Positions 1-64,000 of a stretch of DNA of 64,000 nt are shown piece after piece; position 1 is the stretch's first letter; every line of letters starts with the position of its first letter. A program made the translations under genes and the position numbers. The DNA is from Collinsella sp. 4_8_47FAA (GTDB taxonomy: Bacteria; Actinomycetota; Coriobacteriia; Coriobacteriales; Coriobacteriaceae), in assembly GCF_000763055.1 (NCBI RefSeq), contig NZ_KN214135.1, forward strand, positions 168,127 to 232,126, in the 5' to 3' direction. The notes under the pieces are model-generated. The model did not search any database. It was given only the letters and a program-made list of their open reading frames with translations, and had not been told where the DNA came from.

Positions 1-1721
1 CGACGGCGATGCGCCTCGCCCTGGAACTGCTTGGCACGGCGCTCGGCACGATTGCCGCGCGGGGCCTGCTCGACGGTACCAGCACCGTCGCGCTCCTCGG
101 CAGCCACCTCGCGGGCTACGCTCTCCACGGCCTCGTCCACGCGAGCTTGAACGCCCTCGCGCACGCGGGTCTTGCCGCCACGCTTGGGACGGCTCGGACG
201 CTCGCCGTCGCCGCGACGCTCGTCGCGACCGCGGTTGGAACGACCGGCCACATCGCCGTAGTCATCGCCATTGCGCTTGCCGTCGCGACGTGCCCGCTCA
301 AGCTTCTTCTTGCTCTTGGACTTGCCGCGCTTGGTCTTCTTCTTCACCTTAAAGGCGGCAGGGTCGCGCTCGGGGTCGACCGCGGGCGGATTGGGCCCCA
401 CATGCAGGTCGCCGGCCTCGTAGATGTCGGCGGTCTTGTCCATGAGCTTCTCGATCTCGTAGAACTCATCGACGTCCTGCTCAGTCACAAACGTGATAGC
501 CCAGCCCAGCTCGCCGGCGCGGCCCGTACGGCCAATACGGTGGATGTAGTCGGTCGGCTCGGCCGGCACGTCAAAGTTCACAACGTAGCGCACGTCGCTA
601 ATGTCGATGCCGCGGGCAAGCACATCGGTTGCCACTAACACGTCGACCGTGCCGTCGCGGAAGGCCGAAAGCGCGCGCTCGCGCTGGGCCTGGCTGCGGT
701 TGCCGTGAATCGCGGCGGCCTTGATGCCCTTACGCTCCAGACGACGGCAGCAGCTGTCGGCGCGGTGCTTGGTGCGCATAAAGACGATGGTGCGCTCCGG
801 GCCCTCCTTCTTGAGGAACTCGGGCAGCAGGTTGTTCTTGGCCTCGATGGACACCGGGAACACAAACTGGTCGACGGTGTCGGCGGTCGACGTGGCCGGT
901 GCGATCTCCACGCGGGCCGGGTCACTCACCAGGTCGGTGATCTCGCCCACAGCCTCCTCGTCGAGGGTCGCCGAGAACAGCAGCGTCTGGCGCTCAGCCG
1001 GCGTCTCGCGCACAATGCGGCGGACGGCGGGCAAAAAGCCCATGTCGAGCATGCGATCGGCCTCATCGAGCACCAGGACCTTAACCTCGTCCAGGTGGCA
1101 GGCACCCTGCTCGATCAGATCAACCAGACGGCCCGGCGTGGCGACCAGGATGTCGCAGCCGTACTTGAGAGCAGCGGTCTGCGGCTTGTAGCTCACGCCG
1201 CCCACGACGGTCACGGCGACATGGCCGGTGACGTCGGCGATCTTGCTCGCAACCTCGTCGATCTGCTGAGCAAGCTCGCGCGTAGGGGTGATGACGAGCA
1301 TCGCGGGGCCACGGCCGTTGCCCTCGGGCTTTTTAGCACCGCGACGACGGTTGCGGCCGCCGCGCTCGCGCACGGGTTTGGGCGGAGCGATGTGTTCCAG
1401 ATTGTTCATGGTCGGTAGCAAGAAGGCGGCCGTCTTGCCGGTGCCGGTCTGAGCGGCGGCAAGCAGGTCGCGACCCTCGAGTACCACGGGGATGGAGCCG
1501 GCCTGAACGGGCGTGGGCGCCGTGTAGCCCAGGTTCTCGATGGCACGAAGCATCTCGTCCGAAAGCCCCAGCTCGTTAAAGGCGGGCAGGCTCTCGGTAG
1601 CGGACTCGACGGCCTGGGCGGCATTTGCCTCATCGGCGGCATCGAAGGCGGCCTGGGTCATGGCCTCGCGGGTCTCGTCCAGAATCTCGGCGTCCGTGAC
1701 GTCGGATACAGAATTACGCAT
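1..1721 (-). CDS. DEAD-box ATP-dependent RNA helicase (3' end outside window)
   Basis: RNA-remodelling helicase of the DEAD-box family, probably acting in ribosome assembly or mRNA decay. At least 573 residues are visible from an ATG at 1721. In order: a Q-motif region (GYTAPTPVQ), motif I AAQTGTGKT, motif Ia PTRELAQQ, motif Ib ATPGR, motif II VLDEADRMLD, motif III SAT, then the second RecA-like domain with ARGIDI and HRIGRTGRAG. After the core comes a long Lys/Arg/Gly-rich tail typical of RNA-binding extensions. An insert rich in Arg/Gly (RGGRNRRRGAKK) sits between motifs I and Ia. The stop codon lies beyond position 1. The subfamily (CsdA/DeaD or RhlE-like) cannot be fixed without the complete tail. 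Confidence 0.93.
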   Translation of the reverse strand, partial: MRNSVSDVTDAEILDETREAMTQAAFDAADEANAAQAVESATESLPAFNELGLSDEMLRAIENLGYTAPTPVQAGSIPVVLEGRDLLAAAQTGTGKTAAFLLPTMNNLEHIAPPKPVRERGGRNRRRGAKKPEGNGRGPAMLVITPTRELAQQIDEVASKIADVTGHVAVTVVGGVSYKPQTAALKYGCDILVATPGRLVDLIEQGACHLDEVKVLVLDEADRMLDMGFLPAVRRIVRETPAERQTLLFSATLDEEAVGEITDLVSDPARVEIAPATSTADTVDQFVFPVSIEAKNNLLPEFLKKEGPERTIVFMRTKHRADSCCRRLERKGIKAAAIHGNRSQAQRERALSAFRDGTVDVLVATDVLARGIDISDVRYVVNFDVPAEPTDYIHRIGRTGRAGELGWAITFVTEQDVDEFYEIEKLMDKTADIYEAGDLHVGPNPPAVDPERDPAAFKVKKKTKRGKSKSKKKLERARRDGKRNGDDYGDVAGRSNRGRDERRGDGERPSRPKRGGKTRVREGVQARVDEAVESVAREVAAEERDGAGTVEQAPRGNRAERRAKQFQGEAHRR

Positions 1722-2228
1722 ATGTTGTTGTTCCTTATCTGCACGCGCAATGGGCACGGCATGCGGCCGCGCGGGCGTGCTTGGTAGTGCGCTAATACAT
1801 ACAAAAACAGGTGCGCACAGAGAGGACGTTGCTCAGCACGCTGGCGATCGCTTTGGCAGCCCTATCACGCGCCGTCCAGACGCAGCAGCTCTAAGCGATG
1901 GAGCAGATTCGCCGCCGGTTAGTATACCCGCGCTTCGCATGCCCCCACGTAAACCACAGATGACGAGGCGGACGGGGTGGGCCTGGCCGATTGTCTCAAT
2001 CTGTAACAGATGCAGGGCAAAACCGGGTCCAAATGTTACAGAACAAGACAGAGGGGGATTTCCGTCCAGTCCAAACCAAATCTCTCAGGCTTCCTGCAAT
2101 TTCGAACATGTGGCCTATAATGTTGCTTTGGTTACGCTATATATTGCGCAGCCATTTAATACGTCGCCCACCGGGGGCCATTAATTCCTATCGCCATATT
2201 GGCTAGGAAGCAATCAAAGGAGGTATCC
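1722..2228. other. Intergenic region between divergent helicase and FHA genes
   Basis: About 500 bp without a credible gene. It holds one copy of the 59-bp palindrome (1992-2050). A possible promoter for the FHA gene has a -10 TATAAT at 2116-2121 with a weak -35 CTGCAA at 2094-2099 (16-bp spacer). Short open frames here lack ribosome binding sites and overlap the palindrome. Confidence 0.5.
1992..2050. repeat. 59-bp palindromic element, single copy (cluster A)
   Basis: Left arm TGTCTCAATCTGTAACA at 1992-2008 and right arm TGTTACAGAACAAGACA at 2034-2050, with a 25-bp centre containing an A-run flanked by G/C blocks. Same architecture (17+25+17) as the copies at 5.5, 11.2, 12.4 and 20.1 kb. 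Confidence 0.9.
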
Positions 2229-3191
2229 GTGGCAGCAGAGACGCCTTGCTCGGTCCTCTATAACGATATTCGCTCGTTCGGCGGTCTTAAACATCTCGAG
2301 ATCGCCCGAATGCTCATCAATGGAAACTCTTATCTCGGCAGTACCCTGCTCGAGAAATGCTCTTCCAACCGCTCGTATCTCACCCGTTACATCGTCCATC
2401 GCAAGCCTGACCAGTGCGCGCCCGCCATCTACAGCGACTTTACCGTCACCACGCTCAACCTTTCCGCGGCAATCTGCAGCAAGCTCGGCGGCGGCGAGTC
2501 CGCCTATCGGGCAATCGCCGAGCACTATCGCGGTCCGGCCGCCAACGAAATGATGTCGGCTCTCGCCAGCTACAAGCTGGACAGCCGCCTATATGCAAAT
2601 GCCCTCAATCGCATCGACAACTTTGACGGCAATGCCGTGCGTGAGAAAAGCACGCTTTACCTTATGCTCTTTGTGGCAACGGGGGCGCTCGCCGATCCCG
2701 TTCAGGGCGTGGCCACCGTCGAGCGCTTTTGCGACAGCAAGACAGGCGGGCACTTTGGCACCACCGAAACTACCGTCGGACGCGGCTTTATGAGCAGCCT
2801 GGAGCAGCCGCACACCGTCGCTCCCAACCTCGGTCTGCTCAGAACCCATGCCGACAACTGCGCCGACATGCAAATCCATCCCCTCACACGCGATCCGCGC
2901 GGCACCGTGATTGGTTCTTTGCCCAAAACCTCGCCCAGCATCACCGATGTAGGCGCCGACGCATCGCGCGAGCATCTTCGCATTTGGCTTGAGGGTGAGC
3001 ACTGGTACGCCCAGGGCCTTGGATCGACCAACGGCACGGTACTCGAATCGGGTGCAGGCGACGGCGATATTGTGATTGAGCCGCCGCGCGACCAACGCGA
3101 GCCCGGCAAGATCTATCCCCCCGTGGAAATCGCCAACAGCGACAGGCTCCATCTGGGTCTCTACACGACATTCCTTGTCATTGTGGACTAG
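2229..3191 (+). CDS. FHA-domain protein, partner of adjacent kinase
   Basis: 320-residue protein, probably cytoplasmic. The last third (about residues 225-315) is a forkhead-associated phosphothreonine-binding domain, with the ASREH motif near residue 244 and GSTNGT near 264. The N-terminal 200 residues are helical-looking and unrecognised. The start is a GTG at 2229, five bases after AAAGGAGG (2216-2223); an in-frame TTG at 2199 has no such site. It lies about 170 bp upstream of a membrane Ser/Thr kinase on the same strand. FHA proteins are common kinase substrates or docking partners, so a shared phosphosignalling role is inferred from position. Confidence 0.8.
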   Translation: MAAETPCSVLYNDIRSFGGLKHLEIARMLINGNSYLGSTLLEKCSSNRSYLTRYIVHRKPDQCAPAIYSDFTVTTLNLSAAICSKLGGGESAYRAIAEHYRGPAANEMMSALASYKLDSRLYANALNRIDNFDGNAVREKSTLYLMLFVATGALADPVQGVATVERFCDSKTGGHFGTTETTVGRGFMSSLEQPHTVAPNLGLLRTHADNCADMQIHPLTRDPRGTVIGSLPKTSPSITDVGADASREHLRIWLEGEHWYAQGLGSTNGTVLESGAGDGDIVIEPPRDQREPGKIYPPVEIANSDRLHLGLYTTFLVIVD

Positions 3192-3362
3192 CACGGACGG
3201 CGATCGGAAGACGGTCGCCGTCCGTCTTTCGTCTTCTACCTTCTGCGTCGTAAACGACAATACTCAGCGGTATACGTGGGCAGTGCGGCTATCATGGTGC
3301 TTTACCGATATCCGCACTGCTCACGTATACGCGCGGCAACCCATGCCAGACAAAGGAACGCC

Positions 3363-5447
3363 ATGGATACTACCGATAGCGCCTATGGCGACAAACTCGT
3401 CCGTCTCGATACGTTCGATACCGCCGTGGCGGTCGACCCCAGCGCCGAGGACGACGCCAAGCGTCGGTTTATGACGCTTATTCTCCAGACGGCCCACCGC
3501 AACAACGGCAACATCGGGCACGTGCTGCGCGCGACCAACACGAGCGGCGAGGTCTTTGCCGTCAAGCTACTCAAGGACAATGCCATCCTTTCCGGCCAAG
3601 CCCCCGACCGCTCCGCCGAGCAAGCGGCTGCGCACCTGGCCAATACCGCCGCGCTGTTCGAGGAGTACCGTCATCTGTGCACTGTCTCGCACCTGCGCGG
3701 ATTTCCGCGCGTCTATGGCTATGGATCGTGCGAGGACGACCCGCTCATCCTCATGGAGTGGGTCGAGGGCACCTCGCTCAAGCAGGCGCTGCCCTTGCTT
3801 CCGCACGATGCCTCGGGCGGGCTAACCACCCAGATGGTGGCCGCCGTTGGAAACGCCGTGCTTCGCGCACTCCTGATGACCCAGGGACTCGTAAATCCGG
3901 TCGTCCATCGCGACCTGTCGCCCGCCAATATCATGTTCCGTACCACCAGTCGAACGCTCGAGCAGCAGATCGTCGATTGCTCCTTTGACCCCTGCCTCAT
4001 CGACATGGGCTCCGCGACCATGGCCCTCGGCGATGACACGATCACCCGGCGCGCCGACATCTGGCGCTTTGCCACGCCCGCATACGCCGCGCCCGAGATG
4101 CTCACGCAGGATATCGAAGGCATCGCGGCCCTTCGCCGCTCGCCCGCAATCGATGTCTACGCGCTTTCGAGCATTCTGTACCAGCTCTACAGCGGTCGCA
4201 AACCGTTCGATGTGGAGTCGACGGGTGCCGCGGCAACCGGTTCGTTCTACCTCATAAAGACCAAGACCAAGCCGGCGCCGCTCGAGCCGCGATGCAGTGA
4301 CGACGAGGCGCTCGTCCAAATCATCATGAAAGGCATCTCAGTCGAGCAGCGTGATCGTCCCACCGAACAGCAGATGCTCGAGGTGCTCTCGGCATACCTC
4401 ACCGATGCCGAATCCGAGGGCCGCGAGGGCGCGGGCAGTGACACCGCAATTGACATCGACTCCGGTACGCACCTTAAGGTCGACGTCGCCGGCGAGCGCG
4501 CGAGAGAGATCCTGGAGCAGGCCCGGCACGATGCCATGACCCGCCGCCGCTTTATTATCGGTGGCGTTGTCGCAGCCGTTGCGGGGCTAGGCGTTATCGG
4601 GGCGGCAACCCATGGCTTTGGCATCCCCGACTACCTGGACGGCATCCGCAGTTCACTTGACGACTACACTTGGGATCAGCTGCAGGAGATTTCGCTCAAG
4701 ATTAAGGCCACCGAGACCCGTAGCGAGGCACGCGAGATTGCCAGGCGCTATCATCTGCTCGATGCCGATGGGCATATCCCCTATCCGTGTACCAAGCGTG
4801 TCACGCTCACCAACGGGCTGCAGGTTGGCGCGCAGCTTGTGGGCATCCGCCACGATGAGCTTCTGGACGGGACGGGCAAGGCCGGACTAACGTTTATGTT
4901 CGACGCGGGTATTGCCGAGCGCAACGCTGCGGCTGAACCGCCGAGCGCCGGCTGGGCAGATTGCGAGCTGCGGGAATGGCTCAACGGCGACGGCCTTAAG
5001 CTGCTGCCCAACGAGTTGCGCGCACTCATTAAAGGGGTCAAGAAGGTCTCGAACAATGTGGGCGCCGCCAACAGCGCATCGTGCCTGAGCGAGTTGCCCG
5101 CAACCCTTTGGCTGCCCGCCATGGTCGAGCTGTGCGGTACGCAACCGCCCGATTCGTTTACCGAGGGCTATCACTACCTGGCAGACATCTACAACGGCGA
5201 GGGCAGGGAGTATCAGCTCTTCCGCGAGCTCAAGGTGAGCCCGTATTCCACGAACGAGACGATGGTCCGCCAGTGGAAGGGCAAGGACACCTGTTGGTGG
5301 GAGCGCACGGTGAGCCCCGACACATCGGAGAGCGAAGGCACGCTCTATATGAACCGCGTGGGGCACGACGGCGACGTCTTTACGTACGCAACGCCTGCGG
5401 AAAAGCCAAGCAAGCTAACCTGTGTGATCCCCGGGTTCTGTATCTAG
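3363..5447 (+). CDS. Membrane Ser/Thr protein kinase with DUF6273-like ectodomain
   Basis: 694-residue predicted single-pass kinase. The cytoplasmic N-terminal kinase domain has the ATP-anchoring lysine in FAVKLL (Lys68), the catalytic loop HRDLSPAN (182-189), a DMG in place of the usual DFG (214-216) and APE (243-245). One transmembrane segment lies at about 397-419. The outer 270 residues resemble DUF6273, with a WLN motif and a CWWER motif near the C terminus. The ATG at 3363 follows AAAGGA by five bases; an upstream in-frame start at 3276 lacks a ribosome binding site. The ectodomain ligand is unknown. Pairing with the FHA protein suggests a two-gene phosphosignalling unit. Confidence 0.85.
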   Translation: MDTTDSAYGDKLVRLDTFDTAVAVDPSAEDDAKRRFMTLILQTAHRNNGNIGHVLRATNTSGEVFAVKLLKDNAILSGQAPDRSAEQAAAHLANTAALFEEYRHLCTVSHLRGFPRVYGYGSCEDDPLILMEWVEGTSLKQALPLLPHDASGGLTTQMVAAVGNAVLRALLMTQGLVNPVVHRDLSPANIMFRTTSRTLEQQIVDCSFDPCLIDMGSATMALGDDTITRRADIWRFATPAYAAPEMLTQDIEGIAALRRSPAIDVYALSSILYQLYSGRKPFDVESTGAAATGSFYLIKTKTKPAPLEPRCSDDEALVQIIMKGISVEQRDRPTEQQMLEVLSAYLTDAESEGREGAGSDTAIDIDSGTHLKVDVAGERAREILEQARHDAMTRRRFIIGGVVAAVAGLGVIGAATHGFGIPDYLDGIRSSLDDYTWDQLQEISLKIKATETRSEAREIARRYHLLDADGHIPYPCTKRVTLTNGLQVGAQLVGIRHDELLDGTGKAGLTFMFDAGIAERNAAAEPPSAGWADCELREWLNGDGLKLLPNELRALIKGVKKVSNNVGAANSASCLSELPATLWLPAMVELCGTQPPDSFTEGYHYLADIYNGEGREYQLFRELKVSPYSTNETMVRQWKGKDTCWWERTVSPDTSESEGTLYMNRVGHDGDVFTYATPAEKPSKLTCVIPGFCI

Positions 5448-5488
5448 GCGGCGGGCGTCTTGCCGTGACGGGACCCCTCCCCGGCAAT

Positions 5489-5708
5489 TGTCTCGATCTG
5501 TAACAGTAAGGGGTCAAAAACCTCTCTAGATGTTACAAATCAAGACATTTGAGTTGACCGCGGACGGTTTGTCTCGATCTGTAACATCTAGCAGGAAAAA
5601 CGGTCCTTAGGCGTTACAGGTTGAGACGTTAAGTTGTGGCTCGATGTAATGTCTCGATCTGTAACAGTTACTCGACAAAAACGGGTCTAGTTGTTACAGA
5701 TTGAGACA
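5489..5708. repeat. Array of three 59-bp palindromes (cluster B)
   Basis: Three elements at 5489-5547, 5570-5628 and 5650-5708, starting 81 and 80 bp apart. Each has a left arm close to TGTCTCGATCTGTAACA and a right arm close to TGTTACAGATTGAGACA around a 25-bp centre. The array fills most of the gap between the kinase stop and the copper promoter. Arms differ at one to three positions, some of them compensated in the opposite arm. Confidence 0.93.
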
Positions 5709-5782
5709 TTAGACCGGCTACGGTCCGCCGACCTGGCTATCACCTCGACCAATACCAGAATGTCATACATTTCAATCTCCAC

Positions 5783-5813
5783 TGGACACCCCCAGGGGGT
5801 ATGGGTGTATAGT
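5783..5813 (+). promoter_or_regulatory. copA promoter with CsoR-type palindromic operator
   Basis: A perfect palindrome ACCCCCAGGGGGT lies at 5788-5800, the G/C-rich type of site bound by CsoR copper sensors. It sits between a -35-like TGGACA (5783-5788) and a -10-like TATAGT (5808-5813), with an unusually long 19-bp spacer. A csoR homologue lies at the end of the same operon, so autoregulated copper-induced expression is likely. Confidence 0.72.
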
Positions 5814-5860
5814 ATCGGATGGTTAACATTTCCGACACTACGCCACAGAAAGGAGAAGCC

Positions 5861-8203
5861 ATGGCTCAAGATAAGTTCGATGTGGGCGGCATGACGTGCG
5901 CCGCCTGCCAGGCGCACGTGGACCGTGCCGTGAGCAAGCTCGACGGCGTCCAAAGCGTCGCGGTCAACCTGCTCGCCGGCTCCATGCTGGTCGACTACGA
6001 CCCCGCGCAGGTCTCCCCCGACGACATCTGTACCGCCGTCGATCGCGCGGGTTATTCGGCCTCGCCCGTTAGCACGGGCACCGATGCCGCCAACTCAAAC
6101 GGCAACGCGCAAGCCAGGTCCGGCGCCGCCCATATGGAGTCGCCGACCAAAAAGTTGGAGGCCGCCGCCTCTGCCATGCGCACCCGCCTCATCATCTCGA
6201 TCATCTTCCTCATCCCACTGTTCTACATAGGCATGGGGCACATGCTCGGTTGGCCACTGCCCGGCGTCTTCACCGACCACACCCACAGCATGACGCTCGC
6301 GCTCACCGAGCTCGTCCTGCTCATTCCCATCGTCTACGTCAACGACGCATACTTTATCAACGGGTTTAAATCGCTTACGCACGGCGCGCCTACCATGGAC
6401 GCCCTTATTGCCGTGGGCGCCACCGCGTCCATCGCCTGGTCGCTCTACGCCATGTTCATCATGGCCGACCAGCTAGCCGCGGGTCAGGTCCACGAGGCCA
6501 TGATGACGAGCATGGACAACCTGTATTTTGAGAGCGCCGGCACGATCTTGTCGCTCGTCACCGTAGGCAAATATCTCGAGACACGCAGCAAATCCAAGAC
6601 TGGCGGCGCCATCGAGGCGCTCATTGACCTGGCGCCCAAGACCGCGACCGTCGTGGCCGTCGACGGTACCGAGACCACCGTCGATGTCGATGCCATTCTG
6701 CCCGGCCAGGTGCTGCGTGTGCGCCCCGGCGAGTCCATCCCTGTCGACGGCGTGGTACTCGAGGGCGCTTCGGCCGTGGACGAAAGCGCACTGACCGGCG
6801 AGTCCATCCCCGTGGAGAAGACCGCCGGCGCCACCGTCAACGCCGCCACCGTCAACCGCACCGGATCGTTTACCTTCCGCGCTACGCGTGTGGGCGCTGA
6901 CACGTCGCTCGCCAAGATTATCCAGCTCGTCGAGGACGCCAACGCCACCAAGGCACCCATTGCTCGACTGGCCGACAAGGTCGCCGGCGTGTTCGTGCCT
7001 GTGGTATTCGTGATCTCGGCCGTGACCTTTGTGGTGTGGATGGCACTGACCAGCGACGTGAATGAGGCGCTCACCTCCGCCGTCGCTGTGCTGGTGATCA
7101 GCTGCCCGTGCGCGCTGGGCCTGGCCACGCCCGTCGCCATTACGGTCGGCACCGGCAAGGGCGCCGAGATGGGCATTCTGTTTAAGAGCGCCGAGGCGCT
7201 GGAGAACCTGCGCAGCGTGGGCACCGTGGTGCTCGATAAGACGGGCACGGTCACCCGCGGCAAGCCTGCCGTGACCGATATCGTGGTAGCCACGCGCGCT
7301 GACGGCTCGCCCGCCATGAGCGAAAAGGCGCTGCTCAAGTTGGCCGCCGCGTTGGAGCGCTCGAGCGAGCACCCGCTGGCCGAGGCGATTATGGCCGAGT
7401 GTGAGACACGCGGGATCGTCGCGCGCATGGTCGAGGACTTTACTGCCGTGCCCGGGCGAGGCGTTACGGCGCGCGAGGGGCAAAACGCCATTGCAGCCGG
7501 CAACGTACGCCTGATGGACGAGCTGGGCGTTACCGTGCCCGCGGGTCTTGCCGAACAATTTGCCGCCGAGGGCAAGACGCCGCTGTTCTTTGCCAAGAAC
7601 GGCGAGCTTGCCGGCACCATTGCCGTGGCTGACGAGGTCAAGGAGACGAGCGCCGGGGCCATCGCCGCACTGCGCTCGCTTGGCGTCGACGTGCGCATGC
7701 TCACCGGCGACAACCACGTGACGGCCGAGGCCATCGCCCGCCGCGTGGGACTGACCAGCAAGCAGGTCATCGCCGACGTGCTTCCCGCCGACAAGGAGCG
7801 CCACGTGCGCGAGCTGCAGGATGCGGGCAGTAAGGTCGCCATGGTGGGCGACGGCATCAACGACTCCCCCGCCCTGGCGCGCGCCGACGTGGGCCTTGCT
7901 ATCGGCACCGGCGCCGACATCGCCAAGGAGGGCGCCGACGTGGTACTCATGCGCAGCGACCTCATGGACGTCGCCCGCGCCATCGAGCTTTCGCGCGCCA
8001 CGATCCGCAACATCAAGCAGGACCTGTTCTGGGCGCTGTTCTACAACGGCATCGGCATTCCGCTGGCGGCGGGCGTGTTCTTCCCGCTCACCGGGTGGCA
8101 GCTCTCGCCGATGTTTGGCGCCGCGGCCATGAGCCTGTCGAGCGTATGTGTCGTAAGCAACGCTCTGCGCCTAAAATCCTTTAAGCCCAAAGTGGCAAAA
8201 TAG
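5861..8203 (+). CDS. copA: Copper-exporting P1B-type ATPase
   Basis: 780-residue inner-membrane ATPase that pumps Cu(I) out of the cytoplasm. It has one N-terminal heavy-metal-binding domain (MTCAAC, Cys13 and Cys16), transmembrane segments, the TGES actuator motif, the ion-path motif CPC at 415-417, the phosphorylated Asp459 in DKTGT, a nucleotide-binding domain with SEHPLAEAI, and [10 protein letters not shown] near 662. The ATG at 5861 follows GAAAGGAG; an upstream ATG at 5819 lies in the leader. First gene of a copper operon followed by copZ and csoR. Confidence 0.95.
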
Positions 8204-8235
8204 GATCACCATTAAGTCCATTTAGAACGGGTTTT

Positions 8236-8321
8236 CCAGGTGCCCGAGATTGACCTGAAAGAGGAGCGACGCGTACTTTGGTACGCGAGCGACGGCTTGA
8301 AGGTCAAGGTCGGGTGCCTGG
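8236..8321 (+). other. Long hairpin between copA and copZ
   Basis: The 147-bp gap between copA and copZ can fold into one long hairpin. The outer arms 8236-8256 and 8301-8321 pair except for a two-base internal loop and two G-U pairs. An inner perfect stem CGCGTAC/GTACGCG (8270-8276, 8281-8287) closes on a TTTG loop. There is no T-run after it, so it is not a standard terminator. It may stabilise or separate the two messages. Confidence 0.6.
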
Positions 8322-8350
8322 GAAAGCCGACACAACAGAGAGGAATACCC

Positions 8351-8572
8351 ATGCGTTTCACAATCAAGACTTCCGGCCTCATGTGCGGCCACTGCGACGC
8401 CACCGTCGAGACGGCGCTGCTCAACGTAGCCGGCGTGACCGACGCCGACGCCGATCACGAGACCCAGACCGTCCAAGTGGAGTGCGCCGACACCGTGACC
8501 GCCGAGCAGCTCGCCGCCGCTGTCGAGGCCGCGGGCGAGAAGTTCCACGCCCTGTCCGTGGCCGCCGCGTAG
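8351..8572 (+). CDS. copZ: Copper chaperone, heavy-metal-associated domain
   Basis: 73-residue ferredoxin-fold metal-binding protein that would hand Cu(I) to CopA. The metal site is MCGHC in the first loop, and the length is typical of free-standing HMA chaperones. The ATG at 8351 follows GAGAGGA by about six bases. It lies between copA and csoR. The His between the two cysteines (CGHC) is a known variant of the usual CxxC. Confidence 0.88.
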   Translation: MRFTIKTSGLMCGHCDATVETALLNVAGVTDADADHETQTVQVECADTVTAEQLAAAVEAAGEKFHALSVAAA

Positions 8573-8620
8573 CAGCTACCAGAAGCATTCGACCCCATCG
8601 ACCAGAAACGAGGACCCGCT

Positions 8621-8893
8621 ATGATGGCAGACCATAAATCGGTGACCCGCATGCTCAAGACGGCACGCGGTCAGATCGACGGCATCCTGCGGATGGTCGA
8701 TGAGGACCGCTACTGCGTCGATATTTCCACGCAGCTCATGGCCACACAGGCGCTCCTCGCGCGCATTAACGCCGACGTGCTCAAGGCGCATATCGAGGGC
8801 TGCGTGACTTCGGCAATCGAATCGGGCGACGAAGACCTCAAAGCCGCCAAGCTCGCCGAAATCGAACGCGTCGTCGACAAACTCTCCAAGTAA
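8621..8893 (+). CDS. csoR: CsoR-family copper-sensing repressor
   Basis: 90-residue all-helical metal-sensing repressor of the CsoR/RcnR/FrmR family. Visible family features are RGQIDGILRMV, the cysteine in DRYCVDI and the later HIEGCV. These give the Cys-His-Cys pattern expected for Cu(I) coordination (Cys, then the His and Cys of HxxxC). It is the third gene of the copA-copZ-csoR operon and probably binds the palindrome upstream of copA. Two adjacent ATG codons (8621 and 8624) could both serve as start. Confidence 0.9.
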   Translation: MMADHKSVTRMLKTARGQIDGILRMVDEDRYCVDISTQLMATQALLARINADVLKAHIEGCVTSAIESGDEDLKAAKLAEIERVVDKLSK

Positions 8894-8937
8894 TTGGGGC
8901 ATTGGGGACAGACTTCTTTGCACCGTCTTGGTATTCC

Positions 8938-8984
8938 GGGGACAGGTACGTTTGCACCACATTGGTGCAGATTAACCTGTCCCC
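8938..8984 (+). repeat. Nested palindrome after csoR (GGGGACA/TGCACCA type)
   Basis: Outer arms GGGGACAGGT (8938-8947) and ACCTGTCCCC (8975-8984) enclose an inner stem TGCACCA/TGGTGCA (8953-8959, 8963-8969). It lies just after csoR and may end the copper transcript. Related nested hairpins occur near 43.95 kb (inner stem) and near 13.6 and 55.35 kb (outer stem). Confidence 0.7.
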
Positions 8985-9039
8985 CTTGCTCTAAATCGGG
9001 TATAAAGGCGTGCGGCATATCGAATGAAAGGCAATTTGC

Positions 9040-9513
9040 ATGAATGACTTTATGAAGGGCCGCAATGGCGCTGACGAACTCACCATCGTGATGGGCTTCG
9101 CAGGCATTATCATCGCCATGATCGGTTCGATGGCTCGTATCCAGTGGCTCAGCTGGATTGCCATCGCCGTAATCGTGATTGGCGTGCTGCGCGGCCTGTC
9201 CAAAAATATCGATGCACGTCGCAAGGAGAACGAGGCCTTTGTCGCCGCGACTGCAAACGTACCCGGCTTGGGCAAGTTTGTAGCTAGCTTGGGCGGCGGA
9301 GCTGCAGCGGCCAACGCCTCGCGCGCAGCCGGTACTAGCAAGGAAGACTTTGAACGTGCCAAGCGCACAGCCAAGAAGATGTGGAAGGGCCGCAAGACCA
9401 CGGCCTATCTCAAGTGCCCCAACTGCGGCCAGATGCTCTCCGTTCCCAAGGGCAAAGGCAAGATCCGCGTCACCTGCCCCAAGTGCCATGCCAAGATGGA
9501 GACGCGCTCATAG
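9040..9513 (+). CDS. Small membrane protein with C-terminal zinc ribbon
   Basis: 157-residue protein of unknown function. Two hydrophobic segments (about residues 14-32 and 35-50) are followed by a basic linker and a C-terminal zinc ribbon with two CPxC pairs (KCPNC and TCPKC, 15 residues between the pairs). The start follows GAAAGGC. A strong terminator follows. It may be a membrane-anchored adaptor, but nothing in the context fixes a role. Confidence 0.75.
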   Translation: MNDFMKGRNGADELTIVMGFAGIIIAMIGSMARIQWLSWIAIAVIVIGVLRGLSKNIDARRKENEAFVAATANVPGLGKFVASLGGGAAAANASRAAGTSKEDFERAKRTAKKMWKGRKTTAYLKCPNCGQMLSVPKGKGKIRVTCPKCHAKMETRS

Positions 9514-9534
9514 CCGCCATACCATGGGACAAAT

Positions 9535-9570
9535 AAAAGCCGAGGCCTCGCACTGGGACCTCGGCTTTTT
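9535..9570. terminator. Bidirectional intrinsic terminator
   Basis: Stem AAAAGCCGAGG/CCTCGGCTTTT with a 13-base loop. It has a T-run on the + side and an A-run that becomes T on the - side, so it can serve both the zinc-ribbon gene and the convergent amidohydrolase gene. Confidence 0.88.
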
Positions 9571-9620
9571 CTGATTATGACAAAAGGATTGTCCCTTTGT
9601 CGCATCGCCATATCGCGCGC

Positions 9621-10991
9621 TTACGCCACGCCATCGCGGGCAAGCTCCTCGGCCAACGCCTCGGCAGGCATGGCCATAATCGCGTCGAGCTCGGCGTCCA
9701 CCTCGGGAATACGCTTCACCTTGAGTTTGCGCACCAGATCACCACGGCACATCACGTGCATCGGCTCACGCAGTGCGCACAGGTCATCGAGCGGATTCTT
9801 GCGCGTCACCAGGATATCGGCGGCCTTGCCGCACTCGATTGTGCCGGTCTCGCCGCCCAGCCCCAGCAGCTCGGCATTGACCTGCGTGGCCGTATGCAGC
9901 GCGAAGGCGTTACTCACACCCACGTACTTGGCAAAATAGGCCACCTCACGCCACATGTCGTACTGCGTCACGAACGGGCAGCTCGAGTCCGTGCCAAGGC
10001 CCACCTTAACGCCAGCTTCCAGTGCGGCACGGGCGCTCTCGATGATGCCCGAGCACACGATGTCGCCGTTCTTCTTTTGTGTATCGGTCGAATGGGTCTT
10101 TTCCGGGTCGAGCAATACAAACGGCAGCGCCGGGCTGATAGTGCAGGTAACGCTGGGCGCACGCCCCTCGAGCTGCGTGCCCGCGGTGCCACGGTACAGC
10201 TCCAGAATCTCGGACGTCAACGGAGCGCCGTGCTCAATCGTGTCAACGCCGGCCTCAAGCGCAACCTTCACACCCTCGGTACTCTCGACATGGGCCATGA
10301 CCGGAAGGCCCATATCGTGCGCCGCCTTGCACGCCGCCGCGGCAACCTCCACCGGCATACGCAGCACGCCCGGCTCGCCCACCTCGGTCGCATCGAACAC
10401 ACCGCCCGTTACGAACAGCTTAATGACGTCGGCACCGCGCGCATACAGGTCGCGCACCTGTTCGGCTGCCTCGGCGGGACTGTTTGCCACCTGGGCGAAC
10501 AAGCCCGCACCATGGCCGCCCGGCACCGTGACGCCCGTTCCCGGCGCCACCAGGCGAGGACCTTGATACTTGCCGGCGTCGATGGCATTACGAACGGCGA
10601 TGTCGACAAACAGTGGGTCGCCCGCGCCGCGCACCGTGGTCACGCCGCTTGCCAGTTGTTGTTGGGCGCTGCCCTTAAGAATATGGCGCACGATGGCGCG
10701 CCCCACGGGATTATCGAGCTTCTTCATCAGCGCGCCCGCATCGCCCGCCGAAACCGGCTTGCCCGAACCGCACAGATGCACATGCATATTGATGAGACCG
10801 GGCATGAGATACGCACCTGCCAGGTCGATGACCTCGGCACCTGCAGGTGCCTGCGCCACAGCACTCGGCCCCATCCACGTGATGACACCGCGCTCAACAG
10901 TCACGGCCATATCGGGTTGCGGCTCCATATGCTCCGAACCATCCAGGACGGTCGCATTGATAAACAACGTGGAACGATCGGCAGACGCCAT
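9621..10991 (-). CDS. Metal-dependent amidohydrolase family protein
   Basis: 456-residue TIM-barrel amidohydrolase of the imidazolonepropionase/Xaa-Pro dipeptidase-like group. Evidence is the HxH metal motif (MHVHL, His70 and His72), a downstream lysine region (VIKLFVTGG), AHVES and the IEHG motif, and a C-terminal GTDSS. The ATG at 10991 follows GGGAGGAG by about six bases; an upstream ATG at 11024 lacks a site. The substrate could be a cyclic imide, a dipeptide or a similar C-N bond compound. Monocistronic. Confidence 0.85.
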   Translation of the reverse strand: MASADRSTLFINATVLDGSEHMEPQPDMAVTVERGVITWMGPSAVAQAPAGAEVIDLAGAYLMPGLINMHVHLCGSGKPVSAGDAGALMKKLDNPVGRAIVRHILKGSAQQQLASGVTTVRGAGDPLFVDIAVRNAIDAGKYQGPRLVAPGTGVTVPGGHGAGLFAQVANSPAEAAEQVRDLYARGADVIKLFVTGGVFDATEVGEPGVLRMPVEVAAAACKAAHDMGLPVMAHVESTEGVKVALEAGVDTIEHGAPLTSEILELYRGTAGTQLEGRAPSVTCTISPALPFVLLDPEKTHSTDTQKKNGDIVCSGIIESARAALEAGVKVGLGTDSSCPFVTQYDMWREVAYFAKYVGVSNAFALHTATQVNAELLGLGGETGTIECGKAADILVTRKNPLDDLCALREPMHVMCRGDLVRKLKVKRIPEVDAELDAIMAMPAEALAEELARDGVA

Positions 10992-11030
10992 ATCGAGCTC
11001 CTCCCTCGCAATTAACTTGAACATTTGTCC

Positions 11031-11061
11031 ATTATCACCTAATGCAGCGAACTAAAGTCAA
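11031..11061 (-). promoter_or_regulatory. Possible amidohydrolase promoter
   Basis: Reading the minus strand: -35 TTGACT (11061-11056) and -10 GATAAT (11036-11031), spacer 19 bp, about 40 bp before the start codon. The boxes are good but the spacing is long. Confidence 0.4.
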
Positions 11062-11139
11062 ACATATCGGTTAACGGAGGGAAGAGGGGATGTGGGGGAC
11101 GGAATACGTTGCAGCCCCATCCCAGCAACATCAGGGGAA

Positions 11140-11279
11140 TGTCTCGAACTGTAACAGGTACAGGGTTATTGGGCCCCTTGATGTTACAGATCGAGACATT
11201 CGGTCGACGTTTCACCGGTTTGTCTCGATCTGTAACAGTTACGAGCTCAAATAACCTCTAAACGTTACAGATTGAGACA
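11140..11279. repeat. Pair of 59-bp palindromes (cluster C)
   Basis: Elements at 11140-11198 and 11221-11279, 81 bp apart, with 17-bp arms and 25-bp centres. The second ends eight bases before the stop codon of the DUF559-like gene at 11287. Confidence 0.93.
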
Positions 11280-11286
11280 AAACCTC

Positions 11287-12363
11287 TCAGCGCCCATACC
11301 ACCGGCATCTCCATTCCTCAGCCAAATCAGCCCGTCGCGGAATACCCGCCAGCCTCATTTTCTCGACCAGCTTCCCCGGGTCTTTGAGTTCGTTAAACGT
11401 AAACCGAAGCACCTTATGCCCGAGCATTGTCAGATGGGACTCCCGTTGACGTTCTGCCACGAATGGGTCGACCGACTCCCGACCCTCGCCGTTCTGCAAG
11501 GTGTACTTCCCCTTTCCGTCGAGCTCGCCGATGACACACGTCCCGTTCTCGAGCCGCCAAAAATAGTCGACGCGAAACACCTGGCTCGGATCGAGCGGGT
11601 CGCGAAACTCCACCTGCAGCTCCGGAACCGGAAAGCCGTACGCAATAAAGAACGCTCGGAACCGAGACTCGCCGCCGTTTTCGGACAGCCCGTCCGCATA
11701 CGACGCAATCACCTGTGCCCTGCGATACCCTCGCCTGCCCTTACAATCGACGCGGAGGCGCTCGCACAAATCCCCACGCGATACGCCTTTCGCCCGCAGT
11801 GCAGAATCGGCAATCGCCAACCCGTAGGAGAACGGCGCACGCAGCAAGCAATCATCTACCGTGCGCCAAAACGGCGTCGCCCACACGCCGTCGACTTGTT
11901 CAAGCGCACCCGCCGCCTGCGGACGCAACAGCCGACATCCTGCACTCAGCGGCACCGAGCAACCTGTCTTAACAAGATAACGCGGCCCGAGCAGATCATT
12001 CGGCACCTCCAGACCCCATATCAGTGCGGCGTCATATCCCCAAAACGCCCAATCGGGATGAAATTCCGCAAGCCCTCTGATAGTCCTCAGTGCTCGCTCC
12101 GTCAGCGTCAATGCATCCCAATCATGCTGAAAACAGAACAGGTACGGCTCGGGCTCCGCAATATCGTCGGTTCCAACATGGCGTCGCAACCACATGAGCT
12201 CGGTATTGTCATGCGTTGCGAGCAGCGTACCTTGCTCGGTCGCCTCCGTGAGCCGCGCGAGCATCCTGTTCCGCGCCAACGTGTTGCGAGTCGCATGTTT
12301 GTGTTTGAGAACGGTATTAGACACTTTCATCACCACCACGTCAGACAAATGGACCATCGTCAC
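11287..12363 (-). CDS. AbiEi/DUF559-like protein with putative nuclease fold
   Basis: About 358 residues. The N-terminal and middle parts resemble actinobacterial AbiEi-like proteins: AFWGYDAALIWGLEVP, then TPFWRTVDD and ADSALR. The C-terminal 100 residues resemble the DUF559/Vsr-like PD-(D/E)XK fold, with VDYFW (Asp266) and GELDGKGKY (Glu280, Asp282, Lys284) as a possible active site, and GHKVLRFTF at the end. The GTG at 12363 lies five bases after GGAGG; a TTG at 12381 and ATG at 12357 are alternatives. No toxin partner is adjacent. It is bracketed by pairs of 59-bp palindromes, one pair on each side. Function is inferred only. Confidence 0.7.
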   Translation of the reverse strand: MTMVHLSDVVVMKVSNTVLKHKHATRNTLARNRMLARLTEATEQGTLLATHDNTELMWLRRHVGTDDIAEPEPYLFCFQHDWDALTLTERALRTIRGLAEFHPDWAFWGYDAALIWGLEVPNDLLGPRYLVKTGCSVPLSAGCRLLRPQAAGALEQVDGVWATPFWRTVDDCLLRAPFSYGLAIADSALRAKGVSRGDLCERLRVDCKGRRGYRRAQVIASYADGLSENGGESRFRAFFIAYGFPVPELQVEFRDPLDPSQVFRVDYFWRLENGTCVIGELDGKGKYTLQNGEGRESVDPFVAERQRESHLTMLGHKVLRFTFNELKDPGKLVEKMRLAGIPRRADLAEEWRCRWYGR

Positions 12364-12382
12364 CGTTGCCTCCGCTGACAAA

Positions 12383-12521
12383 TGTCTTGATCTGTAACAG
12401 GAAGACAGTCTTTGAGCCTCTAGTTGTTACAGAACAAGATCTTTCGGCAGCCGCCAACCCTCCGTCTCAATCTGTAACAGTTACGGGCTCAAACAGCCGC
12501 CAAACGTTACAGATTGAGACA
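12383..12521. repeat. Pair of 59-bp palindromes (cluster D)
   Basis: Elements at 12383-12441 and 12463-12521, 80 bp apart. The first lies 20 bp upstream of the likely start of the DUF559-like gene, so any promoter of that gene must overlap the palindromes. The second element ends 36 bp after the stop of the next gene. Confidence 0.93.
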
Positions 12522-12557
12522 AAGTCAGGGGCAGCAGGGCGACACCAGTCACATCCC

Positions 12558-13265
12558 CTACTCCCATTCTTGTTCGTAGATGTTGAGGGACTTTACGTAG
12601 CGCCCCTGGGCGCCCATGATGTCGCGGACCAGGCGCAAAAAGAAGCTGACGCACGAGGCGTCAAAGCCGTCCTGCAGATCCTCGGGATGCACCGCACCCG
12701 GTCCATCGACCGCTGTGTCACTCAGGCGTGCGATGTCATACAGATAGAGTTGTCCCGCCGTCAGCCAGACATCGTCGACGCAGGCGAGGCGCACCGCAAT
12801 CGCTCCGTCGCTCCAATGCTCCTTTTGCACGATATGCGGATCGTAGACGTCAAAGCGACGGTCGGTGCGTGTGTCCTTCAGCGCGACCATACCAGTCGCA
12901 GGATCCTTGTCCAAAATGCCAAAGCGCGAGAAATACTGCGTGTCGCATACCTGCTCGAGCCGCTTGAGCGAGGCAGGCGAAAGCGATGCCGGCGGCTCAT
13001 CAACATACAGCTCGAGCAGCGTCTTGCCATGGCGATAGGGGCGCTCGAAGAGCAGCCAATCGGTAAATGCCATGTTGTAGGCCATGATTTCGTTTTGGGA
13101 AGGCTCGGTGCAATAGCCGAGCCACGGGTCGACAATGATCTCGAACTGCTCGCGCGCCGGCTCCAAAAACTGAAACTTCCGCAGCATCCAAAAATGGGCC
13201 ATGTCGGCAATATCGTTGCCAACGGCTTCGGCCAGATGCGCTCGGTCTAAAACGTGGTCAGTCAC
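12558..13265 (-). CDS. Hypothetical protein, 235 residues
   Basis: Not recognised. Soluble, acidic and aromatic-rich, with no signal peptide, membrane segment or obvious catalytic motif. The middle holds repeated aromatic/charged segments (YNMAFTDWLLFERPY, DDVWLTAGQLYLYDIARL). The GTG start at 13265 follows GAGGAGG by five bases. Single gene, downstream of gltD on the same strand but separated from it by 415 bp with its own hairpins. Confidence 0.72.
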   Translation of the reverse strand: MTDHVLDRAHLAEAVGNDIADMAHFWMLRKFQFLEPAREQFEIIVDPWLGYCTEPSQNEIMAYNMAFTDWLLFERPYRHGKTLLELYVDEPPASLSPASLKRLEQVCDTQYFSRFGILDKDPATGMVALKDTRTDRRFDVYDPHIVQKEHWSDGAIAVRLACVDDVWLTAGQLYLYDIARLSDTAVDGPGAVHPEDLQDGFDASCVSFFLRLVRDIMGAQGRYVKSLNIYEQEWE

Positions 13266-13680
13266 GGCATCCTCCTCAAACTGATGAACCTCAATTTGAG
13301 CTTACGAGGAGGGTGGGCAGCCACTGTCAGCACGGACAAAATAGGCCTCCGGCTGCAAACCAGATGCTGACCAAACACTTGACGGAATGCTTGACCGAAT
13401 ATGCACACTGGAACAAAGCCGCAGGTAAACATAGACGGCCAACCCGCCCTTTTGAGCCAAGCGCCCCCGGCCACCACAGAAACAGCAGAGCACCACAGCT
13501 CAAGAAGACGCCGAATGGACACTCGCGCGTCGACAAACGAACAAATCGGTCGCAAACCCGCAAGGAGTGTCCCCGAATGCCGGCACATAAGGAACGTCCC
13601 CAGCTGCCGGCACTTGGGGACGTTCCTTTTGGGCCGGCCGTTGGGGACAGCCCTTGACGATTCAGCTGTGAACAGCCGCC
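13266..13680. other. Intergenic region downstream of gltD
   Basis: 415 bp without a credible gene. The right end holds a perfect 13-bp stem (13589-13601 with 13616-13628, GTCCCC/GGGGAC type) whose loop carries CCGGCA. A second GTCCCC and CCGGCA lie just before it. It may end the gltBD transcript, but the T-run is short. I see nothing convincing in 13290-13560. Confidence 0.55.
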
Positions 13681-15162
<1,482 letters not shown>

Positions 15163-15167
15163 GGCAC

Positions 15168-18100
15168 TTACGCCTCCTTCTTGGTCGAAGCAACAGAGCT
15201 GGCAGCCACGGACGCAACGCCTGCAGCACCGCCCGCGACATCAAAGCGAGCGACATCCGCAGCGCTCGCGCGACCGGTCACGATGTCAAACGCCAGCTCC
15301 TCGGCCTGCGCATGCGTCTTGCCGGCAGCCTCACCCGCAGCGACAATCGCCAGCACGCGCTCGTACTCGGTCGGAATGACCTTCACAAAGTGCTTGCTCA
15401 TCGTCTCAAAGCTGTAGAGCAGCTTAATACCGCGCGGGCTCTGCGTCGCGTCCACGTGCTCCTGGATGAGCGCACGAATCTGCGCCAGCTCGCCGGCCGT
15501 CGGGGCCTTGAGCTCAACGCTCTCGTGGTTCACACGGGCATCGAGCGTACCGTACTGGTCAAAGACGTAAGCCACGCCGCCCGTCATGCCGGCGGCGAAG
15601 TTCTGCCCGACCTCGCCCAGGATGAGCGCCAGACCGCCCGTCATGTACTCGCAGCCATGGTTGCCGCAGCCCTCGACCACCACCGTGGCACCGGAGTTGC
15701 GCACGCCAAAGCGCTGGCCTGCCAGGCCGTTAATAAAGCCGCGACCGCTCGTGGCGCCAAAGAAGGCCACGTTGCCCACGATGATGTTCTCGTCGAACTT
15801 GTAGGTCGCATGCGGGTTGGGGCGCACCGACACCTCGCCGCCCGAAAGGCCCTTGCCAAAGTAGTCGTTGGCGTCGCCGCACACGTTGAGCGTAATGCCG
15901 CGCGGCAGGAAAGCGCCAAAGCTCTGACCGGCCGAACCATCGCAATCGATGGTGATGGAGCCGGCGGGCAGGCCCTCGGGATGTGCCTTGGTCACCGCGT
16001 TGCCCAAGATGGTGCCCACGCAGCGGTTGACGTTGGCGATATCGGCGCGGAAGCGAATCGGACGCAGGTGCGCACGGGCATCGGCCGTATAGGGCACAAA
16101 CAACGTGGAGTCGAGCGTCTTGTCGAGCTCGCTGTCGGCAGCCATCTGCGGCAGGAAGTGACGGCCGCCGGCACCCGGGATATGGGCACCGAACTCGCAG
16201 GTCGCGCTCGCCAGCACGGGCGACAGATCGAGCAGGTTGGCCTTGCGGTTGCCCGGGACCTCAATCTGGCGCAAGCACTCGGGATGGCCGACCATCTCGT
16301 CGACGGTGCGGAAGCCCAGGCTCGCCATGACCTCACGCAGCTGCTCGGCAACAAAGAGCATAAAGTGCTCAACGTGCTCGGGCTTGCCGCGGAAGCCGCG
16401 ACGCAAGCGACAGTTTTGCGTAGCGATGCCGGCCGGGCAGGTATCCTGCTGGCAGTCGCGCTGCATGAGGCAGCCCATGGAGATGAGCGGCATGGTCGCA
16501 AAGCCAAACTCCTCGGCACCCAGCAGGCAGGCGACGGCGACGTCGGTGCCGTCCATGAGCTTGCCATCGGCCTCGAGCACCACGCGTGAGCGCAAACCGT
16601 TTTGCAGCAGCGTCTGCTGGGCCTCGGCAAGGCCAAGCTCCAGCGGCAGACCCGCGTGCCAGATAGAGTCACGCGCAGCGGCACCCGAGCCGCCATTGTG
16701 GCCGCTGATCAAAATCTTGTCGGCGGCGCCCTTGGCCACGCCGGTGGCGATGGTGCCGACGCCGGCCTCGCTGACCAGCTTGACCGACACGCGCGCGCCG
16801 GGGTTGGCGTTCTTAAGATCGAAGATCAGCTCTGCCAAGTCCTCGATGGAGTAGATGTCGTGGTGCGGCGGAGGCGAAATCAGGCCGATGCCGGGCGTGG
16901 ACTGACGGACCTCGGCAATCCAGGGGTAGACCTTCTTGCCGGGCAGGTGACCGCCCTCACCGGGCTTGGCGCCCTGGGCCATCTTGATCTGAATCTCGAA
17001 GGCGCTGCACAGGTAGCGGCTCGTCACGCCAAAGCGCGCGCTTGCCACCTGCTTGATGGCGGAATTCTTGGAGTCACCGTTGGCCAGCGGGGTCTCGCGA
17101 CGCGGATCCTCGCCGCCCTCGCCCGAGTTGGAACGGCCATGCAGGCGGTTCATGGCGATGGCCATGCACTCGTGTGCCTCTTTGCTGATGGAACCGTACG
17201 ACATGGCGCCGGTGTTAAAGCGGCGGACGATGTTGAGCGCGGGTTCCACCTCGTCGAGCGAAACCGGCGTGCGGCCGCTGGCATTAAAGTCGAGCAGGTC
17301 GCGCAAGCGCACGGCACGGCCGGTGCGGTGCAGGCGGGCGCTGTACTCCTTAAAGGTGTCGTAGCTGTCCTCACGGCAGGCGGCCTGCAGCAAGTAGACA
17401 GTCTGCGGATCGATGAGGTGATCCTCGCCGCCGAGCGGGCGCCACTTGGTCAGGCCCAACGTGGGCAGCTGATCGGGAGCCGGGCTCTTAAGGATAGCGA
17501 GCGCGGCGTCATAGCGCTCATTTTGCTCGCGTTCGACGTCCTCAACACCCATACCGCCCACACGGCTCACCGTGCCGGCGAAGTACGCATTGACGAACTC
17601 CGGCGTAAAGCCCACGGCCTCGAAGATCTGCGCCGAATGGTAGCTCTGCACCGTGGAGATGCCCATCTTGGACATGATGGAAACGATGCCGGCGGTCGCA
17701 GCCTTGTTGTAGTTGGCGATGCCCTGCTCGGCTGTCACGTCTAGATCGCCGTGCGCCGCCAAGTCGCGAATGCACGAATGCGCGTTGTACGGATAGATAC
17801 CGCTCGCGGAGTAGCCCACCAGTGCAGCAAAGTCGTGCGGGGACACGGCGTCGCCGCACTCCACCACGATGTCGGCAAAGGTACGCACGCCGGCGCGAAT
17901 CAGGTGGTTGTGCACGCAGCCCACGGCGAGCAGCGACGGTACGGGCACCTCGCCCGCAGCGGCACGATCGCTCAACACCACGATGTTCACGCCGTCGCGG
18001 ACCGCGGCCTCAACGTCCTCTGCAAGCTGCTTGAGCGCAGCCTGCAGCGCACCCTCGCCGGCATCGCGGCGGTAGACGGCACGGAAACGGCGGGTCTTAA

Positions 18101-19865
18101 AGCCCACGCGGTCGATGGCGCAAATGCGGTCGAACTCCTCCTCGCTCAGCAGCGGACGCTCCAGGCGCACCAGCTGGCAGGCCGTACGGGAGTCCTCGAG
18201 CAGGTTGCCGTGGTTGCCCAGGTAGAGCGTGGTCGAGGTGACCATATGCTCGCGAAGAGCGTCGATCGGCGGGTTCGTGACCTGAGCGAACAGCTGATAG
18301 AAGTAGTCGAAGAACGAGCGCGTCTTCTTGGACAGGCAGGCCAGCGGCGCATCGATACCCATCGAGGCGAGCGGCGCCTTGCCCTGCTGGGCCATGGGAC
18401 GCACGACCTCGTCGACGTCATCCCAGTGGTAGCCGAGCTTGGCCATGCGCACGGCGGCGGGCACCTCGTCGTCCTCGGCGGGTGTTGCCGCAACGGGCTC
18501 ATCGAGCGCGTCAACGGTCAGCGTCTCCTCGGCAATCCAATCACGGTAGGGCTTTTCCTTGGCGTAACGGGCGCGCAGCTCGTCGTTGTAGATGACGCGG
18601 CCGCGGGCAAAATCGACCTCGAGCATCTGGCCCGGTCCCAGACAGCCGCTCGTCAGGATGTTCTCGGGGCTCACCTCGATGGTGCCCACCTCGCTCGCCA
18701 GCATAAAGCGGCCGTCGCGCGTCACGTAGTAGCGGGCGGGGCGCAGGCCGTTACGGTCGAGGGCGGCACCCAGGGTACGGCCGTCGGTAAAGGCGATAGC
18801 GGCAGGACCGTCCCACGGCTCCATGAGCATGGACTGGTAAGCGTCGTAGGCGCGGCGCTCCTCACTCAGACTGTCGTTGTGGTCCCACGGCTCAGGCAGC
18901 AACATGGACGCGGCACGCGTAAGCGGGCGACCGTTCATGACCAAAAACTCAAGCACATTGTCCAGAATCGCGGAATCGGAGCCCTCGCGGTTGATGATGG
19001 GCATCACGCGCTCAAGATCATGCTGCAGCACGGGACTGTACAGGTTGGGCTCGCGGGCGCGGATCCAGTTGACGTTGCCCTTGAGGGTGTTGATCTCGCC
19101 GTTATGGATGATAAAACGGTTGGGGTGCGCGCGTTCCCAGCTGGGCGTGGTGTTGGTGGAGTAGCGCGAGTGGACAAGCGCCACGGCCGTCTTGACGGCG
19201 GCGTCGTTGAGATCGATGAAGAAGCGGCGCATCTGTGTGGCGACCAGCATGCCCTTGTACACGATGGTGCGCGAGCTCATGGAGCACACATAGAAGATCT
19301 TGTTGCGCAGGGCAAACTCGGCGTCAGCCTTCTTCTCGATGGTGCGGCGGCACACGTACAGGCGGCGCTCGAAGGCGTCGCCGGCGGGCGTGTCGTCCGG
19401 ACGGCCCAGGAAAGCCTGCAAGATGGTGGGCATGCAGGCGCGGGCTGTCTCGCCCAGGTCGTGCGGGTCGACCGGCACCTCGCGCCAAAAGAGCAGCGGC
19501 ACGCCGGCCTCGGCGCAGCCCTCCTCAAACACGCGACGGGCATCCTCTACGCCCTTGTCGTCCTGCGGGAAGAACAGCATGGCCACGCCATAGTCGCCCT
19601 CTGCCGGCAGAATCTGGCCGCACTTTTGAGCCTCTTTGCGGAAAAAATGATGCGGAACCTGGAACAGGATGCCGGCGCCGTCGCCGGTGTTCTTCTCGAG
19701 TCCCGTACCGCCGCGGTGCTCCAAGTTGACCAGAATGGACAGCGCGTCGTCCAGAATCTGGTGATGGCGCTCGCCGTTGATATCGGCAAGCGCGCCGATG
19801 CCACATGCATCGTGGTCGAATTCGGGGCGATAAAGGCCCTGCTGCTGAGCGGAATCTGCCTGCAT
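15168..19865 (-). CDS. gltB: Glutamate synthase large subunit
   Basis: 1565 residues, the size expected for the bacterial alpha subunit. The N-terminal class II glutaminase domain has the nucleophile Cys21 in ACGIG, implying removal of a 20-residue propeptide. It is followed by the central domain, an FMN-binding synthase domain (SGHNGGSGAA), the iron-sulfur cysteine region (QRDCQQDTCPAG) and the GXGXG beta-helix domain. The start follows GGGGAGG. First gene of gltB-gltD. The upstream gap carries three palindromes. Confidence 0.96.
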   Translation of the reverse strand: MQADSAQQQGLYRPEFDHDACGIGALADINGERHHQILDDALSILVNLEHRGGTGLEKNTGDGAGILFQVPHHFFRKEAQKCGQILPAEGDYGVAMLFFPQDDKGVEDARRVFEEGCAEAGVPLLFWREVPVDPHDLGETARACMPTILQAFLGRPDDTPAGDAFERRLYVCRRTIEKKADAEFALRNKIFYVCSMSSRTIVYKGMLVATQMRRFFIDLNDAAVKTAVALVHSRYSTNTTPSWERAHPNRFIIHNGEINTLKGNVNWIRAREPNLYSPVLQHDLERVMPIINREGSDSAILDNVLEFLVMNGRPLTRAASMLLPEPWDHNDSLSEERRAYDAYQSMLMEPWDGPAAIAFTDGRTLGAALDRNGLRPARYYVTRDGRFMLASEVGTIEVSPENILTSGCLGPGQMLEVDFARGRVIYNDELRARYAKEKPYRDWIAEETLTVDALDEPVAATPAEDDEVPAAVRMAKLGYHWDDVDEVVRPMAQQGKAPLASMGIDAPLACLSKKTRSFFDYFYQLFAQVTNPPIDALREHMVTSTTLYLGNHGNLLEDSRTACQLVRLERPLLSEEEFDRICAIDRVGFKTRRFRAVYRRDAGEGALQAALKQLAEDVEAAVRDGVNIVVLSDRAAAGEVPVPSLLAVGCVHNHLIRAGVRTFADIVVECGDAVSPHDFAALVGYSASGIYPYNAHSCIRDLAAHGDLDVTAEQGIANYNKAATAGIVSIMSKMGISTVQSYHSAQIFEAVGFTPEFVNAYFAGTVSRVGGMGVEDVEREQNERYDAALAILKSPAPDQLPTLGLTKWRPLGGEDHLIDPQTVYLLQAACREDSYDTFKEYSARLHRTGRAVRLRDLLDFNASGRTPVSLDEVEPALNIVRRFNTGAMSYGSISKEAHECMAIAMNRLHGRSNSGEGGEDPRRETPLANGDSKNSAIKQVASARFGVTSRYLCSAFEIQIKMAQGAKPGEGGHLPGKKVYPWIAEVRQSTPGIGLISPPPHHDIYSIEDLAELIFDLKNANPGARVSVKLVSEAGVGTIATGVAKGAADKILISGHNGGSGAAARDSIWHAGLPLELGLAEAQQTLLQNGLRSRVVLEADGKLMDGTDVAVACLLGAEEFGFATMPLISMGCLMQRDCQQDTCPAGIATQNCRLRRGFRGKPEHVEHFMLFVAEQLREVMASLGFRTVDEMVGHPECLRQIEVPGNRKANLLDLSPVLASATCEFGAHIPGAGGRHFLPQMAADSELDKTLDSTLFVPYTADARAHLRPIRFRADIANVNRCVGTILGNAVTKAHPEGLPAGSITIDCDGSAGQSFGAFLPRGITLNVCGDANDYFGKGLSGGEVSVRPNPHATYKFDENIIVGNVAFFGATSGRGFINGLAGQRFGVRNSGATVVVEGCGNHGCEYMTGGLALILGEVGQNFAAGMTGGVAYVFDQYGTLDARVNHESVELKAPTAGELAQIRALIQEHVDATQSPRGIKLLYSFETMSKHFVKVIPTEYERVLAIVAAGEAAGKTHAQAEELAFDIVTGRASAADVARFDVAGGAAGVASVAASSVASTKKEA

Positions 19866-20047
19866 CGCGATCCTCCCCTAGGTGTTAGACAGTCAGTTGA
19901 CTAGGCATACTAGGTGCATCGCCGGCCCGTTGTGTTTCCCGCCCGTTTCGAAACAATCGCGTAACGCACGCCCTACGAGTGGACACCGCCGACCTCAAGA
20001 GCGACAACATAGGCCCCAAGTTCGGCCTGCAAACTCACCTCTTCAAA

Positions 20048-20266
20048 CATCTCAATCTGTAACAGTAAGACCCAATTTTGGCGCCTAGATGTTACAGATT
20101 GAGATGTTTTCGAGAGACGGTTCCGAATGTCTCAATCTGTAACACGGAGGGCCGGCTTTGGCGGCCAGCTGTTACAGATCGAGATATTCCATAGGACCAT
20201 TTCTTCCTGTCTTGATCTGTAACACCTAGGCCCTATTTCCATCCCTAGTTGTTACAGATCAAGACA
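20048..20266. repeat. Array of three 59-bp palindromes (cluster E)
   Basis: Elements at 20048-20106, 20128-20186 and 20208-20266, each exactly 80 bp after the previous one. They lie between the divergent gltB and Nramp genes and fill the middle of the 522-bp gap. Their centres carry T-runs rather than A-runs, as if in opposite orientation to clusters A and B. Confidence 0.93.
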
Positions 20267-20309
20267 TTTCGGTAATCCCCTTTCACCATCCTATTCAAAT
20301 ACAACAATT

Positions 20310-20337
20310 TTGTTAGTCTTAGTTAACTTTTTAGCAT
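20310..20337 (+). promoter_or_regulatory. Nramp promoter with possible metal-repressor site
   Basis: -35-like TTGTTA (20310-20315), 16-bp spacer, -10-like TAGCAT (20332-20337). The AT-rich sequence TTAGTCTTAGTTAACTT (from 20313) recalls DtxR/MntR-family operators, but the symmetry is poor. A metal-repressor site would fit the gene downstream. Confidence 0.4.
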
Positions 20338-20387
20338 AAAACGGGTATCCTTTGCGGCGTCAAACAAACGGCACGCAGGAGCGCACC

Positions 20388-21644
20388 ATGCTCAATCATC
20401 TCAAACATCATTTTGGCTCCCGACGCACCGGCGGTCACGGAGGCCTAGACATTGCGCGGAATATCGGCCCCGGGCTGCTCGTGACCGTCGGCTTTATCGA
20501 CCCGGGCAACTGGGCCTCAAATATGGCCGCGGGCTCGCAGTTTGGCTACGCGCTGCTGTGGATCGTCACGCTGTCCACGATTATGCTCATCGCGTTGCAG
20601 CACAACGCGGCGCACCTGGGCATCGCCACAGGCACCTGTCTTGCCGAGGCCACGACACACTACCTCCCCCGCATCGTGGGACGCGCGGTACTCGCCAGCG
20701 CCTATCTCGCGACCATCGCCACCGCCATGGCCGAGGTCCTGGGCGGCGCGATTGCCCTTCAAATGCTCTTTGGGCTGCCCGTGCGCGCGGGCTGCGTCAT
20801 CGTGGCGGCAGTATCGATGGCGATGCTCATGACGAACTCCTACAAGCGTGCCGAGCGCTGGATCATCGCCTTCGTCGGCGTGGTAGGACTCTCGTTTTTG
20901 GCCGAGCTTGCGCTGGCCAAGGTCGACTGGCCGCAAGCCGCCGCAAGCTGGATCACGCCCAGTATGCCCACTGGCTCTGCCGCGATTATCGTGAGTGTCC
21001 TGGGTGCGGTCGTTATGCCACACAACCTCTTCCTGCACTCCGAGGTCATCCAATCCATGCACTTCGAAGGCCAAGGCGAGCAGGTTATCGAAGAGCGTCT
21101 GCGCTATGAGCTCTTCGACACGCTCTTTTCGATGGGCGTGGGCTGGGCAATCAACTCGGCCATGGTCATCCTGGCCGCAACGACCTTCTTTGCGCACGGC
21201 ATTGTCGTAGACGACCTCGCCGTCGCAGCGGCCACGCTCTCCCCCATCTTGGGCCCGGCGAGCTCGACCATCTTTGCGGTGGCGCTGCTGTTTGCGGGCC
21301 TATCGAGCAGCGTGACGGCGGGCATGGCGGCGGGCACCATCACCGCGGGCATGTTCGACGAGGAATACGACATCCACGACCGACATTCCTCGATTGGAGT
21401 GACGACCTGTTTCGTCGGCGCAGTGGCGGCGTGCCTGGTCGTCCCGAATCCTTTTGAGGGTCTCATTTGGAGCCAGGCGCTGCTGTCGCTTCAGCTACCG
21501 ATTACGGTCTTTGTGCTCATACGGCTCACCAGCTCACGCCGCGTCATGGGCAAATACGCCAACTCGCGCCCGCTCAACGCGTTGCTCGTAGGGATCGGTG
21601 CCATCGTGACGATTCTCGACATCGTGCTGCTAACGGGAATGTAA
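20388..21644 (+). CDS. mntH: Nramp-family divalent metal transporter
   Basis: 418-residue inner-membrane proton-coupled importer of Mn(II) or Fe(II), with about 11 hydrophobic segments. Family signatures are DPGNWASN in the first helix and MPHNLFLHS in helix six; both carry metal-ligand residues (Asp/Asn and Met). The ATG at 20388 follows CAGGAG by six bases; an upstream TTG at 20352 lacks a site. Metal specificity cannot be read from the sequence alone, so mntH is by family. Confidence 0.87.
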   Translation: MLNHLKHHFGSRRTGGHGGLDIARNIGPGLLVTVGFIDPGNWASNMAAGSQFGYALLWIVTLSTIMLIALQHNAAHLGIATGTCLAEATTHYLPRIVGRAVLASAYLATIATAMAEVLGGAIALQMLFGLPVRAGCVIVAAVSMAMLMTNSYKRAERWIIAFVGVVGLSFLAELALAKVDWPQAAASWITPSMPTGSAAIIVSVLGAVVMPHNLFLHSEVIQSMHFEGQGEQVIEERLRYELFDTLFSMGVGWAINSAMVILAATTFFAHGIVVDDLAVAAATLSPILGPASSTIFAVALLFAGLSSSVTAGMAAGTITAGMFDEEYDIHDRHSSIGVTTCFVGAVAACLVVPNPFEGLIWSQALLSLQLPITVFVLIRLTSSRRVMGKYANSRPLNALLVGIGAIVTILDIVLLTGM

Positions 21645-21672
21645 TTGAGATGGCGTGACTGTCCAGATATAA

Positions 21673-21689
21673 CGTCTTAATCTGTAACA
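21673..21689. repeat. Half copy of the 59-bp palindrome (cluster F)
   Basis: Left arm CGTCTTAATCTGTAACA only. No right arm is found at the expected 42-bp offset. Probably a decayed element. Confidence 0.7.
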
Positions 21690-21720
21690 CGTGAGACCGT
21701 TTTAAACCGTCAGATAAATC

Positions 21721-21756
21721 AAAAGGGTCCCGGCCGAGAATTCGACCGGGACCCTT
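21721..21756 (-). terminator. Intrinsic terminator of rubredoxin gene
   Basis: Stem AAGGGTCCCGG/CCGGGACCCTT (21723-21733, 21746-21756). On the minus strand it is followed by TTTTGATTT. Confidence 0.82.
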
Positions 21757-21795
21757 GGACAGAGCTATGTTTGGCTTTCGCCGTGTGCCTGCGAG

Positions 21796-21939
21796 TTACT
21801 CCTCGACGAGCTCAAACTGATCGGGACCGACGCCGCACACCGGGCACACGTAATCCTCGGGCAGCTCGGGCGTGTCGACCTCAACCTCGTAACCGCAAAC
21901 GGTGCACACAAACTTATACGTCTTCTTTTCCTCAGCCAT
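21796..21939 (-). CDS. Rubredoxin-type iron protein, 47 residues
   Basis: Small electron carrier with two Cys pairs (VCTVCGYE and VCPVCGVG) that bind one iron, in the usual rubredoxin spacing. Somewhat shorter than classic 52-54-residue rubredoxins. The ATG at 21939 follows GAGGAG. It lies downstream of a flavin reductase-like gene on the same strand; the two together match the domains of the fused flavoredoxin-rubredoxin (Hrb) of acetogens. A role in oxygen or peroxide reduction is inferred. Confidence 0.9.
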
Positions 21940-21982
21940 GATGTTCTCCTCTCGAACGTGACTGCTGGTGTACTTACTTATT

Positions 21983-22010
21983 AGTATATATTCTCAATAG
22001 TATAATGCAA
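21983..22010 (-). promoter_or_regulatory. Rubredoxin promoter
   Basis: Minus strand: -35 TTGCAT (22010-22005), 16-bp spacer, -10 TATACT (21988-21983), in an AT-rich patch between the flavin reductase stop and the rubredoxin gene. The rubredoxin can therefore be transcribed on its own. Confidence 0.6.
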
Positions 22011-22027
22011 GTATTTTTAGAGCATTT

Positions 22028-22531
22028 CTAGCCTTGATACGACGAGGCTTTGGGCGGCGTCTTGCCCTTCAGAACCTTGTGATAGTAGTCGTACGTCAGC
22101 GGCGTCTCGTCGCTCAGGCGCTCGGCATCCTCGACCTCGCCAATAAACAGCAGATGCGTGCCCACATCCACAGTGTCGATCAAACGGCAGCTAAACAGGG
22201 CCGCCGCGTGCTCGGGCACATAGGGCATGCCCAGCGCGGTCTCGTGGGTCTCGTACTTGGCAAACTTGTCGTAATCGCTGCTGGTGCGGAAGCCAAAATT
22301 GCCGATATAGAGCATGTCGGCGGTCTGGTCAATCACGGTCAGCGCAAAGGCCTTAGCCGATGCGATTACGCCGGACGTGACATTTTCCTTGTTCACGGCA
22401 ACCGAGATGCGCGGCGGGGCGGATGTCACCTGCACCGCTGTGTTGATAACGCAGCCGGCACGCAGCCCGTCGGCCGCGGCACTCACCACATACAGGCCGC
22501 TCGGCATCGTAAAGAACGCAGTTTTGTCCAT
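22028..22531 (-). CDS. Flavin reductase-like FMN-binding protein (flavoredoxin type)
   Basis: 167-residue protein of the flavin reductase-like split-barrel family. Features are an N-terminal TMPSGLYVVSAAADG-like segment, PPRISVAVNKENVTSGVI, and a core with FGFRTSSDYDKF. The ATG at 22531 follows GGGGAG; the longer upstream frame crosses a palindrome and is unlikely. It probably takes electrons from NAD(P)H or from a partner and passes them to the rubredoxin encoded next. Confidence 0.82.
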   Translation of the reverse strand: MDKTAFFTMPSGLYVVSAAADGLRAGCVINTAVQVTSAPPRISVAVNKENVTSGVIASAKAFALTVIDQTADMLYIGNFGFRTSSDYDKFAKYETHETALGMPYVPEHAAALFSCRLIDTVDVGTHLLFIGEVEDAERLSDETPLTYDYYHKVLKGKTPPKASSYQG

Positions 22532-22659
22532 AACGATCACTCCCCTAACCCAGGATTGAACCTCATGAATGTATGTACCCACAAAAAAGGCGGCACCCAT
22601 AACGGACGCCGCCTTTGAGACATATGTGTCAGAACAGTAAGAAAGATGAGACGCCCGCA

Positions 22660-22724
22660 GTTGCGGTGAAATAGGGACTGAATAGCCCCTCAAACAGGCA
22701 AAACAGTCCGTATTCCACCGCAAC
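22660..22724. repeat. 65-bp palindrome, GTTGCGGTGAAATA family, copy 1
   Basis: Left arm GTTGCGGTGAAATA (22660-22673) and right arm TATTCCACCGCAAC (22711-22724), one mismatch. An inner pair GGACTG/CAGTCC (22675-22680, 22704-22709) strengthens the hairpin. It lies between smpB and the flavin reductase gene. A second copy is at 36573-36636. Confidence 0.85.
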
Positions 22725-22737
22725 TTATGCAGAGTGC

Positions 22738-23208
22738 CTAACGGTTGCGTTCCTTAAGGGCGCGGTCGATCTCGCGTTGGACATCACGCTTGGCCATGTC
22801 CTCGCGCTTGTCGTAGAGCTTCTTGCCGCGACCCAGACCCAGCAGCAGCTTTACGCGGCCGTCGATATTAAAGTAGAGCTCCAACGGAACCAGCGCATAA
22901 CCACGGTTGCGAAGTTTGCCGTCAAGAAAGTCGATCTCCTTGCGGTGCAGCAGCAGACGACGCCGACGGTCGGGATCGCGATTCCACACGCCACCATGGC
23001 TATAAGGGTGGATATGCAGTCCGACGAGCCAGCACTCGCCGCCACGAATCAGCGCAAAAGTGTCAGTGATCTGACAGGCGCGCTCGCGAATCGACTTGAC
23101 CTCGGTGCCGCTCAGCTCAATACCGCACTCAAACGTCTCATCGATAAAGTACTCGTGATGTGCCGAGCGATTCTTGGAAATGAGTTTGCGCTCGCGCTTA
23201 CTGGGCAT
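22738..23208 (-). CDS. smpB: SsrA-binding protein SmpB
   Basis: 156-residue RNA-binding partner of tmRNA in ribosome rescue. The family core is visible: an N-terminal KRERKLISKNRSAHHEYFI, GIELSGTEVKSIR, and the basic C-terminal tail with KLYDKREDMAKRD. The ATG at 23208 follows AGGAGG, and the gene overlaps the end of the upstream TPR gene by 11 bp, so they are co-transcribed. No tmRNA gene was found in the window. Confidence 0.95.
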   Translation of the reverse strand: MPSKRERKLISKNRSAHHEYFIDETFECGIELSGTEVKSIRERACQITDTFALIRGGECWLVGLHIHPYSHGGVWNRDPDRRRRLLLHRKEIDFLDGKLRNRGYALVPLELYFNIDGRVKLLLGLGRGKKLYDKREDMAKRDVQREIDRALKERNR

Positions 23209-24115
23209 CGCCGGCCTCCTTGGCTCCATCGGCGTTTGAGCCCGCAGTCTCGCGCTTTGCCTTGCGCTCGGCATTGAGCTCGGCATCGCTCTCGCGCACC
23301 AGTTTGATAATCGCCGCGCAGGCCTCCTCGCCCACCAAGTCGCGAGCACGTACCGTCAGGCGCGTCGCCTCCTGCTTGTCGCCGTCGCTTGCAGCATCGG
23401 TCGCGCACATAATCAAGCAGATGGCAATCTCGGCCGAAGGCGAGGTCGGCACGCCTTGCAGGGCCAATTCACCCATCACGTGGTCGTCGCTCTCATCAGC
23501 GGCATCCGGATAGGTGGTATGGATCTTGTTGAGCAGGCGCGTCGTATGCGCATCGTTGGGCGCCAGGCGCAGCGCCAGACGCGCGCAGCCCACGGCAGCC
23601 GAAACGTTCTCGGTCTCGGGCTCCAAGAAGTACTGACCTAGATTGGCGTAAGCGCGGGCGGCGCACTTGCCATCGCTTGCACGCTCCAGCACCGAGAACG
23701 AGAGCGATGCCCATTCCTGCTTGTCCTCGAGAGCGCGGAACAGCTCGGCCAGATCAAGGCGGTAGTTGCAGTTCATGGGGTCCCAGCGCACGGCCTGCAT
23801 CAAGGCGTTGCGAGCACTCACATAATCCTGCTGGCGAATGTAGGCAAACGCCATGTCAGAGTACAGACGGTCAAACGGCACCTCGACCTGCACGAGCTCG
23901 CGCGGATCCTTCTCCACGCGGCGATAGGCCAAGCGCTCAAACTTGCTATCGAAGCTAAAGTATTGGCGCTTCTCCTCCGTCTTGCACTCAGCATCAATAT
24001 ACTCCTCGGCGAGCTCCACCAGACGCTCCAGCAGCGGCGTCGCCGTAGCCAGGTCGCCCTGCGCCAGATAGTTCTCGGCATACGTGATGTCTTGCAAGCT
24101 GATGGGCAGATCCAT
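23198..24115 (-). CDS. TPR-like repeat protein
   Basis: 305 residues, helical. Tandem pairs of helices resemble tetratricopeptide repeats (YSDMAFAYIRQQDYVSARNA, then NLGQYF and AVGCARLALRLAPND). The C-terminal 30 residues are charged and Ala-rich. The ATG at 24115 follows GAGGAG. It overlaps smpB. Probably a protein-interaction scaffold; the partner is unknown. Confidence 0.75.
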   Translation of the reverse strand: MDLPISLQDITYAENYLAQGDLATATPLLERLVELAEEYIDAECKTEEKRQYFSFDSKFERLAYRRVEKDPRELVQVEVPFDRLYSDMAFAYIRQQDYVSARNALMQAVRWDPMNCNYRLDLAELFRALEDKQEWASLSFSVLERASDGKCAARAYANLGQYFLEPETENVSAAVGCARLALRLAPNDAHTTRLLNKIHTTYPDAADESDDHVMGELALQGVPTSPSAEIAICLIMCATDAASDGDKQEATRLTVRARDLVGEEACAAIIKLVRESDAELNAERKAKRETAGSNADGAKEAGDAQ

Positions 24116-24171
24116 GGCTACTCCTCGATCTGAGCGAAACACGGCAGGCGCCGTATATACGGTCAACACAC

Positions 24172-24199
24172 AAAACCCGGGTCTCTTACGAGGCCCGGG
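24172..24199 (-). terminator. Terminator after tRNA-Glu
   Basis: CCCGGG/CCCGGG stem (24176-24181, 24194-24199), followed on the minus strand by TTTTGTGTG. It lies between the tRNA pair and the TPR gene. Confidence 0.65.
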
Positions 24200-24209
24200 C
24201 GTTCAATTT

Positions 24210-24286
24210 TGGTAGCCCGTACCAGATTCGAACTGGTGATCTCCGCCTTGAGAGGGCGGCGTCCTAAACCGCTAGACGAACGGGCC
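24210..24286 (-). tRNA. tRNA-Glu (anticodon CUC)
   Basis: Cloverleaf visible on the minus strand: acceptor GGCCCGT with ACGGGCT (first pair G-U), anticodon loop containing CTC, T-loop GTTCGAATC, and encoded CCA at 24212-24210. Confidence 0.95.
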
Positions 24287-24303
24287 ATATGTAGCAAATG
24301 CAA

Positions 24304-24377
24304 TGGCTGGGATGGAGGGAGTCGAACCCCCATTGACGGAACCAGAATCCGCTGTCCTGCCATTAGACGACATCCCA
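24304..24377 (-). tRNA. tRNA-Gln (anticodon CUG)
   Basis: Acceptor TGGGATG pairs with CATCCCA. The anticodon stem GCGGA/TCCGT closes a 7-base loop with CTG, the T-loop is GTTCGACTC and CCA is encoded. It lies 17 bases upstream of tRNA-Glu in the same transcript. Confidence 0.95.
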
Positions 24378-24421
24378 ATGACTGCATCGCTGCGCTCGGC
24401 TGTGCCTTTGCGCAAGAAAGA

Positions 24422-24450
24422 AATATACGGGAAGTCTCGCCGTGACGCAA
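24422..24450 (-). promoter_or_regulatory. Promoter of tRNA-Gln/tRNA-Glu
   Basis: Minus strand: -35 TTGCGT (24450-24445), 17-bp spacer, -10 TATATT (24427-24422), 45 bp before the tRNA. Confidence 0.65.
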
Positions 24451-24653
24451 GCCCCAATTTTGACTTTTTTAAAATTCAGTCAAATTGGCCTAATTTAGTC
24501 CAACCCGTGAAGGACCTGTGAAGCCAACCGCTATACACGAAGGGCAAAACGCCGCGAGCGGTAGCCGTCAACCGTTGGCAGATTCTACCGTGAAAACGAT
24601 AGCACCAGGCAACACAATCGAAGTATCAATGATTGCGTAGATATCGAGGCGCC

Positions 24654-25064
24654 ATGGACGAAGAGCTTGATTACCTATGGGAGACCCTGGGCCTCGAGAT
24701 CACTGCTGACCTTTGGCCCGAACGGGACAAAATCCATCCCACACTGCGCCCCGCCATTACTGTGGTGCAGGCAAAATACCGCCGTGCATCCTTTTTGATC
24801 ATGCGGATGTCATGGCACGCGGGACTCCCCGACCTTAAGCGAATCCAGGCAAGCCTCGTCGAGTTGTCCGGTATGCCGACCGTCATATCCGAGGCACACC
24901 TGGAGCAGCGCCAGCGTGAGCGACTGCAACAGCAGCGGATTCCCTTTATCTGCCCTGGCGTTCAGGCATATCTGCCTTTTATGGACGAGGAGTACTGGAG
25001 CGGCAAGCCCAACAAACACGTAAAGGTCTACGATCCGCACGAATGGGCACAGCTGGCGGGCTGA
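24654..25064 (+). CDS. Short protein resembling the N-terminal part of a MarR-like family
   Basis: 136 residues. The segment around RIPFICPGVQAYLPFM, with the preceding LSGMPTVIS, resembles the sensor half of a group of Firmicute/actinobacterial winged-helix proteins. The DNA-binding C-terminal half seen in those relatives is absent here, so this may be a truncated remnant or a short paralogue. The ATG at 24654 follows GAGGC. It is followed directly by an array of 46-bp palindromes. Assignment is by recalled resemblance only. Confidence 0.5.
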   Translation: MDEELDYLWETLGLEITADLWPERDKIHPTLRPAITVVQAKYRRASFLIMRMSWHAGLPDLKRIQASLVELSGMPTVISEAHLEQRQRERLQQQRIPFICPGVQAYLPFMDEEYWSGKPNKHVKVYDPHEWAQLAG

Positions 25065-25083
25065 CTGGGGCAGGCCCGCCGGC

Positions 25084-25253
25084 GGAAAGTGCGTCCCAGA
25101 TTTCAAGCTCAAACTGGCCCCTACTTTCCCGTCGAGCCCTCAACCGGAAACCGTGTCCCGCAATCGAAGCTCAGAATGGGACGTGCTTTCCGCAACCGGC
25201 CACTTTGGGAAAGTGCATCCCATTCTGGAAGCGAATTCCGGGTCGCACTTTCC
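25084..25253. repeat. Array of three 46-bp palindromes, 62-bp period
   Basis: Elements at 25084-25129, 25146-25191 and 25208-25253, starting exactly 62 bp apart. Each begins near GGAAAGTGCGTCCCA and ends near TGGGACGTGCTTTCC, with diverged centres. They fill the gap between two convergent genes. Arms vary more in the first copy. Confidence 0.85.
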
Positions 25254-25260
25254 GCAGCCG

Positions 25261-25620
25261 CTACAGCAACGCCTTGGCCCAAGCCGCTTCCCTAAAGCCG
25301 GGAATCGCAAAGTCGTCGCCCACCAGCAGCGGACGCTTGACCAGCATGCCGTCGGTCGCCAGCAGCTCGTAGCACTCCCGATCCGTCATGCCCGCATCCA
25401 GACGCGCCTTCAGGCCCAGCTCTCGATATTTCATGCCCGACGAATTAAAGAAGCGCCGCACCGGCAGCCCCGAACGAGCAATCCAGGTCGCAAGCTCATC
25501 AGCCGTGGGATTGTCCAAAACGATATCGCGGTCGATATACTCTACCCCATGTTCGTCCAGCCATGCCTTGGCCTTCTTACAGGTCGAGCACTTGGGATAT
25601 TCAACAAACAGTACGGTCAT
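25261..25620 (-). CDS. ArsC/Spx/MgsR-family thioredoxin-fold protein
   Basis: 119 residues. N-terminal redox motif CSTC (Cys11, Cys14), then SGLPVRRFFNSSG and the C-terminal segment RPLLVGDDFAIPGF. These match the Spx/MgsR-like group annotated as arsenate reductase family. It could be a redox-sensing RNA polymerase-binding regulator or a glutaredoxin-type reductase. The ATG at 25620 follows CGGAGG. No arsenic genes are nearby, so arsenate reduction is not supported. Confidence 0.8.
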   Translation of the reverse strand: MTVLFVEYPKCSTCKKAKAWLDEHGVEYIDRDIVLDNPTADELATWIARSGLPVRRFFNSSGMKYRELGLKARLDAGMTDRECYELLATDGMLVKRPLLVGDDFAIPGFREAAWAKALL

Positions 25621-25712
25621 GGGAATCCTCCGAATATAGATCGGCCAACGCAGGCACACGCCACACGAGGCGCCTTCGTATGATGGGCCAATTGTAGCCC
25701 ACGGGTCACACG

Positions 25713-26765
25713 CTAAACGAACCGTACCCCGAATCCGCGTTTGATGAACGGCAGCAGCTCCATTGCCTCGGGCGTGATATGGCCCGCAACGTTCATGCGC
25801 TCGTCACCGGGAAGATCGGCCCGCGCAATCTCAAGCTCGCCTTCGTAGCGCCCATAGCCGCTATTGCTCACAGCGATCGACCCCGCCTTTCGAAACAGGC
25901 CGGCTCCGGCATCCGTCGGCACGGAATCCGGCTTAAGCTTCGTACGTGACTCCTGAGACCTAAAGATGAGGACGCTCGAGTCGGGCCGGTCGTGATGAAT
26001 CTGCCCGCGCACATAGGCATAACCGGGCTCAAGCTCGCATTGCAGGTCCACGTATCCGGCGGAAACTTGAGCAAACTGCGCCCAGCCCGCATCGGATAGA
26101 TCGGGGTCGCCGACCAACACAATGTCGCAATCGGCGCCATGTGCAAGCTCAAGCATATTGAGAGCAACCTTTGACGCGCGACCGCGCTGCGCCTCGACCG
26201 TCGGCAGTCCCTCGAAAACCGGCCCGCGAACGTTAGCATCACCCGGCACAAAAGCCATGATTTCGAATCCAAGCGCCGCAAGACGAAGATTCGTCCGAGC
26301 AACATCTTCAAGAGCTAAACCGGTATAAGGCTTGGGGTAAAAATTGTGGCAGGCGGCAAAACGAGTCACATCGGCACCGGCCTCACGCCACGATGCGATT
26401 TCATCAGAACTCACCGTCGATGCATTGACCACAATGCGAAATACACCGGACAGCTCCGCGACCCGCTGGGCGCTAAAGCCATAGTCCAAACGAAGGTATT
26501 CCAACCCCAGATCGCGCAGGTCCTCAATGCGCTCAAGCCCGAGCAAATCGCACGTGCGAGGCCCCACATCGGCAATGAGCGCAATGCCGCGGGCGGAAAG
26601 CAGCGACAGCACATGACGGACCTTATCGGCATACGCCGCTCCCCCATCCTCGGGAATATGCAGCGAGGTGAACGCATAGCGCGCACCCGCCGCGGCACCA
26701 CGCTCAATCGTCCGCTCAATATCCTGCAGAGGGCTGGAAAGATAAATCGAAATACCCGTTTTCAC
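25713..26765 (-). CDS. mupG: 6-phospho-N-acetylmuramidase (MupG/DUF871 family)
   Basis: 350 residues. It splits the disaccharide MurNAc-6-phosphate-GlcNAc taken up by the phosphotransferase system. The TIM-barrel family motif CHNFYPKPYTGL and the N-terminal GISIYLSS are visible. The GTG start at 26765 follows AAAGGAG by nine bases. It is the last gene of the murR-murQ-murP-mupG operon and is separated from murP by an intrinsic terminator, so its expression may be lower or separately controlled. Confidence 0.88.
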   Translation of the reverse strand: MKTGISIYLSSPLQDIERTIERGAAAGARYAFTSLHIPEDGGAAYADKVRHVLSLLSARGIALIADVGPRTCDLLGLERIEDLRDLGLEYLRLDYGFSAQRVAELSGVFRIVVNASTVSSDEIASWREAGADVTRFAACHNFYPKPYTGLALEDVARTNLRLAALGFEIMAFVPGDANVRGPVFEGLPTVEAQRGRASKVALNMLELAHGADCDIVLVGDPDLSDAGWAQFAQVSAGYVDLQCELEPGYAYVRGQIHHDRPDSSVLIFRSQESRTKLKPDSVPTDAGAGLFRKAGSIAVSNSGYGRYEGELEIARADLPGDERMNVAGHITPEAMELLPFIKRGFGVRFV

Positions 26766-26781
26766 GCTTCAACGCTCCTTT

Positions 26782-26815
26782 AAAAAAGGCCGGCGGAGCA
26801 GTTAGCCCCGCCGGC
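26782..26815 (-). terminator. Terminator between murP and mupG
   Basis: Stem GCCGGCGG/CCGCCGGC (26789-26796, 26808-26815), followed on the minus strand by six T residues and at once by the mupG ribosome binding site. Partial read-through is needed for mupG unless it has its own promoter. Confidence 0.82.
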
Positions 26816-26882
26816 ACAACCATATCATCAAGAAATCTGCCGCGCGCCGCGAACCCTGAGCAACACGGCTCGCGATATCAAA

Positions 26883-28313
26883 CTACTCGCCAAAGAACTC
26901 GTTGATCTTCTGCTCGTCGACGCCAAAGAACCACGTCAGGACAAAGCCGGCGGCATAGGCAAGCAGCATAGCGGCAACATAGCCGAGCTGCTGACCAGGA
27001 ACGACGATCAGCAGGCCAAACAGACCGGAAACGCCCTGAGAAACCGTGCCGATGTGAAGCAGCGCCGCGAGTGCGCCGCCAAATCCGGCACCCAGGCAGG
27101 CCGTCACAAACGGACGAACGAGCGGCAGCGTAACAGCATACATCAGAGGCTCGCCCACACCCAGGATTCCAACGGGAATGGACTCTGCGACGTACTTCTT
27201 GAGCTTGGCGTTCTTGGTCTTAAAGTACAGCGCCAAACCGGCACCGACCTGGCCGCCGCCAGCCATCATAAGGATAGGAAGCAGGTAATTGATGCCCTTG
27301 GTAGCTCCGTCGGGATCGTTGAGCATAGCGTGGATCGGCGTGAGCGCCTGGTGCAGGCCGACGGACACCAGCGGCAAGAAGCCTGCCGACAGGATATAGC
27401 CGCCCAGGACGCCCAGCTTCTCGAAGATAAAGGTCAAAACGCTAAAGATGGCAGTCGTCAGCCATGCGCCTACCGGCTGGATGACGAGCATCAGAGCAAA
27501 GGCGCCGATGATGAGCACCAGCAGCGGGGACAAGAACGTGTCGAGTGCGTTGGGCATAACCTTGCGAATCTGACGCTCCATCCAGGCAAAAAATGCGCCA
27601 GCGATGAGAGCCGCGATCATGCCGCCCGCTGCGGGGTTGTACTGTGCATTGGTGAGCGGCAGCAGAATGGCAGTGGCAGGATCAGCCGCGCCAGGCGCAA
27701 GCAGGGGCATGGCACTGTTGGCGATACACATCATGCCGGCGATGCCGCCCAGCGCAGCGGAGCCACCAAACTCACGTGCCGCGTTATAGCCCACCAAGAT
27801 GGGCAGATAGGCAAACAGGGCCCAGCCCATGGAACGAATGCCCTGGTACCACCACTCGCCTGCAAGCGCGCCTGCCGTCGAGACGTTAATGACGTTGCAG
27901 ATACCGTTGATGAGGCCAGCCGCAATGATGCCGGGAAGCAGGGCGACGAAGACATTGGAAATCTTCTTGAGGAAGGCCTGAACCGGCTTGGACTCGTACT
28001 TGGCTTTCTGCGCGGCCTTGTTTGTGGCCGCAGCGTCAACCACGCTCTCGTCGGCAACGCCTTTCGCAAGGCCGGTGAGCTTGGAGAACTCCTCGAGCAC
28101 CTTATTCACCTTGCCCGGACCCAGCACGATCTGCATCGTGTCGTCCTCGACCAGGCCCATCACGCCGTCGAGCGCCTTAATACCCTCCGTGTCGACGTTG
28201 CCCGTGTCTTTGACGGTCACGCGCAGGCGCGTCATGCACGCCGCGTTTGCGAGCACGTTGTCTTTACCGCCCAAAAGGTCCAGCAGCTTTTGAGCCAGCT
28301 CTTTGTTCGTCAT
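26883..28313 (-). CDS. murP: PTS EIIBC component for N-acetylmuramic acid
   Basis: 476 residues. An N-terminal EIIB domain has the phosphorylated cysteine in ACMTRLRV (Cys27). It is followed by an EIIC membrane domain of about ten helices with VGEPLMYAVTLP. No EIIA domain is fused or encoded nearby, so a general EIIA-Glc elsewhere must supply phosphate. The ATG at 28313 follows AAGGAGG. Position between murQ and mupG fixes the substrate as MurNAc or the MurNAc-GlcNAc disaccharide. Confidence 0.88.
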   Translation of the reverse strand: MTNKELAQKLLDLLGGKDNVLANAACMTRLRVTVKDTGNVDTEGIKALDGVMGLVEDDTMQIVLGPGKVNKVLEEFSKLTGLAKGVADESVVDAAATNKAAQKAKYESKPVQAFLKKISNVFVALLPGIIAAGLINGICNVINVSTAGALAGEWWYQGIRSMGWALFAYLPILVGYNAAREFGGSAALGGIAGMMCIANSAMPLLAPGAADPATAILLPLTNAQYNPAAGGMIAALIAGAFFAWMERQIRKVMPNALDTFLSPLLVLIIGAFALMLVIQPVGAWLTTAIFSVLTFIFEKLGVLGGYILSAGFLPLVSVGLHQALTPIHAMLNDPDGATKGINYLLPILMMAGGGQVGAGLALYFKTKNAKLKKYVAESIPVGILGVGEPLMYAVTLPLVRPFVTACLGAGFGGALAALLHIGTVSQGVSGLFGLLIVVPGQQLGYVAAMLLAYAAGFVLTWFFGVDEQKINEFFGE

Positions 28314-28370
28314 AACTCCTCCTTGTATTGGGTATCTCGTCTAGATGTCATATCAGCTCACGCCGCGCAC

Positions 28371-29303
<933 letters not shown>

Positions 29304-29304
29304 C

Positions 29305-30156
29305 TCATCTTTCCTGTTTCTCGATGTAGTTTTGCTTTATGACATGCGTCGCCCGTTCGTAGTCGCTGGCAACGTAAGCAGCGTACAGGGCATCGACAAC
29401 CATAAGCTGGGCCATACGCGAAGCCATGGCACCGCTGCGGACCAAGGGTTCACTCGCAGCGACGCCGAGCACGGCATCGGCCATGGTGGCAAGCTTGGAT
29501 GATCCATCTACTTTGGTAACGGCCACAACGGGACAGTTGTGACGTTGAGCCTCGGCGGTGCAGTCCAGCACCTCTTGCGTCAAGCCCGAGTAGCTAAAGG
29601 CGATTGCCATATCGCCCTCATGCACGTTCTTGGCACATAAGAGCTGATCATGCCAGTCGTCGTACAGACGGCACTCTTTGTCGACACGCATGAGCTTTTG
29701 CGCCAGGTCGTGCGCGACCAAACGAGAGGCACCAATACCGAACAGATTGACCGCGCGTGCCCGCTTAAGACGGGCCGCGCATCGCTCCAAGACGGTGTAA
29801 TCGAGCGTTCGCGCCGTCGCCTCGATCGTGCGCACGTTGCTTTTCATCACCTTCCCCACGATACGTTCGACGCTGTCATCCATGGAGATGTCCTCGAGGG
29901 CTATGTCTTTCTTGTCACCTAAGAGCGCCAGCTCGGCAATCAGTTCGCGCTGGAACTCCTTGTAGCCCGCAAAACCCAAACGCTTGCAAAAGCGCAAAAT
30001 GCTCGAGGGCGAGGAGAACGTGACATCGGCAAGACCGCGGACGGACAGCCCGACCACCTCGTGCGGATGAGCGCTTACATATGCGATGACATTGCGTTCC
30101 GCCGGGCTCGCGCTGAGCTCACGCTTGCGAAGCCGCAAAAGCAATCCGTTTGCCAT
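29305..30156 (-). CDS. murR: RpiR-family regulator of the muramic acid operon
   Basis: 283 residues. The N-terminal helix-turn-helix (LADVTFSSPSSILRFCKRLGF) is followed by a SIS sugar-phosphate-sensing domain (FGIGASRLVAHDLAQKL, FSYSGLTQEV). It probably senses MurNAc-6-phosphate and controls its own operon. The ATG at 30156 follows GGAGG by eight bases; an upstream GTG overlaps that site. It leads the operon instead of being divergent as in E. coli. Confidence 0.85.
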   Translation of the reverse strand: MANGLLLRLRKRELSASPAERNVIAYVSAHPHEVVGLSVRGLADVTFSSPSSILRFCKRLGFAGYKEFQRELIAELALLGDKKDIALEDISMDDSVERIVGKVMKSNVRTIEATARTLDYTVLERCAARLKRARAVNLFGIGASRLVAHDLAQKLMRVDKECRLYDDWHDQLLCAKNVHEGDMAIAFSYSGLTQEVLDCTAEAQRHNCPVVAVTKVDGSSKLATMADAVLGVAASEPLVRSGAMASRMAQLMVVDALYAAYVASDYERATHVIKQNYIEKQER

Positions 30157-30251
30157 CTCAAACACCTCCGTTGAGAAGAATTAAAGACCAACGAACGATT
30201 CGTACCGGATACAAACAGCTTTTGCGGTACATTGTGCCGCATCGTGGCGCA

Positions 30252-30279
30252 CAAAGGGCGAGCGTTCTACCGCTCGCCC
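30252..30279 (-). terminator. Hairpin downstream of VanZ-like gene
   Basis: Stem GGGCGAGCG/CGCTCGCCC (30256-30264, 30271-30279) with a six-base loop, then TTTG on the minus strand. It separates the VanZ-like gene from the mur operon promoter region. Confidence 0.7.
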
Positions 30280-30360
30280 CTCAAATCCGACCGCTCGGAA
30301 ATACGCGCGACACAAAATAATTCAACGAGGTCGCATTATCAGAAACGGGTTTGTTACCGG

Positions 30361-30942
30361 CTAGCGCCTCGCATGGGCGCCGATCGGCCGAGTCGCATGG
30401 CGCACCAACGCCGCTGCCAGCAATACCGACAGCATGGCGGTGACATAGCCCGCGGCATCGAATCCTAAATCGATAACGTCGAAATGCCTGCCGGGAACAA
30501 AGATCTTATGTACCTGATCGCCAACGGAGCAGGCGACGCAAAAGAGCAATACGGGCACGCAACGGGAGCATACGCTCCACGGACGCCTGGAAAGGCAAAC
30601 CACGACCACCGAGGCGAACAACCCGACGAAGAAAAATTCTACGGTATGGGCAACGCGACGGACGTTTGTGCCCACCCACATGCGAATGGAAGCAAGTCGG
30701 CCAGACCGGACATTCGAGGCAGCCGAATCGGCGCCCCCGGTCATTCCGTTCTCCGTCTGGACTTCACCCGTGGCATCGGCAGCCTGAACGCCCGTAGCCT
30801 GACCCTCCACCACACGCGCGGTGGACTCGCTCAGCAACGACGTCTCCACCGCATTTTGCTCCGTCAGCACCCAGATGCCCGCCAGCGTTGCAGCGAACAG
30901 AACGATCGCGGTCCATCCGATTATTTGTTTTACGCGAGCCAA
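30361..30942 (-). CDS. VanZ-like membrane protein
   Basis: 193 residues. An N-terminal hydrophobic helix and a low-complexity Ala/Glu-rich loop are followed by the VanZ-like core: VAHTVEFFFVGLF, then GDQVHKIFVPGRHFDVIDLGFDAAG. The start is a TTG at 30942, seven bases after AAAGGAGG; an ATG further upstream overlaps this site. VanZ-like proteins affect teicoplanin tolerance in some bacteria, but no van genes are present. Confidence 0.78.
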   Translation of the reverse strand: MARVKQIIGWTAIVLFAATLAGIWVLTEQNAVETSLLSESTARVVEGQATGVQAADATGEVQTENGMTGGADSAASNVRSGRLASIRMWVGTNVRRVAHTVEFFFVGLFASVVVVCLSRRPWSVCSRCVPVLLFCVACSVGDQVHKIFVPGRHFDVIDLGFDAAGYVTAMLSVLLAAALVRHATRPIGAHARR

Positions 30943-31046
30943 GGGCCAACCTCCTTTTTTGAATATCAGCGAGTGTAGCCACAAATGGCATCGTCACCGT
31001 ATCAAAATTTGAATCGCAACAGGAAGCGACAAAGCGACGCAAACCC

Positions 31047-31652
31047 CTACCCCGCCTCGCGCATCCAGCGATCGAACGTCCCCACGCACACGCCCAGGCA
31101 TTTTGCTGCCTGGCTGCGGGTAATATCGCCTGCCTCATAGCTATCGCGCACCAGCTCAAACTGAGGAGGGCACGGCTTGCGAGGTCGACCGAAACGGACC
31201 CCTCGCGCTCGCGCCGCTGCAATCCCCTCCGCCTGGCGCCGATGGATATTCTCGCGCTCCACCTGCGCCACGTAGCTCAGCAGTTGCAGCACAATATCGG
31301 CAATCAGGGTGTTGGTCACATCCGGCGCGCCGCTGGCCCTGACGCGCGTGTCAAGCAATGGCATGTCCAACACCACAATGGCAACCCCGAGCTCCTTGGT
31401 AATGCGTCGCCATTCCTCAAGAATCTCGGAGTAATTACGGCCAAGTCGGTCGATAGAAAGCACCACCAGTACGTCCCCGTCTCCCAGGACGTGCAGCAGC
31501 TCGCGATAACGCGGTCGATCGAAGTCCTTGCCGCTCGCATGGTCGGCATAAATATTCGCCGAGCCCACGCCATAGGCGCCCAGCGCATCCAGCTGCCGAT
31601 TAAGGTTCTGATCGCGCGAACTCACCCGCGCATAACCGTACACCGTCGCCAT
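31047..31652 (-). CDS. Serine recombinase (resolvase/invertase type)
   Basis: 201 residues, small serine recombinase. The catalytic motif YARVSS has Ser11 as nucleophile and Arg9. It is followed by SIDRLGRNYSEI, the E-helix region RENIHRRQAEGIAAARARG and a C-terminal helix-turn-helix (SQAAKCLGVCVGTFDRW). Length and order match Pin/Hin/resolvase enzymes. No transposase or invertible segment is obvious next to it. A palindrome lies about 20 bp upstream of the start. It may be a cargo remnant of a transposon or an orphan. Confidence 0.88.
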   Translation of the reverse strand: MATVYGYARVSSRDQNLNRQLDALGAYGVGSANIYADHASGKDFDRPRYRELLHVLGDGDVLVVLSIDRLGRNYSEILEEWRRITKELGVAIVVLDMPLLDTRVRASGAPDVTNTLIADIVLQLLSYVAQVERENIHRRQAEGIAAARARGVRFGRPRKPCPPQFELVRDSYEAGDITRSQAAKCLGVCVGTFDRWMREAG

Positions 31653-31671
31653 CTCATCCCCGCTTTCTTGT

Positions 31672-31709
31672 AAACCTGCCAAAAGGGACAGGTTTATTTT
31701 GGTAGGTTT
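31672..31709. repeat. Palindrome upstream of serine recombinase, copy 1
   Basis: Arms AAACCTGCCAAAA (31672-31684) and TTTTGGTAGGTTT (31697-31709), one mismatch, around GGGACAGGTTTA. The centre is also conserved in the copy at 43864-43900. Confidence 0.85.
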
Positions 31710-31828
31710 TACCTCTCAAATAGCAGGTAAGCGGGCGGCCGAGCAGACGGCAAGGTAGCCACGATTCAAATGCGAAGGGCGGTCCCGAAAGGCCGCCCTC
31801 CGCTCCCCCACCATGAGTCGGGATTTGG

Positions 31829-33964
31829 CTAATGGATAAGCTTAAAGTCCAAGTGCCCACGCGTGGTATTGACGCGCGAGACCTCGATAATCACGCGCTG
31901 CCCCAGCTCGTAACGGGTGCCCGTGTCGGCACCTGTGAGCGTGAGCGCGTCCTCGTCGAACTCGAACCACTCGTTGCCCAGACTCTTGATCGAAACCAAG
32001 CCTTCGACCTGCGTTAGGTCCAAGCGCACAAAAAGGCCCATGCTGCTAACCCACGAGACGGTTCCGGCATAGCGCTCGCCCAGACGGTCCTCATAGTACT
32101 GGGCAATCTTGATCTTTTGCGTCGCATGGCTGGCGGCATCTGCCGCGCGCTCGGCATCGCTGCATGCGCGGCAGATCTGCGGCAGAATGCGTGGCAGCGA
32201 CTCGCGCCCCTTGCCGATCAGCCGCGGCGTACGGACCAAGGCGTCCTTGCCGCCGAGCTGCTCATAGGCCAACTGCAGCTTGAGCACGCGGTGCACCACC
32301 AGATCGGGGTAGCGACGGATGGGACTCGTAAAGTGACAGTAGCACGGCGCGGCGAGCGCAAAGTGGCCCTCGTTGCGCGGCTTGTACAGCGCGCGCTGCA
32401 TGCTGCGCAGAAGCAGCGTGTTAACGAGCGGTGCGTTGGCCGTACCGGCGGCAGCATCAACTGCAGCCTGCAGCTCATCGGGGCTCCCCAGGGCAATACC
32501 GGCAGCACGGCGATCGTCGATGATGCCTAGCTGCGCCAGCGCAACGGCGGCACCGTGCAGGCTATCGGGGCTCGGATCCTCATGCACGCGATAGCAGGCC
32601 TCGATATCACGGTCTGCCAGCCACTCTGCAACGCACTCGTTGGCGAGCAGCATGGCTTCCTCGATAAGCGACGTGGCGCACGAACGCTCACGCGCCACAA
32701 TCTGCACGGGTACTCCGTCCTCATCCAACAGAGCACGAATCTCGGCCGTGTCAAAATCGACTGAGCCGCGGGCGCGACGGATACGACGGCGGAGTTCGGC
32801 GAGTTCGTTGGCGGCGACAAGGAAATCGCCGAGGTCGACGTTGTGGCCGCGGGCGGCCTCCTCGCACGCAAGACCGCGCTCAAGCGCTTCCTCGCGCGAG
32901 GTCTCGGCAGCCGCAACATCCTCAGCGGCGCCTTCCAGCACCGAATACTCAACCGCGCCGGCACGCACCAGCAGCGCCTCGGCGCCGTCATAGTCCATAC
33001 GCACACGCGAGCGAATCACGCTGGGATACGGATCGTAATGTCGCACGCGACCCTGCGCATTGAGCTCGATATCAACGGTAAACGCAAGACGGTCCTCGTC
33101 AGGGCGAAGCGAGCACAGGTCATTGGACAGGCGTTCGGGCAGCATGGGAAGCACGCGATCGGCCAGATACACCGATGTCGTACGATGGCGAGCCTCAAGA
33201 TCGATATGCCCGTCCCAAGCCACATAGTGTGAAACGTCGGCGATATGCACACCCAGCTTGTAGCCACCCTCGGGCGTGCGCTCCAACGAAATGGCATCGT
33301 CAAAGTCACGCGCGTCGACCGGGTCGATCGTGATGACAAAGCGGTCGCGCAGATCGCGGCGGAGCGGGTCCTTAAGCGCCGCGGACACATCGAGCGAAAG
33401 CCCCTCGGCCTCGTCCAGCGCGGCCTCGGAATAGCTATCGGTATAGCCGTAACGCGCCATCACATATTGAACACCCAAATCGGGCGCGTCATCTCCGCCG
33501 ATGCGGCGTTCGATCGTCACGGTACCCGATTCCAGGCGCGTCGGGTAGGTCAAAATGCGCGCGACAACAGCATCACCCGGGTGGACGCCCAGACGATCCG
33601 CCGAGGTATCCTCGGGCAGAATGAAGAAGTCGGCCTTCAGACGCGAATCGAGCGGCTCGATCACACCGAGCGGACCGGCGGTCTGGTACGTGCCCACCAC
33701 GCTTATGGCTGCGCGCTCAACCACGCCTTCGATCACGGCGCGACGCTCGCCATGCGGGCTGTTCTTAATGCTCACGGCAACGGTATCGCCGTCCATGATC
33801 TCACGCTTACCGCGGCCCATGACCTTGTAGTCGCCGTTTTCGGTTACAACGTAGGCGCTGTGCTCATGGAGCTGCACGCGCCCGGTCAGGCTCGGACGGC
33901 GTTCGCTGTGCACCGGCCCGCGCTTATTGCGAGCTCCACGCTTATGCTTGTTATTGCGCCCCAT
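31829..33964 (-). CDS. rnr: Ribonuclease R
   Basis: 711-residue 3'-5' exoribonuclease that degrades structured RNA and takes part in tmRNA-linked decay. A basic N terminus is followed by cold-shock-type domains, the RNB catalytic domain with TIDPVDARDFDDAIS (metal-binding aspartates) and a C-terminal S1 domain (YAGTVSWVSSMGLFVRL). The ATG at 33964 follows AGGAGG. In many bacteria rnr and smpB are neighbours; here they are about 9 kb apart. Confidence 0.94.
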   Translation of the reverse strand: MGRNNKHKRGARNKRGPVHSERRPSLTGRVQLHEHSAYVVTENGDYKVMGRGKREIMDGDTVAVSIKNSPHGERRAVIEGVVERAAISVVGTYQTAGPLGVIEPLDSRLKADFFILPEDTSADRLGVHPGDAVVARILTYPTRLESGTVTIERRIGGDDAPDLGVQYVMARYGYTDSYSEAALDEAEGLSLDVSAALKDPLRRDLRDRFVITIDPVDARDFDDAISLERTPEGGYKLGVHIADVSHYVAWDGHIDLEARHRTTSVYLADRVLPMLPERLSNDLCSLRPDEDRLAFTVDIELNAQGRVRHYDPYPSVIRSRVRMDYDGAEALLVRAGAVEYSVLEGAAEDVAAAETSREEALERGLACEEAARGHNVDLGDFLVAANELAELRRRIRRARGSVDFDTAEIRALLDEDGVPVQIVARERSCATSLIEEAMLLANECVAEWLADRDIEACYRVHEDPSPDSLHGAAVALAQLGIIDDRRAAGIALGSPDELQAAVDAAAGTANAPLVNTLLLRSMQRALYKPRNEGHFALAAPCYCHFTSPIRRYPDLVVHRVLKLQLAYEQLGGKDALVRTPRLIGKGRESLPRILPQICRACSDAERAADAASHATQKIKIAQYYEDRLGERYAGTVSWVSSMGLFVRLDLTQVEGLVSIKSLGNEWFEFDEDALTLTGADTGTRYELGQRVIIEVSRVNTTRGHLDFKLIH

Positions 33965-34029
33965 GGCGCCTCCTAACTATCGATTGCCGTTTACATCCCA
34001 AGAGTCTACCCAAATGATCCCTAGGGGAC

Positions 34030-34063
34030 AAAAAACGGGCCGCCCCATAAGAGACGACCCGTT
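34030..34063 (-). terminator. Terminator of ftsE-ftsX
   Basis: Minus strand: AACGGGTCG pairs with CGGCCCGTT (one mismatch), followed by a T-run. Confidence 0.75.
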
Positions 34064-34087
34064 GGAAGGGATGAATTCCAGGCATGC

Positions 34088-35008
34088 CTACACGCGCAGG
34101 TAGCGGCGCATGGCGATGGCAGAACCAAAGAGACCGATAATCACGCCGACCAGAATCAGCGCAGCATAGGTCACCAGGTAGTACTGCATCGGCAGGGCAA
34201 ACGACATCCAGCCGATGCTCTCCTGCAGACGCGGGATCATCAGATTGCGCAGCAGCTCCAGAACGCCGATGGAAAGCAGCGAGCCCAAAATGGCCTGCAG
34301 CACGCCCTCGGTGATAAACGGGCCACGAATGAAGCCGTTGCTGGCGCCGACCAGACGCATAATCGCAATCTCACGACGACGCGCCGTGATGGACAGGCGA
34401 ATCGTGTTGTTGATGAAGATGAATGCGATAAAGGTCAGAAGACCAACGAGCACCACGGCGGCGATGCGGATGTAGTTGGTCACCTGGAACAGGCGGCTCA
34501 CTTCCTCCTGGCCGTACAGCACGCTCGCGTTGACGTCGCCGTCGTCCGCGATCTTTTGGAAGTCGGCATTCTTCTTGAGCTTCTTGGCCGTGCTCTCGAC
34601 CTGAGACGGATCGTCCATCTCAATCGCAAACGAGGCGGGCAGCGGGTTCTGGCCGTCGAGCGCGCTCATGGTGGCGTCGGCGTTACCCGACATCTTGCTC
34701 GTATACTCGGCCAGCGCGTCGTCCTTGTCCTTATAGGTCACGGACTTGACGTTATTCCACGTCTTAAGCTCGGCCTCAAAAGCCTGAACATCGGCCTGAT
34801 CGGCGTCATCACTAATGAACGCGTTGATGACAACCTGATCCTCGACGGTGCCGATCACGGAGTTCAGCATCGCAGAGCCCATGATGAACAGGCCGATGAT
34901 AAACAGCGAAAGGAAGATCGTGATGACGGCGCCGAGCGAGGTAGTCCAGTTACGGAAGAAGTGGCTGATTGCCTCTTTGAAGGAGTAGCCCACGTTAGTT
35001 GGTGCCAT
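34088..35008 (-). CDS. ftsX: Cell division protein FtsX
   Basis: 306 residues, four transmembrane helices with a large extracellular loop between the first two (about residues 50-170). With FtsE it forms an ABC-type complex that activates peptidoglycan hydrolases at division. A cytoplasmic N terminus (SFKEAISHFFRNW) precedes the first helix; MRLVGASNGFIRGPFITEG is a typical family segment. The start overlaps the ftsE end by 14 bp. Confidence 0.93.
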   Translation of the reverse strand: MAPTNVGYSFKEAISHFFRNWTTSLGAVITIFLSLFIIGLFIMGSAMLNSVIGTVEDQVVINAFISDDADQADVQAFEAELKTWNNVKSVTYKDKDDALAEYTSKMSGNADATMSALDGQNPLPASFAIEMDDPSQVESTAKKLKKNADFQKIADDGDVNASVLYGQEEVSRLFQVTNYIRIAAVVLVGLLTFIAFIFINNTIRLSITARRREIAIMRLVGASNGFIRGPFITEGVLQAILGSLLSIGVLELLRNLMIPRLQESIGWMSFALPMQYYLVTYAALILVGVIIGLFGSAIAMRRYLRV

Positions 35009-36215
35009 AGTTGCCGTAACCTCCCCTCTCCTGGTCGCGGATGACGTGGCCGCCCTCGAGGGCGATCACGCGACGGTGCATGCTATCGACCATCTCGCGG
35101 TCGTGCGTGGCGACGATCACGGTGGTGCCGGTGCGGTTAATACGCTCAAGCAGCTTCATGATGCCCAGCGAGATCGCCGGGTCGAGGTTGCCCGTGGGCT
35201 CGTCGCAGATCAGCAGCGGCGGACGGTTGACCATAGCACGGGCGACGGCAACGCGCTGCTGCTCGCCACCGGAAAGCTGGTCGGGCAGCGAGTCCATCTG
35301 ATCGGCCAGACCGACCAGACGCAGCACCTCGGGCACCTGGCTGCGAATGACGCCCTTGGGCTTGCCGATGCACTGCAGGGCAAACGCCACGTTTTCGTAG
35401 GCGGTCTTTTGCGGCAGAAGCTTAAAGTCCTGGAACACGGCGCCAATCTGGCGGCGCAGGAACGGAACCTTGCGGTTCTTGATCTTCATGAGGTCCTGAC
35501 CGGCAACCAGGATGCGACCGCTCGTCGGCTTGACGTCGCGGTTGAGCGTCGACAACAGCGTGGTCTTACCCGAGCCGGAGTGACCGACCAGGAAGACGAA
35601 CTCACCCGGATAGATCTCGATGTTGATGTCGTCGAGTGCAGGCTTGTTGGGCTGTGCCGGATAGATCTTGGTGACATGCTCCATAAGGATGACGGGCTCG
35701 ACACCGGCCTGCTTGGCCATCTTCTTGCGGCTGGCCTGCGGATCGATGGGCGCAAACACCGACGTAAAATCGGGATTGTTGAGCGCGTTATCGAGGCTTG
35801 CGACCTCAGCTGCCTGATCGCTCTCGACCACCGGGGCAGCAGGCTGCGTGGGATCGGGAATAGCGGCAAAGAGACCGGACTGCGCAGGCTGAGGAGCCGG
35901 CGTCGCAGGGGCCATGGGGTCGGGAATGCCGGCCATGGTAGGCTGCGACGTGGCGGCGCCAGCCTGAGGCTGCTCCACGCGAGCGGTCACGGCCTGAACG
36001 GGCTCAAAACCCGCCGCGCCGGAAAGCGCGACATCGCTGGTTGGATTGTAGGCAAAGGGATCGGATGCCGGCTGTGCCTGATCTGCCGGCTGAGCGGGGG
36101 CCTGAGCAACAGGCTGGCCCTCTGAATCCGGAGTGGCGAAACGACTGCCCTGGACGCCTGCCTGCGTCTTGGGGGCATCATCGCCCGCACCGGAGGTACG
36201 GAAGTGGTTACCCAC
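34995..36215 (-). CDS. ftsE: Cell division ATPase FtsE with long N-terminal extension
   Basis: 406 residues against about 230 for typical FtsE. The C-terminal ABC ATPase begins near residue 175 (VILMEHVTKIYP), with Walker A GHSGSGKTT, signature LSGGEQQRVA, Walker B LLICDEPTG and a switch histidine in VATHD. The first 170 residues are Pro/Gln/Ala-rich and probably disordered. The start is GTG at 36215, after AAGGAG. No internal start with a good ribosome binding site was seen near the ATPase domain, so the extension looks real. Confidence 0.92.
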   Translation of the reverse strand: MGNHFRTSGAGDDAPKTQAGVQGSRFATPDSEGQPVAQAPAQPADQAQPASDPFAYNPTSDVALSGAAGFEPVQAVTARVEQPQAGAATSQPTMAGIPDPMAPATPAPQPAQSGLFAAIPDPTQPAAPVVESDQAAEVASLDNALNNPDFTSVFAPIDPQASRKKMAKQAGVEPVILMEHVTKIYPAQPNKPALDDINIEIYPGEFVFLVGHSGSGKTTLLSTLNRDVKPTSGRILVAGQDLMKIKNRKVPFLRRQIGAVFQDFKLLPQKTAYENVAFALQCIGKPKGVIRSQVPEVLRLVGLADQMDSLPDQLSGGEQQRVAVARAMVNRPPLLICDEPTGNLDPAISLGIMKLLERINRTGTTVIVATHDREMVDSMHRRVIALEGGHVIRDQERGGYGNYGTN

Positions 36216-36326
36216 TGGTGCTCCTTATCGTCGTGCGTTTAAACTACATGAGCGCTTTGTATTTTAGCAGCATTAGCTTTGCTGCACATAAGAAGCATGG
36301 CGTGCTTAGGGGTCCCATCGGCCAGG

Positions 36327-36435
36327 CACAGGGTTACTCTCCAAATCGTCCTCGGACATGTCGGAGCCCCCGCTGCGCGCTTCGCGCGGCAGGGGCTCCT
36401 CCGTCCTGCGGAAAGATTTGGAGAGTAACCCTGTG
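36327..36435. repeat. Large 109-bp inverted repeat with nested stems
   Basis: Perfect 21-bp outer arms (36327-36347 and 36415-36435, beginning CACAGGGTTACTC). Inside are GGAGCCCC/GGGGCTCC (36363-36370, 36392-36399) and a GCGCGC/GCGCG hairpin at the tip. Similar short sequences (TTAGGGGTC and TAAGGGGTC) flank it in direct orientation. No coding content. Confidence 0.88.
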
Positions 36436-36572
36436 TCCGGCCTGCGATAACTAAGGGGTCGCCGCGTTTATCTTGGGGTGCTGCATATACAACGCTGGAA
36501 GGGTCTGAATTGCGCTTTGTCGATATATGCCCTTTTCCCTGATGGGACCGTGCTTGAGGGGCGTCTTCATGA

Positions 36573-36636
36573 GTTGCGGTGAAATACGGATTAATTGAGC
36601 CTTTAAGCTGGCAAACAGTCCTTATTTCACCGCAAC
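36573..36636. repeat. 64-bp palindrome, GTTGCGGTGAAATA family, copy 2
   Basis: Arms GTTGCGGTGAAATA (36573-36586) and TATTTCACCGCAAC (36623-36636), perfect. The centre ends in CAAACAGTCCT as in copy 1 at 22.7 kb, but the matching inner arm has decayed. Confidence 0.87.
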
Positions 36637-36641
36637 TGAAA

Positions 36642-36670
36642 CAGGGGCGCTCTCCATGAGAGCGCCCCTG
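36642..36670 (-). terminator. Stem-loop after transketolase genes
   Basis: Perfect 13-bp stem CAGGGGCGCTCTC/GAGAGCGCCCCTG with a CAT loop. The T-run after it is weak (TTTC), so it may act as an end-stabilising hairpin. Confidence 0.65.
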
Positions 36671-36740
36671 CCGGGCTTCCATAGTACTGGCGAAACAGTT
36701 TTATAGTTCTGGCGAAGCAGTCCTTGAGATCCGCCTTGCC

Positions 36741-37682
36741 TTATGCCAAGAACTCCTTGGTGGTCGCCACGATGTTGGCGGCGTCCAGGCCGTACTTGTG
36801 CAGGAGCTCGGCGCCCGGGCCGGACTCGCCGAAGGTGTCGTTGACGCCAATCTTCTTGAGCGGCGTCGGGCACTGCTCGCACAGGACGTCGGCGACGGCG
36901 CTGCCCAAGCCACCGATCACGGAGTGCTCCTCGACGGTCACGACGTGGCCGGTCTTGGTGGCGCTCTTGACGATCAGGTCGGCATCGATGGGCTTGATGG
37001 TGTGCATGTTGATGACCTCGGCGTCGATGCCCTCGGCAGCGAGCTGCTCGGCGGCCTCGAGAGCCTCGCCGACCATCAGGCCGCAGGCAATGATGGTCAC
37101 ATCGGCGCCCTCGCGCATGACAATACCCTTACCCAACTCGAACTTGTAGGTCTCGGGATCGTTGATAACCGGCGAGGCCAGACGGGCAAAGCGCATGTAC
37201 ACGGGGCCGTCGCACTCGTAGGCGGCGCGTGTCACGGCGCGGGCCTCGACGTCGTCGGCGGGAACGATCACGGTCATGCCAGGGATGACGCGCATCAGGG
37301 CGATATCCTCGCAGCACTGGTGCGTGGCGCCGTCCTCGCCCACCGAGATACCGGCGTGCGTGGCACCGATCTTAACGTTAAGGTGCGGGTAGCCGATGGA
37401 GTTACGGACCTGCTCAAAGGCGCGACCGGCAGCGAACATGGCAAAGGTGCTCGCGAAGGCAACGCGGCCGGTGGTCGCGATACCGGCGGCGACGCCCATC
37501 AGGTTGCTCTCGGCAATGCCCACATCAAAGAAACGATCGGGGCAGGCGGCCTTAAACTTACCGGTCTGCGTAGCGGCGGCCAGGTCGGCGTCGAGGACCA
37601 CAAAGTCATCGTGCTCGTTGGCGAGCTCGACGAGGGCCTCGCCGTAGCTTACACGCGTGGCGATTTTCTTGACGTCTGCCAT
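36741..37682 (-). CDS. Transketolase, C-terminal subunit
   Basis: 313 residues. It carries the pyrimidine-binding and C-terminal domains of transketolase, which is split into two genes here. Motifs include FDVGIAESNLMGVAAG, with the catalytic glutamate, and GATHAGISVGEDGATHQ. With the next subunit and thiamine diphosphate it moves two-carbon units in the pentose phosphate pathway. The ATG at 37682 follows GAGGAG and lies one base after the upstream subunit's stop. Confidence 0.93.
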   Translation of the reverse strand: MADVKKIATRVSYGEALVELANEHDDFVVLDADLAAATQTGKFKAACPDRFFDVGIAESNLMGVAAGIATTGRVAFASTFAMFAAGRAFEQVRNSIGYPHLNVKIGATHAGISVGEDGATHQCCEDIALMRVIPGMTVIVPADDVEARAVTRAAYECDGPVYMRFARLASPVINDPETYKFELGKGIVMREGADVTIIACGLMVGEALEAAEQLAAEGIDAEVINMHTIKPIDADLIVKSATKTGHVVTVEEHSVIGGLGSAVADVLCEQCPTPLKKIGVNDTFGESGPGAELLHKYGLDAANIVATTKEFLA

Positions 37683-37683
37683 C

Positions 37684-38514
37684 CTAGAGCTCCTCTCCGG
37701 CGGCCGTGAGCTCTGCCATGGCCTGCTCAAACTGTTCATCGTTGGGGGCCTTGCCGTGCCAACCAACCTGGTTCTCCATAAAGGAGACGCCCTTGCCCTT
37801 CAGGGTCTCGGCGATAATGGCGGTCGGCTGCCCCTTGGTAGCGCGAGCCTCGGCAAAGGCGGCGCGGATCTGGTCGAAATCGTTGCCGTCGGCAAGCTCC
37901 ACCACGTGGAACTTAAAGGCACGGAACTTGTCGGCGAGCGGCATGGGGTCGTTGACCTCCTCGACGGGGCCGTCAATCTGAAGGCCGTTGTGGTCGACGA
38001 TCACGCAGAGGTTGTCGAGCTGCTGGTTGCCGGCAAACATGGCTGCCTCCCAGACCTGGCCCTCCTCGCTCTCGCCATCGCCCAGCAGGGCGTACGTGCG
38101 GTAAGTATCGCCCCAGTGCTTGGCGGCAACCGCCATGCCCACGGCGGCGGAGATGCCCTGGCCGAGCGAGCCGGTGGACATATCGACGCCCGGGGTGTCG
38201 TTCATGTTGGGATGACCTTGCAGGTGGCTGCCGATATGGCGCAGCGTCTCGAGATCCTCCTTGGGGAAGAACCCACGCTCGGCGAGCACGGCGTACAGGC
38301 CCGGAGCGCAATGGCCCTTGGAGAGCACAAAACGGTCGCGATCGGCCTTGCGGGGATCGGCCGGGTCGACGTTCATTTCCTCAAAGTACAGATAGGTCAT
38401 GATGTCGGCAGCGCCGAGCGAACCGCCCGGATGGCCGGACTTGGCAGCGTGCACGCCGGTGACGATGCCCTTCCTTACCTCGTTGGCAACCTTTTTGAGC
38501 TCTTCGTCGCTCAT
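37684..38514 (-). CDS. Transketolase, N-terminal subunit
   Basis: 276 residues. Thiamine diphosphate-binding domain with SGHPGGSLGAADIMTYLYF, the LSKGHCAPGLYA segment and the GDGESEEGQVWEAAMFA motif that binds the diphosphate through Mg(II). The ATG follows AAAGGAAGG. Split transketolases are common in Firmicutes, archaea and Coriobacteriia. Confidence 0.94.
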   Translation of the reverse strand: MSDEELKKVANEVRKGIVTGVHAAKSGHPGGSLGAADIMTYLYFEEMNVDPADPRKADRDRFVLSKGHCAPGLYAVLAERGFFPKEDLETLRHIGSHLQGHPNMNDTPGVDMSTGSLGQGISAAVGMAVAAKHWGDTYRTYALLGDGESEEGQVWEAAMFAGNQQLDNLCVIVDHNGLQIDGPVEEVNDPMPLADKFRAFKFHVVELADGNDFDQIRAAFAEARATKGQPTAIIAETLKGKGVSFMENQVGWHGKAPNDEQFEQAMAELTAAGEEL

Positions 38515-38721
38515 TGTGCCTTCCTTTCATCCTCATTAGACAAAATGCGCACGGCACCGAAGGTAATCCCAACACAGCCGCAATGCACGTACGTCATTCA
38601 TTATGCTGGAAACTGATGGCTTTACCAGAGTTTTTATCATTATTTGAACAATTTAGCAGGCAGAACCGCTGATGAAACGGTTTATCAATGTGAACGTCTT
38701 TTGGATGGAACGCGATCGACC

Positions 38722-39612
38722 CTACGCGCTAATGTCCTTGAATCCCTCGCCGAAGGCTTCCGTAACGTCGGCAACCGTCACGATGGCATGAGGATCGCGC
38801 TCGCGCACGATCGTCTTGAGGGTATTGAGCTCTCGACGGCTCACGATGACCATAATCACTGGCTTCTCGGCACCCGAATACATGCCAGTCGCCTTAAACT
38901 TGGTACAACCACGACCCAGGCCATACATGATATCGGCAGCGATATCAGGGAACTTGTCCGAGATGATGAGTACCATACGGCGTTTGTTGCCACCATCGAC
39001 CACGGCATCGATCACGTAGCCGCTAATGACCATCGAAAGGCCTGCATACAGTGCGTTTTCGATTGAAAAGACCGGAGCCGACAACGCGCATACGGCAACA
39101 TCGATCGCCATGACGGTCGAGCCCACGGGCAGTGAGGTATTACGCGAGATGATTTGGCCAATCGTGTCCGAGCCGCCGGTGTTGGCACCGGCGCGCAACA
39201 CCATGCCGTAACCGATGCCCGTAATAATGCCGCCCCACATGGCAGGGAGCATCAGGTCCGCATCCGCCAGAGGTGCTACAAACGGGGCGAACAGATCGGT
39301 AAAGAAGCCCAGCAGCACAAAGCCCGTCGCGGTCTGCACCACGTAGAACATGCCGCCCTCGCGCATAACGACCAGCAACAGCAAGGCGTTCATCACGATC
39401 GTCTGAATACCAACGGGAAGCGATAGGCCACGCGATGCGCCGACCGCCTGGATAATGGTGGCAAGGCCCGTAACGCCACCGGCAGCAAGGCCGTTGGGAA
39501 TCAAAAACAGGTCGGTCGCAATAGCGGCCAGAGCGCACCCCAACATGATCTGGGGCAGATCGTGAAAGAAGTTCATCGAAAGAATGCGCTTGATGTCCAG
39601 ACGATATGCCAT
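38722..39612 (-). CDS. YitT-family membrane protein (DUF2179)
   Basis: 296 residues. Five or six hydrophobic segments in the first 200 residues (IPNGLAAGGVTGLATII, then RAGANTGGSDTIGQII) and a C-terminal DUF2179 domain (SRRELNTLKTIVRERDPHAIVTV). The ATG at 39612 follows GAGGGAGG. Possibly a transporter. It is not linked to its neighbours by overlap. Confidence 0.87.
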   Translation of the reverse strand: MAYRLDIKRILSMNFFHDLPQIMLGCALAAIATDLFLIPNGLAAGGVTGLATIIQAVGASRGLSLPVGIQTIVMNALLLLVVMREGGMFYVVQTATGFVLLGFFTDLFAPFVAPLADADLMLPAMWGGIITGIGYGMVLRAGANTGGSDTIGQIISRNTSLPVGSTVMAIDVAVCALSAPVFSIENALYAGLSMVISGYVIDAVVDGGNKRRMVLIISDKFPDIAADIMYGLGRGCTKFKATGMYSGAEKPVIMVIVSRRELNTLKTIVRERDPHAIVTVADVTEAFGEGFKDISA

Positions 39613-39777
39613 GCTGCCTCCCTCAAAAAAGCGCACCAAAACGGATGCGCTTTGAACTTCTTCTTGTATTCGATTCTAACGATTCGCCGAACAAAAACCA
39701 CCCCTGCGCAGGGTTTATTCTGGATACAAACCCGTCCAACCGTTGGGCTTGGCATCGGCTTGAAGCCGCCCGATGTT

Positions 39778-40925
39778 TTAGACCTCCGATCCTTCTGCAT
39801 CGGCGTTGCCGGTGGCCCAGCGATGGTAGCCAATAACAAACGGGTCCAGGTCGCCATCGTCAAGGACGGCCTCGACATTGCTGGTCTCCACGCCCGTGCG
39901 TAGGTCTTTGACCATCTGGTACGGGTAGAGCACGTAGCTGCGAATCTGGTTGCCAAAACCAATCGTGGTCTTGGGTCCGCGAATCTCATCCAGGGCTTCG
40001 GCGCGCTTCTCGAGCTCAATCTCATACAGGCGAGCCTTGAGGATCTGCATGCACGCGGCCTTGTTCTGGATCTGGCTGCGCTCGTTTTGGCAGGTAACCA
40101 CAATGCCGCTGGGGAAATGCGTCACGCGCACGGCGGAGTCGGTGGTGTTGACACCCTGACCGCCCGGGCCGCTCGCGTGGTACACGTCCACGCGGATGTC
40201 ATCGGGGCTGATCTCGATGTCGATATCATCGGGTAGCACGGGGATGACCTCGACGCCGGCAAACGTGGTCTGGCGGCGCTTCTTGTCGTCGGTGGGGCTA
40301 ATGCGAACCAAGCGGTGGACGCCGGCCTCGGCGCGCAGCATGCCAAATGCGTCCTTGCCCTCGACGGTAAAGGTCGCGCGGTCGATGCCGATGACCTCGG
40401 CCGCGGGACAGTCGTTGATAGTGACCTTCCAGCCGCGACGCTGGCAGTACTTCATGTACATCTTAAAGAGCATGAAGGTCCAGTCCTGGGCCTCCAGACC
40501 ACCCTGTCCGGGCTTGATGGTCACAATGGCATCGCCGTGATCGAACTCACCGGTAAACCAGCTCGAAAGCTCGAGCTCGTCGATAGCGCGGGCCAGGCGT
40601 TCAGCCGTGGCTGCAGCCTCCTCGCGAAGGGCGGCGGCGTCGGGGTCATCCCCCATCTCCTCGGCAAGCTCCAGCGCGGCGCGGGCATCGGAAAGCTCGC
40701 CGCGCGCGGTGTCCACGGCAGCGATATCTTCCTTGGTGCGCGCAATCTCCTCCATGGTGGCACGGGCGGCGTCGGCGTCATCCCAAAAGCCAGGGGCAAC
40801 ACTTTTGGCCTCGAGCTCGGACACGCGGGTTCGCTTCTCGTCCAGGTGGAGATACGACTCGACCTCACCGAGCCGGTCCGCAAACGCGTCCAGCTCGGCG
40901 GGCGTTACCTCTAAAGCCTCAGCCA

Positions 40926-40926
<1 letters not shown>
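39778..40926 (-). CDS. prfB: Peptide chain release factor 2
   Basis: 382 residues. It ends translation at UGA and UAA codons. Catalytic GGQ at 255-257 in SGPGGQGVN. The codon-reading loop reads RISPTDDKKRRQ, so the SPF tripeptide of model RF2 proteins is SPT here (210-212). One uninterrupted frame: the programmed frameshift of enteric prfB is absent. The ATG overlaps the last base of the secA stop codon, so translation is probably coupled. Confidence 0.94.
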
Positions 40927-43733
<2,807 letters not shown>

Positions 43734-43863
43734 GTGGTTTTCCTTTTTTGGCCATCGCCCACGCCATGCAGCCTTGGGCGAGTTAAACACAGATAAATGT
43801 ACTTTAGCCAAACAAGGCGCGGCCTATACGGTCGACCTCGACCGCCACGTAATAACTACGACC

Positions 43864-43900
43864 AACCTGCCAAAAAGGGACTGGTTTATTTTGGCAGGTT
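43864..43900. repeat. AACCTGCCAAAA palindrome, copy 2
   Basis: Arms AACCTGCCAAAA (43864-43875) and TTTTGGCAGGTT (43889-43900), perfect, around AGGGACTGGTTTA. Same orientation as copy 1 at 31672-31709, and the centre is conserved too. Confidence 0.87.
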
Positions 43901-43931
43901 TTATCTGGGAAAACGCCGTCACTCTGCCATT

Positions 43932-43995
43932 TGGTGCAAACCACCCCGTCCCCTTCGCACCAATCTGGTGCAATGGGAACGGGTTAGCCTGCACC
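43932..43995. repeat. Nested hairpin with TGCACCA-type core
   Basis: Inner arms GCACCA (43957-43962) and TGGTGC (43966-43971). Partial outer pairs are CCGTCCCC with GGGAACGG, and GGTGCAAACC with GGTTAGCCTGCACC. Core shared with the hairpin after csoR. Confidence 0.6.
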
Positions 43996-44004
43996 AATAA
44001 AAAG

Positions 44005-44042
44005 AAAAGGGCCGCGCACCCAAACGGATGCACGGCCCTTTT
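44005..44042 (-). terminator. Terminator of rpmE
   Basis: Stem AAAAGGGCCG/CGGCCCTTTT (44005-44014, 44033-44042), with a T-run on the minus strand. Confidence 0.85.
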
Positions 44043-44075
44043 GCCATGAATGCGAGCGATTCCTCGGCGAGCTAT

Positions 44076-44501
44076 TTACTCAGCAGCCTCGGTGGTCTCG
44101 GCCTCGGCAGCGGCCTCCTCGACGGGAGCCTCTGCGGGAGCCTCGGCGGCCTGCTTGGCAGCCTCCTCGGCAAACTTAGCAGCACGCTTGGCCTTCTCGG
44201 CAGCCTTAGCCTCAGCGGCGGCCTTGCGAGCGGCCTCGGCCTCAGCAGCCTTGGCAGCCTTGGCAGCCTTGGCCTCCTCGGCCTTCTTGAGCTGGGCGGC
44301 AGCGGCGCCACCGAACTTGTCGGCGAAGCGCTGGACGCGTCCACCGGTGTCGACGAACTTCTGCTGGCCGGTGTAGAACGGGTGGCACTCGTTGCAAAGC
44401 TCAACCTTCATCTCGGACACGGTAGCGCGCGTCTTGAAGGTGTTGCCGCAGGAGCACGTCACCGTGCACTCGACATACTGGGGATGGATACCCTGCTTCA
44501 T
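44076..44501 (-). CDS. rpmE: Ribosomal protein L31 with long Ala/Glu/Lys tail
   Basis: 141 residues, about twice the usual length. Residues 1-70 are a zinc-type L31: CSCG near residue 16 and CNEC near 36, with [12 protein letters not shown] at the end of the core. The remaining 70 residues are almost only Ala, Glu and Lys, probably a long helix or disordered tail. The ATG at 44501 follows AAGGAG. No frameshift is needed, so the tail is encoded as part of the gene. Confidence 0.93.
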
Positions 44502-44726
44502 GGTAGGACTCCTTATTGGTCAGGCGCTGGTTACCGATCAGCGCATAAGGCGTCTTGGTTTCCGACCAAGACAACAAACTCGGCTATGGTACCACGGCGC
44601 CGCGTGTCCCACAAAAGGTTCACGGTCTTTTCGGAACGACACGAATCTGACCCATCGAAACACATCTCCACCGTTCCTTCAACTGGGAAAATGCCGTCCC
44701 CGGGGCCTGAGAAGGGCCCCGGGGAC

Positions 44727-44789
44727 GTTCGACTGACTGCGGGAACGGCCTTTCCGCTCAATGTGTTCGGCTGAGATCGGAAATCAACC
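44727..44789. repeat. 63-bp direct repeat, left copy (possible att site)
   Basis: Matches 52356-52418 at 61 of 63 positions in the same orientation. It begins GTTCGACTGACTGCGGGAAC and ends GGAAATCAACC. The two copies enclose the ABC/secreted-protein island and a recombinase remnant, as integration sites would. Confidence 0.8.
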
Positions 44790-44790
44790 A

Positions 44791-44809
44791 AACTGAACTA
44801 GGTTCAGTT
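44791..44809. repeat. 19-bp palindrome next to left repeat
   Basis: AACTGAACTAGGTTCAGTT: perfect 8-bp arms around TAG, starting two bases after the left 63-bp repeat. It is not present after the right repeat. Confidence 0.7.
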
Positions 44810-44818
44810 GACATGGTT

Positions 44819-44854
44819 AAAAACGAGGGGCGACGCTTTTGCGTCACCCCTCGT
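44819..44854 (-). terminator. Terminator of island operon
   Basis: Minus strand: stem ACGAGGGGTGACGC/GCGTCGCCCCTCGT (one mismatch), loop AAAA, then a T-run. Confidence 0.87.
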
Positions 44855-44868
44855 CCCGGCCGGTTGCT

Positions 44869-45213
44869 TTAGTTGTACACACGGTAGTTACACTTGAACT
44901 GGGTTATGTGTCCATAGTTGGAGCGGTACCAACCCGACGTATAGCTGATTGCCTCTGCGCCTAGATAGTCGTAGCCCTTGTTGTAGCGAAGCTGACGGTA
45001 GGTCGTGTCGTACTCTGCTACGTAAAACGTGTCTCCAGAGAAGGCTTTGTACCGGTCCTTAACCGTCGAAGCCATGTACGCGGGTTCGACATCGCCTTTC
45101 TCCCCGTTGAGCGCATAGACGGGTGCCGCGATTCCGCATAAAGCCGTTGCCACGAGGATGGCGTAGACAGCCATGCGCGACGCATTGGACTTCAGCTGTT
45201 CAAATAGTTTCAT
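44869..45213 (-). CDS. Small secreted tyrosine-rich protein 1
   Basis: 114 residues. A signal peptide is clear (basic start, hydrophobic stretch to about residue 32), with probable cleavage after PVYA. The mature part of about 80 residues has many Tyr (YVAEYDTTYRQLRYNKGYDY) and one Cys, and ends in CNYRVYN. The ATG at 45213 follows GAGG by eight bases, one base after the upstream transporter's stop. Size, signal and linkage to an ABC transporter recall lactococcin-972-type bacteriocins, but sequence similarity is weak. It could also be a sensor or accessory peptide. Confidence 0.7.
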   Translation of the reverse strand: MKLFEQLKSNASRMAVYAILVATALCGIAAPVYALNGEKGDVEPAYMASTVKDRYKAFSGDTFYVAEYDTTYRQLRYNKGYDYLGAEAISYTSGWYRSNYGHITQFKCNYRVYN

Positions 45214-45214
45214 G

Positions 45215-47029
45215 TCATTCACCTCGCTCGTATGTATCGAGGTATTCCTGCTTGAGCGTCTGCGAGGACGACTTGATCTTTTCCACGAGCGTGCCGGCCT
45301 CGATGAAGTAGAACGAGTTGGTGAGGTCTGCCAGGTCGTCGAGCAGATGGCTTGAAATGAGCACGCTTCGTCCCCGCGCCACCTCGCTGCGCATCGCGTC
45401 GCAGGAGGTTTTCCGCTTTCCCGGATCGAGGCCGTTCAGCGGTTCATCGAGGATGAGGTACGGGCAATCGGTCGATATCGCCATGGCAAGCTTTACCTGC
45501 TGCTTCATTCCTGTCGAGAGTTTACGGGTCGGCTTGTCGAGATATGGGGAGATTCCGAGGGAGCTGCAGAGCGAGTCGATGTCGGTGGCCGATTTCCACG
45601 CCTCCCTAACGAAAGCAAGGTGCTCGATGGCCGATAGCGTGGGATAGAGATCCGCGCTGCCCGAAGAGCTCAGGTAGACGAGTTCTGCAAATTCGGCTGA
45701 TCGACGTTGGCTGATTCCGTCTGCCGCCAGGCTTCCCGAGCGGATGCGGGTGGGAAATTGGCCCGACAGCGCTTCAAGAAGGGTGGTTTTCCCCGAGCCG
45801 TTGGGGGCAACGAGGCCCGCCGCCGTTCCCGGGCTCAGGAAAAGCGACCCGATTGAAAGTATCGTCGTGCTTCCGTATCCCACGCTCGCGTCTAGAAGCT
45901 CGAGCCCATGGTGCTTTTTCGCGGGTCCAGGCTGTTTGGGGGAACGTGTCGCAACGGCGCCGACCGTAAAAAAGACCGCGACGTATGCCAGGGTCACGGC
46001 AAGCATCGATGCGCTGCCTGAACCGGAGCCAATGAATTCTGTCGGGAAGCATCCTACGTAACCCGTTGCCTCGATAGGCGAGAATACGGGCAGTGGCAGG
46101 AGCCCGAGCACGGCATTATGCCCTAGTGCCGAATCGGACAATAACGGGAATGCCGGGGCCGCGACAAGCAGCGCGGAGGCAAGGGGGCCCGCGAGGACGC
46201 GCCTCGTTGCGGTCGATAGGACGGCGGAGCAAACGGATATCAAGGTTCCGCCCGCAAGCAGCGCGAGAAGCAGGGCTGTGAAGACGTTTCCCGCGGTCGT
46301 GGTGGTAAGCGCGCCGTCATGGAAGAAGGCGATCGGGTACCCAATTTGCCCGGAGCCGTTTAGGGCCAAGGCGTAAATGCCCCCGGGTGCGAGGCCGGCG
46401 AGGAGCATCGCGGTCCCCGCGGCGATTATCGAAAACACGATCTGAATAAGGCGCCGGAATTTGGGCACGGGCGCCTTTGCCGCCAGGGTCCCGGGCCTTG
46501 TGGCGCCGAGCACGAGTATCGACGAGAGAAGGAAGGGGATGAAGGGAAGGAAAGACGGCGCCGTGGCAATGGCGTAAGGCAGGAAGGAAAGGAATGGCAG
46601 GTCGTTTGCGGAGGCCGGGATATCCGTGATGCCGGAGCTGCTCAGGGCACGGCAATATGCGAGCGCTGCGTCATTGGTCTCTTGGTCTCCCACGATGGAC
46701 CCGGATTGGAAGCCTTCGCCCATGAGCGCGTAGTAGCTCTCGGCAGAATCGAGAAAGGCGGCGTCGGTTTGAGCGGCAAGGGCGGCGTTCGCGTATCTTG
46801 CAAGCTCCGCGTCATTTTGCTGCTCTGGAGATAGGTCTGTGCCGCTGGCCTGGGGCGCGCGCGTATTGAATGCGTTGACAAAGCTCTGCATGCCCTGTTT
46901 CATAAAGAAGGGCCCGTAGATGGGTGAATTGAACGCAATGGGGACGGAAAAGGCTGCAGCGAGAACGAGCGTACAAATCCATACGGCCTTGTCTCTTAGG
47001 ATTAGTTTGAGAAGAAGTCGACAGTACAT
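45215..47029 (-). CDS. ABC transporter, permease-ATPase fusion
   Basis: 604 residues. The N-terminal 370 residues are an ABC-2-like membrane domain: one helix, a long outer loop (about 30-150), then five or six helices, including the motif NGSGQIGYPI. The C-terminal ATPase has Walker A APNGSGKTT, signature LSTGMKQQ and Walker B YLILDEP. As a fused half-transporter it would work as a homodimer. The same membrane motif occurs twice in the separate permease of this cluster. The secreted protein 1 gene follows directly. Substrate unknown; the neighbouring peptide is the obvious candidate. Confidence 0.82.
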   Translation of the reverse strand: MYCRLLLKLILRDKAVWICTLVLAAAFSVPIAFNSPIYGPFFMKQGMQSFVNAFNTRAPQASGTDLSPEQQNDAELARYANAALAAQTDAAFLDSAESYYALMGEGFQSGSIVGDQETNDAALAYCRALSSSGITDIPASANDLPFLSFLPYAIATAPSFLPFIPFLLSSILVLGATRPGTLAAKAPVPKFRRLIQIVFSIIAAGTAMLLAGLAPGGIYALALNGSGQIGYPIAFFHDGALTTTTAGNVFTALLLALLAGGTLISVCSAVLSTATRRVLAGPLASALLVAAPAFPLLSDSALGHNAVLGLLPLPVFSPIEATGYVGCFPTEFIGSGSGSASMLAVTLAYVAVFFTVGAVATRSPKQPGPAKKHHGLELLDASVGYGSTTILSIGSLFLSPGTAAGLVAPNGSGKTTLLEALSGQFPTRIRSGSLAADGISQRRSAEFAELVYLSSSGSADLYPTLSAIEHLAFVREAWKSATDIDSLCSSLGISPYLDKPTRKLSTGMKQQVKLAMAISTDCPYLILDEPLNGLDPGKRKTSCDAMRSEVARGRSVLISSHLLDDLADLTNSFYFIEAGTLVEKIKSSSQTLKQEYLDTYERGE

Positions 47030-47182
47030 TTAGAAGCACCTACGTTCCTCAAAGAATTGTTAGATTAAAAGTAACAGACCGGATGAAGATACGTGCGACG
47101 GGGGCGAGGCGAATGGCTGAGCGGTATCGATATGCGGGTTCAACGGTATCACATTGGCCACATAGATTTTTAACTTGCATTT

Positions 47183-47923
47183 CTACCCGCCCTTTTCGTA
47201 GAGTCGCCGATACGTGCTTAGCGCACCCTCGGCGCGTCCGGCAGGCTTTGCGAAATGGGATCCAGGAGACTTCGGCGCAGCATCATCTTGCGGAATGCTT
47301 CTAATGAGCCTCCCATCCTTCAAAAACAGAATCTCATCGCACAGCCTATCGACCGAATCCAAGATGTGGGATGACATGATGATGCACGTACCAGAATCGG
47401 CCAGCTTCCTGAGAATCTCGGAATGCAAGTCCACCCTGCTGGGGTCGAGCGCGTTCATGGGCTCATCTAATAGAAGGTACCGCGCGCCCGTCGCATACGC
47501 AATCGCCAGGGTAAGCTGCTGCTTCATGCCCTGGCTCAGAGTGCGGATCCTCATCTTCGCGAACTCGCCTATCTGCGTTTGTTCCACTATCTCTTCGATA
47601 TCGCGAGCATGCGGCCACATATCGCAAACCATCTTGAGGTGATCTTCCGCACGCAATCCGGGATACAGCAGCGTCCCCTCACCAGGTGCATAGAAGATCA
47701 TAGAACGGACCTCTCTCGCACCCGTACCCTGCACCTCATCCAAAACGATGCTCCCGTCCACGCGAGGACCCGGCAAACCTGCCATCGCACGCAGCAACGT
47801 CGTCTTTCCATGCCCGTTCGGAGCGACGAGACCGTAGACCGTACCCGGGGCAAACTCAGCGTTCACCGAATCTACGAGCACCTTCTTTCCATAAGAGATC
47901 GTCAGCGTTTGAAGGTCAATCAT
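47183..47923 (-). CDS. ABC transporter ATPase
   Basis: 246 residues. Walker A APNGHGKTT, signature LSQGMKQQLTLA, Walker B YLLLDEP, switch histidine in SSHIL. The ATG at 47923 lies nine bases after AAAGGGG; an ATG at 47932 overlaps the permease stop (ATGA) and is an alternative. The closest relative in the window is the ATPase half of the fused transporter. It pairs with the tandem permease encoded just upstream. Confidence 0.85.
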   Translation of the reverse strand: MIDLQTLTISYGKKVLVDSVNAEFAPGTVYGLVAPNGHGKTTLLRAMAGLPGPRVDGSIVLDEVQGTGAREVRSMIFYAPGEGTLLYPGLRAEDHLKMVCDMWPHARDIEEIVEQTQIGEFAKMRIRTLSQGMKQQLTLAIAYATGARYLLLDEPMNALDPSRVDLHSEILRKLADSGTCIIMSSHILDSVDRLCDEILFLKDGRLIRSIPQDDAAPKSPGSHFAKPAGRAEGALSTYRRLYEKGG

Positions 47924-47928
47924 CGAGA

Positions 47929-50151
47929 TCATCCCCTTTCGATCTTTGGAACACTCAGGCGCACCATCAACGGAGATACGGCGCCCAAGACCACCAGCAG
48001 AGCGCCCGATGCGCCGACGACCTCTCCAAAAGGCATCGCGTTCGTCCCTCGCCCAAGGAACCCAATCGTCCCCACCTGGGAAGCGGGATCAAACGAGGCG
48101 AATGGAGCCAGCAGCGCGACGCCCATGCCCACGCTTTCAACATGAGCGCTCAACGAACCCAACACCAAGAGAACCGCGCAAACCATTCCGGTGACAACGG
48201 GGTTGCGGCTAATCGCTGCTGTCAACGCAGCGACGACGGAAATCACGCCGTATGCCATGACCAGCAACGGAATACTGCACAACACCGCCTCCCCCACCAT
48301 GGACGTTGTCGAAGCTCCCGCCCGAATGAGAGCGACGGGATACTCCGATCCACCCGCACCGTTCTTAATCACGGACACAACGACAGCGGGAACCATCGAC
48401 ACCAAAAGCAGCACCAAGCCAAGCAGGAGAGCCAGCGCAACAGCCGTCAGAAAACGCACATGCGCTGTTGCGGGGATCTGGAGAACCAGAAGGGAACGAC
48501 ACTGCAGGTGGGTGCACGCGAGCGATGTGACAACCACGGGCAACAGCAAAAATAAGGAGGGAAGCGCTGCCTGGAGATACGAAAGGAGGATTAATGGGGG
48601 CATCTTCGTACTTAACTCGTAAACCTTGGGGTCCGGCAAGCTCGCGATCGACTCAAGCAGAAGGGCGCGCGCCTCCGCACGAGAAGGAGTCTCCGGCTCG
48701 ATTCCGATCGATTGCAGGAGAGTCGCATCTGCCGCGCCCAGCTCACCTCGAGCGCGCTCGTACGTCGCAAGGCTTCGAAACCCCTCCGCAGGCATAGGCG
48801 CGTACACGAAACCCGAAAGAGCATCCCGCATGTCTTCCAGGGCCGCTTTGCCCTCGACGTCCATATTCGCAGCGTTCTGCTCTAGATACCGATCTATTGA
48901 ACGGAGCTCCCCATCCCTATACCGAACAGCGGAAACGTTATCAGCGTCAGGAAACATCTCGACCAGAGCCGGGGCTAGCATCGTCGTCGACATTGCAATC
49001 GCGCATACGGCGAGGGTAGGAGAACGCAGGAGCAGTTTCCCCATCGTTCTTACGTATGCAACGGCGGAGGCACAAGCGCTCGAACGAGTTGCCGTTCTCG
49101 ATGCAGTGAAGGAACCTCTCTCAAGACAAATCAGGGATATCGGGCACGCGCAGCCGCTCTTTCCAGCAACGCAAAGCAGGCTAATTGCCAGCACCTCGAT
49201 CCCGATTGCGCATACGAGGGCAATCGCGCCACGCTCGAAGCAAAGTCCAGGCAGATTCACTATCTGCGTTGTCGGGTACGGGCTATAGGCGTCGACGGTC
49301 AACTCAGTGTTCGCATACGTAAGGGGATTCAACAGGGCGAACTCACGTAAAGCGATGGATCTTCCGTAATACCCGGGAACCATCGTCACCCCCATCAGGG
49401 CACATACGAACACGATTCCAAGCGTAGGGTTATTGGCAATCTTCACGGCAAGGTGAACGACAAGCGAGATGAACGCTGCCACCAAGAATTGCAAGATGGC
49501 CGTCTGCGCGAACACCAGCCAAGCCGGTTTGATAACCGGAGTCGCATATTGAATGTAGCCTATCGGATAGAACGGCGAGCCCGGGCCATTCTTCACAAGC
49601 GCGGCGATTATCCCTGGAAGATTGATGGCGAGGACGGCAAGCATTGCAAAAACACTCGCCCATACGCTCGATGCAACAAGTCTACCCAGCTCGCCCATCG
49701 GTGCCTGGATGATGAGCTTTTCACGTTTGTTAAGACGCGCGGCAAGGAACGAGACGGCAACGGCCGTTGCGACCCATAGCAAGTACTCCTTCGATCCGTC
49801 ATAATAGGTGTACTCTCCATCCGATATCTGCAGAAACGGAAGTAGGGGAGAGAGCGGTGCCAAGATAAGACGTCCCGCGACAAGAGGGTACAGAAGCGCG
49901 GGCATGCTTGATGAAGAGGTATAGACACCGTCCTCCCCCGCATTCACAAGCGCATCCGCATAGGATGCTGACAATTCCTGCTCAACACGGGTTATTCCCG
50001 ACTCGAGGTATTCGACCCGTCCGTCGATGCCAGCCGCGCTCCTGAAGACGGGCAGAGCACAAAGAACCATCAACGCAACAACGACAACACAGAGCGACCT
50101 GGAGGAGAGAAGCGACCTAAAGATCGCCTTCGAGATTTTGAGCATATTCAT
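47929..50151 (-). CDS. Tandem-duplicated ABC permease (bacteriocin-associated type)
   Basis: About 740 residues, built from two similar halves. Each has an N-terminal helix, a long extracellular loop and a block of about five helices. Matching motifs in the halves are KNGPGSPFYPI and KNGAGGSEYPV. Size and layout resemble the large membrane proteins annotated as bacteriocin-associated or putative immunity proteins in lactococcin-972 loci. The ATG at 50151 follows AAGG; 50145 is an alternative. It lies between secreted protein 2 and the ATPase and overlaps or abuts both. Confidence 0.78.
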   Translation of the reverse strand: MNMLKISKAIFRSLLSSRSLCVVVVALMVLCALPVFRSAAGIDGRVEYLESGITRVEQELSASYADALVNAGEDGVYTSSSSMPALLYPLVAGRLILAPLSPLLPFLQISDGEYTYYDGSKEYLLWVATAVAVSFLAARLNKREKLIIQAPMGELGRLVASSVWASVFAMLAVLAINLPGIIAALVKNGPGSPFYPIGYIQYATPVIKPAWLVFAQTAILQFLVAAFISLVVHLAVKIANNPTLGIVFVCALMGVTMVPGYYGRSIALREFALLNPLTYANTELTVDAYSPYPTTQIVNLPGLCFERGAIALVCAIGIEVLAISLLCVAGKSGCACPISLICLERGSFTASRTATRSSACASAVAYVRTMGKLLLRSPTLAVCAIAMSTTMLAPALVEMFPDADNVSAVRYRDGELRSIDRYLEQNAANMDVEGKAALEDMRDALSGFVYAPMPAEGFRSLATYERARGELGAADATLLQSIGIEPETPSRAEARALLLESIASLPDPKVYELSTKMPPLILLSYLQAALPSLFLLLPVVVTSLACTHLQCRSLLVLQIPATAHVRFLTAVALALLLGLVLLLVSMVPAVVVSVIKNGAGGSEYPVALIRAGASTTSMVGEAVLCSIPLLVMAYGVISVVAALTAAISRNPVVTGMVCAVLLVLGSLSAHVESVGMGVALLAPFASFDPASQVGTIGFLGRGTNAMPFGEVVGASGALLVVLGAVSPLMVRLSVPKIERG

Positions 50152-50217
50152 CGCCAACCTTAACCTCATCCAGTCGGAACAGAGGGGCCGAACAAAATGC
50201 TCGGCCCTTCCTCGCAT

Positions 50218-50583
50218 CTAGTAGGTGCTATAGACAAATTGCCATTTATCAGTTGTGCCAAGAACACCACAGGAGCACATTGCAGCGAGGCGGGATTCCC
50301 TATGATGCGCGGATCGGCGATAGCCATTTCGGTAGGAGATCGTCTTGTAAGAGATGTTGAACATCGAGATGCTGTGCCCGCTTACGCCGCGAGGACAGCT
50401 GTAGCTCCAGTAGGTATCGACGACGTCGTCCGTATACCCGAGGGGCTCAACGAGGGCACACTGGCTGCTCTCCTGGGAAGGAGGCATCGGGGTATCCGCA
50501 AAAGCGGGGGCTCCCGGCAGCAACAGACAAAGAGCGAGGCCGAGGAAAACCAAGAGCTTACACGACTTAACAGTACTGAACAT
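50218..50583 (-). CDS. Small secreted tyrosine-rich protein 2
   Basis: 121 residues. Signal peptide with hydrophobic core FLGLALCLLLPG and probable cleavage after PAFA. The mature part of about 92 residues has four cysteines (SQCAL, YSCPRG, MCSC), many Tyr, Ser and His, and ends in FVYSTY. The ATG at 50583 follows GGAGAGG. It is the first gene of a three-gene unit (secreted protein, permease, ATPase). Lactococcin-972 relatives share size, signal peptide, aromatic C terminus and this gene order, but the assignment needs a profile search. Confidence 0.72.
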   Translation of the reverse strand: MFSTVKSCKLLVFLGLALCLLLPGAPAFADTPMPPSQESSQCALVEPLGYTDDVVDTYWSYSCPRGVSGHSISMFNISYKTISYRNGYRRSAHHRESRLAAMCSCGVLGTTDKWQFVYSTY

Positions 50584-50647
50584 AATCCTCTCCAATCTAG
50601 AGGGGTTTCGGTTGCAGCATGCTGTGATTACTTGCCGGCAAAGTCAA

Positions 50648-50666
50648 TTTAACATAAACTGTTAAA
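50648..50666. promoter_or_regulatory. Palindromic operator candidate in divergent promoter region
   Basis: TTTAACATAAACTGTTAAA: perfect 7-bp arms with a 5-bp spacer, in the 120-bp gap between secreted protein 2 and the DUF2975 gene. The XRE-type regulator two genes away is the natural candidate to bind it. Confidence 0.6.
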
Positions 50667-50703
50667 AAGTAACCTGAGTTCTTTAAATTCTTCGGAGGTT
50701 ATT

Positions 50704-51216
50704 ATGAGTTCCGACAATCGCACTCCCCGGCTTCATTCCTTCCGCATCGCATGTGCGATAGCCTCTGCGACCCTTTGCGCCACCGCCATCGCACAAGTGG
50801 CGTTCTCCTTAAAGCCAGCAATCGAAGTGCTCGACAACCCTGTAATTGCAGACTCCCCCGCGTATCCAGCCCTTGCGATCTCGACATTGGTCCCTGCCGT
50901 CATCGGTATCGCTACGACCATCCTCAGCGCCGTTCTCGTGTGGACGATCAAGAGCGGAGACCCCTTCAAGAAAGGGTCTGCGACATGCTTGAAGGTGCTC
51001 GGCATTCTCTTCGTTGTTCAAGCTGCCACCAGCCTCTACGCCGGCTCACTCAAAACCTCCGTTTCGATGTTTGGCGGCGAGGGGGCCGTCGGCGCCCAAG
51101 AGATCGCTTCATCATTCGATTGGACCTCTCTGGTTCTCGGCATCGTCCTGTTCATGCTTTCCCAGCTCTTCTTGTACGCCCGAGAGCTGTACCTCGACTC
51201 CGACGAGATTGCGTAA
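50704..51216 (+). CDS. DUF2975 membrane protein
   Basis: 170 residues with four hydrophobic helices. Family-typical features are IATTILSAVLVWTIKSGDPF followed by LKVLGILFVV. DUF2975 proteins are usually encoded next to a small YozG-like XRE regulator, as here. The ATG at 50704 follows GGAGG. It probably modulates the regulator or senses envelope state; the function is not established. Confidence 0.82.
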   Translation: MSSDNRTPRLHSFRIACAIASATLCATAIAQVAFSLKPAIEVLDNPVIADSPAYPALAISTLVPAVIGIATTILSAVLVWTIKSGDPFKKGSATCLKVLGILFVVQAATSLYAGSLKTSVSMFGGEGAVGAQEIASSFDWTSLVLGIVLFMLSQLFLYARELYLDSDEIA

Positions 51217-51225
51217 GGAAACGCC

Positions 51226-51477
51226 ATGCCCGTAATTGTTCGCCTCGACAAGATCATGGCCGAGCGAAAGATTTCCTCGAACGAACTTGCCGAAAGGATT
51301 GGAACCACGCCCGTGAACCTGTCCCGTATTAAAAAAGGGCATATTCGCGGCATTCGCTTCAACACACTCGAGCAGCTATGCCTCGCCCTTCGTTGCCAAC
51401 CCGGAGACCTTCTCGAAGTCATGAGCGAAGAGGATGCCCGAAAGGAGTTCGGACTCGATTGGTCCGCCGAGGATTAG
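51226..51477 (+). CDS. XRE-family transcriptional regulator (YozG-like)
   Basis: 83 residues, almost only a helix-turn-helix: VRLDKIMAERKISSNELAER, then GTTPVNLSRIKKGH, and LCLALRCQPGDLLE. It starts nine bases after the DUF2975 stop with AAGGA. Its TAG stop at 51475 is followed in the same frame by the recombinase remnant. It may control the divergent island genes. Confidence 0.88.
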   Translation: MPVIVRLDKIMAERKISSNELAERIGTTPVNLSRIKKGHIRGIRFNTLEQLCLALRCQPGDLLEVMSEEDARKEFGLDWSAED

Positions 51478-52203
51478 AGGGCGGTCGTACTCGCCCTGCA
51501 CACGGGGATGCGAATCGGCGAGGTCTGCGGCCTTCGGTGGTGCGATGTGGATTTCGAGACGGGCCTGATCTCGATCAGACACTCGGTGGCGTACGCGAAG
51601 GGAATGGGTTCGTTCATCAAGGACACCAAGACCCATGACGCCAGGGGTATCCCCATCGACCCGGTCGGCCTACTCCCCTTCCTGAAGGAGACCCACGAGA
51701 TCGACTGCGGAAAGCTGCGCTTGCGCGGCCTTACCGGGGCGGTCGAGATCGGGGACTGCTACATCCTGTCGGAGCCGGGCGCGACCTTCGCGACGACAAG
51801 CTATATCCGCAGGGCGTTCAAGACGTTCTCGGAGACCAACGGCCTCATGGGCACCAACGACGAGCTGATCACGTTCCACGGCCTTCGCCACACGTTCGCA
51901 ACGCAGTGGATCCGCCAAGGCGGCGATATCAAGGCGCTCCAATCGATCCTCGGCCACAAGGACGCCATGGCGACGCTCAACGTCTACGCCGACATCGAGC
52001 CCATCTCCAAAATCCATAACATGCTGCGCGCCACGCCGTGCCTTTGGCGCGGGCACCTCGGGCCGAGGGTCGATCCGGGTCCCATGTTCCAACAGAGGAT
52101 CCAGGAGTCCATCGAGACGCTCCAGGCGTTCGGCTACGGCATCACCGAGCCGGACGACCGAAATATCGCCATACGCGACGTGAAGACGAACAGTTGGCTC
52201 TAA
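51478..52203 (+). pseudogene. Truncated tyrosine recombinase (integrase remnant)
   Basis: Catalytic domain only, about 240 residues. Visible are ALHTGMRIGEVCGLRW (catalytic Arg), a lysine in DTKTHD, HGLRHTFAT (His-x-x-Arg), LGHKD (His) and NVYAD (Tyr nucleophile). The N-terminal arm- and core-binding domains are missing. The coding frame runs back without a stop to the TAG of the XRE gene, so the 5' part was replaced or lost at that junction. The first ATG is 51508, without a good ribosome binding site. It sits 150 bp inside the right 63-bp repeat. Confidence 0.82.
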
Positions 52204-52599
52204 CTCACCGAGTACGCGGCAGTGCTGGGCCCATCCCAACTGAGGTCACGGTGGTCCGATAGGGGCGCCGCCCGCGGCATGCGCCGCGGAGCGGTATCCC
52301 CTACCGAAGGGCGGGGATGCCCTTCGCTTCCAGTTCGGAATCAGCCGTCGGAGGCGTTCGGCTGACTGCGGGAACGGCCTGTCCGCTCAATGTGTTCGGC
52401 TGAGATCGGAAATCAACCCAACACGAGCCGGACACGCGCCAGATGGCTCTTCCCCGTACGGCCTTCCCCCTTACGCTCATGTTGCAGGCATGTAACGCCG
52501 CAGCGAGCGCGCCTTTTTTGCGCCAGACAGGTACAATGATGAACACTGTACCGTAGCGGAGCGCCCCGCGCGCGCCGCAATCACGCGAAAGGGTTTCCC
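52204..52599. other. Intergenic region at right edge of island
   Basis: 396 bp without a credible gene. It holds the right 63-bp repeat, a GCGGCATGCGCCGC hairpin just after the recombinase remnant, and the leader of the ACT-domain gene with a TACAAT box near 52533. Confidence 0.5.
52356..52418. repeat. 63-bp direct repeat, right copy (possible att site)
   Basis: Same orientation as 44727-44789, two mismatches (near the sixth base and in GGCCTGTCCG versus GGCCTTTCCG). Confidence 0.8.
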
Positions 52600-52887
52600 A
52601 TGGCCGAGATCTCGTCCTCCCGTATCGTCATCACCGTCCTTGGCAAGAACCGCCCCGGCATCGTCGCCGGCGTCACCCGTGTCCTAGGCGAGGCCAACGT
52701 CGACATCCGCGACATCACGCAGTCCATTATCGAGGACATCTTCACCATGACCATGCTGGCCGATACCGCCGAGTCCAAGCTCGACTTCGCCGAGCTGCAG
52801 AAGGCGCTGGCCGAGGCCGGCGAGCTTTCGGGCGTCAACGTGTCCATCCAGCGCGAGGACGTCTTCAACTTTATGTACCGCCTGTAG
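52600..52887 (+). CDS. ACT-domain protein (UPF0237 type)
   Basis: 95 residues forming one ACT fold (VITVLGKNRPGIVAGVTRVL, then VDIRDITQSII). Such small proteins bind amino acids or other ligands and regulate metabolism; the ligand is unknown. The start at 52600 follows AAAGGG. It stands just upstream of citrate synthase. Confidence 0.88.
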   Translation: MAEISSSRIVITVLGKNRPGIVAGVTRVLGEANVDIRDITQSIIEDIFTMTMLADTAESKLDFAELQKALAEAGELSGVNVSIQREDVFNFMYRL

Positions 52888-52964
52888 CGAGCAAGCCGCT
52901 GGGGATAGCCTGACGCGCGCATGCCCATGCAAGTCACCCCGATGCGGCCCGGAGAGGAGCGCGC

Positions 52965-54383
52965 ATGGCCTACGACGCCAAGAAAATCTATTACCGCTTC
53001 GATGACCACTTGAGCCGCCTGGTTCTGGATTACGAAGCAAGCCGCCAGATTTCGCCCGAGAGCGAAAGCCTCTACCACGGCCTGCCGACCGACCCTTATG
53101 ACGAGGGCCTGTTTGTCGAGCACAATGTCAAGCGCGGCCTGCGCAATGCCGACGGCTCGGGCGTGGTCGCGGGCCTCACTCGCATCTCGGATGTGCACGG
53201 CTACAACAAGGTCGACGGAAAGGTCGTGCCCGATCAGGGCAAGCTCACGCTTCGCGGCTACAGCATCGAGGATCTGGTCAACAATGCCCAGGCCGAGAAT
53301 CGCTACGGCTACGAGGAAGTCGCCTATCTGCTTATCACGGGTTCGCTGCCCAACAAGGAAGAGCTCGACGGCTTCTGCGAGCGCCTAGGTGCCTTTAGAC
53401 ATCTGAGCGACGAGTACGTCAAAGAGTTCCCCATGACCACGGTGTCGTCGAGCATCATGAACGTGCTCCAGCGCGCCGTGCTGCTGCTCTACGCCTTCGA
53501 TGCCGAACCAGACGTGATCACGCCCGAGCACGAAATCGACGTCGCCATTTCCATGCTCGCACGTCTCCCGCGCATTGCCACCTTCGCACACATGGCCTCG
53601 GTCGCCAAGCTTCGCGGCTCCGAGGTTCACGTGCCGCACCCTACGCCCGGTCTCTCCACCGCCGAGACCATCCTACAGGTCCTGCGCGGCGGCATGGCAT
53701 TCACCCGCGATGAGGCGATGCTGCTCGACGTTATGCTCATGCTGCATGCCGAGCACGGCGGCGGCAACAACTCCACCTTCGCTTGCCGCGTGCTGTCGTC
53801 TTCGGCCACCGACCCGTATTCCGCCTACGCCGCGGCTATCGGCTCGCTCAAGGGCCCGCGCCACGGCGGTGCCAATGCCAAGGTCGTGTCTATGCACGAG
53901 GACATCCGTGCGCATGTCTCCAATTGGGAGGACGAGGACGAGGTTGCGGCCTACCTGGGCAAGATTCTCGACAAGCAGGCCTTCGACGGCACGGGTCTCA
54001 TCTACGGTATGGGCCACGCCGTCTACACCCTGAGCGACCCGCGCGCCGAGGTCTGCCGCCACTACGCACGTTCGCTCGCTGCCAAGAAAGATCTGGGCGA
54101 GGAATTCGCTCTGATCGAGCGCATCGAGCGCCTGGCACCGCAGGTGATGCGCGACCACGGCATGACCAAGCCCATCTGCGCCAACATCGACCTGTACACG
54201 GGCTTTATCTACAAGATGCTCGGCGTGCCCGAGACGCTCTTTACGCCGTTGTTCGCCGTCGCCCGCATGGCCGGCTGGTCGGCACACCGCATGGAAGAGC
54301 TCTTCTGCGCGCACCGTATTATTCGCCCGGCCTATCGTCCGGTGATCGAGCCGCTGGAGTACAAGCCGCTCGCCGACCGCTAG
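52965..54383 (+). CDS. gltA: Citrate synthase
   Basis: 472 residues. It condenses acetyl-CoA and oxaloacetate. Motifs of the active site are HAEHGGGNNSTF (first His), GSLKGPRHGGAN, GMGHAVYTLSDPR (second His) and NIDLYTGFIYKMLG (Asp). An N-terminal extension of about 60 residues precedes the core. The ATG follows GGAGAGGAG. No other citric acid cycle genes are nearby, so an anabolic route to 2-oxoglutarate and glutamate is likely, in line with gltBD in this window. 2-methylcitrate synthase is an alternative. Confidence 0.93.
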   Translation: MAYDAKKIYYRFDDHLSRLVLDYEASRQISPESESLYHGLPTDPYDEGLFVEHNVKRGLRNADGSGVVAGLTRISDVHGYNKVDGKVVPDQGKLTLRGYSIEDLVNNAQAENRYGYEEVAYLLITGSLPNKEELDGFCERLGAFRHLSDEYVKEFPMTTVSSSIMNVLQRAVLLLYAFDAEPDVITPEHEIDVAISMLARLPRIATFAHMASVAKLRGSEVHVPHPTPGLSTAETILQVLRGGMAFTRDEAMLLDVMLMLHAEHGGGNNSTFACRVLSSSATDPYSAYAAAIGSLKGPRHGGANAKVVSMHEDIRAHVSNWEDEDEVAAYLGKILDKQAFDGTGLIYGMGHAVYTLSDPRAEVCRHYARSLAAKKDLGEEFALIERIERLAPQVMRDHGMTKPICANIDLYTGFIYKMLGVPETLFTPLFAVARMAGWSAHRMEELFCAHRIIRPAYRPVIEPLEYKPLADR

Positions 54384-54406
54384 GACGCGGACCGTTATAG
54401 AACTCG

Positions 54407-54445
54407 AGCGTGGCCAGAGCATCACCGCCCTCGGCCACGCTTTTT
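54407..54445 (+). terminator. Terminator of citrate synthase gene
   Basis: Stem AGCGTGGCC/GGCCACGCT (54407-54415, 54433-54441), then TTTT. Confidence 0.9.
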
Positions 54446-54470
54446 ATACCAGCAGAAAGGGCTGCATCAA

Positions 54471-55313
54471 ATGATTGTTTTTTCCGATATGGACGGAACG
54501 CTGTTGACGAGCGATAAGCAGATGAGCGATGCCACCTGGGCGATGCTCGACGAGCTCGCTCGACGCGGAATTGAATTTGTGCCCTGCACGGGACGTCCGC
54601 TGTCGGGCATCTTTGAGCCCATCCTCGCCCATCCCGCCGTGCACTATGCCGTCTGCGCCAATGGCGCCAGCGTCTGGCAGCTCGACGAAGATGTGCCTAC
54701 CGATGCCTCACGCGCCACACGTATCTTGAGCCGACCGCTCGACCGTGGCATCGCCCATCGCATCCATCGCATCGCCGCCGGCCACGATGTGACCTTCGAT
54801 ATCTTCGCCGACGGCCAGTGCTTCCTCCCCCGCTCGCTCTACACGCGCCTGGACGAATTCTGCGGCGGCGACCCCCACATCGCGGCTTCGCTCAAGCGCA
54901 CACGAACACCGATCGACATGGATATCGACAGCAAGATCGACGAGGTCGAGACGCTCGAACGCATCGCCATGTACTGGCACGACCCGGCCGATCGCGACGC
55001 CATCGCGTTGGAGCTCGACACGCTCGGAGGCATTGAGGTCACGCGTTCGTACGCCATGAATATCGAGGTCATGGGCGAGGGCGCCACCAAGGGAACGGCC
55101 CTCACGTGGCTATGCGAGCACCTGGGCGAGCGTCTCGCCGACGCTTGGGCGTTCGGCGACAACATCAACGACATCCCCATGCTGCAGGCAGCGGGCCACG
55201 GCATGGCCATGATCAACGGCGAACCCGAGGACCGCGAGGCCGCCGACGCCATCACCGAATACGACAACGACCACGACGGCGTCGCCCGGACCATCATGGC
55301 CGGCCTCGCCTAG
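54471..55313 (+). CDS. HAD-superfamily Cof-type phosphatase 1
   Basis: 280 residues. N-terminal DMDGTLLT gives the nucleophile Asp. It continues with CTGRP (motif II Thr), a C2 cap, a lysine in GEGATKGTAL, and FGDNINDIPML (motif IV). Probably a sugar-phosphate or FMN/PLP-type phosphatase; specificity is not readable. The start follows GAAAGGG. Confidence 0.9.
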   Translation: MIVFSDMDGTLLTSDKQMSDATWAMLDELARRGIEFVPCTGRPLSGIFEPILAHPAVHYAVCANGASVWQLDEDVPTDASRATRILSRPLDRGIAHRIHRIAAGHDVTFDIFADGQCFLPRSLYTRLDEFCGGDPHIAASLKRTRTPIDMDIDSKIDEVETLERIAMYWHDPADRDAIALELDTLGGIEVTRSYAMNIEVMGEGATKGTALTWLCEHLGERLADAWAFGDNINDIPMLQAAGHGMAMINGEPEDREAADAITEYDNDHDGVARTIMAGLA

Positions 55314-55323
55314 CAGCAGCAAC

Positions 55324-55389
55324 CCGGCAGGGTAGCTAATTTGGGGACACTCTTCGCGGGGCGCCGCAAGGACTGTCCCCATCTGCCGG
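55324..55389. repeat. Two-level palindrome between convergent HAD genes
   Basis: Outer arms CCGGCAG (55324-55330) and CTGCCGG (55383-55389). Inner arms GGGGACA (55343-55349) and TGTCCCC (55374-55380). Possible bidirectional terminator. The same GGGGAC and CCGGCA blocks occur near 13.6 kb. Confidence 0.72.
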
Positions 55390-55390
55390 A

Positions 55391-56185
55391 TTAAGCGAGA
55401 CTCTCCATCACGCGACGGAGCTCCTGCTGAACGGCGTGGTCGCGGTTGCAGCCTACGACGCGATCGGCAACCGCTTTGAGCGCGGGGCGCGCGTTTTCCA
55501 TTGCGCAGCCCGTGCCGACAAAGCGAATGATCTCGTAGTCGTTCATCGAGTCGCCAAACGCCATGACCTCGTCGCGTCCAATGCCGTAGTGTTCCGCGAG
55601 CTGCGCGATGCCCGAGGCCTTCGACACACCGGGCTGCATGGCATCGATCCACGCGTTGCCCGAAGGCGCAAAAGTAAAGAGCTGACCAAGTTCGCGCTGT
55701 AGCACGTAGGCGCTGTCCATAACGACACCGTCATCGCAAAAGATACTCGCCTTGATGATATTTACGCTGGGATCGGGCAGCTCCCAAATACGCTCGGCAT
55801 TGGGAAGGTCCTTATCGACCTCACGCACGAACTTGCACTCGTCATCGAGCAGGAAGGACTTGGTTCGGTCAAAAAGCGCAAGATGCAGATTGGGAAACGT
55901 CGCGACTGCTTGGGCGAGCTTTCGAATCGCCAGGTGCGAATACACCTCACGGTCTACCATTTTGCCGTCGGCGTAGACCTGGGCACCGTTAGCGGCGACA
56001 AAGTCCATCTTGTCGCGAACGGGCGCAAAGAACTCGCACAGGCGATCGTAGCGGCGACCTGACGATGCGGCGAAATGCACGCCATGCTCGTGTAGCGCCA
56101 GAATCAGTTCGTAGGTCTCGGGAGGTACCTGGCCGTTTTCGTCAAGCAGTGTGCCGTCCATATCGGATGCAATCAGTTTAAACAT
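55391..56185 (-). CDS. HAD-superfamily Cof-type phosphatase 2
   Basis: 264 residues. DMDGTLLDENG (nucleophile), SSGRRYDRL (motif II), a C2 cap domain with DAMQPGVSKASGI (lysine) and FGDSMNDYEII (motif IV). Convergent with the first HAD gene but clearly diverged from it, so not a recent duplicate. The ATG follows GAAGGGAG. Confidence 0.9.
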   Translation of the reverse strand: MFKLIASDMDGTLLDENGQVPPETYELILALHEHGVHFAASSGRRYDRLCEFFAPVRDKMDFVAANGAQVYADGKMVDREVYSHLAIRKLAQAVATFPNLHLALFDRTKSFLLDDECKFVREVDKDLPNAERIWELPDPSVNIIKASIFCDDGVVMDSAYVLQRELGQLFTFAPSGNAWIDAMQPGVSKASGIAQLAEHYGIGRDEVMAFGDSMNDYEIIRFVGTGCAMENARPALKAVADRVVGCNRDHAVQQELRRVMESLA

Positions 56186-56364
56186 GGAAAAGCTCCCTTC
56201 GGGCTTGTTGGAATCGAACGTGTATCCAATTCCAACGTACCCAAAGGGAGCTCAGGTAAGACTCCGCGGGCGCAAACGTTACAAGGACCTAGCAAATAGC
56301 TCACACATGCCAGAGGTCCTACGGTCGCGGCGTCAGGCAGCCCGCCAAAGAGTGTCCCCGATGA

Positions 56365-58185
56365 CTAGTCGGCGTAGGTGAAGGTCGTGACGTCGAACAT
56401 GCCCTCGGGGCGGATGCGGAGCGTCGGGATAACCGGCAGGGGCAGGAAGATGATGCCCATGATGGGGTCGAGCGGCGGCTCGATGCCCATGGCGCGCGCC
56501 TTGACCATAAAGTCGTCGTGCTGCGCGGCGACATCCTCGGCCGTGCCTTCGCTCATCAGACCGCCGAGCGCCAGCGGAATGCGCGCCACGACCTCGCCGT
56601 TGCGCACCAGCACGTGACCACCCTGGCCCACAGCCTCAACAGCAGCCATCATATCGGCGGCATTGTCGCCCACCACGCATACGTTGTGCGAGTCGTGTCC
56701 GATTGTGGAGGCAATGGCGCCACCGGTGATGGTGAAGCCGCGCACCCAGCCGCGACCGATGTGCTTGCCGACAAGACCCAGGCCCGCAGGGCCATCACCG
56801 TCGGCGCCCTCGGCCTGCAGCGACACACCGCGGCCGTGGCGCTCGATCAGCATAATGCGGCGCAGGTCCTCGGCGCTCTCGGGGCGAGCCATACCCGTGA
56901 TGGCCTTACCCGGCACCACGTCGATCACGGCCTCGCCCGGCTTAAAGGCATAGTCGAACACGTCGAGCGATAGCTTCGGCAGCTTAACGGAAGCACGCAG
57001 CTCATCGGCAAGGGCCGCAACCTCGGCCATCTCGGGTGCAATCTCGCCCACAAAGGTGCCATCCTGCGCCACCAGGGCACCGGCGGCATAAACACGATGC
57101 GGAGCCTTGACAAACGTCAGGTCATCGAGCAACAGCAGGTCGGCGCGCTTGCCCGGGGCGATTGCGCCGCGGAGCTCGTGCGGGTCGCGGCAGCCGTGGT
57201 CCAGGCCAAATGCCTCGGCCGTGGACAGGGACGCCATAGAGATGGCAACCACGGGGTCAATACCGGCCTCGATAGCCACGCGGCAGGCATTGTCAATCAT
57301 ACCGGTCGAAAGCGCATCGGAGGGAGCGCGGTCGTCGGTCGCAAAGCAGCAGCGGCGGGCACGGGCAGGATTCTCCAGCAGCATCGGAGACAGGTTGGCC
57401 AGGTCATGGCTGCACGTGCCTTCGCGCAGCATCACGTACATGCCGCGAGACAGCTTGTCGAGCGCCTCCTCGGGAATCGTCGACTCGTGGTCGGCGATAA
57501 TACCTGCTGCGGCATAGGCGTTGAGGTCCTTACCGGCAACGAGCGGCGCGTGGCCGTCAACCTGCTTGGACGGCGTCTGGTTGGCAGCATCGATGCGAGC
57601 GCAGGTCTCGGGGTCGGCCATAAAGACGCCCGGCAGGTTCATCATTTCGCCCAGACCAAAGACATCGCCTGGATGCTCGGCAAAAAACGCCTGCATATCG
57701 GCAGCCGAAATAACGGCACCGGCCTGCTCGTCGGGCAGCGCGGGCACGCACGAAGGCATCATGTATTTGATGGAGATGGGTGCGCGGCGGCCGTCCTCAA
57801 TCATAAAGCGCAAGCCGTCGAGACCGGCAACATTGGCAATCTCGTGGCTGTCGGCAATGGCGGTGGTAGTACCGCGCGTCGCGGCCATGCGAGCATACTC
57901 GGCGGGACGGATGTTCGAAGACTCGATATGCAGATGACCGTCAATAAAACCGGGAGCGAGATAGCGACCCTGGCAGTCGATAACCTCGGCAGCCTCGTAG
58001 GTACCGGAGGCATCGTCGCGACCGATGTAGAGCACGCCGACGATCACACCGTCCTTGACGGCAACGCTACCGGGCGCCACACGCTGGCCATACACGTCGA
58101 CAATCTGCGCATTGGCAAACAGCGTGTCGACGGGCACGCGGCCCTCGGCGGCCTCGATCACAGACCTCATGACCTCAACGGACAT
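56365..58185 (-). CDS. ade: Adenine deaminase
   Basis: 606 residues. It converts adenine to hypoxanthine and ammonia in purine salvage. Amidohydrolase superfamily with DGHLHIESS (metal HxH), DSHEIANVAG, the GHAPLV and DHES segments, CFATDDRAPSD, and a C-terminal domain with TIGHDSHNVCVVG. The ATG at 58185 follows AAAGGAG; an upstream start at 58320 lies in the leader. Confidence 0.94.
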   Translation of the reverse strand: MSVEVMRSVIEAAEGRVPVDTLFANAQIVDVYGQRVAPGSVAVKDGVIVGVLYIGRDDASGTYEAAEVIDCQGRYLAPGFIDGHLHIESSNIRPAEYARMAATRGTTTAIADSHEIANVAGLDGLRFMIEDGRRAPISIKYMMPSCVPALPDEQAGAVISAADMQAFFAEHPGDVFGLGEMMNLPGVFMADPETCARIDAANQTPSKQVDGHAPLVAGKDLNAYAAAGIIADHESTIPEEALDKLSRGMYVMLREGTCSHDLANLSPMLLENPARARRCCFATDDRAPSDALSTGMIDNACRVAIEAGIDPVVAISMASLSTAEAFGLDHGCRDPHELRGAIAPGKRADLLLLDDLTFVKAPHRVYAAGALVAQDGTFVGEIAPEMAEVAALADELRASVKLPKLSLDVFDYAFKPGEAVIDVVPGKAITGMARPESAEDLRRIMLIERHGRGVSLQAEGADGDGPAGLGLVGKHIGRGWVRGFTITGGAIASTIGHDSHNVCVVGDNAADMMAAVEAVGQGGHVLVRNGEVVARIPLALGGLMSEGTAEDVAAQHDDFMVKARAMGIEPPLDPIMGIIFLPLPVIPTLRIRPEGMFDVTTFTYAD

Positions 58186-58542
58186 ACATACTCCTTTAAC
58201 CGTAGAAAACAGCTGCGGAGCGGACAGGCCTTCACCGCAGCAAGCTAATAGCCATTGTATGCCCAAACGATGGGTCAACAATACGCCTCTCCGCTTAACG
58301 GCACACGCCGCATGGCGCAATGGGGACAGGTTGCTTTACACCAAAAAGAAACGTCCCTAAGCGCCAACCAGGACAACGCCGTAGGTGGAGGACGGACAGC
58401 GAGCGGACTCCAGAGCGAACAAATTGGCATGAAAAGAGGACGGCATAGACCTTCTGGTCATGCCGTCCTCTTTGAATGACAAGTTGTCGCTCTGGAGCCC
58501 GCGCAGCGTCGAGTCGTTACGCGGTTTGGTAAAACCGCGTAA
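58186..58542. other. Intergenic region between ade and tyrS
   Basis: 357 bp without a credible gene. It includes the ade leader, a GGGGACAGG block near 58321, the long hairpin at 58409-58497 and the tyrS terminator. Confidence 0.55.
58409..58497. repeat. Long nested hairpin between ade and tyrS
   Basis: Inner stem 58433-58451 with 58456-58473 (AAAGAGGACGGCAT type, one bulge). Outer arms around CTCCAGAGCGA (58409) and TCGCTCTGGAG (ending 58497). Confidence 0.75.
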
Positions 58543-58543
58543 C
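58516..58543 (-). terminator. Terminator of tyrS
   Basis: Stem GTTACGCGGTTT/AAACCGCGTAAC with a four-base loop, beginning at the last base of the tyrS stop codon. Confidence 0.75.
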
Positions 58544-59754
58544 TAAACCAACTTGAAGCCCTTGCGCTTGCCCACGGAGAGGGTGTCGCCCAGCTTGAGG
58601 GCGCTGGGATCGATGTTATAGCTCTTGGGAGCCACGGCCTTGCCGTTGATCTTGACGCCACCGCCGTCGATATCGCGACGAGCCTGGCCGGCGCTTGCCG
58701 AAAGACCCAAGTCCTTGAGCAGGCCGGCGAGGTAGATCTGGCCCTCGTCGTTGACGGTCAGCTCAACGTGCTTCTCGGGGAAGTCGGCGAGCTGGCCCTC
58801 CTTGAACACGCGGTCGAACTCGGCCTGAGCCTCGTCGCCGGCGCCGGCGCCGTGGTAGGTGTCGCACAGGTCGCGACCCAGAGCGCGCTTGAGCTCGTAG
58901 GGATCGGCAGAGCCGTCGGCCAGAGCAGCGTCGATCTTGTCGACCTCGGCCGGGGTGAGCGAGCTGGCCAGACGATAGTACTTGCCGATCATCTCATCGG
59001 GGATGGACATAGTCTTGCCGAACATATCCTTGGGCGCGTCGGTCAGGCCGATGTAGTTGCCATAGGACTTGGACATCTTGCGCACGCCATCGGTGCCCTC
59101 GAGCAGCGGCATGGTGAGCGCGATCTGCGGCTCCATGCCCATCTTCTCCATGAGCTCGCGGCCGGCGAGCAGGTTGAAGAGCTGGTCGGTGCCGCCCATC
59201 TCCACGTCGGCCTTGATCTGAACGGAGTCGAAGGCCTGCATCACGGGGTACAGGAACTCGTGCAGGGCGATCGGCGTCTGAGACTGGTAGCGCTTAGTAA
59301 AGTCGTCGCGCTCAAGGATGCGGGCGACGGTGAACTTGGAGCATACCTGCAGCAGGCCGGCCAGGTCCATCGAAAGAATCCAGTCGCCGTTGTGCACGAT
59401 GGTGGTCTTCTCGGGATCCAGGATCTTCATGGCCTGGCTCACATAGGTCTCGGCATTGGCCTCGATCTGCTCCTGCGAAAGCTGCGGACGGGTGGAATTC
59501 TTGCCCGAAGGGTCGCCGATCAGCGCGGTGCCGTTGCCGATGATGAGGGTGACGTTGTGGCCCAGGTCCTGGAACTGACGCATCTTGCGCAGGGGCACGG
59601 CGTGGCCCAGGTGCAGGTCGGGGCTGGTGGGGTCGACGCCGAGCTTGATGTTGAGGGGCTCGCCCTTCTCAAGCTTCTTGCGAAGGTCGGCCTCGGGGAC
59701 GATCTGCGCGGCGCCCGAGGTGATGATACGCATTTGCTCGTCAACAGACAGCAT
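58543..59754 (-). CDS. tyrS: Tyrosyl-tRNA synthetase
   Basis: 403 residues, class I synthetase. Signature DLHLGHAVPL (HIGH type) and KMSKSYGN (KMSKS), and a C-terminal S4 RNA-binding domain (AGQARRDIDGGGVKINGK). The ATG at 59754 follows AAAGGAGG. A short hairpin (59776-59802) lies just upstream, but I see no T-box leader. Confidence 0.95.
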   Translation of the reverse strand: MLSVDEQMRIITSGAAQIVPEADLRKKLEKGEPLNIKLGVDPTSPDLHLGHAVPLRKMRQFQDLGHNVTLIIGNGTALIGDPSGKNSTRPQLSQEQIEANAETYVSQAMKILDPEKTTIVHNGDWILSMDLAGLLQVCSKFTVARILERDDFTKRYQSQTPIALHEFLYPVMQAFDSVQIKADVEMGGTDQLFNLLAGRELMEKMGMEPQIALTMPLLEGTDGVRKMSKSYGNYIGLTDAPKDMFGKTMSIPDEMIGKYYRLASSLTPAEVDKIDAALADGSADPYELKRALGRDLCDTYHGAGAGDEAQAEFDRVFKEGQLADFPEKHVELTVNDEGQIYLAGLLKDLGLSASAGQARRDIDGGGVKINGKAVAPKSYNIDPSALKLGDTLSVGKRKGFKLV

Positions 59755-59850
59755 TGGGTATCCTCCTTTTGCTATAGCACCCTCGCCGAAAACGGCGGTG
59801 CTGGAAGTCCATAAACTCTCTTATGATAACAAACTGACGAGACGCGGCAC

Positions 59851-61809
59851 CTACGACAGGAAAATCCTCGTCCTGCCGCATGCGTCAATGGCAACTGGCA
59901 GGCGCGTGCCGTCGCGCTCGACCAAATATCGTGTTTGCCGACGACGCAAGCAGTCGCGGCAACGGACCTGTCCCGTCGCATCGGTGGCGCAGACGCCCTC
60001 GGCGGTCAGCAGGCAGTGCTCGCACACCATAAGCTCGGGACGGTCGGCGTCGACCGGACCCAAGACGCCGGGTTCAGCAGCCAGTTCGGCAATACGCTCC
60101 GCATCATTGCCGAGCAACTCGGCCGGCAAGTACACCCGCCCCGCACCGAGTCCGCGTAGCCAGGTAAGCGTGGCCCGATTCGCGCAGAACACCGGCGCCG
60201 CCACGTCAAACGTCACGCCCAGCTCGCGAGCGATCACCACCTGCCCCAGGTTGCGGCAGACGACGCGCCCGGCACGCTGCATCAGTGAGCGGGTCCGGTC
60301 AGCGTCACCCGTGCGGCACACCTCGTCAAGCACCACAACGGCGTCGGACAAATCGAGTTCTCCACGCGGGTCGGCATCCATCAGCTGCCAAGCAAAAACC
60401 ATGCGAGTGGGAACCGCGCACTCCACCAACTCCGTCGACGCACCGCCATCCACCGCAACGCCCTCAAAGGGCAGCACCTCAACGGCACGCGCAACGGGCG
60501 CAATCGCATCCGCCTCGGCCCGCATGCGCCCCAACACCGCCGCCGTCTGATCCAACACGCCGGCGCTGCGAATCAGGTACACCTCGCAGCCCGCGTCCAC
60601 CTTACGCTTGCAATGCACGACGACGCGCTTCCCCGCTGCGGCATCCACCGGGCAGGGCACCTGCGGCCAGCGCTTGGGCACATCGGGACGCGCGTCGACA
60701 CCCGGATAGAACCGAATCTCGAGCGTGTCACCCGCCGGCACGGCGGCGTCGAGCTCAACGGTCACCTCTTCGTGGCCCACAGCGACCAAACGCCCCACGC
60801 GCACGCCCTGGTTAATTGCGCGCTCAAAGCTCATCAGCTCGGCACCCGAACGCCCTCGCAGGTACGCATCGGTAAACCCACGGTTAAACGACCTTCCCAG
60901 CTCGCGTTCAAGCTCTTCCACGGCACCGGGGTCCCACGCGCCGTCGCGCAGCATATCGAGTGCCCGGCGCCACACCCGCACCACGTTGAATACGTAATCG
61001 GGGTTCTTCATGCGCCCCTCGATCTTGAGCGACGCCACGCCGGCATCTACAAGCTCGGGCAGATGCGCAATACCCAGATAGTCACGCGGGCACAGCAGGC
61101 GATCTCCCTCGACGGCGACAACGCTCTGCCCCGCCTCGTCCACCAGGTCGTACGCCAGACGGCACGGCTGCGTGCAGTCGCCGCGCATCGCCGAGCGTCC
61201 ACGCCGCAGGGCCGAGAACTCGCACGCCCCCGAATAACCGATGCAAATCGCACCGTGGCAGAATACCTCGATGGGCACGCCCGTGGCACATAGCGCCGCA
61301 ATCTCGTCGACCGTCAGCTCGCGCGCCGTCGTCACGCGCTCGACCCCCAGCTCATCGGCGGCAAGCCGCACGGCGCCTTCGCTATGAACGCCCGCCTGCG
61401 TGGACAGGTGAATCTCGACCCCGGGAATCGCCGCGCTCAGCGCGCAGGCCAACCCGGCATCGGCCACAATCAGAGCATCGGCGCCCAGCTCCAGTGCATG
61501 AGCTCCCAGCGCCACCGCATCGGACAGCTCATCGTCAAACACGAACACGTTGAGCGTCACGTACACGCGCACGCCATGGGCATGCGCCACGGCGCAGCCG
61601 CGCGCAAACTCGTCATCCGTAAAGCCATGCGCGCTCACGCGGGCGTTAAAGCCGCCCAACCCCGCGTAGATGGCATCGGCGCCCGCGGCGATGGCCGCAA
61701 GCATCTGGTCGAGCCCGCCCGCCGGCGCCAGCAGCTCGGGCAGCGCCGCACCGGCAGCATCCAATCCAGTCTCGTATTGTCCGCTCGGCCCCATCGCCCG
61801 AATCGCCAT
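59851..61809 (-). CDS. U32 peptidase-family protein
   Basis: 652 residues. The U32 core contains ELLAPAGGLDQMLAAIAAGAD, the family signature EVFCHGAICIGYSGAC, and CTQPCRL with the cysteines thought to bind an Fe-S cluster. The C-terminal half adds a DUF3656-like part and a final cysteine-rich segment (CEHCLLTAEGVC, then CRDCLRRR). Bacterial relatives act in 23S rRNA or tRNA hydroxylation (RlhA/TrhP type) rather than proteolysis. The ATG at 61809 follows AAGGAG. Confidence 0.88.
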   Translation of the reverse strand: MAIRAMGPSGQYETGLDAAGAALPELLAPAGGLDQMLAAIAAGADAIYAGLGGFNARVSAHGFTDDEFARGCAVAHAHGVRVYVTLNVFVFDDELSDAVALGAHALELGADALIVADAGLACALSAAIPGVEIHLSTQAGVHSEGAVRLAADELGVERVTTARELTVDEIAALCATGVPIEVFCHGAICIGYSGACEFSALRRGRSAMRGDCTQPCRLAYDLVDEAGQSVVAVEGDRLLCPRDYLGIAHLPELVDAGVASLKIEGRMKNPDYVFNVVRVWRRALDMLRDGAWDPGAVEELERELGRSFNRGFTDAYLRGRSGAELMSFERAINQGVRVGRLVAVGHEEVTVELDAAVPAGDTLEIRFYPGVDARPDVPKRWPQVPCPVDAAAGKRVVVHCKRKVDAGCEVYLIRSAGVLDQTAAVLGRMRAEADAIAPVARAVEVLPFEGVAVDGGASTELVECAVPTRMVFAWQLMDADPRGELDLSDAVVVLDEVCRTGDADRTRSLMQRAGRVVCRNLGQVVIARELGVTFDVAAPVFCANRATLTWLRGLGAGRVYLPAELLGNDAERIAELAAEPGVLGPVDADRPELMVCEHCLLTAEGVCATDATGQVRCRDCLRRRQTRYLVERDGTRLPVAIDACGRTRIFLS

Positions 61810-61971
61810 CGGCAAACTCCTTACCAAGGTATGCATTCACTCTGAAAAATGCCGTCTTCCAGCATACACGAGGCCTCGCGCGCCCCGTTTGGTTTATCGT
61901 GTAATAACTTATGTCCATCCTGCCTCGACGGCACATCCACCGTCCGGCACGACATACCTGGAGGTCAATAT

Positions 61972-64000
61972 ATGGGTCCTCGCCAACGACAGGGACGCAG
62001 CCGTTCAAAGACGCATGCCCTGCCCATAATCCTGCTCTCGTTTTTGGGCTTTCTGCTGATTGCGGGCGTGGCGTTTGGCATCGGCATGGTCGGCAACGTC
62101 AACCGCTGGCTGTCTGATCTGCCCGACTACACCGACGCCAACGCGTATCTGGTGAGCGAGCCCACCGAGATCGTCGACTGCAACGGCAACAAGATCGCGA
62201 GCTTCTACACGCAAAACCGCAAGTCCATCACCAAGGACGAGGTCTCCCCCTACGTGCTGCAGGGCACCGTTGACGTCGAGGACGAGCGCTTCTACGAGCA
62301 CGGCGGTATCGACCTGTGGGGTATCGCGCGTGCTGCGGTGGCAACCCTCGGCGGCGGGCACGAAGGCGCCTCGACTATCACCCAGCAGCTGGTGCGCAAC
62401 ACCATCCTGCAGGAGGAGCAGTTCGACTCGACCATCGAGCGTAAGGTGCGCGAGGCCTACATCGCCGTCAAGATGGAGGACATGTACTCCAAAGACGAGA
62501 TCCTCATGATGTACCTCAACACCATCTATTACGGTCACGGCGCCTACGGTATTGAGGCCGCCGCCGAGACCTACCTGTCCAAGAGCGCCGCAGACCTCAC
62601 CCTGAGCGAGGCGGCGCTGCTCATCGGCCTTCCCAACTCGCCCTCGCAGTACGACCCCACGGTCAACCCCGACCTAGCGCTGTCCCGTCGCAACAAGGTC
62701 CTCGACAACATGCTGCGCCTGGGCCACATCACGCAGGAGGAGCACGATGCCGCACAGGCCGAGCCCATCACCCTCAACGTGACCGAAATCTCGGGCAGCG
62801 GCGTCGACGTATACTCGCAGCCCTACTTTGTCGCCTATGTTAAGCAGCTGCTGGAGCAGGAGTTCTCGACCGACGTGCTCTTTAAGGGCGGCTTGACCGT
62901 CAAGACCACCATCGACCCCACGATGCAGCAGGTGGCAGAGAATGCCGTCCGCGAGCAGCTCGACACGCTCTCGCTCGACGGCCTGGACATGGGCATGGTC
63001 GTCGTCGACCCCAAGACTGGCTACATCAAGTGCATGGTGGGCGGCTACGACTACAACGCCGACGAGAACCATGTGAACCACGCTACGGCGAAGCGCCCCG
63101 TCGGCTCCACCTTTAAGGCCTTTACGCTGGCAACTGCCATCCAAAACGGCATGAACCCCAACGTCACCCTCAACTGCAACTCGCCGCTCAAGGCCAAGGG
63201 CACCACGACCGAGGTCCAAAACTACGCCAACCATAGCTATGGCAACATCACGCTTAAGCAGGCGACGGCATACTCCTCCAACACCGGCTACATCCAGGTG
63301 GCGGAAGCCGTCGGCAACAGCAAGATCATCTCGCTCGTCAAAAAGCTCGGCATCGATCCCGCCAAGGACAACATCGAGGACGTTCCCGTCATGACCCTCG
63401 GCACTGGCTCGATCTCGCCGCTCGAGATGGCCGCCGCCTACGCGACGTTTGCCAACGGCGGCTACTATCGTCAGCCGATCGCCATCACCGAGATTGACTC
63501 TCGTACCGGTTCGGTGCTGTACCAGCACACGGACAATCCCTCACAGGTGCTTACCGAGGGCGAGGCCGCCGCGGTCACCGATGTTCTGTCCGGCGTCATG
63601 CAGGGCGGCGGTACAGGTGCTGCTGGCGCCCTGAGCGTCAACCAGCCCTATGCCGGCAAAACGGGCACCACCGACAACACCACCAACCTGTGGTTCTGCG
63701 GCTATACCCCGCAGCTGGCGTGCGCCCTGTGGACCGGCTATTCCGCAGGTGAGATCCCCATCCAAAAATACGGCACGGACCTGCTGGGCGACAGCACCAA
63801 CCTGCCTGTCTTTAAGCGGTTTATGAACACCGTTCTGACCGGTACCGAGCGCGAGGAGTTTGCGACCGGAACGGCGCCCACCTACAAGAACAACAGCGTC
63901 TGGAAGTTCTACGGCACCAACAACACCAAGAAGACGGAGAACGACGACAAGGACGAGAACGAGGACGAAGAGGAAACCACCACAACGACCACCACGACGA
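61972..64000 (+). CDS. Class A penicillin-binding protein (3' end outside window)
   Basis: At least 676 residues. Bifunctional peptidoglycan synthase: one N-terminal membrane anchor (about residues 19-40), a GT51 glycosyltransferase with VEDERFYEHGGID and STITQQLVRN, then a transpeptidase with GSTFKAF (SxxK serine), YSSNTGY (SxN) and AGKTGTT (KTG). The C terminus runs into an Asp/Glu-rich then Thr-rich tail as the window ends. The start follows GGAGG. Divergent from the U32 gene. Confidence 0.93.
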   Translation, partial: MGPRQRQGRSRSKTHALPIILLSFLGFLLIAGVAFGIGMVGNVNRWLSDLPDYTDANAYLVSEPTEIVDCNGNKIASFYTQNRKSITKDEVSPYVLQGTVDVEDERFYEHGGIDLWGIARAAVATLGGGHEGASTITQQLVRNTILQEEQFDSTIERKVREAYIAVKMEDMYSKDEILMMYLNTIYYGHGAYGIEAAAETYLSKSAADLTLSEAALLIGLPNSPSQYDPTVNPDLALSRRNKVLDNMLRLGHITQEEHDAAQAEPITLNVTEISGSGVDVYSQPYFVAYVKQLLEQEFSTDVLFKGGLTVKTTIDPTMQQVAENAVREQLDTLSLDGLDMGMVVVDPKTGYIKCMVGGYDYNADENHVNHATAKRPVGSTFKAFTLATAIQNGMNPNVTLNCNSPLKAKGTTTEVQNYANHSYGNITLKQATAYSSNTGYIQVAEAVGNSKIISLVKKLGIDPAKDNIEDVPVMTLGTGSISPLEMAAAYATFANGGYYRQPIAITEIDSRTGSVLYQHTDNPSQVLTEGEAAAVTDVLSGVMQGGGTGAAGALSVNQPYAGKTGTTDNTTNLWFCGYTPQLACALWTGYSAGEIPIQKYGTDLLGDSTNLPVFKRFMNTVLTGTEREEFATGTAPTYKNNSVWKFYGTNNTKKTENDDKDENEDEEETTTTTTTT

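Follow-up and report, generated by a model that had tools for sequence, protein, structure and literature searches.

Clade-restricted intergenic arrays of a 46-bp dyad at a 62-bp period in Collinsella, candidate sites for a double-stranded-DNA-binding protein

Introduction

The BIMEs of enterobacteria are intergenic mosaics in which inverted palindromic units alternate with defined linkers, often between converging genes, and some of them are bound by proteins, gyrase and IHF among them. Operator and iteron arrays form a general class of phased protein-binding sites. REPs are intergenic, dispersed, and palindromic, and many are found beside converging genes, as described in passages that mention neither Collinsella nor Actinobacteria (PMC3733652). 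REPINs are characterized, in the passages devoted to them, as inverted doublets with conserved ends and a variable core of fixed length, and their clusters contain near-identical tandem copies in which hairpin changes are compensatory (PMC3116915). Palindromic candidate RNAs have been reported from microbiomes, and the one passage on Collinsella there concerns a ribosomal leader (PMC8040213). A search of the open-licence literature, which provides weak evidence of novelty, returned no published account of palindromic, tandem, or inverted repeat arrays in Collinsella or Coriobacteria, as judged from titles and opening lines of abstracts, and a wider search for tandem palindromic arrays gave no title on Collinsella. 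The 46-bp arrays analyzed here are a real chromosomal feature that has apparently remained undescribed so far.

We analyzed an array in a 64,000-nucleotide stretch of the genome of Collinsella sp. 4_8_47FAA, referred to as the window, together with its counterparts in other genomes. Its relation to the systems above can be stated as follows. (i) Like BIMEs, the Collinsella arrays are made of alternating inverted units with defined linkers. They differ from them in their strict 61/62-bp period, their strongly diverged units, their constrained half-sites, and their occurrence in a clade of Actinobacteria, and inspection of the 46-bp consensus revealed no REP/PU sequence of the GTAG type. (ii) With REPs and REPINs they share the intergenic, dispersed, inverted palindromic doublet, the conserved ends, and the fixed-length variable core, whereas near-identical copies are missing and compensatory pairing is slight compared to the REPIN/RAYT systems of Pseudomonas and other bacteria, as far as the REPIN passages describe these (PMC3116915). 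The end tags GTAG and CGTC are absent from the ends, which read GGAAA and TTTCC; CGTC occurs inside the arm consensus. (iii) Regular spacing and a half-site conservation that is not explained by pairing are features of operator and iteron arrays that are also found here, with a protein that is a candidate only; in contrast to such arrays, those of Collinsella occupy about 16 places in the genome and are not bound to one operon or origin. (iv) Regularly interspaced, palindrome-containing units recall CRISPR, but the Collinsella copies are only about 69% alike and their cores share a consensus instead of being unique spacers.

Results

The first-pass annotation had placed three 46-bp palindromes at positions 25084, 25146, and 25208 of the window, with GGAAAGTGCGTCCCA as the first arm and a period of 62 bp. 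Direct reading confirmed the coordinates, the arm, and the period: the start-to-start distances are 62 and 62 bp, and both linkers measure 16 bp (Table 1). The palindromes are imperfect, with arm-to-arm matches of 10/14, 11/14, and 12/14, and the array, which is located between a 143-aa ORF and an ArsC-family gene that converge, was not called as a repeat by TRF or by a second repeat finder. Genes for tRNA-Glu and tRNA-Gln are found nearby (window positions 24210 to 24377).

Table 1. Array elements, flanking genes, and copies of the second dyad family, in window coordinates
Feature	Position	Strand	Remarks
46-bp dyad, copy 1	25084..25129	+	Right arm decayed: GGCCCCTACTTTCC
16-bp linker 1	25130..25145		cgtcgagccctcaacc
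46-bp dyad, copy 2	25146..25191	+	
16-bp linker 2	25192..25207		
46-bp dyad, copy 3	25208..25253	-	Core orientation opposite
143-aa ORF	24633..25064	+	Without Pfam family; stop just ahead of array
ArsC-family gene	25261..25659	-	Converges on array; PF03960, E 2e-13
Second family, single copy	1992..2050		
Second family, 3 copies	5489..5708		Intervals 81 and 80 bp
Second family, 2 copies	11140..11279		Interval 81 bp
Second family, 2 copies	12383..12521		Interval 80 bp
Second family, 3 copies	20048..20266		Intervals 80 and 80 bp

A genome-wide search for further copies, as the annotation had proposed, was then evaluated at two levels. With up to 3 mismatches, the two-arm pattern occurred at 10 places in the 2.28-Mb genome (40 contigs) compared to 0 for the reversed control, which excludes chance. 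A sequence-only search model, built on 28 of 30 copies after dropping C5_49892 (orientation ambiguous) and C5_50201 (weak), gave 94 matches in the same genome at an E value of up to 0.1 with both strands counted; once strands were merged and the loci read, a hand count arrived at about 55 copies at 16 places. For the analysis of the period, we parsed 108 arrays from 22 genomes, comprising the loci of the genome itself, 22 orthologues of the window site, and 60 fetched regions from eleven relatives, the last being a nonrandom sample picked from the best-listed matches. These arrays contained 1 unit (23 arrays), 2 units (16), 3 units (39), 4 units (16), 5 units (7), 6 units (4), 7 units (2), or 8 units (1). 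Of 209 intervals, 208 were either 62 bp (176) or 61 bp (32), and one was 57 bp, under a parser that extended to neighbors within 58 to 65 bp and accepted seeds at any distance; the linkers were correspondingly 16 nt (176), 15 nt (32), and 11 nt (1). The period is thus not a chance property of the three window copies, and the fixed element length, fixed spacing, and variable core proposed for them proved right. One locus of the same genome additionally contains copies of 44 and 45 bp, which the fixed-length parser skipped.

The anatomy of the unit was derived from 73 representative copies, each standing for a cluster formed at 40/46 identity. At least 90% of them share one base at positions 1 to 5 (GGAAA), 12 to 14 (CCC), 33 to 35 (GGG), and 42 to 46 (TTTCC), as well as T at position 19. 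Positions 6 to 10 and 37 to 41 are variable, with mostly T/C or G/A at 7, 9, 10, 37, and 40. Conservation is looser in the 18-bp core, whose consensus, about [AG]GAATnnGnnCTCAGAAT, gives each copy an orientation. The linker consensus is itself weakly dyad symmetric (3.2/8 matches, compared to 2.0/8 for shuffled letters), and no coupling between the two linker halves was detected within the parsed copies. Since both the 46-bp unit and the linker have dyad symmetry, dyad centers alternate approximately every 31 bp.

The annotation had also proposed a second, unrelated family of similar design, and this proved right. Its 59-bp dyads have the form TGTCTCGATCTGTAACA-N25-TGTTACAGATCGAGACA and are spaced at intervals of 80, 81, or 161 bp. 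Helical phasing, considered as the cause of the period, is attractive for 62 bp, which is close to six turns, but is not a general explanation, since 80.5 bp does not correspond to whole turns. Three other palindromic sequences were noted in the window. Single palindromes of about 66 bp, running from AGTTGCGGTGAAATA to a mirrored CCGCAACT end, are found at positions 22659 to 22725 and 36572 to 36637 and form a possible third family. A long inverted repeat of the AAGGAACGTCCCC type with 48-nt arms that are 81% complementary, REP-like in appearance, is located at positions 13561 to 13656.

Matches to the 46-bp model with E values of up to 0.01 were obtained in 14 of 39 genomes, namely, the source genome, 12 of 23 other genomes of the genus (38 to 72 matches each), and, among the 15 genomes outside the genus, a single weak match in one (G029, E 0.003). 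The 46-bp family is limited to one Collinsella clade, with 13 positives among the 24 genus genomes searched. The second family was found in 13 of the 39 genomes, which are the very same 13, with a reversed control of 0 throughout; both families therefore entered or arose in one clade, and their codistribution points to shared machinery. Among the 23 other genus genomes, those with arrays, and no others, carry an orthologue of the 143-aa ORF, and all 19 loci from named genomes with this orthologue beside an array belong to Collinsella, mostly C. aerofaciens. The ORF is probably a clade marker. It has longer paralogues in open frames of 323 to 443 aa.

The arrays remain at fixed loci and vary there in register, by whole units. 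The comparison of strains for copy number that had been suggested was made at several sites. (i) At the window site, a search of 43 genus genomes showed that the array is kept in all 22 relatives that have the ORF orthologue, each retaining at least 1 unit. Single units were found in 11 genomes, 2 units in 1 genome, and 3 units in 10; the 2 units of G052 follow from the model parse, and the third unit of G011, with AGAAA as its start, was added by visual inspection. In plain alleles, the gap between the ORF (from codon 141) and the ArsC gene is 84, 146, or 208 bp. There are three distinct 3-unit alleles, some of them with an additional leader sequence. Since alleles at this site are internally nonhomologous, the gaps in a whole-array alignment were of mixed length. 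(ii) Upstream of dnaK, 30 loci were read from 42 genomes with a match. The 21 array-clade genomes among them had 0 (1 genome), 1 (4), 2 (4), 3 (10), or 4 (2) units, so that 20 of 21 retain at least 1 and only G017 is without a recognizable array; the 9 genomes outside the array clade had none. In G019, which is without the 46-bp family, this position is occupied by a different tandem array with a period of 71 bp and 2.3 to 2.7 copies (L189, 2186 to 2376), a single case. (iii) Between similar alleles, 9 of 11 gaps of at least 10 bp at dnaK measured 62 or 124 bp, and 11 of 13 at a 394-kb locus measured 60 to 62, 125, or 183 to 186 bp, counted over genome pairs, which are nonindependent events. 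The analysis was informative only at these two loci; in groups 3, 5, and 6, usable pairs or gaps were few or absent. Some short alleles look like joins in which a unit's left part is followed by the right arm of a unit further along, as at dnaK in G018 and G023 compared to the 3-unit allele. Such copy-number differences are a ready marker for strain typing.

Young copies were not observed. None of 430 same-array pairs reached 41/46 identity, compared to 0.07% of 42,787 pairs across locus groups, the best at 44/46, and sharing an array does not make two copies more similar than copies from different places. We thus see loss, exchange, and allele replacement in the arrays and no sign of recent tandem duplication or transposition. 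The annotation had suggested a general process that builds or keeps such arrays. Keeping agrees with the half-site constraint described below and the whole-unit change among relatives, whereas building was not observed in progress, given the absence of young, near-identical neighbors; the suggestion is thus supported in part.

To quantify constraint, changes were counted in 74 complete-linkage families containing 208 of 262 distinct units; complete linkage was preferred since single linkage had chained one family to 125 members. The 16 invariant columns (GGAAA, CCC, and their mirror) accumulated 33 changes (2.1 per column), compared to 203 in the 12 arm columns (16.9 per column) and 157 in the 18 core columns (8.7 per column), a constraint that may be exaggerated because the model came from strong copies and undersamples weak or decayed ones; low-scoring array neighbors were accepted to lessen this bias toward intact ends. 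In the 46 families with alignable right linkers, the 16 linker columns had 106 changes, whereas the 16 invariant columns had 20 (P 2e-15), so that the invariant columns change approximately fivefold less than the linker.

The two arms of a copy hardly covary. Left-right arm matches were 10.93 compared to 11.16 after shuffling in 30 copies, 10.99 compared to 10.92 in 239 units (P 0.16), and 10.73 compared to 10.53 in the 73 representatives (P 0.057), at most a weak trend toward the compensatory hairpin changes of REPs and REPINs. In the 28-copy alignment, pairing was 87.2% compared to 89.0% after shuffling; this apparent anticoupling disappeared in the larger sets of units, and we make no claim for it. 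In the second family, coupling was weakly positive (P 0.018). Hairpin pairing is therefore not mainly what selection keeps, and, rather than a conserved hairpin, the data favor half-sites that would be read independently in double-stranded DNA; the weakly positive coupling in both families leaves room for a hairpin component. In one allele (L059, from G023), the left arm of the second unit differs as a block, GGAAACTGCGTCCC compared to GGAAACCGTATCCC, from those of L055, L057, L060, L065, and L067; the arms match perfectly in these five and imperfectly in L059. The block looks like a single conversion or templated event.

Discussion

We consider the chances about even that the window array is one of a set of clade-specific, intergenic, BIME-like dyad arrays that act as candidate binding sites for a protein on double-stranded DNA, with a role in chromosome architecture. 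The 62-bp unit consists of a 46-bp dyad, in which the half-site GGAAA-N6-CCC is mirrored around the variable 18-bp core, and a 16-bp linker. In this proposal, the half-sites would most likely be contacts of a sequence-specific double-stranded-DNA-binding protein arranged in a row on 1 to 8 units, and spacing would matter if neighboring proteins touch. Units may be removed or swapped by slippage or by unequal recombination at the conserved, short arm sequences; arrays of identical units may be unstable or never become fixed; and purifying selection would hold the half-sites. The role of the arrays would most likely be in local chromosome architecture, through topology or insulation between adjacent, often convergent, genes.

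It is unlikely, in our judgment, that the arrays are instead old mobile repeats of the REP, REPIN, or MITE type, that is, inverted doublets spread by a transposase that are now decaying and are kept by chance and recombination. The copies do resemble REPs in being intergenic, dispersed, palindromic, and in many cases beside converging genes, as the REP passages describe (PMC3733652), and Y1_Tnp transposases are present in the same genome. However, these transposases are also found in array-negative genomes, the pairwise comparisons revealed no young copies, the near-identical tandem copies and compensatory changes described in the REPIN passages (PMC3116915) are not seen here, and the half-sites are under constraint. 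In addition, within the 6 kb around a 348-aa RAYT-like gene of the genome, no arm of either family was found at up to 3 mismatches, apart from one isolated match to the family-1 arm that belongs to no array. A REP/RAYT origin was rejected, since the distribution of Y1_Tnp does not follow the arrays and the one RAYT-like gene examined has no adjacent arrays.

Quite improbable is the alternative that the palindromes function as hairpins in RNA or single-stranded DNA, either as bidirectional terminators or as stabilizers of mRNA 3' ends. Each window copy folds better than its shuffled versions (z -2.3, -2.4, and -4.5), and the array is situated between converging genes, as expected under this alternative. 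It is opposed by the scarce covariation of the arms and by the fixed 62-bp spacing, for which terminators have no need. Moreover, the T-tract terminator search found two sites, neither within positions 25084 to 25253, and no Rfam family scored above its gathering threshold at the window arrays or at those of four other loci (L050, L048, L108, and L133). A neutral tandem satellite, duplicated in ancient times and now changing by unequal recombination only, would account for the whole-unit length changes at dnaK and the 394-kb locus but is very improbable, since young duplicates and uniform decay would be expected, neither of which was seen, and since half-sites change fivefold less than linkers.

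If selection keeps arrays of diverged palindromes at a fixed period, they would be functional noncoding DNA in a common gut bacterium, as opposed to the debris of repeats, and would offer a direct handle on chromosome organization in a little-studied class of actinobacteria. An extension of the proposal is possible yet doubtful: at least two unrelated, codistributed, fixed-period families (62 and 80/81 bp) may be candidate protein lattices with selected half-sites and spacing and with in-register recombination, other lineages may have periods of their own, and such arrays may represent a new class of nucleoid architecture.

As to their genomic context, the arrays are intergenic; many are located between converging genes and some between codirected or diverging genes, according to a codon-usage gene caller, which makes these orientations approximate. 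In three genomes (G039, G023, and G013), arrays were closer to dnaA than expected from a uniform distribution, with mean relative distances of 0.42, 0.35, and 0.35 (Kolmogorov-Smirnov P 0.08, 0.02, and 0.11, respectively), where the chromosome length of G039 is an estimate. In these genomes, the terminus region seems poor in copies of both families. Among arrays with a majority orientation, the type-A strand was co-oriented with replication in 7/8, 9/12, and 9/10 cases in the three genomes. Origin proximity, terminus sparsity, and replication co-orientation are suggestive only, the loci being orthologous and hence nonindependent.
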